64,000 bases of DNA, from positions 99,949-163,948 of IMG/VR virus record IMGVR_UViG_3300031857_024892; one strand, 5' to 3'. Made by a program: the position numbers and the translations under genes. Below the pieces are notes generated by a model, which was given only the letters and a program-made list of their open reading frames with translations, searched no databases and had not been told where the DNA came from. Shown piece by piece: positions 1 through 64,000 of this stretch (its first letter is position 1; each line of letters opens with the position of its first letter). This DNA comes from a virus.

Positions 1-753
1 GAGGGACAGACACCTGAGGAGATCGAGCGCCGGCAGTTTGATGCACTCTTTGCGTCAGACGTCCTTAGCAGAGAGCGCTTTGACATGAGGGTAGGCCTCT
101 ATCAGGCTTTTATTGAAGAATTCATGGGGCCTGTAATCTTCCTTGCTTCTAAGTCATTTGAGGATAGCACCAGAGTAAGTAGGGAATTCCAGAATGCCGC
201 ATTGAAGCCACTCAACCAGATTGCAGACAAAGATCCCGTCTTCAGCATGTACACAGACGTCTTGAAGATGTTCGGAAGTAGCAGAAAGATGCAGGTGTCA
301 AAGTTCTTTAGAACCTATGAAAAGATCCTGCAAGATCCTGGATTTAAGGCGTTCGTTGAAAATCAGACAGGTGCAACAGGAGTGTCAGATCTTAGTCGTG
401 CATCAACAGCCTTCTTTGATAAAGACATCACACTCGTCTTCATCGTCAATATGGCAGCTGCATATGCTAAGACAAAGCTTCGTGAACCTACCATGGTGCA
501 CGCACTTGTTGGAAAGACACAAGATGATGAATTTAATATTGTCAAATCTTTCAAAAATTACCTGGAGAAAGACGTCATCAATGGCATCAAGGACGGCGAC
601 CCAGAGCCTCTCAAGTTACTCAAGAAAGTCGAGGACATGATCGAGGACAGCGGGATGGGTTTCGTCAAGAAGCAGCCTGAGAATAAGAAAAAGGGTGAAC
701 CCGTGAGTGAAGCTGCCATCCTGCGCAGTATAATCAGGCGTGCAATCCGCTGA
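1..753 (+). CDS. Unknown protein, 5'-truncated, with C-terminal amphipathic helix
   Basis: The frame is open from base 1, so the start lies upstream; 250 codons are visible. I recognise no domain. The product is largely helical with a charged KKKGEP linker near residue 238. It ends in a basic amphipathic helix, ILRSIIRRAIR, which resembles the LIRxxLxE tags found at the N-termini of other proteins in the window. A structural or virion-associated role is inferred from that tag and from the following genes. The internal ATG at 85 is possible as a start, but nothing favours it. Confidence 0.75.
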   Translation, partial: EGQTPEEIERRQFDALFASDVLSRERFDMRVGLYQAFIEEFMGPVIFLASKSFEDSTRVSREFQNAALKPLNQIADKDPVFSMYTDVLKMFGSSRKMQVSKFFRTYEKILQDPGFKAFVENQTGATGVSDLSRASTAFFDKDITLVFIVNMAAAYAKTKLREPTMVHALVGKTQDDEFNIVKSFKNYLEKDVINGIKDGDPEPLKLLKKVEDMIEDSGMGFVKKQPENKKKGEPVSEAAILRSIIRRAIR

Positions 754-765
754 TTAGGAGGCGCT

Positions 766-1101
766 GTGAGCTTTGGATTTAAACTTCCCTTCCGCGAGGA
801 GGGGCTTCCCGTCAAGGTCGACCAGAGCACATGGGCGCACTTCGACGATGGCAGAAAGCTGAGGAAGACATACGAGTTTGTCAAGTTCAGAGCTTTCCAC
901 TCCTTCGTCTCAGAGCTGCTCGTCAAAGCCCGACAGATGCACCACGAGCCGCACATCGAGCTCGAGGGGCTGAAGGTCACGATCACGCTGCAGACCCGTG
1001 TGATCGACGATGTGTCAGAGCAAGATCTCGTCCTGTCACGGTTCTGTGACGACCTCTACAACGACGTCCGTTACTACTACGGCACTGATAAGGTCGCCTG
1101 A
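766..1101 (+). CDS. Pterin-4a-carbinolamine dehydratase-like protein
   Basis: This 111-residue protein has a GTG start 7 nt after AGGAGG. Its spacing matches the PCD fold: a motif KARQMHHEPHIELEG, then VTITLQTR, then SEQDLVLSRFCDDLY, equivalent to the family pattern HHPxxxxxxxxVxxxLxTH...DxxLA. The two His of the active site are present, but the usual HHP is HHEP and the later TH is TR, so catalysis is uncertain. Family members dehydrate 4a-hydroxytetrahydrobiopterin or act as dimerisation cofactors. Its role in a phage is unknown. It overlaps the next start by one base (TGATG). Confidence 0.6.
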   Translation: MSFGFKLPFREEGLPVKVDQSTWAHFDDGRKLRKTYEFVKFRAFHSFVSELLVKARQMHHEPHIELEGLKVTITLQTRVIDDVSEQDLVLSRFCDDLYNDVRYYYGTDKVA

Positions 1102-1466
1102 TGCTACTAATGAGTGACGATCTGACAGATCGAATAATTTTGGCACACGACGAAGATGATGACGGCCAAGTCGACACCATCACGTCTGTTGACGTCACAT
1201 TCCACCTCGACGGTTCACAAATCACCATTCCGCTCAAGAAGATGAGTTTCTCGACCGATGAGATCACATTGTCCTTCACAGCAGTACCTGCTCTACCCGT
1301 CATGATGCACCAGCATGTGGGCGCCGTGAAGTGCGTTGTCACAGCAGGCCACCACATGCTAGATTTTGACCTGAAAAACTGTGCAGTCACGTGGGATAAT
1401 ACGGAAGGAAAGCAACTTTGCACGATAGTTAATAGATTAGAGCAGCATGCTAGGAGATCTGAATGA
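1101..1466 (+). CDS. Unknown 121-residue protein
   Basis: Translationally coupled to both neighbours: TGATG upstream and an ATGA overlap downstream at 1463. A second ATG at 1110 is also possible. The N-terminus is acidic (HDEDDDGQ) and the middle looks beta-rich, with alternating hydrophobic residues. No family recognised. Confidence 0.7.
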   Translation: MLLMSDDLTDRIILAHDEDDDGQVDTITSVDVTFHLDGSQITIPLKKMSFSTDEITLSFTAVPALPVMMHQHVGAVKCVVTAGHHMLDFDLKNCAVTWDNTEGKQLCTIVNRLEQHARRSE

Positions 1467-1636
1467 GCCAAGAGTTCGACTTCAGTAAGTTTATGGAAGA
1501 CATCGTTGAGCGCGAGGAGCACCAAGCCGAGCGCGTCGTTGAGTGGCAGCGCGACCAGGATCAACATCCTGCCCGCATCTACAACAAGCTCTACCGAGAG
1601 CTTCCCCAGAACCGCACAAAGTGGAGCGGACGATGA
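1463..1636 (+). CDS. Small charged helical protein (57 aa)
   Basis: A short gene starting MSQEFDFSKFMEDIVERE and rich in Glu, Arg and Gln. It is joined to both neighbours by ATGA overlaps (1463-1466 and 1633-1636), which supports real translation. Function unknown. Its place directly before a scaffold-like Ala/Pro-rich gene suggests a shared structural operon. Confidence 0.65.
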   Translation: MSQEFDFSKFMEDIVEREEHQAERVVEWQRDQDQHPARIYNKLYRELPQNRTKWSGR

Positions 1637-2361
1637 GCACGATCAAGATCAAGAACGCCAGCCAGTTGGCGCAGTTTCTGAAGGTGCTCGCTGAGGAGAG
1701 CGTCACCACGGCGCAGGTCGACATCGACGACGAGCGTCGCCGGCAGAAGAGCGCTGCAAGCGCCGCCAAGCGCGATCTGGGACGCTTCATGCAGGAAGAG
1801 GACGCGCCCGGAGCAGCACCCGCTGCGGCACCCGCCCCTGAGCCGCCCGCCGACCTGGCCGCTGATCCTACTATGACAGCTCCACCCAAGGAAAAGGCAG
1901 CCGCTGCTCCTGCGCCTACACCAGGCGAGCAAGATCCTCTTGAGCCCTCCTTTGACGCGATGACACGAGCGATCCTCGACCTGCGCAGCGGCAAGTCAGT
2001 GCGGGACAGTGCGATCGAGACGGAGCTTGAGGCCTACTACGACCGGCTCCAGGACGCTGAGCGATATGCTATGATCATCTTCCTACGTGCCCTGTCGGGC
2101 ATCGTCACAGGCAAGATGACGGGCGCCCAGGCAGCTGAGCCCGGTGATGAGCCCCACAGCATCACCATCAGCCGTGCAGGTGAGGAAGAGGCCGCGCCCG
2201 AGGCACCTCCTGCTGGAGAGCCTGCAGCAGGAGCAGCTCCGCCAGCTGCTCCCCCTGCTCCTGAGGAGCCACCAGCGCCAGCCGGCCCAATCCAGGTGGG
2301 CAGCCCGGTCACCGAGGCATTCCGCGAGCGGATCAGGCAGCTGATCAGAGCCAACAAGTAA
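1633..2361 (+). CDS. Ala/Pro-rich protein with central helical domain, scaffold-like
   Basis: 242 residues from the ATG in the ATGA overlap at 1633. The order is: N-terminal helical segment with LAEES, an Ala/Pro low-complexity linker, a helical domain around residues 108-160 (MTRAILDLRSGKSVRDSA, then a RYAMIIFLRALSGIVTG helix), a second Ala/Pro linker, and a C-terminal basic amphipathic tail (FRERIRQLIRANK). From memory, a similar central domain occurs in other marine phage proteins without a named function. The linker-domain-linker-helix layout would suit a prohead core or minor virion protein; this is inference. A longer in-frame start at 1543 lies inside the preceding gene and has no Shine-Dalgarno. 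Confidence 0.65.
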   Translation: MSTIKIKNASQLAQFLKVLAEESVTTAQVDIDDERRRQKSAASAAKRDLGRFMQEEDAPGAAPAAAPAPEPPADLAADPTMTAPPKEKAAAAPAPTPGEQDPLEPSFDAMTRAILDLRSGKSVRDSAIETELEAYYDRLQDAERYAMIIFLRALSGIVTGKMTGAQAAEPGDEPHSITISRAGEEEAAPEAPPAGEPAAGAAPPAAPPAPEEPPAPAGPIQVGSPVTEAFRERIRQLIRANK

Positions 2362-2365
2362 GCTC

Positions 2366-2581
2366 ATGCCCCGGCGCCCCGAGCACTACGGTTCGATCCA
2401 GTACCTCGAGGAGATGGACAAGATCCTCAGGACGCTGGACGAGCTGCGCCACTGCATGGGACGGGATGAGCGTAAAGAGAGGTATACAGTGTCGAGAGCG
2501 ATGGACAGCATCAGACACCTGCGTGGGAAGGCGAAGCGACACGGCGTGCGGTTAGGCTTGATCGCCGAGGAGGATGTGTGA
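2366..2581 (+). CDS. Small basic helical protein (71 aa)
   Basis: Starts MPRRPEHYGSIQYLEEMDK, 4 nt after the previous stop. The sequence is mostly helical and highly charged, ending IAEEDV. Its final TGA shares a base with the next ATG. Function not recognised. Confidence 0.6.
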   Translation: MPRRPEHYGSIQYLEEMDKILRTLDELRHCMGRDERKERYTVSRAMDSIRHLRGKAKRHGVRLGLIAEEDV

Positions 2582-3348
2582 TGTTACGCAACCATGATCT
2601 AATAAGACAACTGATCCGTGAAGTTCTCGCTGAAGAGCGCGGACCCGTCTCACAGACTGTTGTAATCGGCCCAGTCGGTAGTACGTTTCGTCCTGTTGCT
2701 GCTCCTGGGCTCGGCAAGATCATCATCGCGTCAGCATTTGCGAAGGCGTATGGGTGGCTTGGTGACTACACAGGTGAAGGCTGCATTATGGCCAATCCAA
2801 ACTACCCATGCACAAGGTCACAGCCCCTCTTTGAAGCATACAGCGGTGCAGCGGCATCTACTGGAACCACGGGCACTACACCCGCACCTGCGGGAGATTT
2901 TCAATCAAATACATACACAACTGCTTTAGGCGGCGACAAAGTTGATCTGATCGCGTCTTATACCGCAGCGTCAGTTGCGGCGCAGCAGTGGGTCCTTGAT
3001 AATAAACAGGAATTTAGCCAACTCACCTTTGACGCTGCCCGACAGGAAGTTGTTGATAGCGTCAGTACGATGCTGAGCAAGACGTGCCTCGTCAGCACAA
3101 GTCTTGACAATAAAAAGATAGACGATATGATACTCAATAAGCTGAACAAGCGCGCCGACTTCAAAGCATTTCTCTTAAAGTTTGTCGACTCTGCACACTC
3201 TGACTTCATTTCAATCACAAACGGTCATAGTTCTAAGTTCAAGATGGACACAAAATTCAGCGGCTCACTACCAGCTCAAATTCAAACTATCCAAAAAGAA
3301 GAGACAGCAGAGTACAATAGCGCAAAAGCAGAGATCAAAAAACTTTAA
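2581..3348 (+). CDS. Candidate packaged virion protein with N-terminal LIREVLAE tag
   Basis: The ATG at 2581 sits 7 nt from AGGAGG; an overlapping GTG at 2578 is too close. The N-terminus MLRNHDLIRQLIREVLAE forms a short amphipathic helix ending LAE|E, which fits the (L/I)xE cleavage rule of T4-type prohead proteases. The rest (about 235 residues) has a Gly/Thr-rich stretch (STGTTGTT), two Cys in the first third and a helical C-terminal half. No enzymatic motif is seen. Packaging into the head is inferred from the tag alone. Confidence 0.65.
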   Translation: MLRNHDLIRQLIREVLAEERGPVSQTVVIGPVGSTFRPVAAPGLGKIIIASAFAKAYGWLGDYTGEGCIMANPNYPCTRSQPLFEAYSGAAASTGTTGTTPAPAGDFQSNTYTTALGGDKVDLIASYTAASVAAQQWVLDNKQEFSQLTFDAARQEVVDSVSTMLSKTCLVSTSLDNKKIDDMILNKLNKRADFKAFLLKFVDSAHSDFISITNGHSSKFKMDTKFSGSLPAQIQTIQKEETAEYNSAKAEIKKL

Positions 3349-3381
3349 TTAACAATAGGTGTGTCTTACTATATTAGAGAT

Positions 3382-3750
3382 ATGAGCAACACTAATCAGC
3401 GCAATTGGCTACCAGAGATCGTCTACGAGGAGATGGAGGGCGGTGGCTCCTCCAAGATCCCATTCATCCACGTCCCTGACGACGTCGATGACCCACCCCT
3501 TCTCTTCATCTTCCTGACACGTAAGACAGGAGAAGTTGAGCCCGGTCCCGAGGGTGAGGAAGTTCCCGTCGTCGACATGACACTTCACCAGTTCGTCGAC
3601 ATGCAGCGTCTCCAGGAGAAGCTGACACCTGACGTCTTTGATCAGGTTCGCGCCGCTGTGGGCCTCGAGCCACGGGCTGACGCCGCGAGGAAGGGTAAGG
3701 GCATCACGTCAAATATCAGAGCACGTGTGGAAAGTTCCCAAGCTGAGTGA
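3382..3750 (+). CDS. Conserved-type phage protein, unknown function
   Basis: 122 residues starting MSNTNQRNWLPEIVYEEM. A GTG at 3361 could add seven residues, but neither start has a clear Shine-Dalgarno. The sequence WLPEIVYEE...IPFIHVP...LFIFLTRKTGEVEPG...MTLHQF resembles an unnamed protein family I recall from marine phages. It is acidic and probably mixed alpha/beta. Its neighbours are structural-like, so a virion or assembly role is possible. Confidence 0.65.
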   Translation: MSNTNQRNWLPEIVYEEMEGGGSSKIPFIHVPDDVDDPPLLFIFLTRKTGEVEPGPEGEEVPVVDMTLHQFVDMQRLQEKLTPDVFDQVRAAVGLEPRADAARKGKGITSNIRARVESSQAE

Positions 3751-3775
3751 TAGATAATCTCAGAGGATAATGACC

Positions 3776-4129
3776 ATGTTCGATATCAACCGCATCTGCC
3801 AGCTCGCCGGTCTTGAGGCACCTGCTGGTTCCAACGTCATCCGCGAGGGACGCGCCCCCGCCGCACGTAAGCCACTTCGTGAGTCAGCTGACAAGCAGCT
3901 CGACGTCGTCTACGAGATCGACGACCGTGAGCTCATGGCCGAGGCGAAGCGCGCCGAGAAGAACCTCGTCGAGCACGACTTCCGCATGGCAGTCCGTGAG
4001 GAGATCGGCCAGATCCTGAACGGCCTCGAGCACGGCAGCCGCTGGATCTACGGCACGAAGGAGAACCAGCCCCGCAACAGCCGCATGGGCCAGATCGCCC
4101 GTGGTGGCCTCGGCATCGGCTTCAAGTAA
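3776..4129 (+). CDS. Unknown protein, possible processed structural protein
   Basis: 117 residues. The ATG at 3776 lies 8 nt after GAGGA, whereas the in-frame ATG at 3770 is only 2 nt from it. The N-terminus MFDINRICQLAGLEAPAG is followed by NVIREGR, whose IRE|G fits a prohead-protease site. A central acidic/basic helix and a Gly-rich C-terminus (ARGGLGIGFK) follow. A short, cleaved head protein is plausible but not shown. Confidence 0.6.
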   Translation: MFDINRICQLAGLEAPAGSNVIREGRAPAARKPLRESADKQLDVVYEIDDRELMAEAKRAEKNLVEHDFRMAVREEIGQILNGLEHGSRWIYGTKENQPRNSRMGQIARGGLGIGFK

Positions 4130-4141
4130 GATCATTCTTAT

Positions 4142-4170
4142 TTGAACAAACTTGACCGACTTCGTATTAT
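4142..4170 (+). promoter_or_regulatory. Sigma70-type promoter, leaderless start
   Basis: TTGAAC (4142-4147), a 17-nt spacer and TATTAT (4165-4170). The -10 ends 6 nt before the ATG at 4177, so transcription would begin at or next to the start codon. No Shine-Dalgarno precedes that gene, which agrees with a leaderless mRNA. Confidence 0.6.
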
Positions 4171-4176
4171 GCGTTT

Positions 4177-4491
4177 ATGCAGAACTACGAAGTCGGTCAA
4201 ATTGTCTATCTACTCGTCAAGGGCGAGATGAAGGTCATTCCCACTCGGGTGGTCGAGGCGATCACCCGGAAGACACTTGAGGGAGTGGCAACTACCTACA
4301 TGGTCCAGCTGCCGGACAAGGACAGGTCGGTCATGGATCTAACAGAGCTTGACGCTGAGCCCTACAACGACCTGAACAGGGTGCGTGAGGTAATGTTGGA
4401 GCGAGTCACTGCGTCCATTGAGGGAACAATCAAGCGCTCAGAAGCCCTGGCTCGTGCTCTGATGGGCAACACGCAGAGCGACGCCGCCTGA
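4177..4491 (+). CDS. Unknown SH3-like small protein (104 aa)
   Basis: Starts MQNYEVGQIVYLLVKGEMKV. The N-terminal half has the GQIVYLL...IPTRVVE...TYMVQLPDKD pattern of a small beta-barrel. The C-terminal half is a helix. It resembles the GDLV-type small proteins abundant later in the window, but with an added helical tail. Transcribed from its own promoter without a ribosome-binding site. Confidence 0.65.
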   Translation: MQNYEVGQIVYLLVKGEMKVIPTRVVEAITRKTLEGVATTYMVQLPDKDRSVMDLTELDAEPYNDLNRVREVMLERVTASIEGTIKRSEALARALMGNTQSDAA

Positions 4492-4522
4492 CCCGTGCGC
4501 GCTCACACAGCTGTGGTATGAT
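4492..4522 (+). promoter_or_regulatory. Phage promoter motif CCCGTG-N19-TATGAT
   Basis: CCCGTG at 4492-4497, immediately after the upstream TGA, 19 nt, then TATGAT at 4517-4522 preceded by TGG. It drives the exonuclease gene, whose Shine-Dalgarno follows the -10. Confidence 0.7.
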
Positions 4523-4538
4523 GGCTGCAGGAGATACG

Positions 4539-5354
4539 ATGCGACACCTTCTTCTCGACGGCTACAACCTCATGCACCGTGCACGCTTCGGCATGCGTAA
4601 CGGTGACCACTACGTCATCTTCAACTTCTTCCGGTCGCTTCGCCCACTGGTCGAGCAGTTTGCACCCTGCAAGGTGACGCTCTTCCTGGAGGGTGTCCCA
4701 CAGCACCGGATCAACTTGGACGGCGAGTACAAGGCAAACCGGGTCGCCGAGCCAGGCACGAAGCAGCACGCTGAGTTGGCCGAGTTCCGTAAGCAGAAGC
4801 GGGTGATCCTGGAGCTCCTCCAGCACCTGCCTGTGGATCTTGTCAAGCACGACCACCTCGAGTGCGACGACGCGATCGGCAGTTGGGTGCAGGCCCACCG
4901 TGACACGGATGAGTGCGTCGTTGTCTCAACTGACACTGACTTCATCCAGCTGCTAGTGCACCCAAACGTCAAGCTCTACAACCCAGTGCGTAAGGCCTTC
5001 ATCGATCCGGCTCCCCACGACTACGTCCTCTGGAAGGCACTGCGCGGTGACAAGACGGACAATATTCCTGGCCTTCCAGGCATCACGGACGGCAAGGCGA
5101 CCAAGATCTGCGCCGACGAGCGCCTCCTAAAAAATCTACGGGATGACCCAGAGATGGCGCCGTTGCTCGAGCGCAACCTCACCTTGGTTGCCTTCAAGTA
5201 CACACCCCTCGATGATCCTGGTTACAACAGGGTGGTACCGACGGTGGATTACGATGCACTCAAGCAGGCTTTCACCGATCTTGGCTTCTATTCCATCGTC
5301 AACACGACTTCGTGGCCCAAGTACTGCAAGACGTTCGACTCCGTATACAAATAG
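4539..5354 (+). CDS. 5'-3' exonuclease / RNase H of the FEN family
   Basis: 271 residues. The ATG at 4539 follows AGGAG; the earlier ATG at 4518 lies inside the promoter -10 and is rejected. FEN/5'-nuclease signatures are in order: LLLDGYNLMHRARF (residues 4-17), YKANR, ECDDAIG near 107, STDTDF near 130 and GDKTDNIPGLPGI near 169. These acidic residues bind the two metal ions. T4 RNase H is the functional model: it removes RNA primers and trims flaps during lagging-strand synthesis. DNA ligase at 58.7 kb would complete the step. Confidence 0.9.
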   Translation: MRHLLLDGYNLMHRARFGMRNGDHYVIFNFFRSLRPLVEQFAPCKVTLFLEGVPQHRINLDGEYKANRVAEPGTKQHAELAEFRKQKRVILELLQHLPVDLVKHDHLECDDAIGSWVQAHRDTDECVVVSTDTDFIQLLVHPNVKLYNPVRKAFIDPAPHDYVLWKALRGDKTDNIPGLPGITDGKATKICADERLLKNLRDDPEMAPLLERNLTLVAFKYTPLDDPGYNRVVPTVDYDALKQAFTDLGFYSIVNTTSWPKYCKTFDSVYK

Positions 5355-5369
5355 CATACGGTGATTACT
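5341..5369 (+). terminator. Possible terminator hairpin
   Basis: CCGTAT and ATACGG form a 6-bp stem around a 9-nt loop that includes the exonuclease stop codon. A T-rich stretch (TTACTTTT) follows. The stem is short, so termination may be weak. Confidence 0.4.
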
Positions 5370-5377
5370 TTTAGGGT

Positions 5378-5566
5378 ATGAATCCACTACCCGACGATAA
5401 GCAGAAGTTACTGAGAGAGAACGGCCTAATGAGGGAAAACGAGGTTGCGTATGCAGCCGGTGACCTCTTAGTCGTTGAGAATGTCATCACCCGCGAGCGC
5501 CGGACACTGCAAGTTGCAACCGTCCAGCCCCTCTTCGAGAGCTCCAAGCGTCTGTTGAGAGGTTGA
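5378..5566 (+). CDS. Small unknown protein preceding groEL (62 aa)
   Basis: Starts MNPLPDDKQKLLRENGLMREN and contains AYAAGDLLVVENVITRERR. I recall similar short proteins in other marine phages, but no function. There is no Shine-Dalgarno. It ends 1 nt before the groEL start, so the two genes probably share a transcript. Confidence 0.65.
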   Translation: MNPLPDDKQKLLRENGLMRENEVAYAAGDLLVVENVITRERRTLQVATVQPLFESSKRLLRG

Positions 5567-5567
5567 G

Positions 5568-7163
5568 ATGGAAGAGACAGACAAGTTAGTCGTCTTTGAT
5601 GCAGCTGCTCGTGAGAAGCTCCTCGCGGGTGTCAATACTTTGGCCGATGCTGTCCGAGTGACGATGGGCCCACGAGGTCGCAACGTCCTGATCGAGCAGC
5701 GCGGTCAACACCCGATCGTCACTAAGGACGGCGTCACTGTTGCGAAGTCGATCAATCTCCGCGACAAGTTGCAGAACTTGGGCGCCCAGATGATCAAGGA
5801 GGCAGCGTCCCGTTCGGCTGATGAAGCAGGAGATGGGACAACCACAGCAACTGTCCTCACGCAGGCGATCTTCAGCGAAGGCCTAAAGCTTGTTCTAGCA
5901 GGCTACCCATCGACTGACATCAAGGCGGGTATCGACCAAGCAGTCGAGCAGATCATCAGTAAGATTGACCAGATCGCTGTGCCTGCGGGATCACCAGAGG
6001 TACTGCGTCGTGTTGCAGTCATCTCAGCCAACGGCGAAGAGAGCCTGGGCGAGCTGATTGAGAATGCCATCAGGACAGTGGGTGAGGACGGTGTCGTCAC
6101 AGTCGAGGAAGCAAAGGGTTACAACAGCAGCTTGACTGTCGTCGATGGCACTCGCATTGACCGCGGATACACGTCTCCCTACTTCGTCACCGATCAAGAT
6201 CGGATGGTGTGTGAGATGGAGAAGCCTGCTGTGCTCCTCCTGAATAGGCGGATTGAGACGATCAAGGACATTGTGGGCCTCCTCGAGAAGAGCCTGTCCA
6301 ACAAGCGCCCACTCCTCATCATCGCAGACGACATCGACGGCGAAGCAATGCAGACACTCGTCCTTAACAGAGTGCGTGGTGCATTGAGCGTTTGTGCCAT
6401 CAGAGCTCCTGGGGCTGGCGCAGGTCGATATGATCAGATGCAGGATCTTGCTGTCCTGCTCGGCACTCGTGTCTTCTCTGCTGCTGATGCTGAGGATCTG
6501 TCAAAGGTGCAACTCACAGAGTTAGGCACATGCAACAAGGCGCTGATCGGGCGCACCGAGACAGTTCTAGTAGGCGCCAATGCTGACAGAGATCGGGTAG
6601 GTGAACGCCTCGACGAGATCCGGAAGCAGTATGCAGAGGCGATCGATGAGGGTGAGCGGCTGCAGACAAAGCAGCGTCTTGCCCGCCTATCAGGTGGCGT
6701 TGCCATCCTCCGTGTTGGCGGTGCCACCGAGGCGGAGCTTAAGGAACGTAAGGATCGTGCTGACGACGCACTGCACGCTGTGCAAGCTGCCATGAAGGAG
6801 GGTGTCGTCCCCGGCGGTGGCACAACACTCGTCAGAGCAGCCAACGATGTCCCGCTTCCTGCTGGTGACTTCACACCTGTTCAGGCGGGCTTTCAGGTTG
6901 TCAAGACAGCATGCCGTGCACCGTTCAGGCAGATCGTCACAAATAGCGGTGGAACACCCGAGATTGTGCTCAACCACTTGAACACGTTAAGCAGCACACA
7001 CGTCTACGATGCCTTCCACGGCACTTATGGAGAGATGCTCGAGCTTGGGATCGTTGATCCTGCGCGGGTCGTCAAGTGTGCTCTGAGAAATGCCGCCTCT
7101 GCAGCAGGCATGATGCTCACTGTAGGATGCGCTCTCGTTGAGGATGAAGCGCCTGCAACGTGA
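5568..7163 (+). CDS. groEL: GroEL-type chaperonin (Hsp60)
   Basis: 531 residues, full length for the family. ATP-site motifs are clear: TMGPRGRNV (32-40), KDGVTVAKS (53-61), GDGTTTATV (88-96) and PGGGTTL near 414. The C-terminus lacks the GGM repeat of bacterial GroEL and ends DEAPAT. The protein would form a folding chamber for phage proteins, as in phage EL. No GroES homologue is recognisable in the window, so it may use host GroES or work without one, as reported for EL. It is followed directly by a small operon. Confidence 0.95.
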   Translation: MEETDKLVVFDAAAREKLLAGVNTLADAVRVTMGPRGRNVLIEQRGQHPIVTKDGVTVAKSINLRDKLQNLGAQMIKEAASRSADEAGDGTTTATVLTQAIFSEGLKLVLAGYPSTDIKAGIDQAVEQIISKIDQIAVPAGSPEVLRRVAVISANGEESLGELIENAIRTVGEDGVVTVEEAKGYNSSLTVVDGTRIDRGYTSPYFVTDQDRMVCEMEKPAVLLLNRRIETIKDIVGLLEKSLSNKRPLLIIADDIDGEAMQTLVLNRVRGALSVCAIRAPGAGAGRYDQMQDLAVLLGTRVFSAADAEDLSKVQLTELGTCNKALIGRTETVLVGANADRDRVGERLDEIRKQYAEAIDEGERLQTKQRLARLSGGVAILRVGGATEAELKERKDRADDALHAVQAAMKEGVVPGGGTTLVRAANDVPLPAGDFTPVQAGFQVVKTACRAPFRQIVTNSGGTPEIVLNHLNTLSSTHVYDAFHGTYGEMLELGIVDPARVVKCALRNAASAAGMMLTVGCALVEDEAPAT

Positions 7164-7187
7164 TAAGTATTCAAGCGGAGTCGTAGT

Positions 7188-7532
7188 ATGCGCTTGCTGA
7201 ATGAGGAGAACAAGCATCTCACATCCAAGATGATCAAGGTCACCTTGTCTGTGAAGATGAACCAGGACGCTCACGTTCCTGACACGATGACACGTATCCG
7301 CGTCCTCCCAACCGTCGCTGTTGTGGGTCAGTCGGATCGTGTTGAGCGCTCCTCAGCGGGCGGTACTGTCATGGATGTCTACGTCAAGTTCCTGCCCAAT
7401 CCAGGCAGCCTCTTCTACAACCTGATGACGCTCTGCAAGCTGATCAAGTCGCTTCCTGGCGTCCGCGTCGTCCGGGTCGTCGCAGTCGGGAACCGTCCTG
7501 TGATCTTCAAGGGTCGCCCGATCGTCGTATGA
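7188..7532 (+). CDS. Conserved-type phage protein with ferredoxin-like pattern (114 aa)
   Basis: MRLLNEENKHLTSKM then a beta-alpha-beta pattern: IKVTLSVKMNQDAHV, TRIRVLPTVAVVGQ, DVYVKFLPNPGS, LIKSLPGVRVVRVV, PIVV. I recall related unnamed proteins in marine phages. Despite its position after groEL it does not resemble GroES. It overlaps the next gene by 4 nt. Confidence 0.65.
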   Translation: MRLLNEENKHLTSKMIKVTLSVKMNQDAHVPDTMTRIRVLPTVAVVGQSDRVERSSAGGTVMDVYVKFLPNPGSLFYNLMTLCKLIKSLPGVRVVRVVAVGNRPVIFKGRPIVV

Positions 7533-7735
7533 TGAACATCGTCGCAGGTTACCAGACAGATCTGGAGATGGCTTTAAATTGGCTGCGTCTCAAGAAAGCA
7601 CTGCAAGATGTCAGTGAGCAGAGAAAGGAAGGCAACTTGTACATTGCCACCATACGCACTAAGATGAATAGGTCAGAAGTGCAAAAACTCCTCACGGATC
7701 GCTTCGGGCACTACGTCAAAGTCGCACCTCGTTAG
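7529..7735 (+). CDS. Unknown small protein (68 aa)
   Basis: Starts at the ATGA overlap with the previous gene. Helical, with YIATIRTKMNRSEVQKLL in the second half. No recognisable family. Confidence 0.6.
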   Translation: MMNIVAGYQTDLEMALNWLRLKKALQDVSEQRKEGNLYIATIRTKMNRSEVQKLLTDRFGHYVKVAPR

Positions 7736-7778
7736 GTGCATATCATCAACAACAAGCTAGTATCAAGAGTAGTTAGAA

Positions 7779-8000
7779 ATGAACATCGGAACAAGTGACG
7801 ATCTCGCACGCATGGAGACGTCTGACCTCGAGCGACTTCAGAACATCCTGAAGGATCGTATCAACCAAGCACGTCGTCGTCGAGATGACAGCATTCCACT
7901 TGAGATTGATCTCACATATGTCCAGCGCGAGCTTACTGACAGGCAGCGCCGATCCGAGTGGGTGGCTCGCAACATTGTTGCAAAAAGTGAGCAAGAGTAG
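7779..8000 (+). CDS. Unknown small helical protein (73 aa)
   Basis: MNIGTSDDLARMETSDLERL followed by a strongly basic/acidic helix with RRRRDD. It has no Shine-Dalgarno. TAGTTA lies 3 nt before the ATG, close to the putative leaderless late element described elsewhere. Confidence 0.6.
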   Translation: MNIGTSDDLARMETSDLERLQNILKDRINQARRRRDDSIPLEIDLTYVQRELTDRQRRSEWVARNIVAKSEQE

Positions 8001-8003
8001 TTT

Positions 8004-8022
8004 TCACCGGCAAAACGGTGTT
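8004..8022 (+). terminator. Weak terminator-like hairpin
   Basis: CACCG/CGGTG with a GCAAAA loop, flanked by TTTT and TTT, between the previous stop and the hsp20 gene. The 5-bp stem suggests attenuation at most. Confidence 0.35.
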
Positions 8023-8044
8023 TAAATCAAGCTCAGGAGGAAAC

Positions 8045-8407
8045 ATGGCATACACATTCTACAAGTACGACTACAACACACCCCACCCTGACACGGCTCG
8101 TGCAAACATCCTAAGCAACGACAAGGGCATGACGATCGAGCTTGAAGCACCAGGCTTCAGCCGTAGCGACATCACTGTCGAGACGAAGGGGTCAACACTG
8201 ACAGTGACAGCAAAGCGCACTGACGCTCCCGAGGAGAAGTATCGCATTCAGGAGTTTAACGCACACCACTTGACACGGTCGTGGACACTTCCCAAGTCGA
8301 TCGACGTTGACAAGATCGTTGCAGCGTACGATGCAGGCATCCTCACGTTGACGATGCCCTACCGCAGCGACTCCGTCTTCGAGACACGTCGCATCGAGAT
8401 CGCCTGA
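8045..8407 (+). CDS. Hsp20 / alpha-crystallin small heat-shock protein
   Basis: 120 residues; the ATG follows AGGAGGAAAC. It has the alpha-crystallin domain, with MTIELEAPGFSRSDITVE, the beta strands TLTVTAKR, and the C-terminal AYDAGILTLTMPY matching the family AxxxxGVLxLxxP. It would hold unfolding proteins for refolding by a chaperonin such as the GroEL 0.9 kb upstream. Small heat-shock proteins are common in marine T4-like phages. Confidence 0.9.
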   Translation: MAYTFYKYDYNTPHPDTARANILSNDKGMTIELEAPGFSRSDITVETKGSTLTVTAKRTDAPEEKYRIQEFNAHHLTRSWTLPKSIDVDKIVAAYDAGILTLTMPYRSDSVFETRRIEIA

Positions 8408-8416
8408 TCTCACTCT

Positions 8417-8446
8417 AGGGCGCCCTTCTATGGGCGCCCTTTTTGT
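8417..8446 (+). terminator. Rho-independent terminator after hsp20
   Basis: GGGCGCCC, loop TTCTAT, GGGCGCCC, then TTTTT. The self-complementary arms give a strong GC stem. The next promoter begins within 2 nt. Confidence 0.85.
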
Positions 8447-8447
8447 G

Positions 8448-8478
8448 CCCGTGCGGGCCCAGCGCAACATGGTATAAT
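8448..8478 (+). promoter_or_regulatory. Phage promoter motif CCCGTG-N19-TATAAT
   Basis: CCCGTG (8448-8453), 19 nt, then TGG-TATAAT (8473-8478), directly after a strong terminator. It drives the sigma factor gene, which would make the regulator subject to its own promoter class if the sigma factor reads it. Confidence 0.75.
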
Positions 8479-8503
8479 AAAGACAGGAGGCAAGGAAGCA
8501 AGA

Positions 8504-9238
8504 ATGAACGACTCACTCGACCAATACTTCAAGCAGATCGCAACTGGTAAGCTTCTCACACACGCAGAGGAGATCGAGCTCTCACAGCGGATCGAGGCAG
8601 GTGATAATGAGGCACGTCGGATCATGATCCAGTCGAACCTTCGTCTGGCGATCTCGATCGCCAAGAAGTACCAGCGGAGCGGCTGCAACCTGGAGGATCT
8701 CATCCAGGAGTCGAACGTGGGCCTGATCAAGGCAGTCGATCGATTTGATTGGCGTCGGGGTTTCAAGTTCAGCACCTACGCATCCTGGTGGATCAAGCAG
8801 GCCGTCCGTCGGCACGTGACTGACTCGATGTCTGACGTTCGGATGCCTTCTCACGCCGTGTCGCTGGCCTACAAGATCAGCAATTTCATCCGCGACTACG
8901 AGAACGAGTTCAACAACAGGCCCACGAACACTGAAATCGCTGAGATGCTGGGTGTCTCTGAGGAGACGGTCAAGGAGTCGCTGTACAACACTGGGCTCAC
9001 TTCGACGATCTCTCTTGACACTCCCGTAGGTGACGAGTCGGATCGCACACTGATGGAGACGATCGTCGACGACCGCGGGACGCACATCGATGAGCTGCTC
9101 GATCGAGCTCGTGTCTTTGATGTGGTCAAGCAGTGCATGCATCTTCTCACTCCCCGCGAGGAGCAGGTACTTCGTCTTCGGTTCGGCATCACTGATATCT
9201 CTGACATCGACGCACTTCCCAACACTCTTCAGGTTTGA
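8504..9238 (+). CDS. Sigma70-family RNA polymerase sigma factor lacking the region 4.2 HTH
   Basis: 244 residues. Region 1.2 (DSLDQYFKQIATGKLLTHAE), region 2 (SNLRLAISIAKKYQ, DLIQESNVGLIKAVDRFD, KFSTYASWWIKQAVRR) and region 3 are present, so it should bind core polymerase and open a -10. Region 4.1 begins normally (LTPREEQVLRLRFGI near 215), but the protein ends at TLQV, before the helix-turn-helix that reads the -35. A separate HTH-like protein is encoded 17 nt downstream. It has its own promoter and the Shine-Dalgarno AGGAGG. Whether host or phage polymerase is the partner cannot be seen. Confidence 0.9.
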   Translation: MNDSLDQYFKQIATGKLLTHAEEIELSQRIEAGDNEARRIMIQSNLRLAISIAKKYQRSGCNLEDLIQESNVGLIKAVDRFDWRRGFKFSTYASWWIKQAVRRHVTDSMSDVRMPSHAVSLAYKISNFIRDYENEFNNRPTNTEIAEMLGVSEETVKESLYNTGLTSTISLDTPVGDESDRTLMETIVDDRGTHIDELLDRARVFDVVKQCMHLLTPREEQVLRLRFGITDISDIDALPNTLQV

Positions 9239-9255
9239 TAAGGAGCAGAAATAAA

Positions 9256-9531
9256 ATGGCTATGCCTATGGGTCACAAGTCCGAGAATGGTTACTCCACT
9301 GTCGCCGAGATCGACAACGGCCTGGGTTATCGTGAGATCGCGGAGGCAATGTCTTCTCGAGGTCACAAGATGAACCACTCGACCGCCCGCAATGTGCTCG
9401 TCTCGGCACTATCTAAGCTGGCAACCGGTGTCTGCAAGGCGTACGGCTCTGAGCCGTCGGAGGCAGAGATCAAGCGCGTCGCGTCAGATCCGCGCTTCCA
9501 GGCAGGCCTCTATGAGATCCTGTATAAGTAA
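9256..9531 (+). CDS. HTH protein resembling a detached sigma region 4.2
   Basis: 91 residues from the ATG after AAGGAG; the upstream in-frame TTG at 9235 overlaps the sigma gene. The core NGLGYREIAEAM...MNHSTARNVLVSALSKLA matches the region 4.2 pattern (TLEEIGxxF..TRERIRQIExxALxKL). A C-terminal helical part follows (DPRFQAGLYEILYK). Adjacent to a sigma factor missing this helix-turn-helix, it may supply -35 recognition in trans. From memory this arrangement recurs in other marine phages; the functional link is inference. Confidence 0.7.
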   Translation: MAMPMGHKSENGYSTVAEIDNGLGYREIAEAMSSRGHKMNHSTARNVLVSALSKLATGVCKAYGSEPSEAEIKRVASDPRFQAGLYEILYK

Positions 9532-9546
9532 ATACCAGGAGAAGAC

Positions 9547-9852
9547 ATGGCAATTTCACTCAAGTTCTTTATGATCAAGCGTGGATTAAGTTTTGACAAG
9601 CTTGTAGAAAAGTCGGGTGCAAAGTCAGCTGAAGATCTTGTCAGATACATGAGGGGCCTCTCTGTGGGCGTTACAGCAAACGATGAAGCTGACGTGCGCA
9701 ATTACTTTGCATCAATTAAAACCGCACCACCCGATCCGCCCGCATCCGCTGTAGAGCAGGTTGAGGCTGCACCAGACGACCTGGACACAGTCGCACAAGA
9801 TGACAAGCCCAAGCGCCGACGCTCAAAGAAGTCAGGCGGCTCTGATGTTTAG
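9547..9852 (+). CDS. Unknown protein with basic C-terminal tail (101 aa)
   Basis: MAISLKFFMIKRGLSFDKLV, a helical N-terminal part (about 60 residues), a Pro/Ala/Asp linker and a KPKRRRSKKS tail that could bind nucleic acid. The N-terminal part could be a small HTH. It overlaps the next gene by 8 nt. Confidence 0.6.
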   Translation: MAISLKFFMIKRGLSFDKLVEKSGAKSAEDLVRYMRGLSVGVTANDEADVRNYFASIKTAPPDPPASAVEQVEAAPDDLDTVAQDDKPKRRRSKKSGGSDV

Positions 9853-10072
9853 CGGCTGGTACGACGACGAGCAAAAGACAGCTTACATCCAGGTGGGTCG
9901 CACTGTCTTCATGGTGACAGCTGAGGAATTCATGGATTTCTTCGATCTAATCGGAGAATTGCAGCAGGACATGCTGGAGGATCCAGAGCTTGAATTGGGA
10001 ACAGTCACCGACGAAGATGGCAATGAGTACCAAGAATTTGTAATTAAGAAGAAAGACGAAGAATATAGCTAA
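9845..10072 (+). CDS. Small acidic protein (75 aa)
   Basis: Starts MFSGWYDDEQKTAYIQVGRT at an ATG overlapping the previous stop. A beta-rich start is followed by an acidic helix (DFFDLIGELQQDML) and EEYS end. Function unknown. Confidence 0.6.
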   Translation: MFSGWYDDEQKTAYIQVGRTVFMVTAEEFMDFFDLIGELQQDMLEDPELELGTVTDEDGNEYQEFVIKKKDEEYS

Positions 10073-10085
10073 AGGAGAAACACAC

Positions 10086-10301
10086 ATGACCAAAGAAATC
10101 GTTCAAGAGCTCATCGAGAAGATCACAACCATCGACAACGAGATCAAGCTTCTTCAGGAAGATCGCAAGACGCTTCTTGAGGATTACAAGGACAAGCTCG
10201 ACATCAAGGCGTTCAAGGCGGCAGTTCGTATCATCAAGCTGCGTGAGAATGTCGACAACGGTGAGCTTGATAACATCCTCGGAGTTCTGGACAACAACTA
10301 A
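10086..10301 (+). CDS. GapR/DUF2312-like nucleoid-associated protein
   Basis: 71 residues after AAAGGAG. Two helices form a coiled coil: ELIEKITTIDNEIKLLQEDR and KTLLEDYKDKLDIKAFKAAV, then RIIKLRENVDNGELDNILG. This matches the GapR-type layout (IERIExLExEK...AKxxGFDxKxxRxIVxxR..). GapR binds overtwisted DNA ahead of polymerases and stimulates topoisomerases. It sits one base before greA, in a transcription-related block. Confidence 0.65.
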   Translation: MTKEIVQELIEKITTIDNEIKLLQEDRKTLLEDYKDKLDIKAFKAAVRIIKLRENVDNGELDNILGVLDNN

Positions 10302-10804
10302 TGGACAACACTATCTCTGTGACACAGACAGGTTACAATCGCGTTAGCAAGCAGATCAACGATCTGAAGCGCGAACACACACAGCTCAATGCAGACATTG
10401 CTGCTGCACTTGAGGGCAAGAGCTCTGAGGAGAATGATGAGTTCCTGCTTGCGAAGCAGCGCCAGCACCAGATCGAGACAAGCATCACAAAGCTGAGTGC
10501 GCTGCTGGAGAACTTTGAAGTCGTCGAGACGATCGACTTCACAGGGCGGGCAGATTTTGGCACAGTTGTGACAGTGCGCAATCTCGACACTGACGTTGAG
10601 AAGACATACACGCTTCTCAGTGAGTATGACTCGAACGCAAAGGCAGGCATCATTTCAACTGCCTCCCCGATCGGTGCAGGACTGCTTGGTCGTCGCGCAG
10701 GCGACTCAGTTGAGATCGAGATGCCTAACGGATCTGTCATCCCATTCGAGGTGCTCAGTGTCGGTGTCAGCAGCTTTGTCACTCGTTCGCAGCCAGACGC
10801 GTAG
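10301..10804 (+). CDS. GreA-like transcription elongation factor
   Basis: 167 residues. The N-terminal coiled coil (TQTGYNRVSKQINDLKREH ... EENDEFLLAKQRQHQIETSI) and the C-terminal domain (FGTVVTVRNLDTDVEKTYTL, ISTASPIGAGLLGRRAGD) follow GreA in order. GreA enters the polymerase secondary channel and rescues backtracked complexes. The usual acidic tip pair may correspond to the ...SEEND... segment. It overlaps the GapR-like gene by one base. Confidence 0.85.
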   Translation: MDNTISVTQTGYNRVSKQINDLKREHTQLNADIAAALEGKSSEENDEFLLAKQRQHQIETSITKLSALLENFEVVETIDFTGRADFGTVVTVRNLDTDVEKTYTLLSEYDSNAKAGIISTASPIGAGLLGRRAGDSVEIEMPNGSVIPFEVLSVGVSSFVTRSQPDA

Positions 10805-11327
10805 GCAGAGATACGACCAGAAGAAGGAGACGGCGCAGCGGAGCAACATCTCTGTCTGCGCCGTTAACTTTGGATGTGATGAAAATTTAGGTTATCTGAT
10901 CAGAGCTGCAGCGTGCTTCGGTGTTGACACAGTTCACGTGATTGGAAATGTTCCAGAGCGCAAGCATCTCGTGCCGGTGTCAGGTAGCCTGATAGATTAC
11001 GTCACAATCGTGCAGCACAGTAACCCCCACAACTTTCTCGAGATGATGCGACAGCAAAATGTGTCTGTCGTCTCAGCAGAATTAACTGACATTGCTGTCT
11101 CTGTTCACGACTACGAGTTTGACGCAGAGCGTGCTGTCTGCATCGCTGTGGGCAATGAGCACAGCGGCGTCCCAGCTGAGATCCTGCACAACAGCGATGT
11201 CGTCTACATTCCAATGCCCGGTGTTGGGTTCTGCTTGAACACTGCACAGACCGCCAATATAATGCTCTTCGAGTTCAACCGCCAACAAAATGTGAGGAAG
11301 GCAAGTGAACATCTTTGTGCTGGATAA
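10776..11327 (+). CDS. SpoU/TrmH-family RNA 2'-O-methyltransferase
   Basis: SPOUT motifs are clear: NFGCDENLGYLIRAAACFG, VGNEHSGVP, and IPMPGVGFCLNTAQTANI, the last being the knot that binds S-adenosylmethionine. The family usual SLN is CLN here. Members methylate ribose in tRNA or rRNA, so phage tRNAs could be targets. The start is unclear. No ATG or GTG lies between the greA stop and the domain; the TTG at 10776, inside the end of greA, is the nearest candidate and has no Shine-Dalgarno. Confidence 0.8.
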   Translation: MSLVRSQTRRQRYDQKKETAQRSNISVCAVNFGCDENLGYLIRAAACFGVDTVHVIGNVPERKHLVPVSGSLIDYVTIVQHSNPHNFLEMMRQQNVSVVSAELTDIAVSVHDYEFDAERAVCIAVGNEHSGVPAEILHNSDVVYIPMPGVGFCLNTAQTANIMLFEFNRQQNVRKASEHLCAG

Positions 11328-11883
11328 GGATCCCCGGCGTGCCGCTGAGTATCACTGCGACAAGCATGCAGTAAAGATGATACTAGAGAGTGCGCAAATG
11401 CTGTGCACAGCGCACTGGCTCGGATGGGCCCGCATGCTTAAGGCACCACCCATGAAGAAGAAAGATCTCCAGCAGTGGCTCTACAAGAACGTACCCAAGG
11501 ATCTTCAGCCACCCTGGAAGATGACGCATGTCAATCACCCCTGCACTCAGTGGACACAGTATGTGTGGGGCAACTACTTCTGGCACAGTCGTCTGGGCCT
11601 GGCACTCTGTGATGTCTACACTGAGCGCTATGGAAAGGTGCACAAGTCACATGAAGTGCACCGCTGGCTGAATCGACACATCCCGCCCACATTCGAGGCA
11701 ACTGTAGAGAACCCGGTCGGTACGACGCAGTTTGCTGTGTGCATGCCCGATGAGTGTAAAGTGCCTGATGACCCTGTTGAATCGTACCGCAGCTACTATC
11801 GCATGCACAAGGTAAAAATGGCTCGATGGGCCCACAGCGAAAAACCCGTCTGGTTTAACCAGATTAAGCAGGAGACACTTTGA
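11305..11883 (+). CDS. Conserved phage protein of the MNIFVLD...DKHxVKMILE type
   Basis: 192 residues, GTG start after GAGGAAGG. It begins MNIFVLDKDPRRAAEYHCDK and has KHAVKMILESAQMLCTA, then WLYKNVPKDLQPPWKMTHVNHP and HPCTQW. I recall this family as widespread in phages; some databases relate it to pyrimidine-dimer glycosylases, which I cannot confirm. Conserved His, Asp and Lys suggest an enzyme. Overlaps the helicase start by 4 nt. Confidence 0.75.
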   Translation: MNIFVLDKDPRRAAEYHCDKHAVKMILESAQMLCTAHWLGWARMLKAPPMKKKDLQQWLYKNVPKDLQPPWKMTHVNHPCTQWTQYVWGNYFWHSRLGLALCDVYTERYGKVHKSHEVHRWLNRHIPPTFEATVENPVGTTQFAVCMPDECKVPDDPVESYRSYYRMHKVKMARWAHSEKPVWFNQIKQETL

Positions 11884-13517
11884 GCACAATTAATGTAGAT
11901 ACATGGGTCGAGTACTTCCCGTTCAAGGCGCCTCGCGCAGAGCAGGTCGACGCGATTAATTTCATCCTCCGATCATTTCTCGAGGACGGAAAGCGCTTCG
12001 TCATTGCGGATCTAGGCACCGGTGTGGGTAAGTCGGCGATCGCGGTGACAGTCGCGAGATACCTGAATGCTCATTCACCACCATCTTCACCGGATGAAGC
12101 TGCTCCCGGCGCGTGGTTCATGACGACCCAGAAGATCCTCCAGGAGCAGTACTGCGAGGATTTCGGCGCCCCATTGGGTGCCATGCGGTCGATCCGCTCT
12201 GCAACCAACTACACCTGCGACTTCCTCAAGAAGCACAACTGCAGTGAGGGCCAGCAGATGCTCCGCGGTGCAGACAAGAGCTCAAAGTTCTGGAAGGCGT
12301 GCATGTTCAGCTGCCGCTACAAGCAGGAGCGAAAGGCATTCCTTGAAGCACCCGAGTCGGTGACCAACTTCTCCTACGCACTGACAGCAGCGAACTACGG
12401 CGACAAGATCCTAAAGCGGAACTTGCTCGTCCTTGATGAGTGTCACAACACCGAGACAGAGCTGGCGAAGTTCATCGAGATCTCGATCTCTGAGAAGGCA
12501 GCGAGTGCCGTGGGGCTTGATTGGCCCGACTTGAGCACATACTTACAGACTGTGAAGTGGATCCGTGACACGTATGTTCCCACTTCACGCGGTGTTCTTC
12601 GAGACATGGAAGCTGACCTCGAGCAGTTTAAGGAGCTCGAGGGGCAGTCGAAGGAGTACGCTGACATGGCACGGCGATACGAGATCCTCAATGGTCACGT
12701 TCAGAAGGTGGAGACGTTCCTCCAGCTGCAAGATCCCGACAACTGGGTGTTTGAGAACCTCCCATCAGTCGGCAAGAACACTGCTAAGATCACCTTCAAG
12801 CCGATCGACATCTCACCCTTTGCCGAGCAGTATCTCTTCAGGCTGGGCAAGCGTGTCCTCCTGATGTCCGCGACTGTGATCAACTGTGACATCTACGCTG
12901 AGTCGCTGGGGTTACCCAAGGATCAGTACACTGCGATCTCGAAGCCCACACCCTTCCCAGTCGAGAACCGACCCATCTACTTCTCACCCGTCGGGCTGAT
13001 GAGCGCTGATCACATTGACGCATCGCTACCCAAGCTCGCGGAGGCCGTGAAGGAGATCCTGAAGGAACACAAGGGACAGAAGGGCATCATCCACTCCCAC
13101 AGCTACAAGATCACCAACTTCCTCCGGAAGAACATCCGCGATAAGCGCCTCATCTTCCACGACGCTGACGACCGTGAGGAGGCACTTCGGAAGCACATGT
13201 CGTCGACCACTGCCACCGTCCTCGTCTCACCCAGCATGGCTGAGGGCGTCGACCTGCGGGATGACCTATCACGCTTCCAGATCATCATGAAGGTACCCTA
13301 CCCATCGCTAGGTGACAAGCTGGTCAAGAAGCGGATGCACCGCTGGTCGTGGTGGTACCCGATGCAGACGATCAAGACGATTGTGCAGGCCGTGGGACGC
13401 TCAATTAGAAATGAAAAGGATCAGGCGGTCACGTATATTTTAGATGCTGATTGGCAGCGTTTCTACAACAAGAACAGCAACATCTTTCCAGATAGCTTCA
13501 AGCAAGCTCTCAAGTGA
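11880..13517 (+). CDS. DinG/XPD-like superfamily 2 helicase
   Basis: 545 residues, TTG start overlapping the previous stop and preceded by AGGAG. Walker A GTGVGKSA is at 46-53 and the DEAH-type box DECH near 185. Between them are four Cys (TCDFLKKHNC near 112 and KACMFSC near 140), as in the iron-sulfur domain of XPD and DinG. The C-terminal helicase motifs include SMAEGVDL and QAVGRSIRN. Family members unwind DNA or R-loops 5' to 3'. It likely acts in repair, recombination or replication of phage DNA. Confidence 0.9.
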   Translation: MSTINVDTWVEYFPFKAPRAEQVDAINFILRSFLEDGKRFVIADLGTGVGKSAIAVTVARYLNAHSPPSSPDEAAPGAWFMTTQKILQEQYCEDFGAPLGAMRSIRSATNYTCDFLKKHNCSEGQQMLRGADKSSKFWKACMFSCRYKQERKAFLEAPESVTNFSYALTAANYGDKILKRNLLVLDECHNTETELAKFIEISISEKAASAVGLDWPDLSTYLQTVKWIRDTYVPTSRGVLRDMEADLEQFKELEGQSKEYADMARRYEILNGHVQKVETFLQLQDPDNWVFENLPSVGKNTAKITFKPIDISPFAEQYLFRLGKRVLLMSATVINCDIYAESLGLPKDQYTAISKPTPFPVENRPIYFSPVGLMSADHIDASLPKLAEAVKEILKEHKGQKGIIHSHSYKITNFLRKNIRDKRLIFHDADDREEALRKHMSSTTATVLVSPSMAEGVDLRDDLSRFQIIMKVPYPSLGDKLVKKRMHRWSWWYPMQTIKTIVQAVGRSIRNEKDQAVTYILDADWQRFYNKNSNIFPDSFKQALK

Positions 13518-13523
13518 CATCCA

Positions 13524-13697
13524 ATGTTTGCACCTGTATTTCACGCAATTTTAGCAGCTTTGAACGTCTTTCTTGTAATCTTCAACTATCGTTCAGAAGA
13601 TTATCTTGACGCAGGAGTGCACGTCTTGTTCGTGATCAACTTCTTCATCATGTTCTTAATAACGATAGGAGAGGCCAGAGATGGATCTGCAGATTGA
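13524..13697 (+). CDS. Small two-helix membrane protein (57 aa)
   Basis: MFAPVFHAILAALNVFLVIF is the first hydrophobic segment and HVLFVINFFIMFLITIG the second, separated by a polar loop NYRSEDYLDAG. It overlaps the next gene by 17 nt. The size and hairpin topology are like holins or inner-membrane modulators, but no lysis gene is adjacent. Confidence 0.6.
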   Translation: MFAPVFHAILAALNVFLVIFNYRSEDYLDAGVHVLFVINFFIMFLITIGEARDGSAD

Positions 13698-14187
13698 CAG
13701 CTGGTGCAGCGGTAGTGGTACAACCTCCGACTGGCTGGGTGTGCTCGATGACGTGAAGCAGTCGATCCTGCAGGGCTGTAGGATCTTTGTGGGTGCTGAC
13801 AGCGTCAAGGAGCAGAAAGATTGCACGTTCGTGGTGACTGTCTGCATATACAATCCCGGCGCAGGAGGTAGATATTACTTCAAGCGCTTTAAGCAGCCTA
13901 CCAAGATCTTCCCGTCGCTTCGTGCGCGGATATTTCAAGAAGCTGCTGAGGCGATTGAGGTCACTCTGAAGTTGCTGCAAGAGATACCAGATGCGCCTGT
14001 CGAGATCCACCTCGACGTCAACCGCGACAAGAGGCATGAGACAGGCACCTTCAGTGAGCAGGTGGTCGGCTACGCAAAGTCGATCGGCGTCGACTGTAAG
14101 ATCAAACCCGACTCCTGGGCCTCATCTGACATTGCAGATAAACACACCCGCCACAGATATAATAAGAGACAAACAGAGAAAAGGTGA
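13681..14187 (+). CDS. DUF458-type RNase H-like protein
   Basis: 168 residues; ATG after GGAGAGG. The family signature is present: IFVGADSVKEQKDCTFVV, GRYYFKRF, EIHLDVNRDKRHETG and KIKPDSWASSDIADKHT. The GADS Asp, the HLDV Asp and the late DKHT would be the metal-binding residues of an RNase H fold. B. subtilis YkuK is a relative. Activity on RNA or DNA is predicted, not shown. Follows the helicase and may share its pathway. Confidence 0.8.
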   Translation: MDLQIDSWCSGSGTTSDWLGVLDDVKQSILQGCRIFVGADSVKEQKDCTFVVTVCIYNPGAGGRYYFKRFKQPTKIFPSLRARIFQEAAEAIEVTLKLLQEIPDAPVEIHLDVNRDKRHETGTFSEQVVGYAKSIGVDCKIKPDSWASSDIADKHTRHRYNKRQTEKR

Positions 14188-14191
14188 CACA

Positions 14192-14386
14192 ATGATGAAC
14201 AAGTATGACATGGCCGACATCATCCTAAGCGAGCCCCTTCTTGGGGGAAAGAAGATGGATCCCAAAGCTGTCCTGCTCGACATGATCGAGGCACTCGACG
14301 ATCGTGCGGCCGAGAGAGCACTCCGATCAGTTGCGAAGACGTGGGGCATCTCTCTCTCAGCCGAGCGCGACCGCAATGACGACTGA
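14192..14386 (+). CDS. Unknown small protein (64 aa)
   Basis: MMNKYDMADIILSEPLLGGK then a helix with RAAERALRSVAKTWGI. A TATAAT at 14158 lies upstream, but without a convincing -35. Overlaps the next gene by 11 nt. Confidence 0.6.
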   Translation: MMNKYDMADIILSEPLLGGKKMDPKAVLLDMIEALDDRAAERALRSVAKTWGISLSAERDRNDD

Positions 14387-14648
14387 AGCGCCCCCAAAGA
14401 CGAAGATCTTCCGCAAGAAGAAGGGCAGCGACGAGGATGTCATTGCCAAGATGACCAAGCTCCTACAGAAGAAGTTTCCCAAGCGGGAGATCGAGGTGAA
14501 GATCACGTCAGACGACGGTGGGCGACTCATCGAGGTTCACATCAATGAAGCCAAACTCTCAAGGTCAGTGCGTGAATTTCTGCCCCTCAACTGGGAAGGT
14601 TGGCGCACGGTAGTGATAAATAGATATGCAGCATCAGGTGCAGAATGA
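14376..14648 (+). CDS. Unknown basic protein (90 aa)
   Basis: MTTEAPPKTKIFRKKKGSDE followed by MTKLLQKKFPKREIEVKI and a beta-rich end (WRTVVINRYAAS). Lys-rich; nucleic-acid binding is possible. Overlaps its neighbour by 4 nt. Confidence 0.6.
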   Translation: MTTEAPPKTKIFRKKKGSDEDVIAKMTKLLQKKFPKREIEVKITSDDGGRLIEVHINEAKLSRSVREFLPLNWEGWRTVVINRYAASGAE

Positions 14649-14842
14649 TTAAGAGCGGTGATAGAGTATACCCATACTACAACATGGGCCAGAAGGGACG
14701 CGTGGTTCGCGTCCAGCGGTCAAACGTGACAGCGAACGCAGTGGGTGGCACACTCGCTGCTGAGTTTCTTGCTGAGATCCTCCTTGACGACGGGCAGACA
14801 GTTGTTGTCCACCGTGTGCAGGACCTGATGAGGGAGGAGTGA
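14645..14842 (+). CDS. Small KOW/SH3-like protein (65 aa)
   Basis: MIKSGDRVYPYYNMGQKGRV then VVRVQRSN and AEILLDDGQTVVVHRVQDL. The GDRV...GxKGRVVRV opening is the same small-barrel type as the MKPGDLV proteins later in the window. It precedes the giant virion-protein gene by one base. Confidence 0.65.
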   Translation: MIKSGDRVYPYYNMGQKGRVVRVQRSNVTANAVGGTLAAEFLAEILLDDGQTVVVHRVQDLMREE

Positions 14843-14843
14843 G

Positions 14844-17800
14844 ATGAAGACGAAAGTTACCCTATCTGAGCAGCAATTAAGATCGCTGATACGTGATGTG
14901 TTAATTGAAGCACCCGTTCCTGAGGGTGCTGGAGATGATTTTAATTCTCTAGTTACTCCAGCAGTCAGAGATCAGCTTGAAACTACGATCCAATATCTTG
15001 GGAAATTCATAGATCCCACGGGCGTTGCGGGAAGCACTAGGTTCAAAGCAAAACTGTGGGTGCACATCATGAATTCGCCGCCTCACATTTGCAAGTCAGG
15101 CAATACGGAGATGGAAGGAGGCATAAAGTTTATAGGCTATCAAGTTCCTGAAGCTGCTTCAAATGATTTAGGTCCCGATGCACTTCTCATTAATTTGGTC
15201 AATTTTATCGCGTGCGCCTTCGCGCAGGGTAAAGAAGTTTCTATTAACACGTTTAGTGGTCCAAAGAAACTAAAACCTAACTGCTCTCTGTATTCACTTG
15301 CAATTGGTGATAGTGCTTACATTGGATCAATGGATCCAGGACAGGTAGAGATCTACAGAGATCCCGCGATTAATTTCACAGTACATGATGTTAAAACTCC
15401 AGCGGGTCAATCAGAATACATCAAAAATGTTGTCGCAAAGCCAGATGTTCTTAGTAAGATCATTCCTGAAATCAAGATGATAGAGGGTGCCGGTGGTAAA
15501 CCAATCCCTAAGCTAGATTATGCTAATGAAGATGCAAAGAAAAAGCTAGGTGATCTTATCAAGCAACAACTTGAAGGTGTTCAAGCAAGACTCCGCGAGC
15601 AGATCAATAAATTCAACACACCGCAGATGCAATACTATCTCTACGAGCCACTTCTGCGGCCAACTGCATGGATGTCTAATCCTGATTTATCTGAGCCCAC
15701 ATCATCACCGTGGTGGGCGGCATGGGAAGCGTGCAACATTTTTGCTAGGACAGTTGATACCTATAAAGACCCAGTGAGCCAGAATGCAGCATGCGCTGCA
15801 ATGGTGTTAAACATGGCCAATCAGGCAAAGAAGGGTGTTGCGTTTAGAGCAACAGATAGAGGTTGGTCATCAGAGGCACGCGGTGGAAGTTATCAGACAC
15901 TTCTTGAATCGCTATCGGGTAATGAATTACGTGTCTTCTTAACTGAGGCACAATTAAAGAGATTAATACACTCGGCACTGTCTTTATCAAGACTAGATGA
16001 AGTAACACCGCCGCCGTCCTGGTCGTCGGCACTAGATATTGCTGAGAAAATTCCTGGTGTTGGGGGTTTAGTAAAAGCTGCTAGATCGATTGGATCACTT
16101 GGCGGTGATGCAGAACAAGCAACGGGCGCAGCAGGAGCAGCCGCAAGAGACACAGAAGCGATTAGAGCGCTTGCAGGTGCAGTAAAGACTAAGACAGCTG
16201 CAGCAGGACTTGATACAGCGCTGGTAGGTGCATCAAGAGTTGTCAAAGCAATTAATCCAAGTGAAGCAGATCAAAGAATTGCTGCACTAACGACACGGCT
16301 CGTACAGCAAACTTATGACACTCTATTCAGAACCACTGATGCTATGGACGTTTTTATTGATAATTTAGCAAATAGCGTTGGTGACCAGGTTGGAAGACTC
16401 GCTGCAAGTCGAAATTTTAATCAGACTCAAGTTGATGCTGTTGTTAATTTCTGTGTCGAGTCTGTCAAGTTCACCCTAAGAGAGACCTTAGCAGGAAATG
16501 CCGATGCTGCGGGTCTAGATGCTGCAAGAAATGCATTGATTGCGGCAGATCCTCAAGACCTTTTAGGTACATTCCTGACAAGTCCATCAACTACACCCAT
16601 GGTTAAAGAAGCTGTAAAAGGGCAAATTATAGAAGTTTCTGACAGTATCCTTAAAGATCCAAGCTTCGCACCTGTTTCAACATTTGCAAAATCAACAGTC
16701 ATCGACACTCTCAACGGTCAACTTGATGATGTGGGTCTAAAACTTTCTCCCGATGGAACAAAAATTACATTTCCAAGAAGCAATTCGCCAACCACAGAAT
16801 ATGCTGTTCTAGATATAAGAAGAACACTTGAGAAATATGAAAGTCAACTAGCACAAGCTGCATCATCCGGCGCTCCGCCAATATTTACGACTGATACTGT
16901 AAAGCTGCGGTCTTTTCTTGATTCAACATTTAAGAGATCTGATGCCGACGGAATTGCTAAGTTTAGAGAAATTCTAGACGGTATTGATGAAACTGTAGGT
17001 GCACAGCCTGCCAAGAAAATAACGACTGATTTACTGGAGACTGTAAGCGGTGGGGTTGTTGATCTTTTAGAGATAACTTTGTATCCTACGTTGACAAGTC
17101 AGGCAACGAAGGCAGCTAGACAAGTCCCAGGTGCAACAGGTGCAGCAAAGGCATCTAGGTATGCGGACTTAATATTGGGCGGAGGAACGTCATCGACAGC
17201 GTCTTGGCTTCAATCAAAAATGGTGATTCAAGATATTCTCGGCACATGGCGCCGCGGCGGCGTCCTCTCAAAAGGATCAGCTGTACTTAAAGTTGCCTCT
17301 GTTGCGCTCTTCACAGCGCCTAAGACTAGAGCCGATATTGGACGTGGAATTTTGACAGGATCAGGTTGGATACTTACAAAATTAGGAGCGTCTAGCTTCG
17401 GTCCCAAGCTTATGAGAGCAGGCCGTCTTAACAAATACCTCATACCTAGGATTGTCGGAGATGGCGCCATTTTTTTGCTCTTTTCTCCGCTTGTTGCCGA
17501 TAAAGTTATGCAAAACGATCCTCTAGCAAGAGCTTTATATGCAGATTTATTTGAGAGAGGCGGCTATACAGAATTTGGCGGTCTTGCTAGAATGGCATTT
17601 GATGTGATCAATGAGTTAGGAAGATCTCTAGATGTTGATCAAGAATTAAAAGATTACTTGAAGTTTGTTGCGGACGGGCAGGCACCCGAAACAATGCGTT
17701 TAGGTTTTCGAAATTTATTAGCGACACAGCTGGGCACACTTTCTGATACACAGCTTGAACAGATGTTTGAAATTATAGAACCTGATGCAAATCTTAGTAG

Positions 17801-18521
17801 ATTAGGACCTACAGCTGAGTTTATAACACAACAAACTGACAAATTAGGCGGCGATTTTGGTGATGCACTAAAAGGCTTAGCAGACTTAACCTTTGATCAA
17901 TCACAAGAAGACATATCAGGCTTAATTGTAGACGTTGAAAACTTAAAGCAGGAAGCTGCACAACTTGCTGCTGAGATCAGTAGATTTGGTCAATCGGCGC
18001 AAAACAATAAGACATTGACAGCACTTAAGCAAAGTAGAGTGCAAGTTATCAGTCAAGTTCTTCGTCTGCTTGACAACATGATGCCAAGTGGGACATCAAT
18101 ACCGCTCGTTGATGCGAGCTCAGCAGTCTCGCAAATTGCAAAATATGAAGATGCACTGACAAAAGATTATAGAAGAGAGCTTGCGGCAGGACCCACGTCA
18201 GGACTATTTAATTGGGCTGATCGTGTTAATCCCGATAATCTATTTTACTTAGCTGTTACTGCAGGAAGTCCCGTTATACCCGACGTCGAAGATCCTGCTA
18301 TTATGAGTCAGCTTGGTGCTTCAGCCCTATACAATGGGCCTGGTCGTTATCAAGACCCGGGTGAGCTTGCTGACCTCCCACAAGACTTGCAAGTTGATAT
18401 CGGAACACTGACTCAAAAAATGACAGAGCTCTTTGCAGATGTCTATAAGATTAACATGGCTGTTAATCCACCACCTCCACCAGAGAGCGGAACAGAGGCA
18501 AAAGGTGAACAAAATCCCTAG
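14844..18521 (+). CDS. Giant candidate virion protein with N-terminal and internal packaging tags
   Basis: 1225 residues, ATG after GGGAGGAG. The N-terminus VTLSEQQLRSLIRDVLIE|A is an amphipathic helix ending in an (L/I)xE cleavage site. A second copy, LTEAQLKRLIHSALSLSRLDE, lies inside at residues 366-386, so the protein may be two tagged proteins fused into one frame, perhaps cut apart in the prohead. Residues 1-360 form a compact mixed domain with several Cys. The remainder is long, Ala/Thr-rich and helical. Hydrophobic stretches near 820-900 (VASVALFTAP, GAIFLLFSPLVADKV) could enter a membrane during ejection. The end is Pro-rich. No enzyme motif is seen. Base composition is more AT-rich than its neighbours. 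Confidence 0.8.
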   Translation: MKTKVTLSEQQLRSLIRDVLIEAPVPEGAGDDFNSLVTPAVRDQLETTIQYLGKFIDPTGVAGSTRFKAKLWVHIMNSPPHICKSGNTEMEGGIKFIGYQVPEAASNDLGPDALLINLVNFIACAFAQGKEVSINTFSGPKKLKPNCSLYSLAIGDSAYIGSMDPGQVEIYRDPAINFTVHDVKTPAGQSEYIKNVVAKPDVLSKIIPEIKMIEGAGGKPIPKLDYANEDAKKKLGDLIKQQLEGVQARLREQINKFNTPQMQYYLYEPLLRPTAWMSNPDLSEPTSSPWWAAWEACNIFARTVDTYKDPVSQNAACAAMVLNMANQAKKGVAFRATDRGWSSEARGGSYQTLLESLSGNELRVFLTEAQLKRLIHSALSLSRLDEVTPPPSWSSALDIAEKIPGVGGLVKAARSIGSLGGDAEQATGAAGAAARDTEAIRALAGAVKTKTAAAGLDTALVGASRVVKAINPSEADQRIAALTTRLVQQTYDTLFRTTDAMDVFIDNLANSVGDQVGRLAASRNFNQTQVDAVVNFCVESVKFTLRETLAGNADAAGLDAARNALIAADPQDLLGTFLTSPSTTPMVKEAVKGQIIEVSDSILKDPSFAPVSTFAKSTVIDTLNGQLDDVGLKLSPDGTKITFPRSNSPTTEYAVLDIRRTLEKYESQLAQAASSGAPPIFTTDTVKLRSFLDSTFKRSDADGIAKFREILDGIDETVGAQPAKKITTDLLETVSGGVVDLLEITLYPTLTSQATKAARQVPGATGAAKASRYADLILGGGTSSTASWLQSKMVIQDILGTWRRGGVLSKGSAVLKVASVALFTAPKTRADIGRGILTGSGWILTKLGASSFGPKLMRAGRLNKYLIPRIVGDGAIFLLFSPLVADKVMQNDPLARALYADLFERGGYTEFGGLARMAFDVINELGRSLDVDQELKDYLKFVADGQAPETMRLGFRNLLATQLGTLSDTQLEQMFEIIEPDANLSRLGPTAEFITQQTDKLGGDFGDALKGLADLTFDQSQEDISGLIVDVENLKQEAAQLAAEISRFGQSAQNNKTLTALKQSRVQVISQVLRLLDNMMPSGTSIPLVDASSAVSQIAKYEDALTKDYRRELAAGPTSGLFNWADRVNPDNLFYLAVTAGSPVIPDVEDPAIMSQLGASALYNGPGRYQDPGELADLPQDLQVDIGTLTQKMTELFADVYKINMAVNPPPPPESGTEAKGEQNP

Positions 18522-18802
18522 TGACACGGTACCACGTCTACATCGTCACTTGCGCTGATGGGTCGCTCTACACCGGCATCACAACCGACGTGGAGCGACG
18601 TCTCCATGAGCACAACTGCACATCCCGAGGTGCAAAATACACTCGATCTCGCCGCCCTGTGACGCTCGCCGTGTCCTGGTCAGTTGCAGATCGATCGGCT
18701 GCTCTGCGTGAGGAAGCGAGGATCAAGCGGCTGACGAGAAAGCAGAAGTTGGAGCTGATAGATAACCTTATCGAGGAAACTAGAGTTGAGAAAGGTGTAT
18801 GA
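18521..18802 (+). CDS. GIY-YIG nuclease of the YhbQ/UPF0213 type
   Basis: 93 residues, GTG start in the TAGTG overlap. YHVYIVTCADGSLYTGIT carries the GIY-YIG equivalents (YIV...YTG), followed by VERRLHEHN, GAKYTRSRRP and an EEARIKRLTRKQK helix with the metal-binding Glu. These single-domain nucleases are thought to act on branched or damaged DNA. Overlaps the next gene. Confidence 0.85.
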   Translation: MTRYHVYIVTCADGSLYTGITTDVERRLHEHNCTSRGAKYTRSRRPVTLAVSWSVADRSAALREEARIKRLTRKQKLELIDNLIEETRVEKGV

Positions 18803-19112
18803 CGGCCCGACGCTTCCCATGTGGGCCCATGTTGAAGTTGAGACGTTCTGCGGTGTGAAGATCAAGTGCGAGATCATCGAGGTTCGCCGCATGGCATCGT
18901 GTGTTGCCTACACTGTCAAACCCCGTGAGGATAGAGAGGAAGAGCTCCGTAGAGCAGGAGTTCCCAAAGGAGATTGGCAGACACCATTCACCGCCTTCGA
19001 CTGGCAGGTGCGAGCGCAGCAACCTGATTTATCTGTAACCAAACCCGATGCCCAGCAGGCCCGTGTCATCCGGCGAGCACAGCACAAGGGTGCAGGATAC
19101 ATATCTACATGA
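18786..19112 (+). CDS. Unknown protein (about 108 aa)
   Basis: Start is TTG at 18786 or GTG at 18795; neither has a clear Shine-Dalgarno. LPMWAHVEVETFCGVKIKCE and IIEVRRMASCVAYTVKPRED suggest a beta-rich N-terminal part, followed by a charged helix. Function unknown. Overlaps the Dps-like gene by 4 nt. Confidence 0.55.
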   Translation: MRKVYDGPTLPMWAHVEVETFCGVKIKCEIIEVRRMASCVAYTVKPREDREEELRRAGVPKGDWQTPFTAFDWQVRAQQPDLSVTKPDAQQARVIRRAQHKGAGYIST

Positions 19113-19648
19113 TGCACGACACACCACGTATGACAGGCCAGGGCTTCGTCGTCATGGACATCTACGGTCCAGAGACAGACGGCAAGCTCTACAACTACAT
19201 GTTCTCGCAGATCTGCTACATGAGAGCGATCCACCTCTGGTTCCACGGCGCGCACCACGTCACCCGCGGTGCCTCTTTCTCAGGTGACCACTCCTTCCTG
19301 TACGACAAGATCTACACAGGTGTGGATGAAGCGATCGACGGTGTGATCGAGAAGGCCATTGGCCTCTGCGGTGCAGACATCGCATGCCCAAGCCACATCG
19401 CGACTGGCGCTGCGCAGGTGATCTGCGCGTACCCATCTCCCAACAAGCTGAACTCTGCTGGCATCGCCGCCGCAGGGATGGCGATCATCAAGGACTTCAT
19501 CGAGTTCCTCGAGTGCATGAAGAGTGAGCTGGATGAGTGTGGCTCAATGACGCTGGGCCTTGAGGATCAGATCGGAGGCATTGCCAACGACCACGAGGGC
19601 TACTACTACCTGCTCAAGCAGCGGGCTTGTGACGACCTCACGGGTTGA
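19109..19648 (+). CDS. Dps/ferritin-like protein
   Basis: 179 residues. The pattern MRAIHLWFHGAHHVTRGASF followed by GDHSFLYDKIYTGVDEAIDGV and IEKAIGL matches the Dps signature HWxxxGxxFxxxHxxxxxxYxxxxxxxDxxAE. The His, Asp and Glu of the ferroxidase site are therefore present. Dps proteins oxidise iron with hydrogen peroxide and shield DNA from radicals. A later half (KDFIEFLECMKSELDE) gives the last long helix. With the cytochrome c peroxidase at 62.7 kb it suggests protection against peroxide. Confidence 0.7.
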   Translation: MMHDTPRMTGQGFVVMDIYGPETDGKLYNYMFSQICYMRAIHLWFHGAHHVTRGASFSGDHSFLYDKIYTGVDEAIDGVIEKAIGLCGADIACPSHIATGAAQVICAYPSPNKLNSAGIAAAGMAIIKDFIEFLECMKSELDECGSMTLGLEDQIGGIANDHEGYYYLLKQRACDDLTG

Positions 19649-19659
19649 TGTAAACATAG

Positions 19660-20160
19660 ATGGGTGCTTTGTATGATGCTTCTATGAAGCACATCTATAA
19701 AGATCCCTATGATCTTATCAAGCAACAGGACGTAAAGGGCTGCGTGGTCACTAGCGGTGGATTTGATCCGATGCATGTGGGTCACCTTCGCTGCCTGCAG
19801 GAGAGCGCAATCATCGCATCAGCCCACAAGCTCCCGCTTGTCGTGATCGTCAACGGTGACGGATTTCTCCAGCGCAAGAAGGGTTTTGCGTTCATGCCCC
19901 ACGAGGAGCGGATGGAGATCATTGCTGGTGTCCGTGGCGTCGACTACGTTGTCGGCTGGGATGACGGCAGTCAGACTGTGACCGGCGCGCTGGGCGTCCT
20001 CCACCCACTGATCTTCACCAAGGGCGGTGATCGAGACAGCGCACAGAACGTGCCTGAGTTCATCCTGTGTCAGGAGATCGGCTGCCACGTCTACTTCGGC
20101 ATCGGTGGCGGCAAGATCCAGTCATCATCTGACCTTGTCAAAGCTGTTAGGGGAGGTTGA
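19660..20160 (+). CDS. Cytidylyltransferase-like nucleotidyltransferase
   Basis: 166 residues. CVVTSGGFDPMHVGHLRCLQ carries the HxGH ATP/CTP-binding motif (HVGH), with MPHEERMEIIAGVRGVDYVV and IFTKGGDR following, as in heptose-phosphate adenylyltransferase and glycerol-phosphate cytidylyltransferase. It would activate a sugar or polyol phosphate. It starts 1 nt before a cupin of the phosphomannose-isomerase type, so the pair may feed a surface-glycan or nucleotide-sugar pathway. An internal ATG at 19684 is an alternative start. Confidence 0.8.
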   Translation: MGALYDASMKHIYKDPYDLIKQQDVKGCVVTSGGFDPMHVGHLRCLQESAIIASAHKLPLVVIVNGDGFLQRKKGFAFMPHEERMEIIAGVRGVDYVVGWDDGSQTVTGALGVLHPLIFTKGGDRDSAQNVPEFILCQEIGCHVYFGIGGGKIQSSSDLVKAVRGG

Positions 20161-20161
20161 G

Positions 20162-20503
20162 ATGCGTCTTGTGAAGAAGCCCTGGGGTCACGAGGAGATT
20201 TGGGCGGAGACAGACAAGTATTGTGGCAAGGTTCTATACATCCAGGCAGGACACAGGCTAAGCCTGCAGTACCACGAGAAGAAGATGGAGACAATCCGTG
20301 TCATGCAGGGGACGCTGCATCTCACGCTCCAGGAGAAGAACGGCATCATCTTTGACAAGAAGCTGCAGGCTGGTGAGTCGTTTCACGTTGCGCCGCTGAC
20401 TGTCCATCGTTTCGGTGCAGGTGAGCACGACGTTGTGATCGTTGAGGTATCCACAACAGAACTTGATGATGTCGTCAGGCTCCAAGATGACTACGCACGG
20501 TGA
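20162..20503 (+). CDS. Cupin, mannose-6-phosphate isomerase type II-like
   Basis: 113 residues; ATG after GGGGAGGTTGAG. The fold signature KPWGHEEIWAETDKYCGK, GHRLSLQYHEKKMETIRVMQG and VAPLTVHRFGAGE matches the cupin domain of GDP-mannose pyrophosphorylase/isomerases. The His and Glu in the two cupin motifs would bind metal. It probably isomerises a sugar phosphate made or used with the adjacent nucleotidyltransferase. Confidence 0.85.
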   Translation: MRLVKKPWGHEEIWAETDKYCGKVLYIQAGHRLSLQYHEKKMETIRVMQGTLHLTLQEKNGIIFDKKLQAGESFHVAPLTVHRFGAGEHDVVIVEVSTTELDDVVRLQDDYAR

Positions 20504-20552
20504 TACTTTCTTAGCATAGCACGTATGATGCTAATATGAAGGAAGGTATCTC

Positions 20553-21131
20553 ATGGCTAAGAAGAGTAGGGTGCAGACTGCACCGGAGGTGTCTGCAGGC
20601 GTAGTCATCTTACGTAACGACGATAAGAAGGGTTGGTGCTTCTTGGCATTGAAGGTGTACGGCAGATTTGATGTCTGCAAGGGGCACGTTGACATGCAGG
20701 ATGCAGATGTTGTCAGCCCGGCAGGATCGATTGGGCAGATCATGAACACAGCTGTTCGTGAAGCACGTGAGGAGTGTGGTTATACACTCACTTTTGATCC
20801 GGGGGCACCGCTATCGTCAGATGAGCGCATTGCTAGAATGTCCTGGGGAAATGAGCACTATGTGTGCAGGAACTTCAACAAGGACGGATCTCCAAAGAAG
20901 GACGTCTTCCTTTTTGCTGCCGAGACGCAGTGCGCCAACTTTAAGATTGGCGTCAACGACAAGGGAATTCGAGAGCACGACGACGGTGTCTGGGTTCCCA
21001 TCAGTGACATCGATCGCGTTCCACTACACAACTACTTGAAGCCCGGTGTCAGGTGGGCGGTGGAGACGATGCAGATTGGCCTAAAATCGCAAGCTTTGCT
21101 AGAGCGTCTGCAGGAGCTCTCGGAGGATTAA
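20553..21131 (+). CDS. Nudix hydrolase
   Basis: 192 residues; ATG after AAGGAAGG. SAGVVILRNDDKKGWCFLAL opens the fold and KGHVD...AVREAREECGYTL is the Nudix box, with REAREECG at 69-76 binding the metal. About 14 extra residues sit between the box Gly and the REUXEE part. Substrates are nucleoside diphosphates linked to another moiety. The neighbouring sugar genes make a nucleotide sugar possible, as would a cap-like or damaged nucleotide. Confidence 0.85.
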   Translation: MAKKSRVQTAPEVSAGVVILRNDDKKGWCFLALKVYGRFDVCKGHVDMQDADVVSPAGSIGQIMNTAVREAREECGYTLTFDPGAPLSSDERIARMSWGNEHYVCRNFNKDGSPKKDVFLFAAETQCANFKIGVNDKGIREHDDGVWVPISDIDRVPLHNYLKPGVRWAVETMQIGLKSQALLERLQELSED

Positions 21132-21902
21132 TTGGCCCGTGGCAAGTACAGATCCCTGGTCAGACGTGTGTCCAGGGACATCATGCACACTATCCTTGAC
21201 AATGCAGATACGAGACGGTTTAAGACAACTCTGCCGGCACCAGGTTACTACTACCTTTGGGATGCTCGGTGTTACAATAGCACCCGCGTTAAGACAGCAG
21301 TCGGTTTCGACGTCTCGCTGAAAGTAGTGAGAACACGCGGACGTCGCTATGATGTCTTCGCATCTGTCCACTCGGATGACAACGGTAACAGTCACATCGA
21401 AGTTGCAATCCACCACGATCCTACGCGGAAGGCGCATCTATCTGATCTCTATCCAGAGTTGTGTGGGAGCATCAGGCATGAGCTGGAGCACATAGCTGAC
21501 GAGGGCGGGCTCGCGGGTCGGGCGCCTAAGCAGAGATCATTCGTTCCCCACACACCGAGCAGCGGTAAGATCGTCCACACGATCAACAAGCGGGCCAAGT
21601 TGTTCAGCTGCGACTATAGATCTCTGGATGAGTGGGGTCGTGAGGAAGCAGATCGGCTTGCGAGGTCGATCAATGGAGATCTATTCAGTTATCTAACATG
21701 CTATGAAGAGGTGGGCCCAATCACGCAGGGCATCTTCTACGAGGCGAAGAAGCGTCGCTGCACTGTCGATGAAGTGCTCATCCGCTACCTCGACCGACTG
21801 CAGGCTGCTGACATGATCTCAGACGATGAGTACGACGCAGCATACGACCACCTGATCGCATGGACAAAGTTGACCTTGCCGACCGCGCTCACACTCGATT
21901 GA
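21132..21902 (+). CDS. Zincin-like protein with HELEH motif
   Basis: 256 residues, TTG start immediately after the Nudix stop. CGSIRHELEHIADEGG holds HExxH, the zinc-binding signature of metallopeptidases. A later Glu-rich helix (SLDEWGREEADRLA) could give the third ligand. Similar proteins occur in marine phages without assigned substrate. It may act on host or virion protein. Confidence 0.7.
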   Translation: MARGKYRSLVRRVSRDIMHTILDNADTRRFKTTLPAPGYYYLWDARCYNSTRVKTAVGFDVSLKVVRTRGRRYDVFASVHSDDNGNSHIEVAIHHDPTRKAHLSDLYPELCGSIRHELEHIADEGGLAGRAPKQRSFVPHTPSSGKIVHTINKRAKLFSCDYRSLDEWGREEADRLARSINGDLFSYLTCYEEVGPITQGIFYEAKKRRCTVDEVLIRYLDRLQAADMISDDEYDAAYDHLIAWTKLTLPTALTLD

Positions 21903-21926
21903 CCTACTTATAGACAGGAGGTGTGC

Positions 21927-22031
21927 ATGCTTTTTAGTTCAGTCAAGATGCGGCAATTTGTCTTTGGTGTCCTGTGTGACACGCTGAACCACCAGCTTGA
22001 CACGCACGCTTCTGCTTGCGTGGCATCATGA
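21927..22031 (+). CDS. Small unknown protein (34 aa)
   Basis: MLFSSVKMRQFVFGVLCDTL preceded by CAGGAGG at proper spacing. It contains two Cys and no clear membrane helix. Confidence 0.45.
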   Translation: MLFSSVKMRQFVFGVLCDTLNHQLDTHASACVAS

Positions 22032-22043
22032 TGCAAGTGCAGC

Positions 22044-22211
22044 ATGGAAAAGAGCACACTACAGGAGCGTCAATCGCTCTGGGCGTCTGTCTTCGCTGAG
22101 AACGTACTGATCAGCTACGCGACCTACATCTTCTGCTGCGACTTTGTCACCACACGTCGAGTCACACGCGGTGACTATGAAAAGCTCGGCGATCTAAGCA
22201 TCGATGAGTGA
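22044..22211 (+). CDS. Small unknown protein (55 aa)
   Basis: MEKSTLQERQSLWASVFAEN then SYATYIFCCDFVTTRRVTRG. No Shine-Dalgarno is obvious. The stop codon is immediately followed by the CCCGTG promoter motif, as at other real gene ends here, which supports the frame. Confidence 0.45.
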   Translation: MEKSTLQERQSLWASVFAENVLISYATYIFCCDFVTTRRVTRGDYEKLGDLSIDE

Positions 22212-22243
22212 CCCGTGCACCGCAGTGCAGGTCGTGTTATAAT
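22212..22243 (+). promoter_or_regulatory. Phage promoter motif CCCGTG-N20-TATAAT
   Basis: CCCGTG (22212-22217), 20 nt, TGT-TATAAT (22238-22243). It drives the small gene and phosphoesterase that follow. Confidence 0.7.
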
Positions 22244-22258
22244 GTATTTGAGGTGACG

Positions 22259-22489
22259 ATGAGCTGGAAGCATGAAGGTAGTTTCGCAAGCGGTATCACG
22301 ATCTGGACGCTCGAGGAGCAGACGGACAAGTACAGTGAGGTGTCGATCCACACGTTTGGCGGCAATGAGGGATACACACTGACACTCGGAATGCACCAGG
22401 CGTCCCGCTTCAAGACACTAGAGGATGCGCAAGCTTGCGCATCCGCGATCCTCAATGCTCAACCCAAGACGAGAAAGAAGAATGGCTGA
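22259..22489 (+). CDS. Unknown small protein (76 aa)
   Basis: ATG after GAGGTGACG; the earlier GTG at 22208 lies upstream of the promoter. MSWKHEGSFASGITIWTLEE, a beta-rich protein ending in a basic KTRKKNG. Overlaps the phosphoesterase by 8 nt. Confidence 0.65.
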   Translation: MSWKHEGSFASGITIWTLEEQTDKYSEVSIHTFGGNEGYTLTLGMHQASRFKTLEDAQACASAILNAQPKTRKKNG

Positions 22490-23009
22490 GACATGGCTCA
22501 CATCTGACCTGCACCTGTTCCACAGGAACATCATCGTCTACTGCGGGCGCCCACATGCTAACGAGTACGAGATGAACGACGACATCGTCCGTGCATGGAA
22601 CAGTGTGGTCGCTGATGATGATCGCGTGATCATGGTCGGCGATCTATCAGCAGGTGTGATGGGACGCTATGACGAGCTACGTGCCCTGATTGGTCGCCTC
22701 CGTGGGAGAAAGACGATGATCCGCGGCAACCACGACCACCAGACAGACGCGTGGTATAAGTCAGCAGGTTTTGCTGAGGTGCACGATTGGCTCATCATTG
22801 GTGACAAGCTGTTCATCCACAAGCCCGCGACGAGTATGAGCCCTGACGTGATCAGCCTCATCGAGCAAGTGCGCCCACAGCTTGTCGTGCACGGTCACAT
22901 CCATGACGACCGGCCCAACATCCCGGGCCACTTCAACGTCGCCTGGGATCGTCACAAGCGCCTCATCAAGATGTCAGAGATTGATACACTGGGTGCACAC
23001 GTTGTATAG
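22482..23009 (+). CDS. Calcineurin-like phosphoesterase
   Basis: 175 residues; ATG after AGAAAGAAG. Metallophosphatase motifs in order: SDLHLFHRN, VGDLSAG, IRGNHDH and VVHGHIHDDR, which hold two metals. Short phage versions are usually annotated as phosphodiesterases of unknown substrate. A second, more divergent member lies at 28.8 kb. Confidence 0.9.
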   Translation: MAETWLTSDLHLFHRNIIVYCGRPHANEYEMNDDIVRAWNSVVADDDRVIMVGDLSAGVMGRYDELRALIGRLRGRKTMIRGNHDHQTDAWYKSAGFAEVHDWLIIGDKLFIHKPATSMSPDVISLIEQVRPQLVVHGHIHDDRPNIPGHFNVAWDRHKRLIKMSEIDTLGAHVV

Positions 23010-23010
23010 T
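23005..23010 (+). promoter_or_regulatory. Putative -10 of a sigma70-like promoter
   Basis: TATAGT here with TTGATA at 22981-22986 and an 18-nt spacer. It lies 5 nt before the GTG at 23016, so the transcript would be leaderless. Confidence 0.4.
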
Positions 23011-23015
23011 TTGTT

Positions 23016-23246
23016 GTGACAGGGCAGAAGAAGAGAACAGGGCGAAGACGACTTGCTGTGGGTGATCTTGTTGAACACATCAATAAGCAGCATCCAGATC
23101 ATGGTAAGATCGGCATGGTTACCCGAGTCACTGACCAGACACAGATGATGAGAATAGCTTTTGTGATGGTTGAAGGCACAGAGCGTGTCTGGTTCATGGG
23201 TGACTTTGTGAAACTGAAGGGAGGCGAAGATGATGAAGCCGTCTGA
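23016..23246 (+). CDS. Small SH3/KOW-like protein (76 aa)
   Basis: GTG start without a Shine-Dalgarno. MTGQKKRTGRRRLAVGDLVE has a basic extension before the GDLVE...GKIGMVTRVTDQ barrel signature. It is a dispersed member of the MKPGDL-type family. Overlaps the next gene by 17 nt. Confidence 0.65.
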   Translation: MTGQKKRTGRRRLAVGDLVEHINKQHPDHGKIGMVTRVTDQTQMMRIAFVMVEGTERVWFMGDFVKLKGGEDDEAV

Positions 23247-23748
23247 GATGGAAGAGAAGTTCCTTGAGTTCACTACACCACGCCTCGTCCTGGCGATCAA
23301 GGATCACGGCTATGCGCCTCGTTTCACATTTAAACCGGGACGAGAGTGGCACAGGATCCTGCACCAGACAGGCGGAATAGGGTGTCACCATGCCCGGATG
23401 TGGTGCACTTTCTTGACACCAAAGCCCAACGTCATTCCAGTACTCAGCGAGATCAATGAAACCTGGCTTGACTCAAATGCAGGTGTCTTAAACGTTCGTC
23501 TCGACGAGGTGATCAAGTATCGCACCCTAATCAATGAGAAGTTGGGCGCTGACTGCAATGTGAGCTACCCTGACTTTGAAGAAGCGATCTATCCGCTTGA
23601 CTGCACCGTGGAGACGATCCGTGCACTGTGTGAGGATGATCTACCTGACGACCTTAACGATCTACTACACTTTGATAATAATTTCAGCATCGTGTTAGGA
23701 TTAGCTAATCGATGGAACTTGTACATTCTTGGAGAGAATTGTGACTAA
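23233..23748 (+). CDS. Unknown protein (171 aa)
   Basis: Start at ATG 23233 (or 23230), after GGGAGG. Contains TPRLVLAIKDHGYAPRFTF, GGIGCHHARMWCTFLTPKP and an acidic C-terminal half. The HxxHARMWC region could bind metal. No family recognised. Confidence 0.6.
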   Translation: MKPSEMEEKFLEFTTPRLVLAIKDHGYAPRFTFKPGREWHRILHQTGGIGCHHARMWCTFLTPKPNVIPVLSEINETWLDSNAGVLNVRLDEVIKYRTLINEKLGADCNVSYPDFEEAIYPLDCTVETIRALCEDDLPDDLNDLLHFDNNFSIVLGLANRWNLYILGENCD

Positions 23749-24262
23749 GAGAATTGAAGATCAGCCTGCACCCACAGGTGATGGAACACCTGTCTGGGAT
23801 CTTGTCGTCTCTGATATGAAGGAGAGAGACAACTTGGGTAGGCAGCGTTATGGCACGCCGCTTCGAACCTGGAACGGTCGTGATGCGCTTGTCGATGCCT
23901 ACCAGGAGATCCTCGACCTTGCTGTCTACGTCCGCCAGGAGATTGAGGAGCGGCGGTCGATCCAGCAGATCTGCGAGCACGTGGCTCTCATTCCAGGCGC
24001 TGAAGATTGCACATCCCAGAATGTCATAGAGACGCTGGGAGAGATTGAAGAACGTGTCCACATGCTTGAAGCATCCAACAAGGATCTGAGGAAGCGCCTG
24101 ACAGCACTGCAGAACGAGTCGTCCTACGACGCAGGATTTAGGCGTGGATGCCAGGCGACATTGGAGCTAGTGGAGCGAGTGCAAGGAAAGCACGTCAGCA
24201 ACGAGCTACTTGAGAGCGCGATGAACCTACGGAGCAACCACAGTGGACGCTCGGAAGGATGA
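23741..24262 (+). CDS. Probable MazG-like/all-alpha NTP pyrophosphohydrolase
   Basis: 173 residues; GTG start overlapping the previous stop. The region RDNLGRQRYGTPLRTWNGRD followed by DALVDAYQEILDLAVYVRQE is a recurring phage motif of the all-alpha dNTP pyrophosphohydrolase type, with Asp and Glu for Mg. The second half is a coiled coil. It may hydrolyse dNTPs; the exact substrate is unknown. Confidence 0.6.
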   Translation: MTKRIEDQPAPTGDGTPVWDLVVSDMKERDNLGRQRYGTPLRTWNGRDALVDAYQEILDLAVYVRQEIEERRSIQQICEHVALIPGAEDCTSQNVIETLGEIEERVHMLEASNKDLRKRLTALQNESSYDAGFRRGCQATLELVERVQGKHVSNELLESAMNLRSNHSGRSEG

Positions 24263-24437
24263 GATCCGCGAGGGTGATCTTGTCCGTGTCTGGGAGACGC
24301 GAGAGGGTGTCGTTGTGGGCCGTTATGGCGACGGATACTACGAGGTTCTCGTAAAGCTGCCCCAGGGAAGGTCACTCGTTAGGGCATGTCGGGAGCAGGA
24401 TCTCTCTCTTGTGCAGCATCCTGCTGTAAATGAGTGA
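24243..24437 (+). CDS. Small SH3-like protein (64 aa)
   Basis: GTG start after GAGCAACCACA, overlapping the previous end by 20 nt. MDARKDEIREGDLVRVWETR then GVVVGRYGDGYYEVLVKLPQ. It has the EGDLVRV...GVVVG...YEVLV barrel pattern. Function unknown. Confidence 0.6.
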   Translation: MDARKDEIREGDLVRVWETREGVVVGRYGDGYYEVLVKLPQGRSLVRACREQDLSLVQHPAVNE

Positions 24438-24443
24438 TAGTTA
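24438..24443 (+). promoter_or_regulatory. Putative leaderless late element TAGTTA
   Basis: TAGTTA followed by 5 nt and the ATG at 24449. There is no Shine-Dalgarno. The same arrangement occurs at 53571, 56214 and, as TAATTA, at 57221. Confidence 0.5.
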
Positions 24444-24448
24444 TCTGC

Positions 24449-24898
24449 ATGCTACGTAGATACATCATCAATGAGATTAGAAAGGTCATCCTCAACGAGA
24501 AAGCGAAGGAAGACAAGAAGAGCGGCGGCACCTGTCCTCGAGCAACGCAGGACTCTGTCCTTAACACAAAGAACCGCAACAAGGCGATCAAGAAGCTGGG
24601 CTACGGTCCTGCTAATCCTGCAAAGCCTGGTGACTTCTGGGAAGAGAAAGCAGAGATGTGGGATGACATTCCTGTCTCTGAAGCGGAGGATATGCTGTGC
24701 GGGAACTGCGCTGCCTTCGACATCTCACCCAAGATGCTTAACTGCATCGAGAAGGGGCTTGAGGGCGGTGATACCAACGTGAAGGGTTGGGACACGATCA
24801 AGGCGGGCAAGTTGGGCTACTGCAAGATGCACCACTTCAAGTGTGCTGCCAAGAGGACGTGTGACACATGGGTCACGGGCGGACCGATCAAGAAGTGA
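24449..24898 (+). CDS. Tagged Cys-rich protein, iron-sulfur or zinc candidate
   Basis: 149 residues. The N-terminus MLRRYIINEIRKVILNE|K is the packaging-like helix ending in LNE. Six Cys follow in the pattern MLCGNCAAFDIS, MLNCIEKG, LGYCKMHHFKC and KRTCDTWVTGGP, resembling a HiPIP-like family I recall from phages. The Cys could bind a [4Fe-4S] cluster or zinc. An upstream ATG at 24434 lies before the putative late promoter and is rejected. Confidence 0.7.
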   Translation: MLRRYIINEIRKVILNEKAKEDKKSGGTCPRATQDSVLNTKNRNKAIKKLGYGPANPAKPGDFWEEKAEMWDDIPVSEAEDMLCGNCAAFDISPKMLNCIEKGLEGGDTNVKGWDTIKAGKLGYCKMHHFKCAAKRTCDTWVTGGPIKK

Positions 24899-24925
24899 CC
24901 TGATACTTAGCGTCAGGAGGCACAC

Positions 24926-25627
24926 ATGCCAGTAAGCGACAGCCAGAAGAAAGTGATCGATTCAGTCCTGACGATCTTTGAGACAGGTAGATTACCTACA
25001 CCCGGTGCATATGCAACATGCGCAATCTTGTCAGACGGAGCCGGTATTTCCTACGGTAAGCACCAGTCAACAGATAGGTCAGGAACCCTAGATAAGATCG
25101 TTGACTTGTACATTGCGAAGGGTGGTAAGCAGGCTGACGAGCTCAAGCAGTTCGTTCCTAAACTTGCGCTGAACGAGACGGCGAAGCTGGATCCCAAGAA
25201 CATTCCATCCTGGGCGAAGTACCTGATGGGCGTGCTGAAGACAGCGGGTGCTGACCCCGTCATGCAAGCAGCGCAGGATGAAGTGTTTGATGCCAACTAC
25301 TGGGTGCCTGCGATGGGCCACGTCCAGCGGATCGGCCTGCAGACCGGCCTCGGTGCGCTCGTCGTCTACGACACCTGCATCCACAGTGGCAGCGGCGGTG
25401 TGGCAATCATCCGAGCCCGTTTCCCAGAGGCTGCTCCCTGCAACGGCGGCGATGAGAAGGCTTGGGTGCTGGCCTACATCAAGGCACGCAGAGAGTGGCT
25501 TGCAGCCAACAAGAACCCAATCGTCCAGAGGACGGTGTATCGCATGGATGCCTTCAACGAGATCGCACGGTCAGGCAATTGGGAGTTGGCGACACCTCTC
25601 ACTGTCCGCGGCGTGAAGATCGTGTGA
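24926..25627 (+). CDS. GH46 chitosanase-type endolysin candidate
   Basis: 233 residues; ATG after GTCAGGAGG. SVLTIFETGR and LSDGAGISYGKHQSTDRSG place a Glu at residue 19 and an Asp at 37, the same 18-residue spacing as the catalytic Glu22 and Asp40 of the GH46 chitosanase from Streptomyces N174. TGLGALVVYDTCIHSG and ARREWLAANK also follow the family. Phage members cut cell-wall glycan. No signal peptide is seen, so export needs a holin. The next two small genes may belong to the lysis unit. Confidence 0.8.
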   Translation: MPVSDSQKKVIDSVLTIFETGRLPTPGAYATCAILSDGAGISYGKHQSTDRSGTLDKIVDLYIAKGGKQADELKQFVPKLALNETAKLDPKNIPSWAKYLMGVLKTAGADPVMQAAQDEVFDANYWVPAMGHVQRIGLQTGLGALVVYDTCIHSGSGGVAIIRARFPEAAPCNGGDEKAWVLAYIKARREWLAANKNPIVQRTVYRMDAFNEIARSGNWELATPLTVRGVKIV

Positions 25628-25651
25628 GATAGATATACTTGGGAGGCAGAC

Positions 25652-25837
25652 ATGGCACTATCACCAGACGAACTGATTGACATCGCACCCGAGGCGATCG
25701 ATCTTGTAAAGGCAATCTCTGAGGCGCTTAAGAAGGACGCGGACGGCAAGGTCCGTGTGACACGTGAGGAAGCCCGTGAGATCCGCACCAAGGTGTTCAA
25801 GCTCGCAGTCGAAGTCGCACAGCACGCTATCGACTAA
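25652..25837 (+). CDS. Small helical protein after endolysin (61 aa)
   Basis: MALSPDELIDIAPEAIDLVK, then a charged helix with REEAREIRTKVFKLAVEV. Shine-Dalgarno GGGAGG. No membrane segment, so it is not an obvious holin. A regulatory lysis partner is possible from context. Confidence 0.6.
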   Translation: MALSPDELIDIAPEAIDLVKAISEALKKDADGKVRVTREEAREIRTKVFKLAVEVAQHAID

Positions 25838-25847
25838 GGCACAATAA

Positions 25848-25898
25848 CACGTGCGTCACTGTCGCCACGATCTATAATGATCGTGGCGACACTTTTTA
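25848..25898 (+). promoter_or_regulatory. Promoter CACGTG-N19-TATAAT embedded in a terminator hairpin
   Basis: CACGTG at 25848-25853 and TATAAT at 25873-25878. The TATAAT is exactly the loop of a perfect 12-bp hairpin: arm 25861-25872 and its reverse complement 25879-25890, followed by ACTTTTT. The element can act as a terminator for the endolysin transcript and as a promoter for the next gene. Confidence 0.65.
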
Positions 25899-25907
25899 GG
25901 AGGCGAC

Positions 25908-26000
25908 ATGCGGTTCACGGTCGACACGACAATCAAGGCGGTGTTCATCCTCTTCTTCTACTTGCTCTTCTCGGCAATTCGCATCCAGCTAGGTTACTAG
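25908..26000 (+). CDS. Single-pass membrane peptide (30 aa)
   Basis: MRFTVDTTIKAVFILFFYLL then FSAIRIQLGY. One membrane helix with charged residues before it. Strong TAGGAGG at correct spacing and a promoter of its own. Placed two genes after the endolysin, it is a candidate small holin or lysis regulator; this is inference. Confidence 0.6.
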   Translation: MRFTVDTTIKAVFILFFYLLFSAIRIQLGY

Positions 26001-26018
26001 CAGAGCACACATGACTTA

Positions 26019-26240
26019 ATGCAGGCGATCAAGAACCGCTACACACCCGGTGATCTGTACGAAGTGATCGACCAGTTCGGATCTTCAAAGGGTCGCTGCA
26101 TCTTCGTGGAGCTCATCGAGCCTGGCACACTCGATCTGGTTCAGGTCGTCCGACCGATGCACTGGCACTTTAAAGTTCTACACAAGAGCAAGATCGAGCT
26201 CTACGACACATCGCTTTATTCATTGATCGACATCTTGTAA
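26019..26240 (+). CDS. Small SH3-like protein (73 aa)
   Basis: MQAIKNRYTPGDLYEVIDQF then GRCIFVELIEPGTLDLVQVV, again a PGDLYEV opening and barrel-like strands. No clear Shine-Dalgarno. Belongs loosely to the small-barrel family of this genome. Confidence 0.6.
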   Translation: MQAIKNRYTPGDLYEVIDQFGSSKGRCIFVELIEPGTLDLVQVVRPMHWHFKVLHKSKIELYDTSLYSLIDIL

Positions 26241-26282
26241 AAATCTATACCAACCCGTAAGATCATAACAAAAGAGAGAAGA

Positions 26283-27398
26283 ATGAAGTTCCTTAAGCAT
26301 GGTAATGCCTGGTCACTCACCCCCAACGCTCGGATGGATGTTCGAGACACATTGCCCGCAGGCAACTACACCGTCTGTAAGAACCCACTTACAGGCGAGT
26401 ACTTCCTAGAGGAGAGTGAGCGTTTCACTCTACCCCGAAAGCTCTACGGCAAGACGGAGCGGCACGGTGAGCGCATTCTCAGCTCCTTCAAGGGGCGCCA
26501 GCCCGGATCGCAGGTAGGTGTCTTTCTCAGCGGTACCAAGGGATCCGGTAAGACACTCCTGGCAAAGTATGTCGCGATCCAGTCGGGCCTCCCGGTAATT
26601 ATTGTCAATACACCCTACACGGACGAGCGCTTCATGCGCACCATCCAGGGCATCGAGCAACCCGCAGTTGTCCTGTTTGATGAGTTCGAGAAGCTCTACA
26701 ATCAGGAGGATCAGGAGTCGATCCTCACCCTGTTCGACGGTGTCTACACTGCTCAGAACAAGATCATGATCATCACCTGCAACGACAAGTGGGCAGTCCG
26801 TGAGTTCTTCCACAACCGCCCGTCTCGCCTCCGCTACTCGATCAACTTCGAGGGTCTCACCGCAGAGTTTGTGGAGGAGTACTGTGATGACCAGCTGCAG
26901 GACCGCAAGTACCTGAAGAGCATCCTCACCCTGCTTGGAACAACCGACGAGTTCAACTTCGACATGCTTCAGACGTTGGTCGATGAGCTCAACCGATGGG
27001 GCGGTGACTTCGAGGAGACGCTTGAGATCCTCAACGTGAAGCCTATCACCACCGCTCGGTCCAAGTGGACACTCAGCGTTGCGACACCCGACGAACCCAG
27101 TTCCAAGTGGAAGTTCAGCTACGGAGAAACAGTGAGCCGCAGTCCTCTCATGTACATGCAGGTCGGTAAGCACGGTCACGGTTGTCTCGAGGTGGGCGTC
27201 AAGCGGATCGGTGATGATGAGGATGATGACCATGAGGAGATCGATCTTGCACTCCGTAGTGAGCACCTCTATAAGGTTGATCCCGCGAGCGGAACGATGG
27301 TCCTTAAGATCACTCAGCGAGGCCACAACTTCGTGGTCACCATCAAGGAGGAACGGATGGGCAATGGCTGGGGCTTCTTCGACCGGGATGCATTCTGA
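26283..27398 (+). CDS. AAA+ ATPase
   Basis: 371 residues; ATG after AGAGAGAAG. VFLSGTKGSGKTLLAKYVAI holds Walker A (GTKGSGKT, 85-92) and AVVLFDEFEKLY holds Walker B (near 129-136). ITCNDKWAVREFF is sensor-1-like and FHNRPSRLRYSINFEG contains arginine-finger candidates. The C-terminal third is a separate beta-rich domain with an acidic DDEDDDHEE loop. It is probably a remodelling ATPase; the substrate is unknown. Confidence 0.85.
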   Translation: MKFLKHGNAWSLTPNARMDVRDTLPAGNYTVCKNPLTGEYFLEESERFTLPRKLYGKTERHGERILSSFKGRQPGSQVGVFLSGTKGSGKTLLAKYVAIQSGLPVIIVNTPYTDERFMRTIQGIEQPAVVLFDEFEKLYNQEDQESILTLFDGVYTAQNKIMIITCNDKWAVREFFHNRPSRLRYSINFEGLTAEFVEEYCDDQLQDRKYLKSILTLLGTTDEFNFDMLQTLVDELNRWGGDFEETLEILNVKPITTARSKWTLSVATPDEPSSKWKFSYGETVSRSPLMYMQVGKHGHGCLEVGVKRIGDDEDDDHEEIDLALRSEHLYKVDPASGTMVLKITQRGHNFVVTIKEERMGNGWGFFDRDAF

Positions 27399-27628
27399 TG
27401 GGCAAGATGGTGACACACGCGATCACAGTCAAAGGGATCGTCTACGGCACGATGCACGTCACATGTTCAGAGGATGAGCACCGGCCTGAGAAGCTAGGTG
27501 ACGAGGTCGATTGGGACTGGGATAGCGTCGAGATGGTCGAAGTCGTCGACAGTGAGATCATTGATGGGTGGGAAGAGCCGGACGAGGAGGAGGAAGATCA
27601 GTCGACCGTGAACGGGGGTGCCAAGTGA
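27398..27628 (+). CDS. Small acidic protein (76 aa)
   Basis: MGKMVTHAITVKGIVYGTMH followed by a very acidic tail with EEPDEEEEDQ. Starts in the TGATG overlap with the ATPase. The EIIDGWEE segment recurs in the peptide encoded at 28057. Confidence 0.65.
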   Translation: MGKMVTHAITVKGIVYGTMHVTCSEDEHRPEKLGDEVDWDWDSVEMVEVVDSEIIDGWEEPDEEEEDQSTVNGGAK

Positions 27629-28032
27629 TGGTCCTGATCGCGTCGCTCCTCGGGTGTCTGACAACGTCTCACTACAACGCTCGTGCTGAGGTGCGCTCTG
27701 TGACGTCAGGCGGCGGCTCACGAGAGTTCTACGTCGCAGCCGACATGTTCTGCGGTCCCGCTCTCTTTCCGATGGTGAGGAGTGGGCAGTGGCATCCCGT
27801 CACGATCAGGATCATGAGGTGTGAGATCGTCTCGTCGGGCAAGGCGACCAAGACGCAGTGCGACGCTGTCGCTGACACTGAGACACTGGGCATCGCGTCA
27901 ACCGCGGCAAACGGGGATCGATTCAAGATCACGAGCGGAAACGTGATGTGTCCCTACCTCAAGCTCGGCGGCATGGACGTGTCGGGCTTCACGCCCTACG
28001 ATCCTGAGACAGCGAGCGACGTAGACTTTTAG
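27628..28032 (+). CDS. Predicted lipoprotein (134 aa)
   Basis: The ATG at 27628 shares a base with the previous stop. MVLIASLLGCLTTSHYNARA has a lipobox (SLLGC, Cys10), so it should be lipidated and anchored in a membrane. The mature part has four Cys and beta-rich sequence (REFYVAADMFCGPALFPMV). Phage lipoproteins at the host surface often block superinfection; no direct evidence here. Confidence 0.6.
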   Translation: MVLIASLLGCLTTSHYNARAEVRSVTSGGGSREFYVAADMFCGPALFPMVRSGQWHPVTIRIMRCEIVSSGKATKTQCDAVADTETLGIASTAANGDRFKITSGNVMCPYLKLGGMDVSGFTPYDPETASDVDF

Positions 28033-28056
28033 GTGGAGGACAGGACAGCATGACCA

Positions 28057-28161
28057 GTGTACTATGAGGAGGTCAGGCGCGCGGCGATGGGAAACGGGGA
28101 GCTGTTCCACGTCGCGGCCTTCGTCGCAATCATCGACGGATGGGAAGAAGATCCTGAGTAG
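28057..28161 (+). CDS. Small unknown peptide (34 aa)
   Basis: GTG start; MYYEEVRRAAMGNGELFHVA then FVAIIDGWEEDPE. Its IIDGWEE end matches the acidic protein encoded at 27398, suggesting local duplication. Start signals are weak. Confidence 0.4.
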   Translation: MYYEEVRRAAMGNGELFHVAAFVAIIDGWEEDPE

Positions 28162-28172
28162 GAGAGCCTGAC

Positions 28173-28415
28173 ATGAAGGCAGGTGACATCGTCAAGCTGA
28201 ACAGCTGGTTTCATCAAACTGTCTCAGTATTCCCAGAGCCTAATCCACAGACAACAATCGGTGACATTGAGTATCCAAGAGGGACGATTGCTCTAATTCT
28301 CGAGGTTCTCGACAGTCACGAAGATGACGGCCCAAGCATGAATACGTACATGCGTGTTCTTGTCGGAGGAAAGGTGGGTTATGTCCGTGCATATTCCTGC
28401 GAGGAGATCAAGTGA
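28173..28415 (+). CDS. MKPGDL-family small barrel protein (80 aa)
   Basis: MKAGDIVKLNSWFHQTVSVF, with YPRGTIALILEVLDSHED and VLVGGKVGYVRAYSCEEIK. Shine-Dalgarno AGGAGAG. Three such genes are consecutive here (28173-28848). Overlaps the next by 4 nt. Confidence 0.7.
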   Translation: MKAGDIVKLNSWFHQTVSVFPEPNPQTTIGDIEYPRGTIALILEVLDSHEDDGPSMNTYMRVLVGGKVGYVRAYSCEEIK

Positions 28416-28627
28416 ACGTGGGTGACCTGGTCAGGTTCTGGACACCTGCGGTCCCAAAGAGCCTGCAACACAATGGGATCATCATAGATGTCACTCACGA
28501 GAATGTGGGCGGTCTAAAGATGGGGAGCATGTACCACGTGCTCACATCCCGTGGGCAGATCGTGACAATGACTGTGGGTGGCCTGGAGCTCGTGTCACCC
28601 GTGCAAGACAACTTGAGCGTGGTATGA
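28412..28627 (+). CDS. MKPGDL-family small barrel protein (71 aa)
   Basis: GTG start; MNVGDLVRFWTPAVPKSLQH, NGIIIDVTHENVGG and SMYHVLTSRGQIVTM. Its 3' end overlaps the CCCGTG promoter for the next gene. Confidence 0.7.
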   Translation: MNVGDLVRFWTPAVPKSLQHNGIIIDVTHENVGGLKMGSMYHVLTSRGQIVTMTVGGLELVSPVQDNLSVV

Positions 28628-28628
28628 T
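28598..28628 (+). promoter_or_regulatory. Phage promoter motif CCCGTG-N19-TATGAT
   Basis: CCCGTG (28598-28603) lies inside the end of the upstream gene. TGG-TATGAT is at 28623-28628. Next gene's Shine-Dalgarno GAGGAGAGG follows. Confidence 0.7.
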
Positions 28629-28647
28629 GCAGCTGTGAGGAGAGGCA

Positions 28648-28848
28648 ATGAAGCCCGGTGACCTTGTGCAATACACACTACGGCGAAGAGGTTCGACTGC
28701 GCCCTACCCAATCGGGATCCTGCTTGAGATCCGGCCTAAGTCGCATCCACTCATTCGGGAACGCGAGCACGACTACATCGTCCTAATCGGTGGCGAGACA
28801 CGAACTACGACACGACGATATCTAAAACCGATCGAGGAGGCACAATGA
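28648..28848 (+). CDS. MKPGDL-family small barrel protein (66 aa)
   Basis: MKPGDLVQYTLRRRGSTAPY with IGILLEIRPKSHP and YIVLIGGETRTTTRRYLKPI. Unusually basic for the group. Overlaps the phosphoesterase start by 4 nt. Confidence 0.7.
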   Translation: MKPGDLVQYTLRRRGSTAPYPIGILLEIRPKSHPLIREREHDYIVLIGGETRTTTRRYLKPIEEAQ

Positions 28849-29519
28849 AGATCTGGCATTTGAGCGACACTCACATGAACCACGACCAGCTCGTCATTCC
28901 CGATGGTATCGACATGGTGATCCACAGCGGAGACGCCTCGAACTGGCGTGACCCGTACCGTAACGAGTCAGAACTTCGTGCCTTCATCGACTGGTTTGCT
29001 ACCCTGTCGATTCCCCACAAGATCTTCGTCCCAGGAAACCACGACACGTCCCTTGAGAAGGGCCTGATCACGCGTGAGCTGATTGAGCACCGTGGGATCC
29101 ACCTCCTCATCAACGAAGAGAAGACGATCGAGGGGCTGCGGATCTGGGGAAGCCCATTCACGCCACGCTACGGCGACTGGTCATACATGCGGGACCGTGG
29201 GACGATCAACCGGCTCTGGGATGAGATCCCGGAGAGCCTCGACATCCTCGTCACGCACGGCCCACCCTACGGCGTCCTCGACGCAACCTACACCCATCAC
29301 AACAAGGTGGAGCTTGTGGGTTGCAGTGCACTCCGGAAGCGGGTCGCGAAGGTCCCGCCCCGGTTCATGCTCTTCGGGCACGTCCACTCAACGGATGACA
29401 TCCGCAATGCGGGAACGCGGACGGTGTGCGGGCTCCCTACGATCTTCAGCAACGGATCCTGCTGTGACGACGGACGGATGGGTGTGGTGACGAGCCACGG
29501 GAACGTGTTGGAAGTGTGA
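28845..29519 (+). CDS. Calcineurin-like metallophosphoesterase
   Basis: 224 residues; ATG after GAGGAGG. Motifs: HLSDTHMNHD, IHSGDASNWRD, VPGNHDTSLE, LVTHGPPYG and LFGHVHSTDD, a complete dimetal site. It resembles the phosphoesterases with a THGPP loop found in bacteria and phages. The substrate could be a cyclic nucleotide or nucleic-acid end; not determinable here. Confidence 0.9.
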   Translation: MKIWHLSDTHMNHDQLVIPDGIDMVIHSGDASNWRDPYRNESELRAFIDWFATLSIPHKIFVPGNHDTSLEKGLITRELIEHRGIHLLINEEKTIEGLRIWGSPFTPRYGDWSYMRDRGTINRLWDEIPESLDILVTHGPPYGVLDATYTHHNKVELVGCSALRKRVAKVPPRFMLFGHVHSTDDIRNAGTRTVCGLPTIFSNGSCCDDGRMGVVTSHGNVLEV

Positions 29520-29554
29520 TAGGATAGCCTATTTAATTGCTAGAGGATGATGCA

Positions 29555-30292
29555 ATGAGATCAGGTTTCGGCAAAGGTTTTCAAGGACCTAATGTGGGCC
29601 TCACGGCAGGTTTCAACTTCGGGTTCAATCGGCCCGATCAACTCAGCACGTCTGGCCTCATGCTACACCTTGATGCGTCAAATGCTCTCAGTTACCCCGG
29701 ATCAGGTGCAACCTGGTTCGACCTCGCGACAGATCCTGCAGTGAACAACGCAACGCTCATCAACACACCCACTTTCTCAACTGACAAGGGCGGAAGCTTC
29801 AACTTCGCGAAAGCCTCATCCGAGAGTGCCACAGTCTCAGGAACCGGGCTCGTTCCACAGACTGCCTACACGAAGGCAGTCTGGTTCAACCTTACCGATC
29901 TGGTGAGTGACAACAACCTCGTAAGCTCCGAGACGGGTGGTCACTTCATGTATTTTGCAGGTACGAACCGCCTCTACTCAGGCCACACAAACTGGGCCGT
30001 CTTCTCTGCATATCCGTCAAGCCGGACTTTCTCTGCAGGTGTGTGGTACTTTGCAACTCTCACTTTCAACACGACCGACGGGATGACGCTCTATGTCAAT
30101 GGTGCTTTCGACAGCTCCTACACGGCGAACAAGGCTGCCCACGGTGGCGACGGGTCGGTGAACATCGGTCGTTTTGGCGTCGGTAACTTCCTCAATGGCA
30201 ACATCGCGCAGGTCCTCACGTACAACAGGTCACTTACATCGACCGAAGTTGCTGACCTCTTCAACATCACTAAGGGAAGATTTGGTATCTGA
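29555..30292 (+). CDS. LamG/concanavalin-like adhesin or virion decoration protein
   Basis: 245 residues; ATG 29555 follows GAGGATGATGC. After a Gly/Phe-rich start (GKGFQGPNVGLTAGFNFG) comes a LamG fold: GLMLHLDASNALSYPGSGAT, FNLTDLVSDNN, WYFATLTFNTTDGMTLYVNG and GNIAQVLTYNRSLTSTEVAD. Such domains bind glycans and are common on phage tails and heads. Likely exposed on the virion. Confidence 0.8.
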   Translation: MRSGFGKGFQGPNVGLTAGFNFGFNRPDQLSTSGLMLHLDASNALSYPGSGATWFDLATDPAVNNATLINTPTFSTDKGGSFNFAKASSESATVSGTGLVPQTAYTKAVWFNLTDLVSDNNLVSSETGGHFMYFAGTNRLYSGHTNWAVFSAYPSSRTFSAGVWYFATLTFNTTDGMTLYVNGAFDSSYTANKAAHGGDGSVNIGRFGVGNFLNGNIAQVLTYNRSLTSTEVADLFNITKGRFGI

Positions 30293-30354
30293 TTAATAAT
30301 TTGGTTGAACATCTGCACAATCAAAAGCTAAGATAAACTAAATTAGGAGTAAAA

Positions 30355-31053
30355 GTGTACCCTCAAGATGAGTTTGTCAAGCTGCTAAATGATCTTCCAG
30401 ACTGGTTTGTTGAGAAAGTTGTAAGCTTCGGCCAGTCTAGTAAGATTACGGCAGGCAATGAGCAAGAGGTTATTATAGAGAAACTTTTTAATAACCTAGG
30501 TGTCCCAGGAATTTCAGCTACGTGCGGTGACGCAATAGACAATACAACACGTGTCAAGAAGTCACACGTAGATGTTGCTGTTTTCCATAACAATCGGCCT
30601 ATTATTGCAATTGATGTGAAAAATGGTGGTGCAAATGGCACGGAATCTGCAGGATCTCGTGCTAATGATGTTGAAGCACGTGTAGAGGGAGCAGCCCAGA
30701 AAGGATATGAATACTATGTCTATCTCTTTACACCGCAGTCGGCATGCAATACTCTTGATCACGTTGACATTGCAATGAAGAGATTGGCAACCTCAACGAT
30801 CAGTTGTAAGTTGATTACCGCGAGCTTAAAAGAGAATGACCCTAACCTGCAGGTATTGTGCAATGTAATCGCTCAGAATACTGGCGTAAGCGTTGACACA
30901 ACGATGGTCATGAATGTCTACAATAAGTTGAATGTGCAGCCAAGTCTCAAGGATAGAATTAAAAGCAAGTCAGAGAAAGTCTACCGTACTGCACTTGAAA
31001 GAGAAGAAAAGAAGATAACTAGATCAGGCAAGAAAGCTTCGCGCAATCGTTGA
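30355..31053 (+). CDS. Probable type II restriction endonuclease, PD-(D/E)XK fold
   Basis: 232 residues; GTG start after TTAGGAG. KSHVDVAVFHNNRPIIAIDV-K gives the catalytic D73...D87-V-K89 triad. EQEVIIEKLFNNLG upstream can supply the acidic helix residue. The tail is Lys-rich. A Dam-class methyltransferase starts 49 nt later, so the two look like a restriction-modification pair. The pair is more AT-rich than its surroundings, which suggests acquisition. Confidence 0.7.
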   Translation: MYPQDEFVKLLNDLPDWFVEKVVSFGQSSKITAGNEQEVIIEKLFNNLGVPGISATCGDAIDNTTRVKKSHVDVAVFHNNRPIIAIDVKNGGANGTESAGSRANDVEARVEGAAQKGYEYYVYLFTPQSACNTLDHVDIAMKRLATSTISCKLITASLKENDPNLQVLCNVIAQNTGVSVDTTMVMNVYNKLNVQPSLKDRIKSKSEKVYRTALEREEKKITRSGKKASRNR

Positions 31054-31057
31054 TAAA

Positions 31058-31086
31058 TTAATAAACATCTCTAACCCATCTATAAT
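31058..31086 (+). promoter_or_regulatory. Sigma70-like promoter for the methyltransferase
   Basis: TTAATA (31058-31063), 17 nt, TATAAT (31081-31086), just before the TAGGAG of the methyltransferase. A separate promoter would let methylation be expressed independently of the nuclease. Confidence 0.5.
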
Positions 31087-31101
31087 TGTCTAGGAGACAA
31101 G

Positions 31102-31929
31102 ATGAAAAAGCTTTTTAAGTGGCCAGGCGGTAAATCATCTGAGATCAAGCAGATCACAGCCTTGATGCCAACCTCATATGATAGGATCGTTGAACCTTTT
31201 GCAGGTTCTGCAGCGCTGTCATTTCACTTAGAGCGACCTGCCATTATAAATGATCTTGATGCGCAGGTGATGAATTTTTACGCCTGTCTCCAGAAAGATT
31301 GGCAGCAGTTGCACAGCCTTATTGAACAAGACAGGAAGTGTCCATACATGCTAAACAGCGATCCTGCCAGAGAGACAACACGATCACTTGAAGACGCATA
31401 CTATGCTGCTAGAACACGTCTAAATTCTGCAAAGTCTCTTAGCTTGTCTAGTCTTGACTTTCAATCGGCATCTGACTTCTATGTGACGCGCGCGCTCTCG
31501 TTCTCAGGCATGATCAGAAACTCACCTAAAGGTGGGTCGAATGTCCCTTATGGGTGGTATAAGGACTTTAAAAATAGCTTAAATGTTAATGTGAGCAATC
31601 TTATTAGCTCTTGGACGATCTTAAACGGATCTTATAGCGCCGTGTCTGCACACCTCACTGATGGTGATTTTGTGTTTCTAGACCCGCCATACCGCAGCAG
31701 AGCAGGCTATCAGACACCCGACTGGAACGATGTTGACCATCAAAATTTCATTGACTGGACAAAGTCTTTAAAATGTAAGTGGATGATTGTGCACACAGAC
31801 GATGATCTATATCGTGCAGAATTTGCAAGCTATAAGATCATCACAAAATCACACATGTATTCTCAGAACTTCATGGGAAGAAATAATTCTGGTTCTAAAG
31901 TAGATCATATTTACATTCTCAACTATTAG
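31102..31929 (+). CDS. DNA adenine methyltransferase, Dam (D12) class
   Basis: 275 residues. FKWPGGKSSEIKQITALMP and EPFAGSAALSFHL bind S-adenosylmethionine. FLDPPYRSRAGYQ carries the catalytic DPPY at 194-197. INDLDAQVMNFY follows the family. It transfers a methyl group to adenine N6, probably at the site cut by the upstream nuclease. GATC is the commonest target of the class, but specificity cannot be read here. Confidence 0.9.
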   Translation: MKKLFKWPGGKSSEIKQITALMPTSYDRIVEPFAGSAALSFHLERPAIINDLDAQVMNFYACLQKDWQQLHSLIEQDRKCPYMLNSDPARETTRSLEDAYYAARTRLNSAKSLSLSSLDFQSASDFYVTRALSFSGMIRNSPKGGSNVPYGWYKDFKNSLNVNVSNLISSWTILNGSYSAVSAHLTDGDFVFLDPPYRSRAGYQTPDWNDVDHQNFIDWTKSLKCKWMIVHTDDDLYRAEFASYKIITKSHMYSQNFMGRNNSGSKVDHIYILNY

Positions 31930-31952
31930 AACTTCATAAGTCCAGAATGCAA

Positions 31953-31984
31953 CTCGTGCAACCCGACTCACCATAGGGTATAAT
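31953..31984 (+). promoter_or_regulatory. Phage promoter variant CTCGTG-N20-TATAAT
   Basis: CTCGTG (31953-31958), 20 nt, TATAAT (31979-31984). The ATG at 31991 is 6 nt after the -10, so the array transcript would begin leaderless. Confidence 0.55.
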
Positions 31985-31990
31985 ACTACC

Positions 31991-32368
31991 ATGGTCAAGA
32001 AAGGCTACACTGCAGTTCCCAAAGGCTCTCGCGCAGTCGCGTGGACACCCCGGCGTTGCAACAAGAACAGAGTAGTAATCCCACGTGGGGTAAGTGGTGT
32101 AGTGACGGGTAAGAGTAACGTCCGTGATTGCAACTGGACCAGGGCCGTTATCGGGGGTGTGGTCCACACTCTCCATCCTTGGGATTGGGACTTCACACCC
32201 ATCAGAGTAGGCGAACTTCGCCGCTGGAAGGATGGACGGGCCGGAACATTCTTGGTTGTCAGTATCGAATCACTGTCATCTTGCCATTGTCTCGGGGACG
32301 GCAATGTCTTTGGGACGACCTGCAGGTACCTCGAGGACCTCACGGAGGTGATCAGTGAAACCCGGTGA
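31991..32368 (+). CDS. First gene of the small-barrel array (125 aa)
   Basis: MVKKGYTAVPKGSRAVAWTP, VVIPRGVSGVVTG and VGELRRWKDGRAGTFLVV look like two consecutive small barrels, which explains the doubled length. It ends SETR, whose codons overlap the next MKPGD start by 14 nt. No Shine-Dalgarno. Confidence 0.65.
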   Translation: MVKKGYTAVPKGSRAVAWTPRRCNKNRVVIPRGVSGVVTGKSNVRDCNWTRAVIGGVVHTLHPWDWDFTPIRVGELRRWKDGRAGTFLVVSIESLSSCHCLGDGNVFGTTCRYLEDLTEVISETR

Positions 32369-32534
32369 TCTCGCAGTCGTCAAGTGCAAGCGGGTTCCCA
32401 ATCTTAGCGGGAAGGTCGTCCTCCTTGTCGAGTGGCAGAAGCCCCCAGCAGCATTTCAGGGTAGTCGCTGGCTCTGCCTTGTTGATGGGACAGCACGATC
32501 CATCCAGTCAGGCTGGTTGAAGGAGATCAAGTGA
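32355..32534 (+). CDS. Array member 1 (59 aa)
   Basis: GTG start; MKPGDLAVVKCKRVPNLSGK, VVLLVEWQKPP and WLCLVDGTARSIQSGWLKEI. The shortest member. It ends IK and joins the next gene by a 4-nt GTGA overlap rather than 14 nt. Confidence 0.7.
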   Translation: MKPGDLAVVKCKRVPNLSGKVVLLVEWQKPPAAFQGSRWLCLVDGTARSIQSGWLKEIK

Positions 32535-32767
32535 AGCCCGGCGATCTTCTGCGAACGATCCGTGGCGGGTTCATCCTACCGGACCCGGAGTACTGGACGA
32601 ACGACGAGACCGGGACGTCCCTCCCGCTCGCTCGGATGGGCGAGCTCGTCCTCGCCGTGAAGTTCGACGGCTCTGACAGCGGGAGCTGGGTGAGGGTGAT
32701 CCATCCCACCCACGGCATCCGAGATATCCTGCTGGGTGATCTGGAGCCTGTCAATGAAACCAGGTGA
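32531..32767 (+). CDS. Array member 2 (78 aa)
   Basis: GTG start; MKPGDLLRTIRGGFILPDPE, then LPLARMGELVLAVKFDGSDS and RVIHPTHGIRDILLGDLEPV. Ends NETR over the next start. Confidence 0.7.
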   Translation: MKPGDLLRTIRGGFILPDPEYWTNDETGTSLPLARMGELVLAVKFDGSDSGSWVRVIHPTHGIRDILLGDLEPVNETR

Positions 32768-32972
32768 TCTCGTCACGCTCAACCACCACCGCCGCTATAC
32801 TGGAATCGACATGGCCGATGGTTACTTCATCGATATCCCAGGCGGTGCCATTGGCGTCTACATGGGACTTACCACCGATCGTGAGTACAACATCTATGAT
32901 CTGGTCCTCACTAAGGGCAGGTTGGTGAAATGCGCCCGGAGCGTCTGGAGTGTCCTCGATGAAACCCGGTGA
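32754..32972 (+). CDS. Array member 3 (72 aa)
   Basis: ATG inside the NETR codons of member 2. MKPGDLVTLNHHRRYTGIDM, IPGGAIGVYMGLTTD and VLTKGRLVKCARSVWSVL. Ends DETR. Confidence 0.7.
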   Translation: MKPGDLVTLNHHRRYTGIDMADGYFIDIPGGAIGVYMGLTTDREYNIYDLVLTKGRLVKCARSVWSVLDETR

Positions 32973-33156
32973 CCTTGCCCGTCTCAAGGATATCGGCATC
33001 CACAGCGGAGAGATTGTGATGATAGTCAAGGTGCATCCCTGGCGTGATACTCCCAATGCCTTCGGTTCGTGGATGACAGTTGACTTCATGTTCGACGGAC
33101 AAGTCGTTGAAGAATGCGACTCGAGCTTCCTGGAGGTGATCGATGAAACCCGGTGA
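32959..33156 (+). CDS. Array member 4 (65 aa)
   Basis: MKPGDLARLKDIGIHSGEIV, MIVKVHPWRD and TVDFMFDGQVVEECDSSFLE. Ends DETR. Confidence 0.7.
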   Translation: MKPGDLARLKDIGIHSGEIVMIVKVHPWRDTPNAFGSWMTVDFMFDGQVVEECDSSFLEVIDETR

Positions 33157-33343
33157 TCTCGTTCAAGTCATAAAGGGCGTCCATGGTCAGGGTGAGATCG
33201 GAGTCGTCCTGGGCGAGGTCGAAGAGTCACGTAACTGGGACTTGTCCTGTCCTCTGCTCGAGGTTCTCTTTCACGATGGTCCTCGTGACTGCCACCCGTC
33301 GAATCTCCAGAAGCCTGATGGTAGGACCCGGAGGCGTGAATGA
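33143..33343 (+). CDS. Array member 5 (66 aa)
   Basis: MKPGDLVQVIKGVHGQGEIG, VVLGEVEESRNWD and LLEVLFHDGPRDCHPSNL. Ends RTRRRE instead of DETR and joins the next by a 4-nt ATGA overlap. Confidence 0.7.
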   Translation: MKPGDLVQVIKGVHGQGEIGVVLGEVEESRNWDLSCPLLEVLFHDGPRDCHPSNLQKPDGRTRRRE

Positions 33344-33567
33344 ACCTGGGTGATCTTGTTAGGCTCGACATTCCCGGCCAGCGTGCTCACGGAAAGATCG
33401 GCATTGTCGTGGGCAAGGAGCTAAAAGCCACCTACGATTGGATGCGGGACCACATGGGTCAACCTGTCAAATCTTTCAGCTACGAGGTCATGGTTGGAAC
33501 TGAGGTCTGGCGAGTGGGTTATAATGAACTCCTAGCGGAAACGGAGTGGGACGATGAAGCGCGGTGA
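33340..33567 (+). CDS. Array member 6 (75 aa)
   Basis: MNLGDLVRLDIPGQRAHGKI, GIVVGKELKATYDW and YEVMVGTEVWRVGYNELLAE. The HGKIGIVVG core is KOW-like. Ends DEAR. Confidence 0.7.
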   Translation: MNLGDLVRLDIPGQRAHGKIGIVVGKELKATYDWMRDHMGQPVKSFSYEVMVGTEVWRVGYNELLAETEWDDEAR

Positions 33568-33802
33568 TCTCGTTATCCTGACAAACTGTAACACTAGGTT
33601 CGAGGGTTCGTACGGTTACGAATTCGGTTGTAATCCCAAAGGTGACTTAACGCTAAAAGACGAAGTCTGGGTTCCAAACGGAACTATCGGAATGTACTGT
33701 GAGGATCCCAAGGACGACGGAGGAAAGTTCGGTGTCCTCGTCCACGGTCGCCTCCTCTGGTTCGACCAGATCGATTCGAGGGCCATCAATGAAACCGGGT
33801 GA
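33554..33802 (+). CDS. Array member 7 (82 aa)
   Basis: MKRGDLVILTNCNTRFEGSY, WVPNGTIGMYCEDP and FGVLVHGRLLWFDQIDSRAI. Ends NETG. Confidence 0.7.
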   Translation: MKRGDLVILTNCNTRFEGSYGYEFGCNPKGDLTLKDEVWVPNGTIGMYCEDPKDDGGKFGVLVHGRLLWFDQIDSRAINETG

Positions 33803-33989
33803 TCTAGTTCGCATAAACCGTAATATCCGCAATGAGAAGCCAGAGACCCGCGCCATCCAAGAAGGTGCAGTTTTCATGGTTGTCGGACCCGACAAGACAT
33901 TCTCACGGGATGTTGTCTACATCATGACACCCTTCGGTCTGCAAAGTATTCACGTCTGCTACCTGGAAAAGCTCGATGAAACCCGGTGA
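33789..33989 (+). CDS. Array member 8 (66 aa)
   Basis: MKPGDLVRINRNIRNEKPET, IQEGAVFMVVGPDK and VVYIMTPFGLQSIHVCYLEK. Ends DETR. Confidence 0.7.
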   Translation: MKPGDLVRINRNIRNEKPETRAIQEGAVFMVVGPDKTFSRDVVYIMTPFGLQSIHVCYLEKLDETR

Positions 33990-34170
33990 CATCGTCCGTT
34001 TCAAGAGTGGCACGCCCATCTTCAAGCGTCAGGGTGAGACACTCGCGCTCATCACTCGGGTCGTTCCCCTGGATGAAGGAAGAACAACTTACCTCTGTCT
34101 TCTCATGCCTACCGGCGAAGTGAAGGCGAGAAGGATCGAGGATGTCGAGGTGGTCATTGAAGCCGGGTGA
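33976..34170 (+). CDS. Array member 9 (64 aa)
   Basis: MKPGDIVRFKSGTPIFKRQG, ETLALITRVVPLDEG and YLCLLMPTGEVKARRIEDVE. Ends IEAG. Confidence 0.7.
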   Translation: MKPGDIVRFKSGTPIFKRQGETLALITRVVPLDEGRTTYLCLLMPTGEVKARRIEDVEVVIEAG

Positions 34171-34390
34171 TCTGGTCATCGCGAAGGCAGCCAAGGCCAA
34201 GAGGCGGGATCCTCCTCCCGCAATCATGCTCTACAACTGGAGGACGAATGTCTACCACCCGTGGAAGAACGGAAATCTAGGCATGATCATCGATCTCGAC
34301 CCGAAGACGGAAGGTGTGATCGTCATGGCTGATGGGAGCGTGGGCTGGGTGTCGCAGGTGATCATCGAGGTGGCTGATGAAACCGGGTGA
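34157..34390 (+). CDS. Array member 10 (77 aa), TTG start
   Basis: The start TTGAAGCCGGGTGAT keeps the 14-nt overlap geometry with TTG in place of ATG. MKPGDLVIAKAAKAKRRDPP, GNLGMIIDLDPKTEG and VIVMADGSVGWVSQVIIEVA. Ends DETG. Confidence 0.7.
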   Translation: MKPGDLVIAKAAKAKRRDPPPAIMLYNWRTNVYHPWKNGNLGMIIDLDPKTEGVIVMADGSVGWVSQVIIEVADETG

Positions 34391-34625
34391 TCTGGTCACA
34401 ATCCGCAGGATGAACCTCTCCAATACAGCTCGCATCGCCTACATCGAAGTCTACGATAGGTACGACCACATCGCAGTCCCCCACAAAAAGAAGTGGGAAC
34501 ACGGTGAGGTTGGCATTCTCCTTGAGGGACGGGACGACAAGCGGGAGATGGTCCAAGTCCTCCACTGCGGACGGGTAGGGTGGGTCGACGAAGAAATGCT
34601 GCGGGTGATCGATGAAGCCGGGTGA
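34377..34625 (+). CDS. Array member 11 (82 aa)
   Basis: MKPGDLVTIRRMNLSNTARI, HGEVGILLEGRDDK and VQVLHCGRVGWVDEEMLRVI. The GRVGWV strand matches members 3, 7 and 10. Ends DEAG. Confidence 0.7.
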   Translation: MKPGDLVTIRRMNLSNTARIAYIEVYDRYDHIAVPHKKKWEHGEVGILLEGRDDKREMVQVLHCGRVGWVDEEMLRVIDEAG

Positions 34626-34803
34626 TCTCTGCATGATCGTGCATCCTGCCAGGCGTGAGTGGAGCGACTCCGACGTCTGCATGATCCTCAGGCCCGTTAG
34701 TCATGAGGACGGCATCGACATCTACTCACACTGCGACTGGTGGGTCATGTGGGACGGGCGTGAGACGGCCTGGGCAAAGACGGATCTGGAGCCCATCGAA
34801 TGA
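34612..34803 (+). CDS. Array member 12 (63 aa)
   Basis: MKPGDLCMIVHPARREWSDS, DVCMILRPVSHED and WWVMWDGRETAWAKTDLEPI. Ends IE with a 4-nt overlap to the next gene. Confidence 0.7.
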   Translation: MKPGDLCMIVHPARREWSDSDVCMILRPVSHEDGIDIYSHCDWWVMWDGRETAWAKTDLEPIE

Positions 34804-35087
34804 ACTTCCTCCGCAGGGTCTATCGCTGGCTCTACGTCCGCGTCAAAGGTCACTATCCGCTCGGGTCTCTCGTCAAGTTCAAGCCGGGTATCGGATTCGA
34901 CGGGATCTACTGGAAGTCTCCGGGAGACCCAAGATTTCACGCGATCGGGTTGGTGATCGATGGGTGGCGGAAGAATGTACACCCGTTGCCGTCGGGTGTG
35001 TTTGCTGAGGGAAGTGTGGTGATCTTCGACGGTGAGCGATACGACATGGAGAACTGGGAACTCGAACCCATCGATGAACCCGTGTAA
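34800..35087 (+). CDS. Last array gene with basic N-terminal extension (95 aa)
   Basis: MNFLRRVYRWLYVRVKGHYP precedes a LGSLVKFKPG barrel start, then IGLVIDGWRKNVH and GSVVIFDGERYDMENWELEP. The basic aromatic N-terminus could be membrane- or nucleic-acid-binding. The stop is part of the next promoter (CCCGTGTAA). Confidence 0.65.
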   Translation: MNFLRRVYRWLYVRVKGHYPLGSLVKFKPGIGFDGIYWKSPGDPRFHAIGLVIDGWRKNVHPLPSGVFAEGSVVIFDGERYDMENWELEPIDEPV

Positions 35088-35110
35088 ATGGGCGCGACAT
35101 GTGGTACAAT
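35079..35110 (+). promoter_or_regulatory. Phage promoter motif CCCGTG-N20-TACAAT
   Basis: CCCGTG (35079-35084) encodes the last Pro-Val of the upstream gene. TGG-TACAAT is at 35105-35110. Confidence 0.7.
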
Positions 35111-35129
35111 TGCCTCATAAGGAGGCGAC

Positions 35130-35558
35130 CTGGGCACGAACTACTACAGTGTGAAGCGCGGATTCGACTACGAGTCCATCGACTCCTTCTGGGAAGTCCG
35201 GGGCACTGAGGATTGCATCCACATCGGGAAAAGCTCCGGTGGCTGGTGCTTCAGCCTCCACGTTGTGCCCGAGATGGGTATCAACACCTACGAGGACTGG
35301 GTCCGCATGTTCATCGATCCCGACCGGATCATCATGGATGAGTACGGTGACGTGGTCCCGTTCACTGAGATGATCGCGAAGATCACAGCCCGGCGAGGCA
35401 ACATCAACAAACCACCCACTCCCGAGTTCTTGGAGAACAACCATGCGGAACCGGGGCCTCACGGTCTCGTCCGCCACAGGATCGAGTTCTTTGAGGACGG
35501 GGGCTGTGTGGGTCACGGCGAGGGCACATATGATTATATTTCAGGCGAGTTTAGCTGA
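35130..35558 (+). CDS. Conserved phage GTNYY...IHIGKSSGGW protein, CTG start proposed
   Basis: AAGGAGG lies 4 nt before CTG at 35130, which reads (L/M)GTNYYSVKRG. I recall a common phage family that begins MGTNYY and has IHIGKSSGGW, present here as CIHIGKSSGGWCFSLHV. The first GTG is 21 nt later, cuts off the GTNYY motif and is too far from the Shine-Dalgarno. 142 codons. The usual zinc-binding Cys pair of the family is not evident between the two motifs. Function unknown. Confidence 0.7.
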   Translation: MGTNYYSVKRGFDYESIDSFWEVRGTEDCIHIGKSSGGWCFSLHVVPEMGINTYEDWVRMFIDPDRIIMDEYGDVVPFTEMIAKITARRGNINKPPTPEFLENNHAEPGPHGLVRHRIEFFEDGGCVGHGEGTYDYISGEFS

Positions 35559-35567
35559 GGAGACAAC

Positions 35568-35780
35568 ATGAGTATCCCATACATCGATTCCAGCCCGCTC
35601 TGGGTCTATTGCGACCCAGTGGATCACAATCACGTCTACTGGATCGTCACCAATGACGATGACGGCGAGCTTGCTCGAGCAATGTTCTACAGTCTCGACG
35701 ACGCTAAGGAATACCTCCACAAGGTGAAGGGCATGTCACTCGATGACATCAAGATCGTCACAGGCGAGGAGGAAGAATGA
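35568..35780 (+). CDS. Small acidic protein (70 aa)
   Basis: MSIPYIDSSPLWVYCDPVDH, then YWIVTNDDDGELARAMFYSL and an acidic EEEE end. Shine-Dalgarno AGGAG. Overlaps the next gene by 4 nt. Confidence 0.6.
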   Translation: MSIPYIDSSPLWVYCDPVDHNHVYWIVTNDDDGELARAMFYSLDDAKEYLHKVKGMSLDDIKIVTGEEEE

Positions 35781-36010
35781 AGATCACACGAAAGACAAAC
35801 AAATCTACCACACCATGGGATTACGTTGGAGTCGGTCAGACATTCGTAGAAAGGCCCGGTGGGACCGTCTTCCTCAAGACCGCCGAGTTCTTTGAGCAGC
35901 AAATGGGCGATCACTACAACTCGGTCAACCTCGAGACGGGAGAGCTTGTGGGTTTCATGTCGGATTGTTATGTCCTCATCGTCAAGTCTGAACTTATGGT
36001 CGAGGAGTGA
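35777..36010 (+). CDS. Unknown small protein (77 aa)
   Basis: MKITRKTNKSTTPWDYVGVG, QTFVERPGGTVFLKT and SVNLETGELVGFMSDCYVLI. Could be a diverged small-barrel protein; the usual PGDL opening is replaced by VGVGQTF. Confidence 0.6.
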   Translation: MKITRKTNKSTTPWDYVGVGQTFVERPGGTVFLKTAEFFEQQMGDHYNSVNLETGELVGFMSDCYVLIVKSELMVEE

Positions 36011-36300
36011 ACATGATCGATAATGAGTACCCGCTCAATGATCCGCGCTTTGCTCCCCCGCGTGAAGACAACATCAATGCCCTGGTCGCTGAGGTGGAGC
36101 GGCTGCGCGCCGAGCGAGACCACTTCCGTGAGGCGTGGGCGGCAGCACAGGCGCGGTTGGACTGTGGTGTGGATGCTGCGAACGCTGTTCGAGAGGAGCT
36201 CGCCGACGTGGTGGCGTGGCTGCGTAAGTGGGGCGGCGACTGCGACGACGCTGCTGAAACCATCGAACGTGGCGAGCACCGCCGCGAGGAGGAGCCATGA
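36007..36300 (+). CDS. Coiled-coil protein with IERGEHR tail
   Basis: GTG at 36007 in a GTGA overlap, or ATG at 36013. INALVAEVERLRAERDHFRE is a coiled coil. The C-terminal VVAWLRKWGGDCDDAAETIE then RGEHRREEEP recurs in the next gene, indicating duplication of the C-terminal module. Confidence 0.6.
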   Translation: MNMIDNEYPLNDPRFAPPREDNINALVAEVERLRAERDHFREAWAAAQARLDCGVDAANAVREELADVVAWLRKWGGDCDDAAETIERGEHRREEEP

Positions 36301-36485
36301 AGGACACGGGCTTCGGAGGAGAAGGGAGCGACCGAGCGTACCATTGGGGGCGCATGTCAGAACGTGATGCCATCGTGGCGTGGCTGCGTAGACAGGCCGA
36401 GACAGGTGATCCGATGCGGGCAACGGGTCGTCGTCGCATTGCAGACGCCATCGAACGCGGCGAGCACCGCAAGGAGGAAGAATGA
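36297..36485 (+). CDS. Paralogous IERGEHR-tail protein (62 aa)
   Basis: MKDTGFGGEGSDRAYHWGRM then AIVAWLRRQAETGDPM and ADAIERGEHRKEEE. The last 40 residues align with the end of the preceding protein. Overlaps both neighbours by 4 nt. Confidence 0.6.
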   Translation: MKDTGFGGEGSDRAYHWGRMSERDAIVAWLRRQAETGDPMRATGRRRIADAIERGEHRKEEE

Positions 36486-36652
36486 GCAACGAGCACGTAG
36501 ACAATGAGATCCCCGAAGGGGTCAGCTTTCCCATCACGGATCCCACGATTATCGCGAAGCTCGATAGCCTGACGCCCGAGGAGATGGAGAAGTTTGCAGC
36601 CATCCTGAAGGAGAGCCTTCAGGAGCTTCGTAGGAAGAAGGAGAGCCCATGA
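36482..36652 (+). CDS. Small helical protein (56 aa)
   Basis: MSNEHVDNEIPEGVSFPITD, then LDSLTPEEMEKFAAILKESL and a basic RRKKESP end. ATGA overlaps on both sides support it. Confidence 0.6.
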   Translation: MSNEHVDNEIPEGVSFPITDPTIIAKLDSLTPEEMEKFAAILKESLQELRRKKESP

Positions 36653-36861
36653 GAAACTGGGGACAGATCGACCTGAATGACGTTCGCGATGAGGACATCC
36701 AGGATCGAGACGTGGCTATCATCGAGCTGTGGGATGTTCTCGAACGGCACGTTAAGATGATTGATGCGACACGTCACCCGAACGACAGAGATGGGTCACA
36801 TCCTGTTCTCGACAAGTATCGCCGGTTTGTAAACGAGGTTCGCGGCCTGTATGGTTTGTAG
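36649..36861 (+). CDS. Unknown small protein (70 aa)
   Basis: MRNWGQIDLNDVRDEDIQDR with VAIIELWDVLERHVKMIDAT and RFVNEVRGLYGL. Helical; preceded by GAAGGAGAG. Confidence 0.6.
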   Translation: MRNWGQIDLNDVRDEDIQDRDVAIIELWDVLERHVKMIDATRHPNDRDGSHPVLDKYRRFVNEVRGLYGL

Positions 36862-36873
36862 GAAGGAGAGCCC

Positions 36874-37422
36874 ATGAGCCAGGACATTGAGATCGATCCC
36901 GATTCCCGGACGATCACGTATTACGAGAAGCCGACTGTGGAGTCGATCAAGGAACACCTCGATGCGGGTGGCCTGGCAATCGGTGTAGGTCAGGCAAGAG
37001 CCCTCCTCGATGAGATTGATCGTCTTCGGAAGCTTGTCCCGCCTGAGTCCGAGCGTGGTCCCGGTTTCGTCGGGCAGGGGAGCTGGTCAGTCTACGCGGA
37101 GAAGGTGGTGGAGGAGAGGGATGCTGCCCGAGAGGGCATGAAGCAACTTCTCGTAGAGAACAGCGAACTCCACAGGGTCAATGCCGGCCTACAGGAGGAA
37201 GTGACGCGGTGCTCAACTGGGCTTGATAAAAAGAAGGAGCATGCCAACATCCACCTCGGTGGGAAGGGTGAACTCCACGGTATCGACGGCTACGGGCCGT
37301 TCAACCTGAAGCAGGTCAATAAGGATCGCTGGGAGATCTGGATGCTGCACGAGAAGGTGACGCTCTACAATAAGAAGGGTCATCGAGTCCGTGGCGATCA
37401 CAACTACGAAGGAGATTGGTAA
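36874..37422 (+). CDS. Coiled-coil protein (182 aa)
   Basis: MSQDIEIDPDSRTITYYEKP, a Gly-rich AGGLAIGVGQARALLDEIDR, a coiled coil (VVEERDAAREGMKQLLVENS) and a C-terminal domain with NIHLGGKGELHGIDGYGPFN. Shine-Dalgarno GGAAGGAGAG. Function unknown. Ends one base into the next gene. Confidence 0.6.
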   Translation: MSQDIEIDPDSRTITYYEKPTVESIKEHLDAGGLAIGVGQARALLDEIDRLRKLVPPESERGPGFVGQGSWSVYAEKVVEERDAAREGMKQLLVENSELHRVNAGLQEEVTRCSTGLDKKKEHANIHLGGKGELHGIDGYGPFNLKQVNKDRWEIWMLHEKVTLYNKKGHRVRGDHNYEGDW

Positions 37423-37673
37423 TGGGACGAGGCAAGGCATTTCGACGCAGCAAGACTGAAGTGAAGAAGACCCGAGCGAAGGTGATCCTTCGGAAGCTGG
37501 GTTACAGCGAGGAGGGGTTGACGAAGAGGGCAGGTCGATTCGTGGAGTCAAGGATCGGATGTAACTGCCAGCTCTGTCAGAACCCGCGCAAGCTCTACAA
37601 GGGAAAGAACTCTGCCACTCTCACGCTGAAGGAGTACCATACCTGGCTTGAGCGGGATGACGACGATAGTTAG
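37422..37673 (+). CDS. Basic Cys-cluster phage protein (83 aa)
   Basis: MGRGKAFRRSKTEVKKTRAK has a strongly basic start. IGCNCQLCQNPRKLYKG contains CxCxxC, a possible metal site. I recall similar CSCxxCxNPRR proteins in many tailed phages, with no assigned role. An in-frame GTG at 37416 is possible. Confidence 0.7.
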   Translation: MGRGKAFRRSKTEVKKTRAKVILRKLGYSEEGLTKRAGRFVESRIGCNCQLCQNPRKLYKGKNSATLTLKEYHTWLERDDDDS

Positions 37674-37692
37674 TTAGGAACAGGTGTGATGC

Positions 37693-38442
37693 ATGATGAT
37701 GAAATCTCTATTTGAGAGCTGGCGAAGATACATCAACGAAGGAGTTGACGCAAGAGGCCTGCCTATCGTCAATCGTGCATTACATTCATTTGATGCATTT
37801 GATTTCTCGCCTCAAGATCTTGCTTCTCGAAGAGGTGAGATCAAGCCAAGCATCGCATACCACCAGGCACAAGATCCTGCCTTTGTTCTTGACATCAAGG
37901 AAATATTTTCCAAAACTGCAGACGACTGGGTTTTTATTGCTGTAAATAACGCAGAGCTTGAGCCGCGAGACATCGAAAGTCTCGCATTTCAGGAATGGGT
38001 GTTGTCCAAGGGCTATCCGAAAAATGCAAAGATCGTCGTCATTGGATCGTCTCCCTATCCCGGTGATTTTTCTTCGACGGTGTGGATCGCTCATGATATT
38101 ATTGGGCACGCCGCTGGCCGTGCCTTTTTAGAGAGCCTTGGATACCCCAGGGGAGCGGGCAAGTGGATTGAAGATAATCCAGAGGTCAGCCGGATGATTT
38201 TGAAAGTCCACGGTCATCTGGGTCGGAAGAAGGGTGCCAGGATTAAACTTGCTGACATGCAATTCGACATGATCTATGACATTTTTGCTTCAATCGTTCT
38301 AAACGACATCACGTGGGATGAAATTAAACAAATCGGTCTCGACGAAAGGCAGGCAGCCACGATGGAGCAGATTTTTAATTTCTGTAATGCGTGGATTGAT
38401 CAAATACCTGCAGGTGAACCGATTGTTATAAAGTCTTGGTAA
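37693..38442 (+). CDS. Candidate packaged protein with INE|G tag and HDxxGH motif
   Basis: 249 residues. [15 protein letters not shown] resembles the T4 internal-protein capsid-targeting sequence MKTYQEFIxE and ends with a prohead-protease-type INE|G. The body has [20 protein letters not shown], an H-D-x-x-G-H motif that might bind metal; a related HDLGH occurs in the tagged protein at 57232. [20 protein letters not shown] and [14 protein letters not shown] suggest an alpha/beta fold. It could be an enzyme delivered with the DNA; activity unknown. Confidence 0.65.
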
Positions 38443-38473
38443 TTTTGTAAAGATTCTCACGCGAGGCAATAAT

Positions 38474-38791
38474 ATGCCTATGACATTTAATGAGTACCAG
38501 GAAGAGGCAAAGAAGACTGCAATCTATCCGGCTGAGTATCGTCTCGTCTATCCAGCCCTAGGCCTGACCGGAGAAGCAGGCGAGGTTGCCGAGAAGGTGA
38601 AGAAGATGGTGCGCGACGGGAAGCTCGACACCGAAGGCCTCAAGAAGGAGTTGGGTGACGTCCTGTGGTACCTCGCCGCGCTGTCATCTGATCTGGGTGT
38701 AACACTGGAGGAAGTTGCTGCGGCGAACGTGGCGAAGCTCCGGTCGCGTGCGGAACGTGGTGTCCTGAGTGGCAGCGGAGACAACCGGTGA
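38474..38791 (+). CDS. mazG: MazG-like nucleotide pyrophosphohydrolase
   Basis: 105 residues starting [40 protein letters not shown] and [20 protein letters not shown] carry the EExxE...ExxD metal site. MazG hydrolyses NTPs or (p)ppGpp to monophosphates and is frequent in marine phages, where it may adjust the host nucleotide pool. No strong Shine-Dalgarno; AGGC lies 11 nt upstream. Confidence 0.9.
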
Positions 38792-39018
38792 CACCGACAG
38801 AAGACATTGACGATCCTACTTGGAACGATCTCTTTGATCGGGACGCAGTCATTAAGTTCCTCAAAGTCCAAGTTCAGCTGGCACCATGCCTGGTGTCACG
38901 ACCGGGTGAGGGAACATACGAATGTAGACATGATAATCTCTGCCGGGTCTGCGAGTGGCGCAGGGACGTCCATCAGGAACTTATCCAAACGTGGCACATT
39001 GAAGACGGGATTTGGTGA
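38788..39018 (+). CDS. Small Cys-containing protein (76 aa)
   Basis: GTG start overlapping mazG by 4 nt. [20 protein letters not shown] and [20 protein letters not shown], the latter with three Cys and a His that could form a zinc site. Confidence 0.6.
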
Positions 39019-39021
39019 CAC

Positions 39022-39234
39022 ATGACTAGTGAGAAGATCATTACAGGCCTGTGCATGGTGCTAGGTGCACTTGTGATTGTCTGGCTCGGCGTTGAGAGTA
39101 GCTCTTTCCAGCAGCAGTGTGAAGAAGAATGTGGAGATGCCCGAGCTCTGACACCTGTCATCGACTTCCAGGAGACGTGTCTCTGTGACATGGGACATGG
39201 AAAGTGGCGGAGAGTGACTAATGGAACCCATTGA
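39022..39234 (+). CDS. Membrane-anchored Cys-rich protein (70 aa)
   Basis: MTSEKIITGLCMVLGALVIV then WLGVE form one membrane helix. The remainder holds CEEECGD and TCLCDMG, four Cys likely disulfide-bonded outside the cytoplasm. No lipobox. Confidence 0.6.
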   Translation: MTSEKIITGLCMVLGALVIVWLGVESSSFQQQCEEECGDARALTPVIDFQETCLCDMGHGKWRRVTNGTH

Positions 39235-39382
39235 GAAAGTGGTCGAGCGTTGCAGGTACAGGATCGAACGATCACTTGACTGCAATGTTGCTGATATACT
39301 CAGATTAATCGAAGAGATAGAAAAGAAGGAGCAAGTAAAATTGCAACAACCTCCCTGGGCAGGTTTAGGAACAGGTGACTGA
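39221..39382 (+). CDS. Small helical protein (53 aa)
   Basis: MEPIEKVVERCRYRIERSLD with ADILRLIEEIEKKEQV and a PPWAGLG end. Overlaps the previous gene by 14 nt in another frame. Confidence 0.5.
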   Translation: MEPIEKVVERCRYRIERSLDCNVADILRLIEEIEKKEQVKLQQPPWAGLGTGD

Positions 39383-39428
39383 CATATACATAGTGGGTGA
39401 ATACTTATAATGAAAGTGGAGCCCATTT

Positions 39429-39818
39429 ATGTCTCTCAATAATCCTGTCCTCGGTGAGGGCTACGTTCCTGCTTACCAGATCTCAGCTGTTCCATTTGTG
39501 ACAGCTTCTCAGGTGGCGCTTGGCGAAGTAGATCAGATTGATTTCCCAACTGTCACACGTTTCATCACAGTCAAGAATTTTACGGCATCCACAGCAATCG
39601 CTGTAGGGTTTACGCAGAACGGCCTCAAGCCTGCAAATGCTAACTTCATCACTCTTTCGGGTAGCGACTCGTTCTCAGGTGAGATTAGGACATCTGCGCT
39701 CTTCGTCTCTGGTGCCGTTGGAACTGCTTCCTACCAGGTGATCGCAGGCTTGACTAACATCCCAGTCAAGAACTTCCTCACTGTGACAGGTTCAAACGGC
39801 TACAGCGGCGTGGGCTGA
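39429..39818 (+). CDS. Virion structural protein, marine phage type
   Basis: 129 residues. MSLNNPVLGEGYVPAYQISA, RFITVKNFTASTAIAVGFTQ and KNFLTVTGSNGYSGVG. I recall near-identical architecture in many marine phage structural proteins, function unstated. Beta-rich; probably a head or tail decoration protein. Shine-Dalgarno GTGGAG. Confidence 0.75.
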   Translation: MSLNNPVLGEGYVPAYQISAVPFVTASQVALGEVDQIDFPTVTRFITVKNFTASTAIAVGFTQNGLKPANANFITLSGSDSFSGEIRTSALFVSGAVGTASYQVIAGLTNIPVKNFLTVTGSNGYSGVG

Positions 39819-39866
39819 TGTTTGGGCACATATCTCACTTACTTCTACATCTTCTAGAGAGAGCTC

Positions 39867-40133
39867 GTGATCGACAAAAAGGTAGTGATCGGTGACTTTA
39901 GGGGTGTCAAGCGAGGTATGCTCGTCCGTCTAACTGAGTCGGGCGGGCATTCTAAGCGCGGTGATGTGGCACTTGTCTTAGAGACTGTCCTAATACCCCG
40001 CAACGTCAATATGAATGAGCACTACGACCCACTGCTTGTTGTCCTTAATCGAGGCTTAACATCTCGGTGGCCTGTTGAATTTGTTGAGATCATTCCAGAT
40101 GAGATGACAGATGAGCAGCATCAACTGCGGTGA
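39867..40133 (+). CDS. MKPGDL-related small protein (88 aa)
   Basis: GTG start after AGAGAGC. MIDKKVVIGDFRGVKRGMLV, RLTESGGHSKRGDVALVLET and DPLLVVLNRGLTSRWPVEFV. The RGMLVRL...RGDVALVLE pattern is barrel-like. Its final codons GGTGA overlap the GDLV codons of the next gene. Confidence 0.6.
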   Translation: MIDKKVVIGDFRGVKRGMLVRLTESGGHSKRGDVALVLETVLIPRNVNMNEHYDPLLVVLNRGLTSRWPVEFVEIIPDEMTDEQHQLR

Positions 40134-40317
40134 TCTTGTCTCATTTCGCTGGCCCAAGGACGATAACAAGACGTGGATCGAGTACATGGGCCTTGCAACA
40201 AATGAAGGAAGGTATGTGCATGGCAATAAGCACGTCGCTGTCATCAGATGTGACGGCATATGGCTTGTTCCTTGCAGCTGGTGTGTCAAAGTAAGTGACA
40301 TTCAAATGTGTGGGTAG
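40111..40317 (+). CDS. MKPGDL-related small protein (68 aa)
   Basis: MSSINCGDLVSFRWPKDDNK, EYMGLATNEGRYV and VAVIRCDGIWLVPCSWCVKV. The stop of the previous gene lies in the codons for G-D-L, the same geometry as in the 32-35 kb array, here with a 23-nt overlap. Confidence 0.6.
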   Translation: MSSINCGDLVSFRWPKDDNKTWIEYMGLATNEGRYVHGNKHVAVIRCDGIWLVPCSWCVKVSDIQMCG

Positions 40318-40321
40318 CTGA

Positions 40322-40327
40322 TAGTTA
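40322..40327 (+). promoter_or_regulatory. Putative leaderless late element TAGTTA
   Basis: TAGTTA, 6 nt, then ATG at 40334; no Shine-Dalgarno. It precedes two probable tail or fibre genes. Confidence 0.45.
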
Positions 40328-40333
40328 TGTCTG

Positions 40334-41311
40334 ATGTCAACGACACAACTTCGCGGCACACAAATTCTCGATGGAACGATCACATCGTCTGACATTGACG
40401 ATGCTCTCGAGAAAGATTTTACCAAGGTCAGGACAACGGTAGATGATGCATCTGCCGACTTCTTGTCATCGAAGCTAGCAGCAGGATCAGGTATCACACT
40501 TACGGTAGTGGGTGCTTCGGGTTCCAGCCAGACGCTTCGAATCGCTGCAACGGGAGGTGGAGGCGGCGGTTCGTCGCTAACAATCTCAGGCTCATCGGGC
40601 GCAACTGCTTACTCTGATGTTCCCTCAACCGTCGTGTTTGATGACGGTACAGGCTTCCAAGTTGAAGATCTAGGTGGCGGAACTGCGAAGATCACGATTG
40701 CTTCGCACTTCAAGAACATCTTCGTCAGTGGAAGTGACACACTGATCGCCACGGGATCTGACTCAGTTGAGATTATGGGCGGCGGTGGCGTTCAAGTCTA
40801 CACCATGATAGATGAAGAAGCTTACGCAGAAGGAATACATCTTGCTGCAAAGTCAGTCATCATCACAACAACTTTGATGTCGCAGTCTTTCGCATCCCGG
40901 ATCGACAACATCGTCAATAGCATAACTCCTGCTCATTACATCATAAGCGGCACAACTTATGGCCAGACAACTTGGGTAGGATCATCTTCACAGTACGCAC
41001 GTGCCGACCACATGCACGGAACTCCTCCAGCGCCCACACATGCGAGCCTATCAGACAGAGCTTGGGCCGGTTCCAACAGTCACACCGGGGTGGCAAACTC
41101 AGTGCCTATCTGGAATGCATCAGGCACAGCAGCAGTAGCAACACCCACATCAGATGGCCAAGTTCTCACATATCAGGGTGGAGCGCTTAAGTGGGTGACT
41201 TTGGCTGCAGGTTTAGCATTCTACAATGAACCCACAGAGATTACTGAATATCCAGGGCAGCCTGTTCAAGTGGGAACAACTTTCACAGCAACAGCGGGGA
41301 CGTTAGCATAA
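40334..41311 (+). CDS. Tail fibre or adhesin-like structural protein (325 aa)
   Basis: MSTTQLRGTQILDGTITSSD and DIDDALEKDF are typical of fibre N-termini. Gly/Ser-rich linkers, ATGGGGGGSSLTISGSSGAT, alternate with beta-rich parts (VFDDGTGFQVEDLGGGTAKI). QYARADHMHGTPPAPTH is a recurrent phage fibre motif. No chaperone is obvious nearby. It overlaps the next structural gene by one base. Confidence 0.75.
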   Translation: MSTTQLRGTQILDGTITSSDIDDALEKDFTKVRTTVDDASADFLSSKLAAGSGITLTVVGASGSSQTLRIAATGGGGGGSSLTISGSSGATAYSDVPSTVVFDDGTGFQVEDLGGGTAKITIASHFKNIFVSGSDTLIATGSDSVEIMGGGGVQVYTMIDEEAYAEGIHLAAKSVIITTTLMSQSFASRIDNIVNSITPAHYIISGTTYGQTTWVGSSSQYARADHMHGTPPAPTHASLSDRAWAGSNSHTGVANSVPIWNASGTAAVATPTSDGQVLTYQGGALKWVTLAAGLAFYNEPTEITEYPGQPVQVGTTFTATAGTLA

Positions 41312-42300
41312 TGCCTCTTGATACACAACACTGGCGATTTGTAGGAACTGTAACAACTTCCGTCTCAGCTGCTTCTTGGCTTGACGGGATCTACACACTT
41401 GGACAATTAACAACCTATGCTGATGGATCACCTCGATCTCCTGGATCGGGGACGGCATGGTCGTGGGGAAGACAGCAGGTAAGCAGTGTTACTGAGTGTG
41501 TCTTTGGTTCTATGCCTTATGCTAATCCTCTAAATATCAGGTACACAATCGCAGGTACTTCTGCATCGCGCTCATACACAATCTTGTCACCTGACACAAC
41601 GTCATTGTTCACAAATGCTCTTCTATGCTCCATGAATAGAGGAGTTGCTTCTCCTGTTGGTAGCTGGTTTGATGCTGCGGGTCTTTACGGTGCAGGATCA
41701 TCTGGATACTGGAGATTTGGAAGATCAACCTCAGTAGCATTTGATCGCATATCCATGTATGAGTGTGAGGAGCAGTGCATGATAGTGCAGAGTGTGTCTT
41801 CGTCAGGAGCGTCATCTATCGGCGGCCTCTTCTCTCTTGATCCTCGTGATACAGGCAGTCCAGCAGCTGAGACTGACGGACGTCGCTGGGGAATGTTCTG
41901 CACAGGAGGTACATCAAACGCAGGTGCATCAGGTAACTTTGAATACTTCCCAGCTTCTGCCGTGGGAATGTTCTCACATGGGACAGGTGCGCACGTGGGA
42001 CACTGCGGAATATTTGTGCCTGGTTCAACCACCGTTATACCTGTTGCGAGAATGCTCACACCAGGTGGAGCTTCTGCAATGAACACGGGAATTTCTACAC
42101 CCAGTGGTAAACTACCATACTCAGAAGACATTCCCTTCAACCAGGGCAACTCAACTGTGCATGGTGTGTGGAGAGGTCTTGCCTACACAAGAAAGGCAAC
42201 CAGTCTGACAGCATGGTCAGATGGTGGGACAGTGAACGGATATTTTGTAGGAGCCTCGACAGCATCTGCTGGTGATGGTGTGCTCCTCCTGAGGAACTAG
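41311..42300 (+). CDS. Probable virion surface protein (329 aa)
   Basis: MPLDTQHWRFVGTVTTSVSA, then Ser/Gly/Thr-rich sequence throughout with AGTSASRSYTILSPDTTSLF and VGASTASAGDGVLLLRN. Beta-rich, few charges. Coupled to the fibre-like gene upstream, so it may be its partner at the tail tip. No enzymatic motif. Confidence 0.65.
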   Translation: MPLDTQHWRFVGTVTTSVSAASWLDGIYTLGQLTTYADGSPRSPGSGTAWSWGRQQVSSVTECVFGSMPYANPLNIRYTIAGTSASRSYTILSPDTTSLFTNALLCSMNRGVASPVGSWFDAAGLYGAGSSGYWRFGRSTSVAFDRISMYECEEQCMIVQSVSSSGASSIGGLFSLDPRDTGSPAAETDGRRWGMFCTGGTSNAGASGNFEYFPASAVGMFSHGTGAHVGHCGIFVPGSTTVIPVARMLTPGGASAMNTGISTPSGKLPYSEDIPFNQGNSTVHGVWRGLAYTRKATSLTAWSDGGTVNGYFVGASTASAGDGVLLLRN

Positions 42301-42302
42301 CG

Positions 42303-42497
42303 ATGGACGTAACTGAATATATTCTATCAATCATAAGCAGCAACTCTAATATTGTTGTTATTAAACTTTCTGAATACGCAAATAGAGCTCTTGACAATTC
42401 AAGACTACCAACCAACATCACGTTCCAAGAGTGGCAGGAAGATTGGTGTGAGGGATGTGATGTTGATAATGCTACAGTAATTAGATTTCGTCCATAG
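42303..42497 (+). CDS. Unknown small protein (64 aa)
   Basis: MDVTEYILSIISSNSNIVVI then TFQEWQEDWCEGCDVDNATV. AT-rich DNA, like the region that follows. Confidence 0.55.
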   Translation: MDVTEYILSIISSNSNIVVIKLSEYANRALDNSRLPTNITFQEWQEDWCEGCDVDNATVIRFRP

Positions 42498-42542
42498 AAC
42501 AAACAATTATACAATCTAATTCTCTGTCACTAATTTAATCTT

Positions 42543-42836
42543 ATGGAAGAGATAAGAGTACAGATTGGTGATCTAATATCAATTGAACCATGGGATTGTG
42601 AGGGTATTGAAAATCCCTATGGTTATAGAAACTATGATAAGAGAGATTGGGATCCCTTAAAGAAGAAGATGTTTGAGAAGCTTAGCGGCAAGGTTCGAAT
42701 CACCGCAGGCTCAAAGGCACTTATAACTGGAAGAGAAGAAGTTGACCTCGGTAATAATGAGGACGTCATGTTCTGGTGTCTAGTTGAAGGGCGACAACTG
42801 ATAGTTTCAAGTCGCTTCATTCAGCGCCTTGATTAG
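42543..42836 (+). CDS. MKPGDL-related protein (97 aa)
   Basis: MEEIRVQIGDLISIEPWDCE, KVRITAGSKALITGREEVDL and MFWCLVEGRQLIVSSRFIQR. Larger, AT-rich relative of the small-barrel group. It ends against the convergent endonuclease gene with a 4-nt overlap. Confidence 0.55.
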   Translation: MEEIRVQIGDLISIEPWDCEGIENPYGYRNYDKRDWDPLKKKMFEKLSGKVRITAGSKALITGREEVDLGNNEDVMFWCLVEGRQLIVSSRFIQRLD

Positions 42837-43870
42837 ACAACAGATGAAAACTTTTTGATTAATTCTTTTTCAACAAACATAAATTCAAACTCATAATTCA
42901 TTTTTAGACATGCATCTCTTTTCATCAGATTGATGTTGTCTATATCATGAATTTTACCATTTCTATTAAATGTCCAAGATGATTTGACTTCAATTATTTT
43001 ATTTACAGAAATTATGTAAAAATCTGGAAAATATCTTCTTTTTTTACCGACGTTGTCTATGTAATAAATTTTTCCCGTATAGCGCTCAATTTCTTTCTTT
43101 CCCGAAACGATGTCAGCTTCATCATAATCTTCAAGAAGCGCACAATAAGCATAAGGTTCATAACCTTGCAGAATTAGCGTTTTTCCAGATGGAGTTATAA
43201 AATTTTTTGTTTTGTGGAGCTTACAGAGCACAGTATTAGCAATGTTGGCATCGTGCATTGGATGATCTACACCTAATGATTTTTGCCAAGTTAATCTACA
43301 TTTTTGATTAAACTCTGACGTTTGAGAATAGTGATCAACACCGTGCTTTATACGAATGGATCTCTTGTATTTTTCTTTGAATTCGTCAGTCTGTGAGTAG
43401 TGATCAACACCGTATTTTTCTTGAATTCGTTCTTTGATAAGATCTTTTCTTTTAAAGTTATGATCAACTCCAAATTTTTGTGTCATTTTAGTTTTTATTT
43501 TATCTTTAACAAGATCAGACATAAAAGGATTTGTTATACCTTCACCATACTTTTCTTCTAGTGAGGTTTTAAGTTTACTTTTGACGAGTTCGGAGTTTCT
43601 CTGACACTTTACACTACAATAATCCAAGTAGCCCCATTTATTATTGTTAAATTTGGGACTATTTAAATTGCAATTTAGACATCTTGGAACTTCTTGCACG
43701 TTGTAAATAAGATGCCAGCAGCGTATATTTCTAGGTGTGTCTAAGGGCAAGAAAGCTGTGTGCTGGTGCAAAAGATCAGTAATATATTTTGACTGTGCAT
43801 AACCTTTTAGTGTTCTTCTCGATACACTTAGTTTTGCTATTAAAGCTTCTACAAGTCCTTCTTTAGTCAT
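42833..43870 (-). CDS. Homing-type endonuclease with zinc finger and PD-(D/E)XK domain
   Basis: 345 residues on the minus strand; ATG at 43870 follows GAGG, while the ATG at 43885 has no ribosome site. Order: N-terminal HTH-like part (SRRTLKGYAQSKYITDLL), a Cys finger (RCLNCNL...DYCSVKCQ), four KxGVDHxxQ-type repeats (KFGVDHNF, KYGVDHYSQTDEF, KHGVDHYSQTSEF, LGVDHPMHD) seen in phage homing nucleases, and a C-terminal nuclease (YFPDFYIISVNKIIEVKSSW, with D..ExK). Strongly AT-rich and antisense to nearly all other genes, so recently acquired. It lies next to the topoisomerase gene. Confidence 0.8.
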   Translation of the reverse strand: MTKEGLVEALIAKLSVSRRTLKGYAQSKYITDLLHQHTAFLPLDTPRNIRCWHLIYNVQEVPRCLNCNLNSPKFNNNKWGYLDYCSVKCQRNSELVKSKLKTSLEEKYGEGITNPFMSDLVKDKIKTKMTQKFGVDHNFKRKDLIKERIQEKYGVDHYSQTDEFKEKYKRSIRIKHGVDHYSQTSEFNQKCRLTWQKSLGVDHPMHDANIANTVLCKLHKTKNFITPSGKTLILQGYEPYAYCALLEDYDEADIVSGKKEIERYTGKIYYIDNVGKKRRYFPDFYIISVNKIIEVKSSWTFNRNGKIHDIDNINLMKRDACLKMNYEFEFMFVEKELIKKFSSVV

Positions 43871-43913
43871 AATATCCTCGTGCATATATATCCCATGACG
43901 GAAGAATAGTCAA

Positions 43914-45770
43914 ATGAAAAACATAGAGCAAAAATATCGCAAACTTTCTGATATTGACCACTGCCTCGAAAGACCGGGAATGTGGGTCGGTTCAATCAAG
44001 CCCAAGCAGGAGGATTACCATCTGCATGACGGTGAGAAGTTTGTCAAGAGGAGTGTGACCTACAACCCAGCCTTCCTCAAGATCTTCGATGAGATCGTCT
44101 CCAACTCGATTGACGAGCACCGACGCAATTCAAAGCTGAATGAAGTTCGTGTCACTGTCGATCCTGATGCCGGTTCCATCAAGATCTGGGACAACGGTGG
44201 CATCCCAGTCGTCATGCACGCTGAGCACAATGAGTGGATCCCTGAGATGATCTTCAGCAACCTGAAGGCAGGCTCCAACTTCAATGATGATGAGGAGCGG
44301 CTAGTTGCTGGTACGAACGGTGTGGGTTCAACTCTCACCAACATCTTCTCCACCAAGTTCCGCATCAGGACCTGTGATGGCAAGAATGCCTTCGAGCAGA
44401 CGTTCAGCAACAACATGCGTGAGCGGACGCAGGCGAAGATTGTGAAGTGGAAGGATCACTTCACTGAGATCTTCTACATCCCAGACCTTCCTCGCTTTAG
44501 CCTGGAGAAGATCGATGCTGACCACGTCGAGATGATGCGCAAGCGATGCATTGACCTTGCTGCATGCAATCCCAGTTTGACCATCACTTTCAACGAGACA
44601 GCATACAAGTTTGACAAGTTTGCTGACTACTGCAAGCTGTATGTCCCTGATGTGGTTTATGAGGAAGGCGCTCGGTGGAAGGTGGGCATCGCTCCATCTG
44701 AAGGCTCTTTCACGCAGGTGTCGTTCGTCAACTCTGTGGAGACAAAGGACGGTGGGACGCATGTCGACTACATCGCATCTCAGGTGATCGAGTGGATCAG
44801 AGAGCGTGTGAAGAAGAAGCACAAGGTCGATCTTAAACCTTCAGAGCTTCGCAACCACTTCTTCCTCTTTGTCCAGGCAGACATCGTCAATCCGGCATTC
44901 TCCTCACAGACGAAGGAGAAGATGATCACCGAGGCGAAGGAGTTTGGCTCTAAGTTCGAGCTGGCTGACAAGACGCTGAAGGCTGTCCTCGCCTCCGAGG
45001 TCGTCCAGCGCATCCTCGATTGGGCACAGCAGAAGGCACTCGCTGATGAGCGGAAGCAACTCCGTGAGCTCAACAAGAACCTTGCTAAAGGCAAGGTGCT
45101 CAAGCTGATCGATGCAAAGGCAAGGTACGGACGAGGCGACTGCACCCTGGCTCTCTTCGAGGGAGACAGCGCGTCTTCGGCATTCCGGAAGTACCGCGAC
45201 CCACAGCGTCAAGGTGCCTTCCCACTCAGGGGAAAGTTTGTCAACGTGACTGAGATGCCTGCTACCAAGATCATCCAGAACCAGGAAGTGAAGGACATCC
45301 TCGCCGCCACAGGCCTGAAGATGGGTGAGGAACCCAAGGAGCTTCGGTACGGCAAGGTGCTGATCTACTCCGACGCCGACCCTGATGGCGACTCGATCGC
45401 GGGCCTGCTCATCAACTTCTTCGGTCGCTTCTGGCCCGAACTCTTCAATCAGGGACGTGTCTGCCGTGTGATGACACCGCTCGTGGTTGCAAAGCGCAAG
45501 GGTGAGACGCTCTCATTCTACTCAGCTGATGAGTTCAACGAGTGGCAGGCTAAGCAGAAAGATCTCTCAAAGTGGGACGTTGCTTATAAAAAGGGTTTGG
45601 CTGCGCTGGAAGATGAGGAGTACAGAGAGATCATCCAGAACCCTAACATGTTTGCCATCGAGGCAGACGGCTCTCTCAAGCAGACACTGGACGCATGGTT
45701 CGGTGGCGATCCAGCCATCAGAAAAATAAAGATCATGGGCACACAGGTGGAGACAGAAGAAAATGTCTGA
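43914..45770 (+). CDS. Type II DNA topoisomerase large subunit (ATPase/Toprim), T4 gp39-like
   Basis: 618 residues. GHKL ATPase motifs: EIVSNSIDEHRRN, IKIWDNGGIPV and AGTNGVGSTLTN near 136. Toprim: TLALFEGDSASSAFRKYRDP near 416 and VLIYSDADPDGDSIAGLLIN near 486. It hydrolyses ATP and, with the medium subunit, relaxes or decatenates phage DNA. The first ATG has no clear Shine-Dalgarno. TAGTCA precedes it. Not split as in T4 (gp39/gp60). Confidence 0.95.
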   Translation: MKNIEQKYRKLSDIDHCLERPGMWVGSIKPKQEDYHLHDGEKFVKRSVTYNPAFLKIFDEIVSNSIDEHRRNSKLNEVRVTVDPDAGSIKIWDNGGIPVVMHAEHNEWIPEMIFSNLKAGSNFNDDEERLVAGTNGVGSTLTNIFSTKFRIRTCDGKNAFEQTFSNNMRERTQAKIVKWKDHFTEIFYIPDLPRFSLEKIDADHVEMMRKRCIDLAACNPSLTITFNETAYKFDKFADYCKLYVPDVVYEEGARWKVGIAPSEGSFTQVSFVNSVETKDGGTHVDYIASQVIEWIRERVKKKHKVDLKPSELRNHFFLFVQADIVNPAFSSQTKEKMITEAKEFGSKFELADKTLKAVLASEVVQRILDWAQQKALADERKQLRELNKNLAKGKVLKLIDAKARYGRGDCTLALFEGDSASSAFRKYRDPQRQGAFPLRGKFVNVTEMPATKIIQNQEVKDILAATGLKMGEEPKELRYGKVLIYSDADPDGDSIAGLLINFFGRFWPELFNQGRVCRVMTPLVVAKRKGETLSFYSADEFNEWQAKQKDLSKWDVAYKKGLAALEDEEYREIIQNPNMFAIEADGSLKQTLDAWFGGDPAIRKIKIMGTQVETEENV

Positions 45771-47127
45771 GCAGCAGAACGAGACACCGAAGCGGAGCAT
45801 CCGCGACTTCTTCGACAATGAGTACCTCAACTACGCGAAGTACGTTGTTGAGAACCGCGCAATCCCTTCAGTAATTGATGGTTTCAAGCCTACACAGCGG
45901 AAGGTTGCACATGCTGCCAACAAGGTTTGGAAGACAGGAAACGAGAAGCCACTTAAGGTGTTTCAGCTGGCAGGAACGGTCGCTGCGACTACCTTCTACC
46001 ACCACGGGAATGCGTCACTTGAGTCGACCATCATCGGCATGGCACAGGATTTCAAGAACTCGATGCCCATCTTCAAGGGGATCGGACAGTTCGGTTCTCT
46101 CCGGTCGCCAGAGGCAGGTGCGCCACGTTACGTGGGTGTCCAGTTCAATGAGAACTTCCGGCTCCTCTACAAGGATTTCGAGCTGACGACCCCGCAGTAT
46201 GAGGAGGGTGAGGAGATTGAACCACGGTACTTCCTGCCCATCATTCCAACAGTTCTCCTCAACGGTGGATCAGGAATTGCTGTTGGTTTTGCGACCAACA
46301 TCCTAAATCGAAATCCTGTCGATCTGATCGATGCCTGTCTTGCTGCACTTGACGGCAAGGAAATCTCGCTGCTCAAGCCCTGGATCCGCGGCTTCACAGG
46401 CAGCTTCACCCGCACACCTGACAATCCCAACGGCTGGTTCATCAAGGGCTGCTACAGCATCAAGAACACATCGACCGTTGAGATCACTGAGATCCCACCC
46501 GACCTGACGTATGAGAAGTATGAGGCTCACCTCGAAGCTCTGATCGAGAAGGGGACGATCGCCTCCTACGATGACAACTCATCAGGCAATCTAAGCTACA
46601 CTCTGAAGTTTCCTCGTGCAAATCTTGCAGAGCTCCAGAAGCGTGGTAAGCTAGAGGACGCTCTCAAGCTCCAGGATCGCGACTCAGAGAACATCACAAC
46701 TCTCGATGAGCACGGCAAGCTGAAGGTGTTCAAGAGCGCTGAGGACATCGTTCTCTACTTCGTCGACTTCAGGTTGGGTTACTATGCCAAGCGGAAGGCG
46801 CACCTGCTTGCGCAGCTTGCCGAAGATCTCAAGATCCTCAGCAACAGAGCAAAGTTCATCAAGATGATTGTTGATGGCGAACTGACGATCAGCAATCGGA
46901 AGCGCACTGATGTGGAAGCTGATCTCACATCTGTTGGATTTGATCAAGTGGATGGAAGTTACGGTTATTTGACTTCCATGCCCATCCACTCTTTGACACG
47001 TGAGAAGATTGATGAGATCAATAAGTCGGTCGATGCGAAGCAGAAGGAGATCGACAAGATCACTCGTACGACACCTGCTGACATGTACCGTACAGATTTG
47101 AAAGATCTTCGAAAGAAAGTCGTGTAA
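45763..47127 (+). CDS. Type II DNA topoisomerase medium subunit, T4 gp52-like
   Basis: 454 residues, overlapping the large subunit by 8 nt. AIPSVIDGFKPTQRKVAHAA opens the cleavage domain. EAGAPRYVGVQF places the catalytic Tyr at 123, which attaches to DNA. GGSGIAVGFATNILNRNP follows the GyrA/ParC family. It lacks the GyrA C-terminal DNA-wrapping domain, so it should relax rather than supercoil, like T4 topoisomerase. Confidence 0.95.
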   Translation: MSEQQNETPKRSIRDFFDNEYLNYAKYVVENRAIPSVIDGFKPTQRKVAHAANKVWKTGNEKPLKVFQLAGTVAATTFYHHGNASLESTIIGMAQDFKNSMPIFKGIGQFGSLRSPEAGAPRYVGVQFNENFRLLYKDFELTTPQYEEGEEIEPRYFLPIIPTVLLNGGSGIAVGFATNILNRNPVDLIDACLAALDGKEISLLKPWIRGFTGSFTRTPDNPNGWFIKGCYSIKNTSTVEITEIPPDLTYEKYEAHLEALIEKGTIASYDDNSSGNLSYTLKFPRANLAELQKRGKLEDALKLQDRDSENITTLDEHGKLKVFKSAEDIVLYFVDFRLGYYAKRKAHLLAQLAEDLKILSNRAKFIKMIVDGELTISNRKRTDVEADLTSVGFDQVDGSYGYLTSMPIHSLTREKIDEINKSVDAKQKEIDKITRTTPADMYRTDLKDLRKKVV

Positions 47128-47156
47128 AACGGTTAGATACATGTAAGATGTGTAGC

Positions 47157-47354
47157 ATGACGACGATTTTGCCTGGATTGAAGGACATCACAGAAGAGCA
47201 GAAATCTGATGGAAGTATGACGATCACCTTCCATGTCGAAGATGATAAAGTCGATGATTTCTTCAATGCACTCATGCTGGAGAGAGGAGACATTAAAGGG
47301 CTCCAGCGTCTCATCACAGAAGCACTCCATAACTACATAAAGAAGGAAAGCTAA
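47157..47354 (+). CDS. Unknown small protein (65 aa)
   Basis: MTTILPGLKDITEEQKSDGS, MTITFHVEDDKVDDFFNALM and a helical LQRLITEALHNYIKK end. An ATG at 47148 would add three residues. No Shine-Dalgarno; the region holds GGTTAGATACATG. Confidence 0.6.
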   Translation: MTTILPGLKDITEEQKSDGSMTITFHVEDDKVDDFFNALMLERGDIKGLQRLITEALHNYIKKES

Positions 47355-47801
47355 ATGAAACCTGATCTTGACAAGAAGCTGTGTGAGAAGTATCCAAAGA
47401 TCTTTAAGCATCGCGGCGGTACAATCCAGGAGACATGCATGGCGTGGGGGTTCTCGCACGGCGATGGCTGGTTCAACATCATCGACACGCTGTGCAGCGT
47501 CATCCAACACCACACCGACTGGAAGCGGAAGCGTGAGCCCTTTGCGGGAATGACAGATGAGGAGTTTGACGAGATCCACCAGCCTACTGCATCTCAGGTG
47601 AAGGAGAAGTTTGGCGGCCTGCGCTTCTACTGCGACAATGCTGACGACTACGTCCAGGGTGCTATCACGTTTGCAGAGAGCATGAGTTACCGCACATGTG
47701 AAGATTGCGGCGCACAAGGTTCTAAGCGAACGGGAGGCTGGACACGCACACTCTGTGATAAGTGCGATCAGCGCAATAAGGATCCAAATGTCAGTTGCTG
47801 A
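47355..47801 (+). CDS. Conserved phage protein with GDGWF and Cys4 motif (148 aa)
   Basis: Starts MKPDLDKKLCEKYPKIFKHR after GAAGG. HGDGWFNIIDTLCSVIQHH, QVKEKFGGLRFYCDNADDYV and CEDCGAQGSKRTGGWTRTLC-DKC. This order is a phage family I recall as widespread and uncharacterised. The CxxC...CxxC is a likely zinc ribbon. Confidence 0.75.
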   Translation: MKPDLDKKLCEKYPKIFKHRGGTIQETCMAWGFSHGDGWFNIIDTLCSVIQHHTDWKRKREPFAGMTDEEFDEIHQPTASQVKEKFGGLRFYCDNADDYVQGAITFAESMSYRTCEDCGAQGSKRTGGWTRTLCDKCDQRNKDPNVSC

Positions 47802-48147
47802 TGTTGATGCTGTCATCAAAGAGCTGAAGGCGGATCGATACATCAGCTTCAACGTCCTAATGGGCGCGATGTCCCAGCTCAAGAAGAATGTGTCGCAGCT
47901 AGAGGATCGCATCCAACGGGAAGGTGACAGCATTAACTTTTCAGCCAACTCTGACCTCCTCGAGAACGCGATGCATCTCTGGAAAGCGTCGCACAGGATC
48001 TATCAGATCGACAGCACCATAGCGCAACTCACACACCACACACAAAAAATCGTAGAAGCTGCTTCCGTTGCTGCAGGAGACAACAAAGAAGATGCGCAAG
48101 GCGGTAACACAGCATGCGATTTAAATGCAACAGAGACAAAGCCATAA
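47788..48147 (+). CDS. Coiled-coil protein (119 aa)
   Basis: MSVADVDAVIKELKADRYIS, MSQLKKNVSQLEDRIQREGD and SHRIYQIDSTIAQLTHHTQK. Starts inside the previous gene's end (14-nt overlap). Function unknown. Confidence 0.6.
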   Translation: MSVADVDAVIKELKADRYISFNVLMGAMSQLKKNVSQLEDRIQREGDSINFSANSDLLENAMHLWKASHRIYQIDSTIAQLTHHTQKIVEAASVAAGDNKEDAQGGNTACDLNATETKP

Positions 48148-48382
48148 CACAGACGCAGATATAGAGCCACAAGTTGGTGATCTTGTGCGAGTCACTGGGA
48201 AAGAGTGGTTTGGGCACCCCATGATGATGTCGATGGGATTGATCGTTGATAAGCAGGACAGAACGGGTGAACCGGTTGAGTGCGCCTGTCTTGTCCTCAT
48301 AAGAGGCGTTAGCATGTGGATCTACATCAGTGACCTCACCTTCGAGGCACGTGCGGGCGACGGCGACGGTGGTACAATGTAG
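48125..48382 (+). CDS. MKPGDL-related small protein (85 aa)
   Basis: MQQRQSHNTDADIEPQVGDL then VRVTGKEWFGHP, MGLIVDKQDRTG and CACLVLIRGVSMWIYISDLT. A polar extension precedes the GDLVRV barrel. Its end overlaps a promoter. Confidence 0.65.
   Translation: MQQRQSHNTDADIEPQVGDLVRVTGKEWFGHPMMMSMGLIVDKQDRTGEPVECACLVLIRGVSMWIYISDLTFEARAGDGDGGTM
48348..48378 (+). promoter_or_regulatory. Phage promoter variant CACGTG-N19-TACAAT
   Basis: CACGTG (48348-48353), 19 nt, TGG-TACAAT (48373-48378). ATG at 48385 is 6 nt after the -10, so the mRNA may be leaderless. Confidence 0.6.
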
Positions 48383-48384
48383 GC

Positions 48385-48654
48385 ATGGTGAGGCTCAAAG
48401 CGGTGCAACGACCTGTGATTGGGACGCTGGTGCGCCTTAAGTCGTGGAACAAAGAAGCTTACATTAAAGTTGCTTCTCACACGCCTGACAGTGAAGACAC
48501 TTACTCACTTGTCCCAAGCGGCGCAACCGCCATGGTCGTAGGATACCACACACGGGCCTGGGACAGAGCGGACATCGTTCCCGTTGTTACAGTAGGCAAC
48601 GTCACAGGCTGGATCTTCATGGATGAATGGGAGGTGCTCGATGACACAGATTAA
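48385..48654 (+). CDS. MKPGDL-related small protein (89 aa)
   Basis: MVRLKAVQRPVIGTLVRLKS, ATAMVVGYHTRAWDRAD and PVVTVGNVTGWIFMDEWEVL. Ends DDTD over the next start with the same 14-nt overlap as the large array. Confidence 0.65.
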   Translation: MVRLKAVQRPVIGTLVRLKSWNKEAYIKVASHTPDSEDTYSLVPSGATAMVVGYHTRAWDRADIVPVVTVGNVTGWIFMDEWEVLDDTD

Positions 48655-48856
48655 AAAGGGTGACCTTGTTAGATCAGTCGGTGAAGATTGGGCAAACAAC
48701 TATCTAGACAAGATATTCCTGGTGATAGACGTCGTCAAGATCAATGAATTTGTTGATGACTTATCACCGCTAGACGGTGAAAGCATTCTCATTCTGCTCG
48801 ACCACCTCGGCAGCGGAACAATTCGAGCATACACCGATGAGGTTGTTAAAGTTTAA
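48641..48856 (+). CDS. MKPGDL-related small protein (71 aa)
   Basis: MTQIKKGDLVRSVGEDWANN, KIFLVIDVVKINEF and ILLDHLGSGTIRAYTDEVVK. ATG overlaps the previous DDTD codons. Confidence 0.65.
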   Translation: MTQIKKGDLVRSVGEDWANNYLDKIFLVIDVVKINEFVDDLSPLDGESILILLDHLGSGTIRAYTDEVVKV

Positions 48857-49080
48857 TGACACTATACGAACAGCAACTCAAAAAGTGGCAAGATCGAATT
48901 AATAAAGGCTGGATCGTTACGTCTTCAACAGGCGAGAACTTCATTGTCATTGACCGCCTCGCTTGGGGTGATGACCTCTGGCTGACAGTGCAGTGCTCTC
49001 GAGGCGTCATTGTAAAACCTAGCAGTACCCTACTACCATTGGACGATAATGAGATCTACGGAGGCAGCAATGAGGAGTGA
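48856..49080 (+). CDS. Unknown small protein (74 aa)
   Basis: MTLYEQQLKKWQDRINKGWI then VTSSTGENFIVIDRLAWGDD and VQCSRGVIVKPSSTLLPL. The second part is barrel-like. Starts at the last base of the previous stop. Confidence 0.6.
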   Translation: MTLYEQQLKKWQDRINKGWIVTSSTGENFIVIDRLAWGDDLWLTVQCSRGVIVKPSSTLLPLDDNEIYGGSNEE

Positions 49081-49243
49081 GATGACCAAAGAAGAAGCAG
49101 AGTTTATTGTTCTCCAGTACCTCGACGCGGGGTTGCTTGATAAAGCTGAGGAGCTTGCTGAGAAGATCGGCATGAAGGGCAGCGAATGGTCGGATCTGCG
49201 CGAGACGCAGTACATCGACTGGAACAACGAGTATGACGAGTAG
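49070..49243 (+). CDS. Small helical protein (57 aa)
   Basis: ATG 49070 follows GGAGGCAGC. MRSEMTKEEAEFIVLQYLDA, then DKAEELAEKIGMKGSEWSDL. Overlaps both neighbours by 11 nt. Confidence 0.6.
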   Translation: MRSEMTKEEAEFIVLQYLDAGLLDKAEELAEKIGMKGSEWSDLRETQYIDWNNEYDE

Positions 49244-49421
49244 TGTCCTCCGACATGACCTGATACCTGGTCAACTCCGCATCTGGTCAGATACAGGTGC
49301 TGTGTTTGTTGTCGTCGAGGTTGAAGGTGTTAGGTGCGATCTTCTGCAAGATGGCAAGATCGACCGGCGGTATGCAGGTTTCGTATCAAGTAACAGTGAG
49401 ATCGTCGTGGAGGCAGCATGA
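49233..49421 (+). CDS. Small barrel-like protein (62 aa)
   Basis: MTSSVLRHDLIPGQLRIWSD, TGAVFVVVEVEGVRCDLLQD and a VVEAA end. IPGQLRIW replaces PGDLVRI. Overlaps the next gene by 4 nt. Confidence 0.6.
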   Translation: MTSSVLRHDLIPGQLRIWSDTGAVFVVVEVEGVRCDLLQDGKIDRRYAGFVSSNSEIVVEAA

Positions 49422-49582
49422 TCTACGACATCGTTGATTTCTTTGTTGGGCCGATCATGTGGCTACTCTTCAGTCGTGAAGGTCGTGAGTGGATGCCCTT
49501 CGTCCTCTTTATTGGAGGAATATGGTCAGTGGCATTCGCGCTCTGGATGTGGTGGCCTAGTAAGCCTAATCGACCCGTGTAG
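49418..49582 (+). CDS. Two-helix membrane protein (54 aa)
   Basis: MIYDIVDFFVGPIMWLLFSR and PFVLFIGGIWSVAFALWMWW are two membrane segments around REGREWM. ATG after GGAGGC. Its end RPV-stop is encoded by the promoter motif CCCGTGTAG. Confidence 0.65.
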   Translation: MIYDIVDFFVGPIMWLLFSREGREWMPFVLFIGGIWSVAFALWMWWPSKPNRPV

Positions 49583-49604
49583 GCAACCTACCACGTGGTA
49601 AAAT
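49574..49604 (+). promoter_or_regulatory. Phage promoter motif CCCGTG-N19-TAAAAT
   Basis: CCCGTG (49574-49579) overlaps the upstream stop. TGG-TAAAAT is at 49599-49604. AGGAGG for the next gene follows. Confidence 0.7.
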
Positions 49605-49620
49605 GCTCGCAGGAGGCAAG

Positions 49621-50484
49621 ATGGTTCTAAAGACGCACAACGTAAGTGAGGTCATCGCTCGGCATCCAGATGCAGAGATCATTAAGAAGATCATCCGCAG
49701 CCCGCTGATCAGCTTCGCGCTTGACAGCGGCGCCTGGATCGCAGGTGGCTTTGCTCGCGCCGTCTTCTTGGGCAAGCGCATGGATCAGTTCTTTTCGCGC
49801 AACGACTACAACATGCCAGGTGACATCGACCTCTTCTTTGACAACCAGGCAGCAGTGGACGAGGTCATTGAGCACTTCAAGAGCAGCGGGTACATCAGCA
49901 AGTCGTACGGCGGTAATGCCATCCAGACGTCGTGTCATCTGGGGCAAATTGCTACTAAACATTCTGACATTACCTCGATCAGCATCCAGGTGGTCAACAA
50001 TCCAGAGCTCATCCTGCCCATCCGTGAGCAGCTCGACCGGTTCGACTTCACCAACGTCTGCTGTGCATTCAGGGGTGAGACGTTCCTGGCACCCAGCAAC
50101 ATCCTTGAGCTCGAGGCAAACTACCTCCTCGACGTCAAGAACAGCACGTCACCCTTCCTTGCTGCTCGAGTTCGTAAGTACATGCGGCGGGGCTTTGTGG
50201 GGGTGACTGAGGACAGCCGCCAGCACATCACGGATTGGCTGATCAACGCAGTCGGTGATAATTTTAAGGGCACTGCAGGCTTGTCAGGAACAGTCAAGGA
50301 CGCAGCGTGGTGCAAGCAGCAGATCAGAGATCTTCTGCACAAGAGCACACACGTCCTCAGGAGCGAGGATCTAATCATGCTGATCGGCATGTTCAAGCGT
50401 GAAGCTGGATACGGCCGATACGGTGACACATTCGTGATCGATGAAGCACTCGAAGCGCTTAGCGTCCGTCGAGCTGCAGCATAA
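49621..50484 (+). CDS. Nucleotidyltransferase-fold protein
   Basis: 287 residues; ATG 49621 follows AGGAGG, while the ATG at 49603 lies inside the -10. SGAWIAGGFARAVFLGK and GDIDLFFDNQ (near 68) match the GG...DxD active site of polymerase-beta-like nucleotidyltransferases, the fold of CCA-adding enzymes. A helical C-terminal half follows. The two encoded tRNAs without CCA might be substrates; equally it could modify proteins or small molecules. Confidence 0.7.
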   Translation: MVLKTHNVSEVIARHPDAEIIKKIIRSPLISFALDSGAWIAGGFARAVFLGKRMDQFFSRNDYNMPGDIDLFFDNQAAVDEVIEHFKSSGYISKSYGGNAIQTSCHLGQIATKHSDITSISIQVVNNPELILPIREQLDRFDFTNVCCAFRGETFLAPSNILELEANYLLDVKNSTSPFLAARVRKYMRRGFVGVTEDSRQHITDWLINAVGDNFKGTAGLSGTVKDAAWCKQQIRDLLHKSTHVLRSEDLIMLIGMFKREAGYGRYGDTFVIDEALEALSVRRAAA

Positions 50485-50502
50485 TTAATAGAGGAGTGGA
50501 AC

Positions 50503-50724
50503 ATGCCAAAGACAAAGAAGCACGTGCCTGCTCGACACACGTCGGTGGGACACTACAACATGCAATATCCTGACACTGAACGTGCAGGTTTCGTCATCCC
50601 ACCAGAGACGCCCGTCGAACCACTGCACTGGATCTCAAATGAGGGTGACTGTGCTTTCCTGTGCCACACGCCCAGCGGCAAGATCGTCGCTTGGATCAAG
50701 CACACAGATGACATCAGCGAGTGA
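50503..50724 (+). CDS. Unknown small protein (73 aa)
   Basis: MPKTKKHVPARHTSVGHYNM, then IPPETPVEPLHWISNEGDCA and TPSGKIVAWIKHTDDISE. Basic start, barrel-like end. Shine-Dalgarno AGAGGAG. Confidence 0.6.
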   Translation: MPKTKKHVPARHTSVGHYNMQYPDTERAGFVIPPETPVEPLHWISNEGDCAFLCHTPSGKIVAWIKHTDDISE

Positions 50725-50742
50725 AAACTCGTATCAGTTGGA

Positions 50743-50748
50743 TAGTTA
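50743..50748 (+). promoter_or_regulatory. Putative leaderless late element TAGTTA
   Basis: TAGTTA, 8 nt, ATG at 50757; no Shine-Dalgarno. Confidence 0.45.
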
Positions 50749-50756
50749 TCTAAAGC

Positions 50757-51806
50757 ATGCGTACACAAGCTAACATCCTGCGGCATCTAATCAGAGAGAT
50801 GCTAGAGACAGACGACACCCCTGCGTCAGCAGGAAGAATGACAAATGCGTCTGTCTATCGTGACATCGAGCGTGGTCAGGACATCTTCAAGTTCAACGGC
50901 ACCCGCCTAACACTGCGTGATCCTTCAACGCGCCCGTTCGCTAAGATGGCACCCGAAGAGATCGAGCAGGTGCTTGTAGGAATGATCGAGCAGGCAGGCT
51001 ATGAAGTGATCGGCATCGTCCCGCCCCGTGGTACAGACGGTGATGCAGGCCCGTTCTCCAGCAAGTACAATGCCTTCAAGGTCATACCCAAGGGCGGCAG
51101 GTCGGGCGTGAGCCGGCACTTCTACGTCGTGTTCGGCTTCAGATACTCGGCAGCTGAGTCGATCCAGTTCGAAGCGATCAGAGAAGGCTTGATAAAGGCA
51201 ATCGCTGAGAACGGCGGAAATCCCATCAGCGTCTGGAACGGCACTGAGTTCGTTGAAGTTGATGATGCTGATAGAATAGGTGATAAAGGCGAGAAGGCAG
51301 ATGTCATCCTGACACGGAGAGGCGCGCCTGCGATCAGCATCTCGCTGAAGAACTTGGCGAAAGGGAAAGGATCCGACATGCAGCAGTGGAGCGGTGTATC
51401 CGAAGTGATAACTCATCCTGAAGTTGCAGCATTCGCTGAGAGAGTGAAGACAGGTGTCCGCGACGGCGAGGGGTCAAATTTCTGGCGTCGGATCAGCGAC
51501 GAAGATCTGAAGATGAAGGCTGTCTGGGGCCCGCTAGGTGAGACAGTGGATGTGATCGTTGCTGGAACTATGCCGCGCCTGGAGCCCACAGATGAGCCTG
51601 GGACGTACCGGATTGACGTTGGGATCGGAAAGCACGGGACGGGTGGTGTCTTCTACAGGTCAGATGGCGTAATCCCCGGTGGCGAGCTTGATCCTGTCTT
51701 CTTTGCACGCAAAGAGGAGGCTAAGAAGCTGGGCACGCTGAGGGGTGTGCGCGGAATGATTGCACCTATCGCGCTGGCGACTGGCCGGAAAGCAATGGAG
51801 ATCTAG
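50757..51806 (+). CDS. Tagged PD-(D/E)XK nuclease-like protein
   Basis: 349 residues. N-terminal helix ILRHLIREMLE is of the packaging type, though its cleavage site is less regular. The nuclease core follows: SIQFEAIREGLIKAI, then KADVILTRRGAPAISISLKN with D182 and S-L-K198, and the characteristic QQWSGVSEV. A similar order, ISHK or SLK followed by FQQWGG, is familiar from phage proteins. The C-terminal part is beta-rich. If packaged, it could attack host DNA at entry. Metal-binding Glu would be in the FEAIRE helix. Confidence 0.7.
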   Translation: MRTQANILRHLIREMLETDDTPASAGRMTNASVYRDIERGQDIFKFNGTRLTLRDPSTRPFAKMAPEEIEQVLVGMIEQAGYEVIGIVPPRGTDGDAGPFSSKYNAFKVIPKGGRSGVSRHFYVVFGFRYSAAESIQFEAIREGLIKAIAENGGNPISVWNGTEFVEVDDADRIGDKGEKADVILTRRGAPAISISLKNLAKGKGSDMQQWSGVSEVITHPEVAAFAERVKTGVRDGEGSNFWRRISDEDLKMKAVWGPLGETVDVIVAGTMPRLEPTDEPGTYRIDVGIGKHGTGGVFYRSDGVIPGGELDPVFFARKEEAKKLGTLRGVRGMIAPIALATGRKAMEI

Positions 51807-51810
51807 CAAG

Positions 51811-52473
51811 GTGAAAGGGGAACTTGCACTACGCACACTCATTAGATCGCTTCTGACAGAGAAGGAGAGTTTGGATCCCGTTAGACAGCCTGTGTCAGGA
51901 ATAGCGGGTGCAGCTTACACACGTTTTCCTGATGGTGCAAAGTCACTCGTCATTGTCATGCCAGGTGCAAGTCGTATCTACCGTGACTGTTGGGACGGAC
52001 CTGCATGTGCAAAAGATGAGGCTGAAGCTAAACTGCCCGGTGGCACGGCTTACGTCGTGGCACAAAATGGTACCAGTTGCAAGATGATCTTTTCCAAACT
52101 GCCGCTAGAGCAGTATGAGAAAGTGATCCTCGCAGGTTTCTCAGCGGGTGGAAATAGATGCATCACTTTCATGGGATCGGGTGATCCTGTCTTAAGTAAG
52201 ATCAGCCAGTTCTACCTCATTGACCCAGACATCCCAAGTGCAGTTCCTGCAATTCCCTCAGATGTAGTAAAGCGAACATACCTTGACTACAATGTGTCGT
52301 GCTGGGGCACTAAATACAATCAGGCTGCAAAAATTGTTGATCTTAAATCAAAACTCTCGGGTGCTGCGGGCATCATTGACAGAACGGGAAAGCCCTGCGC
52401 CCAAGGTCAACCAGATTACCACATCAACATCTTTAGACAGAACATGCAAATTATAGGCAATTCTCTCACTTAA
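51811..52473 (+). CDS. Tagged alpha/beta-hydrolase
   Basis: 220 residues from GTG 51811 (an ATG at 51760 lies inside the previous gene). MKGELALRTLIRSLLTE|K is the packaging-type helix ending LTE. VILAGFSAGGNRCITFM is the nucleophile elbow (S111), YLIDPDIP supplies the acid near 137 and PDYHINIF the His near 204, in the right order for an esterase or lipase-like triad. Four to six Cys are present. Substrate unknown; delivery with the genome is inferred. Confidence 0.75.
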   Translation: MKGELALRTLIRSLLTEKESLDPVRQPVSGIAGAAYTRFPDGAKSLVIVMPGASRIYRDCWDGPACAKDEAEAKLPGGTAYVVAQNGTSCKMIFSKLPLEQYEKVILAGFSAGGNRCITFMGSGDPVLSKISQFYLIDPDIPSAVPAIPSDVVKRTYLDYNVSCWGTKYNQAAKIVDLKSKLSGAAGIIDRTGKPCAQGQPDYHINIFRQNMQIIGNSLT

Positions 52474-52503
52474 CATGTAAAGCACAAACCAGCTACGTAT
52501 GAT
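52472..52503 (+). promoter_or_regulatory. Degenerate phage promoter AACATG-N20-TATGAT
   Basis: AACATGTAAAG (52472-) resembles CCCGTGTAAAG of other copies. TATGAT at 52498-52503 has the same 20-nt spacing. It precedes three tRNA genes. Confidence 0.5.
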
Positions 52504-52520
52504 AGACAGGTAAGACACAC

Positions 52521-52597
52521 GACCTCGTAGCTCAGCTGGATAGAGCAACGCTTTCCTAAAGCGTAGGTCACAGGTTCAAATCCTGTCGCGGTCGCCA
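52521..52597 (+). tRNA. tRNA-Arg(CCT)
   Basis: Acceptor stem GACCTCG/CGCGGTC with one mismatch, D arm GCTC/GAGC, anticodon arm ACGCT-TTCCTAA-AGCGT and T arm ACAGG-TTCAAAT-CCTGT. The CCA end is encoded. It reads AGG. Confidence 0.9.
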
Positions 52598-52601
52598 CAT
52601 T

Positions 52602-52672
52602 GCAGGCATGGCATATGGGTTGTGCACCAGCCTTCCAAGCTGGATAACCGGGTTCGAATCCCGGTGCCTGCT
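52602..52672 (+). tRNA. tRNA-Gly(TCC)
   Basis: Acceptor GCAGGCA/TGCCTGC, anticodon arm CCAGC-CTTCCAA-GCTGG, T arm CCGGG-TTCGAAT-CCCGG. CCA is not encoded. It reads GGA. Confidence 0.9.
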
Positions 52673-52680
52673 ATCTTTAT

Positions 52681-52757
52681 TCCCGATTAGCTCAGTTGGT
52701 TAGAGCAACGGACTGTTAATCCGTGGGTGCCCCGTTCAAGTCGGGGATCGGGAGCCA
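52681..52757 (+). tRNA. tRNA-Asn(GTT)
   Basis: Acceptor TCCCGAT/ATCGGGA, D arm GCTC/GAGC, anticodon arm ACGGA-CTGTTAA-TCCGT, encoded CCA. Confidence 0.9.
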
Positions 52758-52775
52758 TTTTAACAACAGGAAAAC

Positions 52776-53258
52776 ATGAGTCAGGATTACAAGAACAAGC
52801 TCAAGGAACTCGACCTCCCAGGCGACACCTGGGTCACACTCTCGACTTCTGATTTTGCAGAGGTCCTCCATTACAAGGATGACGCGGTCAATGACGCAGC
52901 TAATGAGACTGACGTAGTTCGCGAATTCAGTAATCTTGTCATGGCGCTTCCTAGCACTCGGCGCGACGGAATCCTCGCTGAACTTGAGGACGCATGCGGT
53001 CTCGAGATTCCTGTCCCTAATGATGAGAACGCTGAGCCGCTCGAAGCTGATCTGATTTGTGAGACAATCAAGGACAACTTCCACGATCAGGAATTCATCA
53101 GCTACGAGATCAAGAAGTACGATCACAAGCGTGGGCGCTGCACTCTCACTGCAACAGTCGAGGTGACGCTCGATGATCTGATGAACCTTGATTACAACAT
53201 GCTCGGCTGGGAGATCGAGGTTGAGACGAAAAGCGGCACACTGAGCATCGAGGTTTGA
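52776..53258 (+). CDS. Unknown acidic protein (160 aa)
   Basis: MSQDYKNKLKELDLPGDTWV; acidic throughout, with DGILAELEDACGLEIPVPND and RCTLTATVEVTLDDLMNLDY. Shine-Dalgarno CAGGAA. Separated by one base from the thioredoxin gene. No family recognised. Confidence 0.65.
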   Translation: MSQDYKNKLKELDLPGDTWVTLSTSDFAEVLHYKDDAVNDAANETDVVREFSNLVMALPSTRRDGILAELEDACGLEIPVPNDENAEPLEADLICETIKDNFHDQEFISYEIKKYDHKRGRCTLTATVEVTLDDLMNLDYNMLGWEIEVETKSGTLSIEV

Positions 53259-53259
53259 C

Positions 53260-53577
53260 ATGGTCACCCGCAACGACTCTGACGTCCAACAGCTGCTAGA
53301 TGAGAACAGTAAGGTCATCATCATGTTCGGTGCAACTTGGTGTGGGCCATGCAAGACATTCAAGCCCCACTTCCAGAACATCAGCCTTGAGAACTCAGAC
53401 ATCGTCTTCGCCTACTGTGATGTGGAAGAGACGAATGCGCTGGCATCAGAGCTAGAGATCCAATCAGTTCCCACTGTGGTCAGCTTCTTCAACGGGATCG
53501 AGGATGCAACTGTCGTAGGACCTTCGGTCGACCGCGTGAAGGAGCTAGTAGAAAAGCTGCGTTCAAAGAATAGTTAG
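53260..53577 (+). CDS. Thioredoxin
   Basis: 105 residues, the usual size. VIIMFGATWCGPCKTFKPHF contains the redox pair Cys28-Cys31, and SVPTVVSFFNG carries the cis-Pro. It may keep phage enzymes reduced or act as a folding helper, as host thioredoxin does for T7 polymerase. Confidence 0.95.
   Translation: MVTRNDSDVQQLLDENSKVIIMFGATWCGPCKTFKPHFQNISLENSDIVFAYCDVEETNALASELEIQSVPTVVSFFNGIEDATVVGPSVDRVKELVEKLRSKNS
53571..53576 (+). promoter_or_regulatory. Putative leaderless late element TAGTTA
   Basis: TAGTTA, 5 nt (GATGC), ATG at 53582; it overlaps the thioredoxin stop codon. No Shine-Dalgarno. Confidence 0.5.
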
Positions 53578-53581
53578 ATGC

Positions 53582-55486
53582 ATGCATCTCACAGAAGCCC
53601 AGATCCGCAGCATCATCAGCGAACTCATCCTTGAAGGCTACAAGGATAATCAGCGTTTTCTACAAGAAAAGTATCCCGGTCATAAAGATGCTTTAGAATC
53701 GCTCCCACCGAAATGGATCGAATGGCTGATCAACCAATACAGAGATGAAGCCACGCGGACTGAGATACACACATTCGAGGACGCTATTGTCACTCTTGTA
53801 AAGTTTGCCAAGAAAGATTCTGGTATCGGAGAGAAGTACAAGACGAATGAGCAGTTTCGTAATGCCATAGACACTGCATTTCCTCCTGAGACAAGAGGAT
53901 GGCAGACACCCAACGACATCACAACGATGTCAATTGATGACATGGATCTGATCCTCGGGCTTGCTGAGAGAAAGAAGTCGTCTGTCGACTTTGGGGAAAA
54001 TATCGACATTGAGGTTGACAGAGTTGGAAAGGTGGGTCCCTGGAACTTGTGGATGCCTACGTCGATGGAGCGCAGCTGCAAGATCGCGCAGTATGATCCG
54101 GTCACACGTGTCCCGAAGACGACCTGGTGCACAGCGAGGACGTCGGGATCAAATCTGTTCTATCACTACGTCGGTAGGCCAGATGCAGATATTGTGCTCT
54201 TTTACGTCATAAAAGACAATGCTGTAGGTGTCACAGACTGGCTGTCAATTGGTTACTACAATGGGAAGCCCGATCTAAAAGGCACAAGAGGCGGCCTGTC
54301 CGTCGATAGAGATAATAATGGATTGACTGCCGAAAAGCTCCAGAATATTCTGGGTGGTGATTATGGCACAATTATGGCAATATTTGCCGAGAAGGCGAAA
54401 GAGATATCGGGTGTCCATCCTGCAAAAGAGCAGGTCAGGGCTGCCGCGAGAGACCCTGAGTTGTTCAAGAAGATGATGAAGGGTCACTCGGAAGAAGAAA
54501 ACCTCGCGATGAAGAAGATGATCATAGGGATCGCAGACGTCTCTCCTGAGGTCATCAACCTTCTAGCAGACAATCCAGACCAGGAACTCGTCTATTCAAT
54601 CGCAAGCAATGAACGATCTCCTGCAGAAGCGCTCGACAAGATCGTCACCATAGCACTTAAGAAGCACGATTATCACACCGCAAATGCTGCAGCAAACAGT
54701 GAAAACATGAGACCTGAGACGCTGCGGATGCTTGCTGGTGCACTACCATCAAACTTCATGAATGTGGTTCCTAAACATCCGAACACACCTGCAGATGTCC
54801 TGCTAGACATGTCACGGGGCAATAACATCTATGCACTCATAGGGCTAGTTTTCAATCCCAACTTGACCACTGAGATGATAGAGAACATCCTCAACTACAG
54901 GAACCCATCTCAAATTACGACTCTTGAAATGCTACTCGACAATCCTAACATAACGTCAGAGCAGGTTGTCAAGATGTTTAACATGGGTGGCTCGGTTGCT
55001 GACTATGCAATAAAGCATCCCAAGCTTCCAATGGACTTCCTTCTCGATGTGCTCGATAAGCCCATATCCTGGACCACAAGACGAGCTTATCTAAATCCCA
55101 ACGTGCCACTTGAGATGTTGACAAGTTTCATGGAGGGACCGGATCATGATGCTTGGAAAGCAGAGATGCTACAGAATCCCAGCATGCCTGCACACATCCT
55201 CCACCATTGGTTCGATACAGCCGACAGGGGATCTGGCTTCTTGTACTACCTGCTAAAAAATCCGAACCTGCCCGAGGATCTCATGATGAAGATCGCGAAG
55301 AAGGGGTCTGCTGACACCAGAGCAGATCTCGCGGGGAACCCTGGCGTAACTGACGCCATCTTGCAGATGCTCGCCAAGGATCGCGCAGCGAAGGTGCGTG
55401 ACGTCGCCAACATTATGATACGACGTCGTCAGCGAGAAGCTGTGAACGAGGCGGTGATGCGTGTCATTCGGCGATTGATTCGATAA
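53582..55486 (+). CDS. Doubly tagged protein with WCTA domain and NPN-type leucine-rich repeats
   Basis: 634 residues. MHLTEAQIRSIISELILE|G is the packaging-type helix with ILE|G. A central domain has PWNLWMPTSMERSCKIAQYD and TTWCTARTSGSNLFYHYV, a TWCTA-centred fold I recall from other phages without known activity. From about residue 300 to 610 come repeated units such as LLADNPDQELVYSIASN, VFNPNLTTEMIENILN and LLKNPNLPEDLMMKIAKK, like leucine-rich repeat variants, which bind proteins. The C-terminus VMRVIRRLIR is a second tag-like helix. A host-interacting virion effector is plausible. Confidence 0.75.
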   Translation: MHLTEAQIRSIISELILEGYKDNQRFLQEKYPGHKDALESLPPKWIEWLINQYRDEATRTEIHTFEDAIVTLVKFAKKDSGIGEKYKTNEQFRNAIDTAFPPETRGWQTPNDITTMSIDDMDLILGLAERKKSSVDFGENIDIEVDRVGKVGPWNLWMPTSMERSCKIAQYDPVTRVPKTTWCTARTSGSNLFYHYVGRPDADIVLFYVIKDNAVGVTDWLSIGYYNGKPDLKGTRGGLSVDRDNNGLTAEKLQNILGGDYGTIMAIFAEKAKEISGVHPAKEQVRAAARDPELFKKMMKGHSEEENLAMKKMIIGIADVSPEVINLLADNPDQELVYSIASNERSPAEALDKIVTIALKKHDYHTANAAANSENMRPETLRMLAGALPSNFMNVVPKHPNTPADVLLDMSRGNNIYALIGLVFNPNLTTEMIENILNYRNPSQITTLEMLLDNPNITSEQVVKMFNMGGSVADYAIKHPKLPMDFLLDVLDKPISWTTRRAYLNPNVPLEMLTSFMEGPDHDAWKAEMLQNPSMPAHILHHWFDTADRGSGFLYYLLKNPNLPEDLMMKIAKKGSADTRADLAGNPGVTDAILQMLAKDRAAKVRDVANIMIRRRQREAVNEAVMRVIRRLIR

Positions 55487-55498
55487 AAAGCCTTCGAA

Positions 55499-55530
55499 CC
55501 CGTGTAAAGGGCACCTAGGCATGGTATAAT
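55499..55530 (+). promoter_or_regulatory. Phage promoter motif CCCGTG-N20-TATAAT
   Basis: CCCGTG (55499-55504), 20 nt, TGG-TATAAT (55525-55530). Drives the second tRNA cluster. Confidence 0.75.
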
Positions 55531-55549
55531 AAGAAAGTTAGGAGGAACG

Positions 55550-55603
55550 GTGACGACACCGAGAGGACTAACAAAGAAATGGCCGGTTAGCTCAATTGGA
55601 TAG
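55550..55603 (+). CDS. Possible 17-aa leader peptide overlapping tRNA-Arg
   Basis: GTG after AGTTAGGAGGAAC; MTTPRGLTKKWPVSSIG, stop inside the D arm of the tRNA. The strong ribosome site argues for translation, but it may be a relic of a lost gene. Confidence 0.3.
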   Translation: MTTPRGLTKKWPVSSIG

Positions 55604-55657
55604 AGCAAGAGGTTTCTACCCTCTAGGTTGGGAGTTCGAGTCTCTCACCGGTCGCCA
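55581..55657 (+). tRNA. tRNA-Arg(TCT)
   Basis: Acceptor GGCCGGT/ACCGGTC, D arm GCTC/GAGC, anticodon arm AGAGG-TTTCTAC-CCTCT, T arm GGGAG-TTCGAGT-CTCTC, encoded CCA. It reads AGA. Confidence 0.9.
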
Positions 55658-55725
55658 CTTCAAAACTTAGTTAGGCCACGGCTTGACGAACATAAGACAC
55701 TCACAAAATGACACCTGGCTCTTGA

Positions 55726-55801
55726 TGGGGTGTAACTCAGTGGTCAGAGTGCGGTTCTTATAAAGCCGAGGTCGTGGGTTCAATCCCCACCACCCCAACC
55801 A
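55726..55801 (+). tRNA. tRNA-Ile(TAT)
   Basis: Acceptor TGGGGTG/CACCCCA, anticodon arm CGGTT-CTTATAA-AGCCG, T arm GTGGG-TTCAATC-CCCAC, encoded CCA. A UAU anticodon reads the rare codon AUA directly, unlike the usual lysidine-modified CAU. Confidence 0.85.
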
Positions 55802-55808
55802 TTTACTC

Positions 55809-55896
55809 GGGAGAGTTGCTAGTGTTGGTAGCTAGCACCGGACTGTAAATCCGGTTCCTTCGGACGTCGGGAGTTCAATTCTCTCCTCTCCCACCA
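55809..55896 (+). tRNA. tRNA-Tyr(GTA)
   Basis: Acceptor GGGAGAG/CTCTCCC, anticodon arm CCGGA-CTGTAAA-TCCGG, a long variable arm as normal for tRNA-Tyr, encoded CCA. Confidence 0.9.
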
Positions 55897-55900
55897 TTTT

Positions 55901-55990
55901 GCCCCCATGTCCCGAGCCTGGCCGAAGGGAACGGACTCTTAATCCGGCGTGTAAAAACCATCGATGGTTCAAATCCATCTGGGGGCACCA
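55901..55990 (+). tRNA. Class II-like tRNA with CTT (Lys) anticodon, isotype uncertain
   Basis: 90 nt: acceptor GCCCCCA/TGGGGGC, D stem TCCC/GGGA with a 13-nt loop, anticodon arm CGGA-CTCTTAA-TCCG, a variable region of about 15 nt, T arm GATGG-TTCAAAT-CCATC, encoded CCA. The anticodon loop says Lys(CUU), but the long variable region is typical of Leu or Ser. Confidence 0.75.
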
Positions 55991-55994
55991 TCTT

Positions 55995-56074
55995 CGAGGC
56001 GTATACCCTCCGCCTGATAAGCGGTAGAAAGGTTAGCTGGTTGCACGCAAGTTCAAATCTTGCCGCCTCGACCA
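55995..56074 (+). tRNA. Atypical tRNA-Ile(GAT), D arm apparently missing
   Basis: Acceptor CGAGGCG/CGCCTCG, T arm GCAAG-TTCAAAT-CTTGC and encoded CCA are normal. The anticodon arm CCGC-CTGATAA-GCGG starts only 8 nt after the acceptor stem, leaving no room for a D arm. Some 22 nt separate the anticodon and T arms. Confidence 0.65.
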
Positions 56075-56079
56075 TTTAT

Positions 56080-56152
<73 letters not shown>

Positions 56153-56213
56153 CCTTTTGATCCATTGAATTAAAGTGTTGCGTGTTAGAGGAGCACACGC
56201 TCCATTGACTTAA

Positions 56214-56219
56214 TAGTTA
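56214..56219 (+). promoter_or_regulatory. Putative leaderless late element TAGTTA
   Basis: TAGTTA, 5 nt (GATCT), ATG at 56225; no Shine-Dalgarno. Confidence 0.5.
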
Positions 56220-56224
56220 GATCT

Positions 56225-57205
56225 ATGAAAGAAATTCTTCTCAGAAGTCTGATCCGTGAGACATTGCTGCGAGAAGCAACTGCACCAATGTGGCTAGAAG
56301 AGCTACTCATGTCGACAGATATGGACCGCTTTATAGAAGCTGTTGATCCATCCACAGGTCGTAGCGGCCTTGATTACTTCGTCGAAGACAATGCAGAGTT
56401 CGTCAGAGTGCTAGAAGCAGATCACGGTGCAGGCGCAAAACCTATCAAGAATATTGGTTCTGGTTTCCAGGGTACTGTGTGGCAGTTACCTGACGGGAAC
56501 GTCATGAAGATTGCTAATGATTACGGGTCGGGCGAAAGAACATACAGAGAATACCTCGATAAGATGAAATCACAGCACAGCGGTGATGCATCATCAGTTG
56601 GTGATCTCAGGATACTTGATGTGTTTCCGATCATCTTGAGATATCCTAAAAAACGTAGCGATGCTTATGTCCCTGAACACGCATGTGTTGCAGTGATCAT
56701 GGATAAGGTCATTCCTCTCGATAAGTCACCAGAACTTGAAGGGGCGATGAATGAGATCCTCGTTCCCATCGTGTTGACACTGGCAATGTTTTGTGTCCCA
56801 TATCTGCAGCCTGAATATAGAGATGATGCGATGGCAGTAGTTAATTCAGGAATGAATGACATAAAGTTGATCAGGTTGAACATGCCACTCCCGTGGGATC
56901 TTGGTGGCGGGTGGACGCGCTATTCGAAATACATGAGTGACGATATTGACAAGAAGGCTGCTCTACGTGATATCGCTGAGCTATTCTTGGACACCATCGA
57001 TGACCAACTTTCCCCCGAGTCAGCTGCTGCAATCAAGCGCCTTCCAAAGATTGCGGGTGAGCAATTCCACATCAGGCTCAATTCGAATTGGTGGCCTCGC
57101 TTGAAGAATGCGATTGCTAATGCTACGCGTGAAGGCAAGAGCGACATCAAGGCAGACAACTTCGGCATCGATAGCAAGGGTGACATCATTCCCTTTGATG
57201 TCTGA
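56225..57205 (+). CDS. Tagged protein-kinase-like protein
   Basis: 326 residues. The N-terminus ILLRSLIRETLLRE|A is the clearest packaging tag (LRE|A). A kinase fold follows: glycine loop NIGSGFQGTVWQL (78-83), VMKIA with K95 as the ATP-binding Lys, and a hinge-like VAVIMDKVIPLDKSPE. The C-terminus SDIKADNFGIDSKGDIIPFDV has D307-x-K309-x-x-N312 of the catalytic loop and Asp325 in place of the DFG Asp. The HRD His-Arg is missing, so activity is uncertain. If packaged, it would reach the host with the DNA, as does T4 Alt. Confidence 0.75.
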   Translation: MKEILLRSLIRETLLREATAPMWLEELLMSTDMDRFIEAVDPSTGRSGLDYFVEDNAEFVRVLEADHGAGAKPIKNIGSGFQGTVWQLPDGNVMKIANDYGSGERTYREYLDKMKSQHSGDASSVGDLRILDVFPIILRYPKKRSDAYVPEHACVAVIMDKVIPLDKSPELEGAMNEILVPIVLTLAMFCVPYLQPEYRDDAMAVVNSGMNDIKLIRLNMPLPWDLGGGWTRYSKYMSDDIDKKAALRDIAELFLDTIDDQLSPESAAAIKRLPKIAGEQFHIRLNSNWWPRLKNAIANATREGKSDIKADNFGIDSKGDIIPFDV

Positions 57206-57220
57206 ACAGAATATGTACCA

Positions 57221-57226
57221 TAATTA
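57221..57226 (+). promoter_or_regulatory. Putative leaderless late element, TAATTA variant
   Basis: TAATTA, 5 nt (CAAGT), ATG at 57232; no Shine-Dalgarno. Confidence 0.45.
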
Positions 57227-57231
57227 CAAGT

Positions 57232-58089
57232 ATGCACTCAGTAATCAGAGCATTTATCCGTGAAACACTCCTTGAACGTGTTGTCTATGAACCCGTAGCG
57301 GGTGTGCCAGATGACATGGGTTGGTACGGTGCATCTCTCTCAGATCCTGCAAAGTTTGAGGAATATTCGCAGCGTGTTGACATTCTGGGCGTCCCTGTCA
57401 CAGTGTACATCATACCTGGTCGTGAGAAGCCGCACTCACGTAGGATAGCAACCTATGAAGCAGGAAGCAATCTATCAGCAGATGACATCCTGGAAGATCG
57501 CGTTCCTATCCGCGGTCCTGAAGAAGAGCTTGTTGACATCTACGGCGGTGAGGAAGAAAGGTCGCCCTTCGTCAACCCGGTAACGGGTAAGAAGACTAAG
57601 TTCCTCAACGCACCACCCATTCCAGCACAGATCCCAGCAGGACGAGAGCGTGCAGTCGCAGAGAAGATCGCACAGATCATTCAGCAGTCTGACCCGAGTG
57701 GCATCACGCTAGTCTTTCCACAGCGATCTGGTGCAGAGCGTGATGCGACACCAGGCTGGTTCGTCCACGACCTGGGACACGTTCTCGACCTGGAAGGCGG
57801 TGACTTCAAGGAGATATTCCGACCACTCACTAGAAAAGGTGCAGCAGGAGCTAAAGCACTGGAGAGCCTTCGTACAGCTGATCCTTCAGCAACAGTAGGC
57901 CCATCACCCGATATAGCAGTTGACTACGGCCCACAGGCATTGGTCAACATGGTTTTTCGTGGAGGTGGACGCAGCGTCGTACTGGACGGTTCTACAACAG
58001 ACATTGACATACGCAACATTGAGATACGACTCACCAAAGAGATCCGCAAAAGATTGAATGACAAACGCGGCATTGTCGCCGTGTGGTAA
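57232..58089 (+). CDS. Tagged protein with HDLGH motif
   Basis: 285 residues. MHSVIRAFIRETLLE|R is the packaging-type helix (LLE). The body has GVPVTVYIIPGREKPHSRRI-like beta strands, SGITLVFPQRSG, and GWFVHDLGHVLDLEGGDF, whose H-D-x-G-H recalls HDIIGH in the tagged protein at 37693. A metal-dependent activity is possible. Follows the kinase-like gene by 26 nt. Confidence 0.65.
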   Translation: MHSVIRAFIRETLLERVVYEPVAGVPDDMGWYGASLSDPAKFEEYSQRVDILGVPVTVYIIPGREKPHSRRIATYEAGSNLSADDILEDRVPIRGPEEELVDIYGGEEERSPFVNPVTGKKTKFLNAPPIPAQIPAGRERAVAEKIAQIIQQSDPSGITLVFPQRSGAERDATPGWFVHDLGHVLDLEGGDFKEIFRPLTRKGAAGAKALESLRTADPSATVGPSPDIAVDYGPQALVNMVFRGGGRSVVLDGSTTDIDIRNIEIRLTKEIRKRLNDKRGIVAVW

Positions 58090-58108
58090 AAAAGAGCATG
58101 CGTAACTA

Positions 58109-58654
58109 ATGACCCAAATCGCACCTAGAACGCTCCGGCGCCCTCACAGCCTCGCCTGGATTGCACCAAGCGGTGAGTTCATTCCTATTGAAGGGGAGAT
58201 GATGCACAGCGATCTTGCTGAGCACTTTCCAGGTGTACCTTCCACTGAAGATTACCCCACGAACTACGCGATGGATCGGCTCGGCTATGTGAAGGTGGGC
58301 AGCGCGTTTGACTTTGCGCTGAAGGGTGAAGATGTACCTCGTGGTGTCGATCGGGCTGCCCAGATGGACACGATGGCCCAAGTTGTTGGACAGGCTGTCA
58401 TTAATTACATGACGAATGGGCTACCACTCTGGTTTTCCCCAGATAACAGGGGAGACCCAGAGCTGTGGCCTGTCCACCAAGTCGACATCTCTAGCGGGAA
58501 GACGACACGTCTCAGTGTTAAGAGGTTTATCGGGCGTCATGGATCTGATGACACACAGGAATGGTTCGACTACCAGATGCGTCGTGCTGAAGAAGCTCTC
58601 ATCCGTCAGCAGGTTCGCACGATCTTAAGCGAGATGCTTCGACGACCCGTGTAA
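58109..58654 (+). CDS. Unknown protein with C-terminal tag-like helix (181 aa)
   Basis: MTQIAPRTLRRPHSLAWIAP, an APSGEFIPIEGEMMHSDLAE stretch and NYAMDRLGYVKV. The C-terminus EALIRQQVRTILSEMLRR repeats the LIRxxLxE helix seen elsewhere at N-termini. It ends in Pro-Val encoded by the next promoter. Confidence 0.65.
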   Translation: MTQIAPRTLRRPHSLAWIAPSGEFIPIEGEMMHSDLAEHFPGVPSTEDYPTNYAMDRLGYVKVGSAFDFALKGEDVPRGVDRAAQMDTMAQVVGQAVINYMTNGLPLWFSPDNRGDPELWPVHQVDISSGKTTRLSVKRFIGRHGSDDTQEWFDYQMRRAEEALIRQQVRTILSEMLRRPV

Positions 58655-58676
58655 AGCCCACACACAGTGGTATAAT
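58646..58676 (+). promoter_or_regulatory. Phage promoter motif CCCGTG-N19-TATAAT
   Basis: CCCGTG (58646-58651) is within the upstream RPV-stop codons. TGG-TATAAT is at 58671-58676. Drives DNA ligase. Confidence 0.75.
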
Positions 58677-58697
58677 AGAAGGGCAAGGAGCCCCACT

Positions 58698-60047
58698 ATG
58701 AGCAATCCTCTCAATAACGTCATCGAGATCCTCGAACAGCTCGAGTCCGACAACTCCCGCCTCTTTAAGGAGAAGGTTCTCACCGACAACAAGGACGACC
58801 TTCTGCTCCGCGACTTCCTCACGATGGCCTTTGACCCGTGGAAGAACTGGGGCGTGGCGAAGTACAATCGTCCGGATCCGCTTCCCGGTAACAGCAACCA
58901 CGAGGATGTGGAGCTCTCTACATTCATGGTGCTCCTCGAGGCCCTGAATCGTCGTGTTGTGACAGGTAATAAGGCGCGTGAAGCAGTCGAGGTGGCGATG
59001 AGCCAGTTCGATGCAGTGGGCCAGAAGTGGTGCGAGCGTCTCCTCTGGCGCAACCTCCGGTGCGGCGTGTCGGCCACTACGATCAACAAGATCTGGCCCG
59101 GATCGATCGTTCCCTTCGCTGTTGCACTGGCTGAGTCGCTCACCACAGTGGGCGTCAACGGTGACTTCAAGATTACTGACCAGGTCAAGTATCCGGTCCG
59201 TGTGGAGGCGAAGCTGGACGGTCTCCGGCTGATCGCTGTGAAGAACCACGGCGAGGTGTCTCTCTTCACTCGAAGCGGTACCCCGATCGAGACCTTGCCC
59301 AAGATCGTTCAGGCGATCAAGGACCTGAAGGAGGACAACATCGTCCTCGACGGTGAGGTGATGGGCGAGGATTGGAACGAGTCTGCCTCGGTGGTCATGT
59401 CGTCGAAGTCCAAGAAGGACGACTCGACCATGCGTTACCACGTCTTTGACATTGTCGACTTCACGGCCTGGCAGCAGCAGGTGTCCAAGACGCACTACCG
59501 TGCACGGCTCACCGACCTCCAGCTGACGATCGGCGACACGGAGGGGACACCGTTTCGATATGTGAAGTCCACCACAGCCAACGATGAGACAGAGCTCCGC
59601 CAGTTCTACAACGAGTGCCTCACTGAAGGATATGAGGGTGTCATGCTCAAGCGCCTCGACACGCCCTACCAGTGGAAGCGCACGGACGCGATCCTGAAGA
59701 TGAAGCCTGTGGCGACCGAAGAGGGTGTCATTGTGGGTTGGCACCTGTCGCCCGAGAAGACGAAGCGCGCTGGTCTGTTCGGTGGTTTCCACGTCCTCAC
59801 CAAGAATGGTGTGGTGACGAAGGTGGGTGGAGGTTACACTGACGCGCAGAAGAAGCAGATCCAGGCAGAAGGTCCTGACAACTACATCGGGCGGATCGCA
59901 GAGGTGGAGCACCAGCCGCCCTTCACGAACGACGGCAAGCTCCGGTTCCCCGTCTTCAGCAGGTTCCGCGACCCCTCTGACGTCGATCCGGCTGTCCTCG
60001 AGGCTTATGTGAACAGGAAGGCTGACAGTGTCAGTACAGACATTTGA
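58698..60047 (+). CDS. ATP-dependent DNA ligase
   Basis: 449 residues; ATG after AAGGAG. Motif I VEAKLDGLR places the AMP-attached Lys at 172. LFTRSGTPIETLP is motif III-like, NIVLDGEVMGEDW motif IIIa, TEGYEGVMLKR motif IV and DAILKMKP motif V. A C-terminal OB fold carries FPVFSRFRDPSD. It seals nicks after primer removal by the FEN nuclease. Comparable in length to T4 ligase (487). Confidence 0.95.
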   Translation: MSNPLNNVIEILEQLESDNSRLFKEKVLTDNKDDLLLRDFLTMAFDPWKNWGVAKYNRPDPLPGNSNHEDVELSTFMVLLEALNRRVVTGNKAREAVEVAMSQFDAVGQKWCERLLWRNLRCGVSATTINKIWPGSIVPFAVALAESLTTVGVNGDFKITDQVKYPVRVEAKLDGLRLIAVKNHGEVSLFTRSGTPIETLPKIVQAIKDLKEDNIVLDGEVMGEDWNESASVVMSSKSKKDDSTMRYHVFDIVDFTAWQQQVSKTHYRARLTDLQLTIGDTEGTPFRYVKSTTANDETELRQFYNECLTEGYEGVMLKRLDTPYQWKRTDAILKMKPVATEEGVIVGWHLSPEKTKRAGLFGGFHVLTKNGVVTKVGGGYTDAQKKQIQAEGPDNYIGRIAEVEHQPPFTNDGKLRFPVFSRFRDPSDVDPAVLEAYVNRKADSVSTDI

Positions 60048-60288
60048 TGACCTCGTCGATGCATGGCAACTGCTCCGACGTGAGCCCGGTGAGTTAGTAG
60101 GCATCTGGAACCATGAATTGGGTCAGGAAGACATCGGCATGGTCGTACTGGAAGAGAACAAGGTACAGAAAGTGAAGCCGAAATACGACCTCAGCAAAGT
60201 GCACGTCATGATCGGTGGAAGAATTGAGAAGGTGTCGAAGTGGGACGTCTTTCCAGTTGGACGCGCGGTGCCGACAATACCATTCTAG
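60028..60288 (+). CDS. Unknown small protein (86 aa)
   Basis: GTG start overlapping the ligase end by 20 nt. MSVQTFDDLVDAWQLLRREP then GELVGIWNHELGQEDIGMVV and a DVFPVGRAVPTIPF end. The GELVGIW...MVVLEENKV part is barrel-like. Confidence 0.6.
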   Translation: MSVQTFDDLVDAWQLLRREPGELVGIWNHELGQEDIGMVVLEENKVQKVKPKYDLSKVHVMIGGRIEKVSKWDVFPVGRAVPTIPF

Positions 60289-60368
60289 CCGTATTATTGC
60301 TCTTTACCGAGGTCACTGCACTTACTGGTCGATATTTAGCCATGAGCGAAACTTCGCCAGGAGATTAA

Positions 60369-60590
60369 ATGTCCATCACAGTCAGCGTCATTGCGGCGTA
60401 CATGGCGTCATTGCAGGTTCCAGCTGAGACGGCAGAGATGAGGCCCATCACACTGTCACCCGACGACTCAACACTCATCATCATTCCTGCTTTTTCTGCC
60501 CCGCAGTTTGAGCGGCCGCTGCTTCTGCAGCCTGGACCTGTGGTGCAGCTAGCACCAGAAAATCTCGAAGATCTGATAGACAGACAGTGA
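60369..60590 (+). CDS. Unknown small protein (73 aa), convergent with protease gene
   Basis: MSITVSVIAAYMASLQVPAE then LIIIPAFSAPQFERPLLLQP. AGGAG precedes the ATG. Its last 110 bp overlap the antisense protease 3' end, so one of the two frames may be shorter than drawn. Confidence 0.45.
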   Translation: MSITVSVIAAYMASLQVPAETAEMRPITLSPDDSTLIIIPAFSAPQFERPLLLQPGPVVQLAPENLEDLIDRQ

Positions 60591-61197
60591 TCGTGTAGTG
60601 GTTGAACGACTTCATCACGGCTGACACGACCCCGACGACCTCACCATCCTCATCTAGCACACCCGCGCCGGAGGAACCACCTGCGACTGGGATTGTGCTG
60701 AGACACCGGCCCTCGCTGCGTCCAGTGAACCTACCATCGTAGATAGGTAGTGTATTTGAACTGAAGGCTCCACCTGGGTAGGCGATGATGCTGACTGGCT
60801 CTCCGAGTGCAGGATCCTTTTGTGCGATCTCTCTTGCTGGGCCGGGCTTTGCAGGCATCAAGCAGAGATCAGAGCTCACGTTGTATGTGATCCGCTCAAC
60901 GGGTGTCTGCTCTCCTGATCCGCCTGACGTAATGACGACCTGCCTAGCAAGCGAGGTACCGAGCCCACTGCTCAGGCTGCAGACGTGTGCTGCAGTCAAC
61001 CAGTAGTAGTTGTCGTTCCAGGTGATCCGTGTTGCTGTGCCTGCCGCTGCTGCTCCGCCGATCTTGCACGTCTGTGCATCTTCATCCTCGCAGGCAAGGA
61101 TGATCTCCTTCACGGCCACGTGACCAGCTGTCAGACGTGGATCAAATCTATGAATGCAGCCCAGTAGAAAGCTAAGTAAAATCACAGCACACCTCAC
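60481..61197 (-). CDS. Trypsin-like serine protease, predicted lipoprotein
   Basis: 238 residues from a GTG at 61197; a TTG at 61236 would extend it. MRCAVILLSFLLGCIHRF is a short lipoprotein signal with lipobox LLGC (Cys14). The triad is complete: YYWLTAAHVC (His71), NVSSDLCLM (Asp110) and PVAGGSSGAGV (Ser175). GEVVGVVSAV matches the usual strand after the Ser. It should act in the periplasm or on the outer membrane. Antisense to nearly all genes. Such a protease is unusual in a tailed phage and could be a host-derived moron. Alternatively it may process virion proteins, but the signal argues against this. Confidence 0.8.
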   Translation of the reverse strand: MRCAVILLSFLLGCIHRFDPRLTAGHVAVKEIILACEDEDAQTCKIGGAAAAGTATRITWNDNYYWLTAAHVCSLSSGLGTSLARQVVITSGGSGEQTPVERITYNVSSDLCLMPAKPGPAREIAQKDPALGEPVSIIAYPGGAFSSNTLPIYDGRFTGRSEGRCLSTIPVAGGSSGAGVLDEDGEVVGVVSAVMKSFNHYTITVCLSDLRDFLVLAAPQVQAAEAAAAQTAGQKKQE

Positions 61198-61301
61198 ATA
61201 TTTAAGTATGGTGCAACATCTCGGGGCTTCGCACAAACACGCACGTTGTCTTGTAAACTATGACGCAATTAGATAAGATAGTCATGCATCAAGAGGCGAC
61301 A

Positions 61302-61403
61302 ATGAACTTCGAGACAAAGGCAAAGCTAGAGTTGGCAGCGATCATAGTCGGAGGTATCATCCTCTTCTCTCTGCCAATCCTGCTGATGGCTAACGTCAGT
61401 TAG
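61302..61403 (+). CDS. Single-pass membrane peptide (33 aa)
   Basis: MNFETKAKLELAAIIVGGII then LFSLPILLMANVS. Shine-Dalgarno AGAGG. An upstream TTGTAA-N17-TAAGAT could be its promoter. Function unknown. Confidence 0.5.
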   Translation: MNFETKAKLELAAIIVGGIILFSLPILLMANVS

Positions 61404-61479
61404 TAGATAGATAAAAAGATGTGCTCACGTTAAAAACTTGAGCTATGCAAACTATAATATAAAGTCATAAGGAGATAAC

Positions 61480-61704
61480 ATGAAGACAGTAATCGTAATG
61501 GTATTCGCAGCGCTCGCAGCAACTCAGCTCACCGGTTGCGGTGGTGACAAGGCTGACACTGCAGGTGATACTGCAGGCACCCCAGTTGATACCGCCACTC
61601 AGGACACCGGTTCTGACACTGGCGACACCCAGGACACTTCTGCTCAGGACACTGGCGCAGATACCGGTGGTGACACTGCAGACACTGCAGCAGCTGAGGG
61701 CTGA
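61480..61704 (+). CDS. Asp/Thr-repeat lipoprotein (74 aa)
   Basis: MKTVIVMVFAALAATQLTGC is a clear lipoprotein signal (LTGC, Cys20). The mature part is almost only Asp, Thr, Gly, Ala and Gln, in repeats such as DTGSDTGDTQDT. Similar acidic repeat lipoproteins are common in Myxococcota and relatives. Upstream lies TTAAAA-N17-TATAAT and then AAGGAG. It might coat the cell surface or act as a spacer; no activity expected. Confidence 0.7.
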   Translation: MKTVIVMVFAALAATQLTGCGGDKADTAGDTAGTPVDTATQDTGSDTGDTQDTSAQDTGADTGGDTADTAAAEG

Positions 61705-61747
61705 TTAAAACCCGCAGGCCGGCCCGGGGAACAGGGGTCGGGAAATT

Positions 61748-61822
61748 GCCTTACAAGTGTAGATAGCGACACACGGGATTTGTAACCCCGAGAGGAAGGC
61801 GCAAGTCCTTCGTGAGGCACCA
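61748..61822 (+). tRNA. tRNA-Thr(TGT), unusual D and T loops
   Basis: Acceptor GCCTTAC/GTGAGGC, D stem GTGT/ACAC, anticodon loop TTTGTAA, T stem GAAGG/CCTTC and encoded CCA. The D loop AGATAGCG lacks the paired GG and the T loop is CGCAAGT rather than TTCRANN. Confidence 0.75.
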
Positions 61823-61887
61823 CTTTTAATTGGAACTCTTGGTTCAAATCACTTTGAATGTGATATTTAGAACTAGGAGTTCGAATT

Positions 61888-62637
61888 ATGAAATGCATCT
61901 GTAAGTTTGAAACAGACACGTTTAGGACACTTAGAAGTCATTTTGCAACAAATCATCCAAATGATGACTTTTTAACTAACTTCTTTGACTTAATAGAAGA
62001 AAACTGGGTATCGTCGGGTAGAGGACTTAGAAGGAGTTACCTTCTGCAAAAAGCCTCATACAAATGCACAAGGTGCGGTTTTGATGAGAGACGACCTTGT
62101 GGTTCTACAATCCTAGAAATTGATCACATTGATGGAAATCATCAGAACAATGTGATCGAAAACCTTCAAGTTCTTTGCCCAAACTGCCACGCTCTAACAC
62201 CAAAGTACAGAAACTGGCACAACAAGGGAAATAAAAAGAATACAGAAGTTTTAAGACCTGGAAACAAAGATTACGATAAGAGAAAAGAAATCAAGGGCGA
62301 AAGGCCACAACGTGCCAGACAGCCTAAAAAGAAAAAGGTTGATGAAGCAATGATCAAGCTCAAAGAGATGAAGGCTCAGTTTGAGGAAGACTTCAAGAAA
62401 GAAGTGCTTCGTCTACATGAGACTGGTGAGATTGATTTTTCAAAGTACGGTTGGGTTCAGTTGTTAGCTGAGAAAATCGATGAACAACCACAAATAGTTG
62501 GTCGTCGTGTTAGAAAGCTTCTCCCAAACTTTTTTGTTGAACATTGCTTCTCTAGAGAATATACTAAGTGTAGAAGAAATAAATTGGAGAGGATCCGGCC
62601 AGATGAGGACGCAGTCTTGAAAACTGTCGCGGGTTAA
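61888..62637 (+). CDS. HNH endonuclease, C-terminus encoded by a tRNA gene
   Basis: 249 residues. An N-terminal Cys/His part (KCICKFETDTFRTLRSHFAT, NH) resembles a zinc finger. The HNH domain is YKCTRCGFDERRPCGS, ILEIDHIDGNHQNNVIENLQ and VLCPNCHALTPKYRNWHN, with the DH, N and H metal residues and four structural Cys. A Lys-rich linker and a helical C-terminal part (YGWVQLLAEKIDEQPQIVGR) follow. The last 17 codons are the 5' part of tRNA-Ser. Located between two tRNA genes, it is a probable free-standing homing nuclease. Confidence 0.85.
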   Translation: MKCICKFETDTFRTLRSHFATNHPNDDFLTNFFDLIEENWVSSGRGLRRSYLLQKASYKCTRCGFDERRPCGSTILEIDHIDGNHQNNVIENLQVLCPNCHALTPKYRNWHNKGNKKNTEVLRPGNKDYDKRKEIKGERPQRARQPKKKKVDEAMIKLKEMKAQFEEDFKKEVLRLHETGEIDFSKYGWVQLLAEKIDEQPQIVGRRVRKLLPNFFVEHCFSREYTKCRRNKLERIRPDEDAVLKTVAG

Positions 62638-62674
62638 GAGCCCGTTGTGGGTGCGAGTCCCACCTTCTCCGCCA
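62586..62674 (+). tRNA. tRNA-Ser(TGA)
   Basis: Acceptor GGAGAGG/CTTCTCC, anticodon arm CAGT-CTTGAAA-ACTG, a long variable arm CGGGTTAAGAGCCCG, T arm GTGGG-TGCGAGT-CCCAC, encoded CCA. It reads UCA. Its first 52 nt are also coding sequence of the HNH gene. Confidence 0.9.
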
Positions 62675-62679
62675 ATTAC

Positions 62680-62712
62680 AACCGACGCCTATTAATTTGG
62701 GCGTCGGTTTTT
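62680..62712 (+). terminator. Rho-independent terminator after tRNA-Ser
   Basis: ACCGACGCC (62681-62689), a loop, GGCGTCGGT (62700-62708), then TTTT. A 9-bp perfect stem. Confidence 0.9.
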
Positions 62713-62740
62713 AACTCAACAAACAAACAGGACATAACAG

Positions 62741-63709
62741 ATGATCGCCCTTCTCACACTCCTTCTTGCATGTTCTAACGACGTACCCTCTCCAGAGCCT
62801 GTCAAGGCGCAGGCCTTCGACCGTGCAAAGATTGCAGCATTTCAGCCTCTCCCCGTTGACTTCTTTGGTGGCCTTGATGCGCCTCGATCAGAGATGATCG
62901 CACTGGGCGCACGTCTCTTTCGCGACCCAAAGCTCTCAGCGTCGGGCAAGATCTCCTGTAACTCATGCCACGACCTTGAGACGAACGGCGCTGATAATTT
63001 GGCCTTCTCTCTTGGTCACGACCGCCACCCAGTAGGACGCAACTCTCCCACCGTCTTCAACGCCGCAGGCCAGATCTCCCAGTTTTGGGATGGCAGGGCG
63101 CACAATGTTGAGGAACAAGCACTCGGGCCCATCCTTGCTGCCGGTGAGATGGCGATGCCGAATGAGGCTGCTGTGGTATCTGTCCTGAAGAACGACCACA
63201 CCTACGTGGCCGACTTCAAGGCCGCATTCCCAGATCAGGATGACCCTGTCACCTTCCACAATGTGGGCTTTGCGATCGGCGCCTTTGAGCGTACGCTGAC
63301 GAAGCCGAGCAGGTGGGATAAGTTCCTGATGGGTGACGACAATGCGCTGGGTGATGTTGAGAAGCAGGGTGTCACCAACTTCGTGGAGCTCGGTTGTTCA
63401 GGCTGTCACAGCGGTGCGCTTCTCGGAGGCAGTGCTCTCATGAAGCTGGGTGCCGTGTCGCCTTGGCCCAATCAGTCAGATCAGGGTAAGTTCGGCCTCA
63501 CCAAGGACGATGCGGATAAGATGGTGTTCAAGGTGGCACCTCTTCGTTATGCTACAGAAACGGCTCCCTACTTCCACGATGCCTCGGCACCCGACCTGAA
63601 GACAGCGATCAAGCTGATGGGTCGCCACCAGCTCGGCAAGGAGATCAGTGACACACAGGCATCGGAGATCGAGGCATGGCTTAGTTCGACGTCAGGCCCT
63701 GTCGAGTAG
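62741..63709 (+). CDS. Diheme cytochrome c peroxidase (CcpA/MauG family), lipoprotein
   Basis: 322 residues. MIALLTLLLACSND has a lipobox (LLAC, Cys11). Two heme-c sites are present: SCNSCHDLE (CxxCH 73-77) and GCSGCHSG (CxxCH 219-223). Family landmarks: SQFWDGRAHNVEEQA, GPILAAGEMAMP, GAFERTLTKPSRWD and FKVAPLRYATETAPYFHDAS, with a Met just before FKV as heme-ligand candidate. It should reduce hydrogen peroxide to water in the periplasm using cytochrome c electrons. Heme attachment would need the host Ccm system. Base composition matches neighbouring phage genes. A strong terminator lies directly upstream, and no promoter is clear. Confidence 0.9.
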   Translation: MIALLTLLLACSNDVPSPEPVKAQAFDRAKIAAFQPLPVDFFGGLDAPRSEMIALGARLFRDPKLSASGKISCNSCHDLETNGADNLAFSLGHDRHPVGRNSPTVFNAAGQISQFWDGRAHNVEEQALGPILAAGEMAMPNEAAVVSVLKNDHTYVADFKAAFPDQDDPVTFHNVGFAIGAFERTLTKPSRWDKFLMGDDNALGDVEKQGVTNFVELGCSGCHSGALLGGSALMKLGAVSPWPNQSDQGKFGLTKDDADKMVFKVAPLRYATETAPYFHDASAPDLKTAIKLMGRHQLGKEISDTQASEIEAWLSSTSGPVE

Positions 63710-63716
63710 TTTACAG

Positions 63717-63771
63717 TTCTCCCGATCTTGGGAGAATTATAAGGTCGCAGACGGTCGACATTAACACCGTC
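63717..63771 (+). promoter_or_regulatory. Two consecutive hairpins before the last gene
   Basis: TTCTCCC/GGGAGAA with loop GATCTT (63717-63736), then GACGGT/ACCGTC with a 10-nt loop (63750-63771). Neither has a T-run, so they could be leader structures or mRNA ends. Confidence 0.4.
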
Positions 63772-63796
63772 ATTCACACACACACAGGAGTAAAAA

Positions 63797-64000
63797 ATGG
63801 CAACTGGTTACGATATTCGATACAACATTCTCAATGACGCACGCAGCACGCTTTTCGAGCAGTGGCACCGGGAGTGCGACAGGATTCGACGCAATGCAGA
63901 TTTGGGTCAACGTCAGCTCGAGCCGCTTCCTAGCGCGCCCACGGCAGCACAGATCAAGGCACTCGCCGAGGAACTCTACGAGTTCGTCCAGCGCAAGTAA
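63797..64000 (+). CDS. Conserved-type phage protein (67 aa)
   Basis: MATGYDIRYNILNDARSTLF, then FEQWHRECDRIRRNAD and AAQIKALAEELYEFVQRK. ATG after CAGGAG; the stop is the last codon of the window. Similar short proteins occur in marine phages; function unknown. Confidence 0.65.
   Translation: MATGYDIRYNILNDARSTLFEQWHRECDRIRRNADLGQRQLEPLPSAPTAAQIKALAEELYEFVQRK

Follow-up and report, generated by a model that had tools for sequence, protein, structure and literature searches.

Phages carry enzymes of photosynthesis and of sulfur, nitrogen and methane metabolism. Published examples include phage SoxCD with cytochrome c motifs (PMC8190135), phage NorB/NirK (PMC8115048) and phage PmoC (PMC7674155). 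The bacterial di-haem cytochrome c peroxidases (CcPs) act beyond the inner membrane and reduce hydrogen peroxide to water with electrons from respiration. They are represented by CcpA of P. aeruginosa (1EB7/2VHD), CcpR of N. gonorrhoeae (6FU3), MacA of Geobacter and YhjA/Ccp of E. coli. In these enzymes the inter-haem Trp serves as an electron relay and the distal Glu as an acid-base catalyst (PMC6405878). The E. coli Ccp is a respiratory H2O2 oxidase and an inefficient scavenger that hardly lowers periplasmic H2O2 (PMC8115020). No published phage CcP was found in the open-licence papers that were searched. PHROGs contains no CcP family, and PHROGs-based automatic phage annotation therefore misses the gene. 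No credible phage CcP was found in INPHARED; the matches obtained there, at 39% identity, lie in short Salmonella or E. coli records or in host-sized contigs and were interpreted as host DNA.

The stretch of DNA analysed here (the window, 64,000 nucleotides) corresponds to positions 99949-163948 of a 163,948-bp IMG/VR record and is thus the last 64 kb of a T4-like viral contig. A CcP gene is located near its end.

The encoded di-haem peroxidase

The plus strand of the window encodes an intact canonical di-haem CcP at 62741-63709. The open reading frame is complete, starts with ATG and is preceded by AGGA. The features of the gene are as follows.

62729..62732, plus strand: AGGA, a ribosome-binding-like site ahead of the CcP start, read from the sequence
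62741..63709, plus strand: coding sequence of the di-haem cytochrome c peroxidase (CcpA/CcpR type), 322 aa, a predicted periplasmic lipoprotein; Pfam, solved relatives, AlphaFold2 and Foldseek
62741..62773, plus strand: predicted type II signal, very short (MIALLTLLLA, lipobox Cys11) and free of Lys/Arg; read directly
62957..62971, plus strand: CNSCH, site of the peroxidatic (P, low-potential) haem with His77 as proximal ligand; aligned with C51-H55 of P. aeruginosa CcpA
63017..63019, plus strand: His93, counterpart of the distal ligand His71 of P. aeruginosa CcpA; alignment
63086..63088, plus strand: Trp116 of FWDGRA, equivalent to Trp94, the inter-haem electron relay; alignment, role from PMC6405878
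63146..63151, plus strand: Glu136-Met137 of AGEMAMP, the Glu equivalent to Glu114, the distal acid-base catalyst; alignment, role of the equivalent Glu from PMC6405878
63395..63409, plus strand: CSGCH, site of the electron-transfer (E, high-potential) haem with His223 as proximal ligand; aligned with C197-H201
63617..63619, plus strand: Met293, equivalent to Met275, axial ligand of the E haem and marker of a canonical CcP as opposed to MauG (Tyr); alignment

The protein matches the Pfam family CCP_MauG with an E-value of 1.5e-49 and 168.9 bits (cut-off 25.6), and a Cytochrom_C domain is also detected. The best solved relatives are bacterial CcpA/CcpR enzymes (1e-67), aligned over residues 31-321, approximately the whole mature length. 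A chance match is excluded by these E-values. The AlphaFold2 model has a mean pLDDT of 81.8 and a pTM of 0.78; it was built without haem and supports the fold only. A Foldseek comparison of this model with solved CcPs gave an E-value of 2e-26, with the N. gonorrhoeae, Paracoccus and Geobacter enzymes, solved in an active or mixed-valence form, as the best matches. The initial annotation had proposed a di-haem CcP at exactly these coordinates, and residue mapping and the structural model bear this out. All of the motifs that it listed were located (CNSCH at residues 73-77, CSGCH at 219-223, FWDGRA at 115-120, AGEMAMP at 134-140 and TAPYFHD at 274-280), as was its lipobox, LLA-C11 after 10 residues.

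Equivalent residues were assigned by alignment to P. aeruginosa CcpA, which reproduces the usual CcpA numbering; His279 of the phage protein aligns with His261. The catalytic residues are invariant across ten phage CcP copies. The inter-haem Trp116 and the distal Glu136, Gln126 and Pro130 are unchanged among the phage proteins, and all copies have Met at the position of Met293, as in a Met-His high-potential haem. A putative inter-haem Ca2+ site appears to be kept, with Asn101 contributing its side chain and Thr274 and Pro276 their backbone. The signal is only 10 residues long and lacks the usual positive charge, with the lipobox in place, and the other phage copies start with similar signals.

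Viral setting, other carriers and partner genes

The rest of the record encodes a terminase, portal, major head protein, two tail sheaths and ribonucleotide reductase, and the terminase has its nearest relatives in T4-like Microcystis and Flavobacterium phages. The window itself encodes topoisomerase II subunits together with GroEL, Hsp20 and an RNA polymerase sigma factor, the last three clustered at 5568-7163, 8018-8407 and 8504-9238, respectively. No terminal repeat was found in the record, which is therefore probably a fragment. The CcP gene ends 291 bp before the end of the contig and is preceded by the following features.

61480..61704, plus strand: small Asp/Thr-rich lipoprotein, whose homologue in contig G001 precedes HNH and CcP; open reading frame list, homology
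61748..61819, plus strand: tRNA gene, anticodon by eye UGU (Thr); Rfam tRNA, 40.1 bits, gathering threshold 29
61888..62637, plus strand: HNH endonuclease gene, 52% identity in G001, where the order is the same; homology
62585..62671, plus strand: tRNA-Ser(UGA)-like gene shortly before CcP; Rfam tRNA-Sec, 36.4 bits, below the gathering threshold of 47, anticodon by eye
62680..62712, plus strand: terminator-like stem-loop and T run between the tRNA and CcP; found by eye, the automatic scan did not report it

The 3' end of the HNH reading frame overlaps the tRNA-Ser-like gene by approximately 50 bp (61888-62671). ARAGORN missed this tRNA-like gene, though it detected a tRNA pair in contig G002, where tRNA-Ser(UGA) and tRNA-Thr(UGU) end just before CcP. 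The minus strand at 60481-61236 encodes a serine protease of the trypsin type whose start is lipoprotein-like (LLGC); homologues occur in G002, G003 and G008.

Ten further viral contigs with a CcP gene were found. Nine belong to the same broad phage group (G001-G009) and come from eight metagenome datasets; the tenth (G010) is unrelated. The identities to the CcP of the window are 55-62% for G001-G006 and approximately 40% for G007-G009. In most of the nine group contigs phage genes surround CcP at a good distance from the contig ends, and in several of these phages the CcP cargo is held in a tRNA/HNH-rich stretch. The contig of G002 (171.5 kb) has 94 ORF matches to that of the window, among them the structural genes, which keep their order. 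The CcP of G002 lies 16.5 kb from one end of its contig and 154 kb from the other. The order lipoprotein-HNH-CcP is common to G001 and the window, and a block of tail genes lies approximately 46-49 kb downstream of CcP in both G001 and G002. Each of G003-G009 has 9 to 35 ORF matches, CcP included, to the two long contigs. One CcP-bearing phage contig also encodes a tmRNA (L109 8511-8896) with the tag ANNNNYFEVAQAA.

Two kinds of partner gene were found beside the phage CcP genes.

L003 11163-13049, L107 8099-9991 and L108 763-2655: phage acyl-CoA dehydrogenase of the VLCAD/ACAD9 type beside CcP; homology, 75% conserved
L112 9057-10885, opposite strand: cytochrome b561-CcP pair among the tail genes of G010; homology

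In G005 and G006 the dehydrogenase gene, of approximately 630 codons, ends about 10 bp before CcP, and in G002 a homologue follows CcP. The proteins are nearest to VLCAD and ACAD9, which are dehydrogenases and not H2O2-making oxidases. The gene is absent from the contig of the window, which stops shortly past CcP. A pattern search of IMG/VR for further phage dehydrogenases returned only the query's own, and this search can miss copies since it missed those of G005 and G006. No close donor of the dehydrogenase was found; the best match, at 47%, is in Myxococcota. The contig of G010 has 67% G+C and carries terminase, portal, head, tail and tape-measure genes on one strand. A second copy of its cytochrome b561-CcP pair was looked for, and none was found.

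A helix-like N-terminal tag resembling LRxLIRExLxE opens many unrelated proteins of these phages, including those starting at 2578, 14844, 50757, 53582, 56225 and 57232 of the window. It was counted in 7 of 179 genes of the window (0.3 expected), 10 of 74 in G004 (0.4 expected) and 9 of 84 in G008 (1.0 expected), and is also present in G009. It may be a targeting tag of internal or packaged proteins.

Ancestry, selection and probable host

A tree of 85 CcPs was constructed. Seven close phage CcPs form clade A (support 100/100), and the three distant ones from G007-G009 form clade B (support 100/98), whose sister is from Verrucomicrobiota (100/99). Clade A lies within a Myxococcota-rich region of the tree and has no close sister. 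The distal His is kept in clade A and is Ala in clade B (L109, L110 and L111) and in its Verrucomicrobiota sister; it is present in 49 of 98 other bacterial CcPs of the set. By analogy, the Ala may indicate that the P haem does not have to be opened by reduction. The existence of two clades hints at two captures; separate acquisitions are not claimed, as a topology with a single phage clade is not rejected in the AU test (p 0.46). This phylogeny against bacterial CcpA, proposed earlier as a route to the donor, thus recovered phage clades and no close donor. The best bacterial homologue has 53% identity, and no close donor was detected among 84,980-species contigs and samples of 195 and 71 genomes by a pattern-based scan, which can miss some.

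The dN/dS values for four pairs of phage CcPs are 0.12, 0.08, 0.15 and 0.11, the last three with dS > 1, and show strong purifying selection. The G+C content of CcP follows that of its contig across ten contigs (r 0.95), which fits long residence. None of 13 related partial genomes, all fragments, contains CcP, which suggests an accessory gene.

A 393-aa lipoprotein is encoded near CcP in G002, with homologues in G001, G005 and G006. Of 71 genomes from the class of Deltaproteobacteria bacterium M1803 (NCBI Myxococcota), 68 contain a match to it, the best at 53% and 2.6e-107, against 64 of 146 genomes in a second Myxococcota sample, where the matches are mostly weaker. CcPs of the same class have very short lipoprotein signals, for example MLSLWLFAC and MLTILLTLGC, comparable to MIALLTLLLAC here. 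The host phylum is probably Myxococcota, and on these gene resemblances the host is perhaps, with a fair likelihood, in or near the class of M1803. A search for the phage capsid gene in 193 Myxococcota genomes gave no match and says little on the host.

Probable role in infection and relation to known systems

The CcP gene is located inside a viral genome between viral genes, is intact and is under purifying selection. It is likely to be an auxiliary metabolic gene, that is, a working phage-encoded CcP used in infection, a grading that leaves the respiratory purpose aside. The host Sec system would export the protein during infection; it would be lipidated at Cys11 and anchored in the envelope, and the host cytochrome c maturation (Ccm) system would load its two haems. 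The Met/His E haem would then accept electrons from a host cytochrome c or cupredoxin, Trp116 would relay them from the E haem to the P haem and Glu136 would help to split H2O2 to water. The benefit, less surely, may be that a cell that is poisoned or short of oxygen can keep its respiratory chain turning with H2O2 as the electron acceptor, peroxide removal being a by-product. In some phages, again less surely, this chain may also receive electrons of fatty acids through the phage acyl-CoA dehydrogenase.

Least certain of all is the purpose, with respiration and detoxification argued from gene company. Of the two roles that the initial annotation suggested, protection from peroxide or support of respiration, the partner genes favour the second. 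Respiratory support is favoured over detoxification alone, at somewhat better than even chances, because the E. coli Ccp is respiratory and the phage gene partners feed or carry electrons. If CcP served detoxification only, it would remove H2O2 from the envelope and shield the infected cell or the new virions, and respiration would be irrelevant. The enzyme chemistry would be the same, and the same phages encode a thioredoxin (53260-53577 here), a protein that has other roles in phages. This reading is unlikely, though a serious competitor, since the E. coli Ccp barely reduces periplasmic H2O2 (PMC8115020), the partner genes encode electron-transfer or electron-feeding enzymes and no catalase or AhpC was recognised by eye among the listed neighbours.

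An unused, neutral hitchhiker taken from the host would be consistent with the accessory distribution and with a tRNA/HNH region, where cargo can accumulate. It is improbable given dN/dS values of 0.08-0.15, the retention of every catalytic residue and the ribosome-binding-like sites before most CcP copies. It is slightly less probable still that the protein resembles MauG or MbnH in acting on another protein, which it would oxidise, instead of serving as a peroxidase: these enzymes belong to the same superfamily and their NCBIfam models do match, but at 134 bits against a cut-off of 363 for MbnH and 129.9 bits against 443.85 for MauG, and Met293 replaces the Tyr ligand of MauG, with sequence and fold nearest to CcpA. 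The initial annotation had placed the gene in a phage, which the structural genes of the record, the synteny and the nine further group contigs confirm, and had named a phage/host assembly chimera at 60-64 kb as its refuter; despite the nearby contig end and the resemblance of CcP to Myxococcota enzymes, comparison makes a chimera extremely improbable, because the same join would need repeating across many samples, given nine other contigs of the phage group with CcP (several with it far from contig ends), the lipoprotein-HNH-CcP order shared with G001, the upstream tRNA shared with G002 and a clade of the phage copies' own. Carriage of CcP is thus probably genuine, and selected as part of the way in which these viruses handle the infected cell, rather than an assembly error.

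A more speculative reading, less likely than not, is that unrelated tailed phages, namely T4-like phages of probable Myxococcota hosts and the siphophage- or prophage-like G010, repeatedly acquired CcP as a respiratory module, which the T4-like phages would combine with an acyl-CoA dehydrogenase that oxidises fatty acids. If so, infected cells would respire hydrogen peroxide with phage-encoded enzymes, and the cytochrome b561-CcP pair of G010 would be a self-contained quinol peroxidase. A phage peroxide reductase on the respiratory chain would extend the phage metabolic repertoire to peroxide, which infected cells may meet, as a stress or as an electron acceptor, at oxic-anoxic boundaries. It would also make testable whether the host must keep respiring in infection and whether a phage can supply the means.

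The enzyme is ordinary; what appears new is that several phages carry it. The phage CcP shares with the bacterial CcPs the domain layout, both haem sites and the equivalents of Trp94, Glu114, Met275 and His71, at approximately 40% identity; it differs in being phage-encoded, in its very short lipoprotein signal and in having no Trp at the position of Trp266. The acyl-CoA dehydrogenases have a counterpart in acdA of Microcystis phage MaAM05, which is likewise encoded in a phage genome. The identity to acdA is only approximately 34% over 59% of the protein, and the dehydrogenases found here, unlike acdA, resemble VLCAD and ACAD9 and, in three phages, are immediate neighbours of CcP. Like SoxCD, NorB/NirK and PmoC, the phage CcP is a host-type enzyme of energy metabolism in uncultured phages; unlike them, it is a different enzyme whose acceptor is H2O2.
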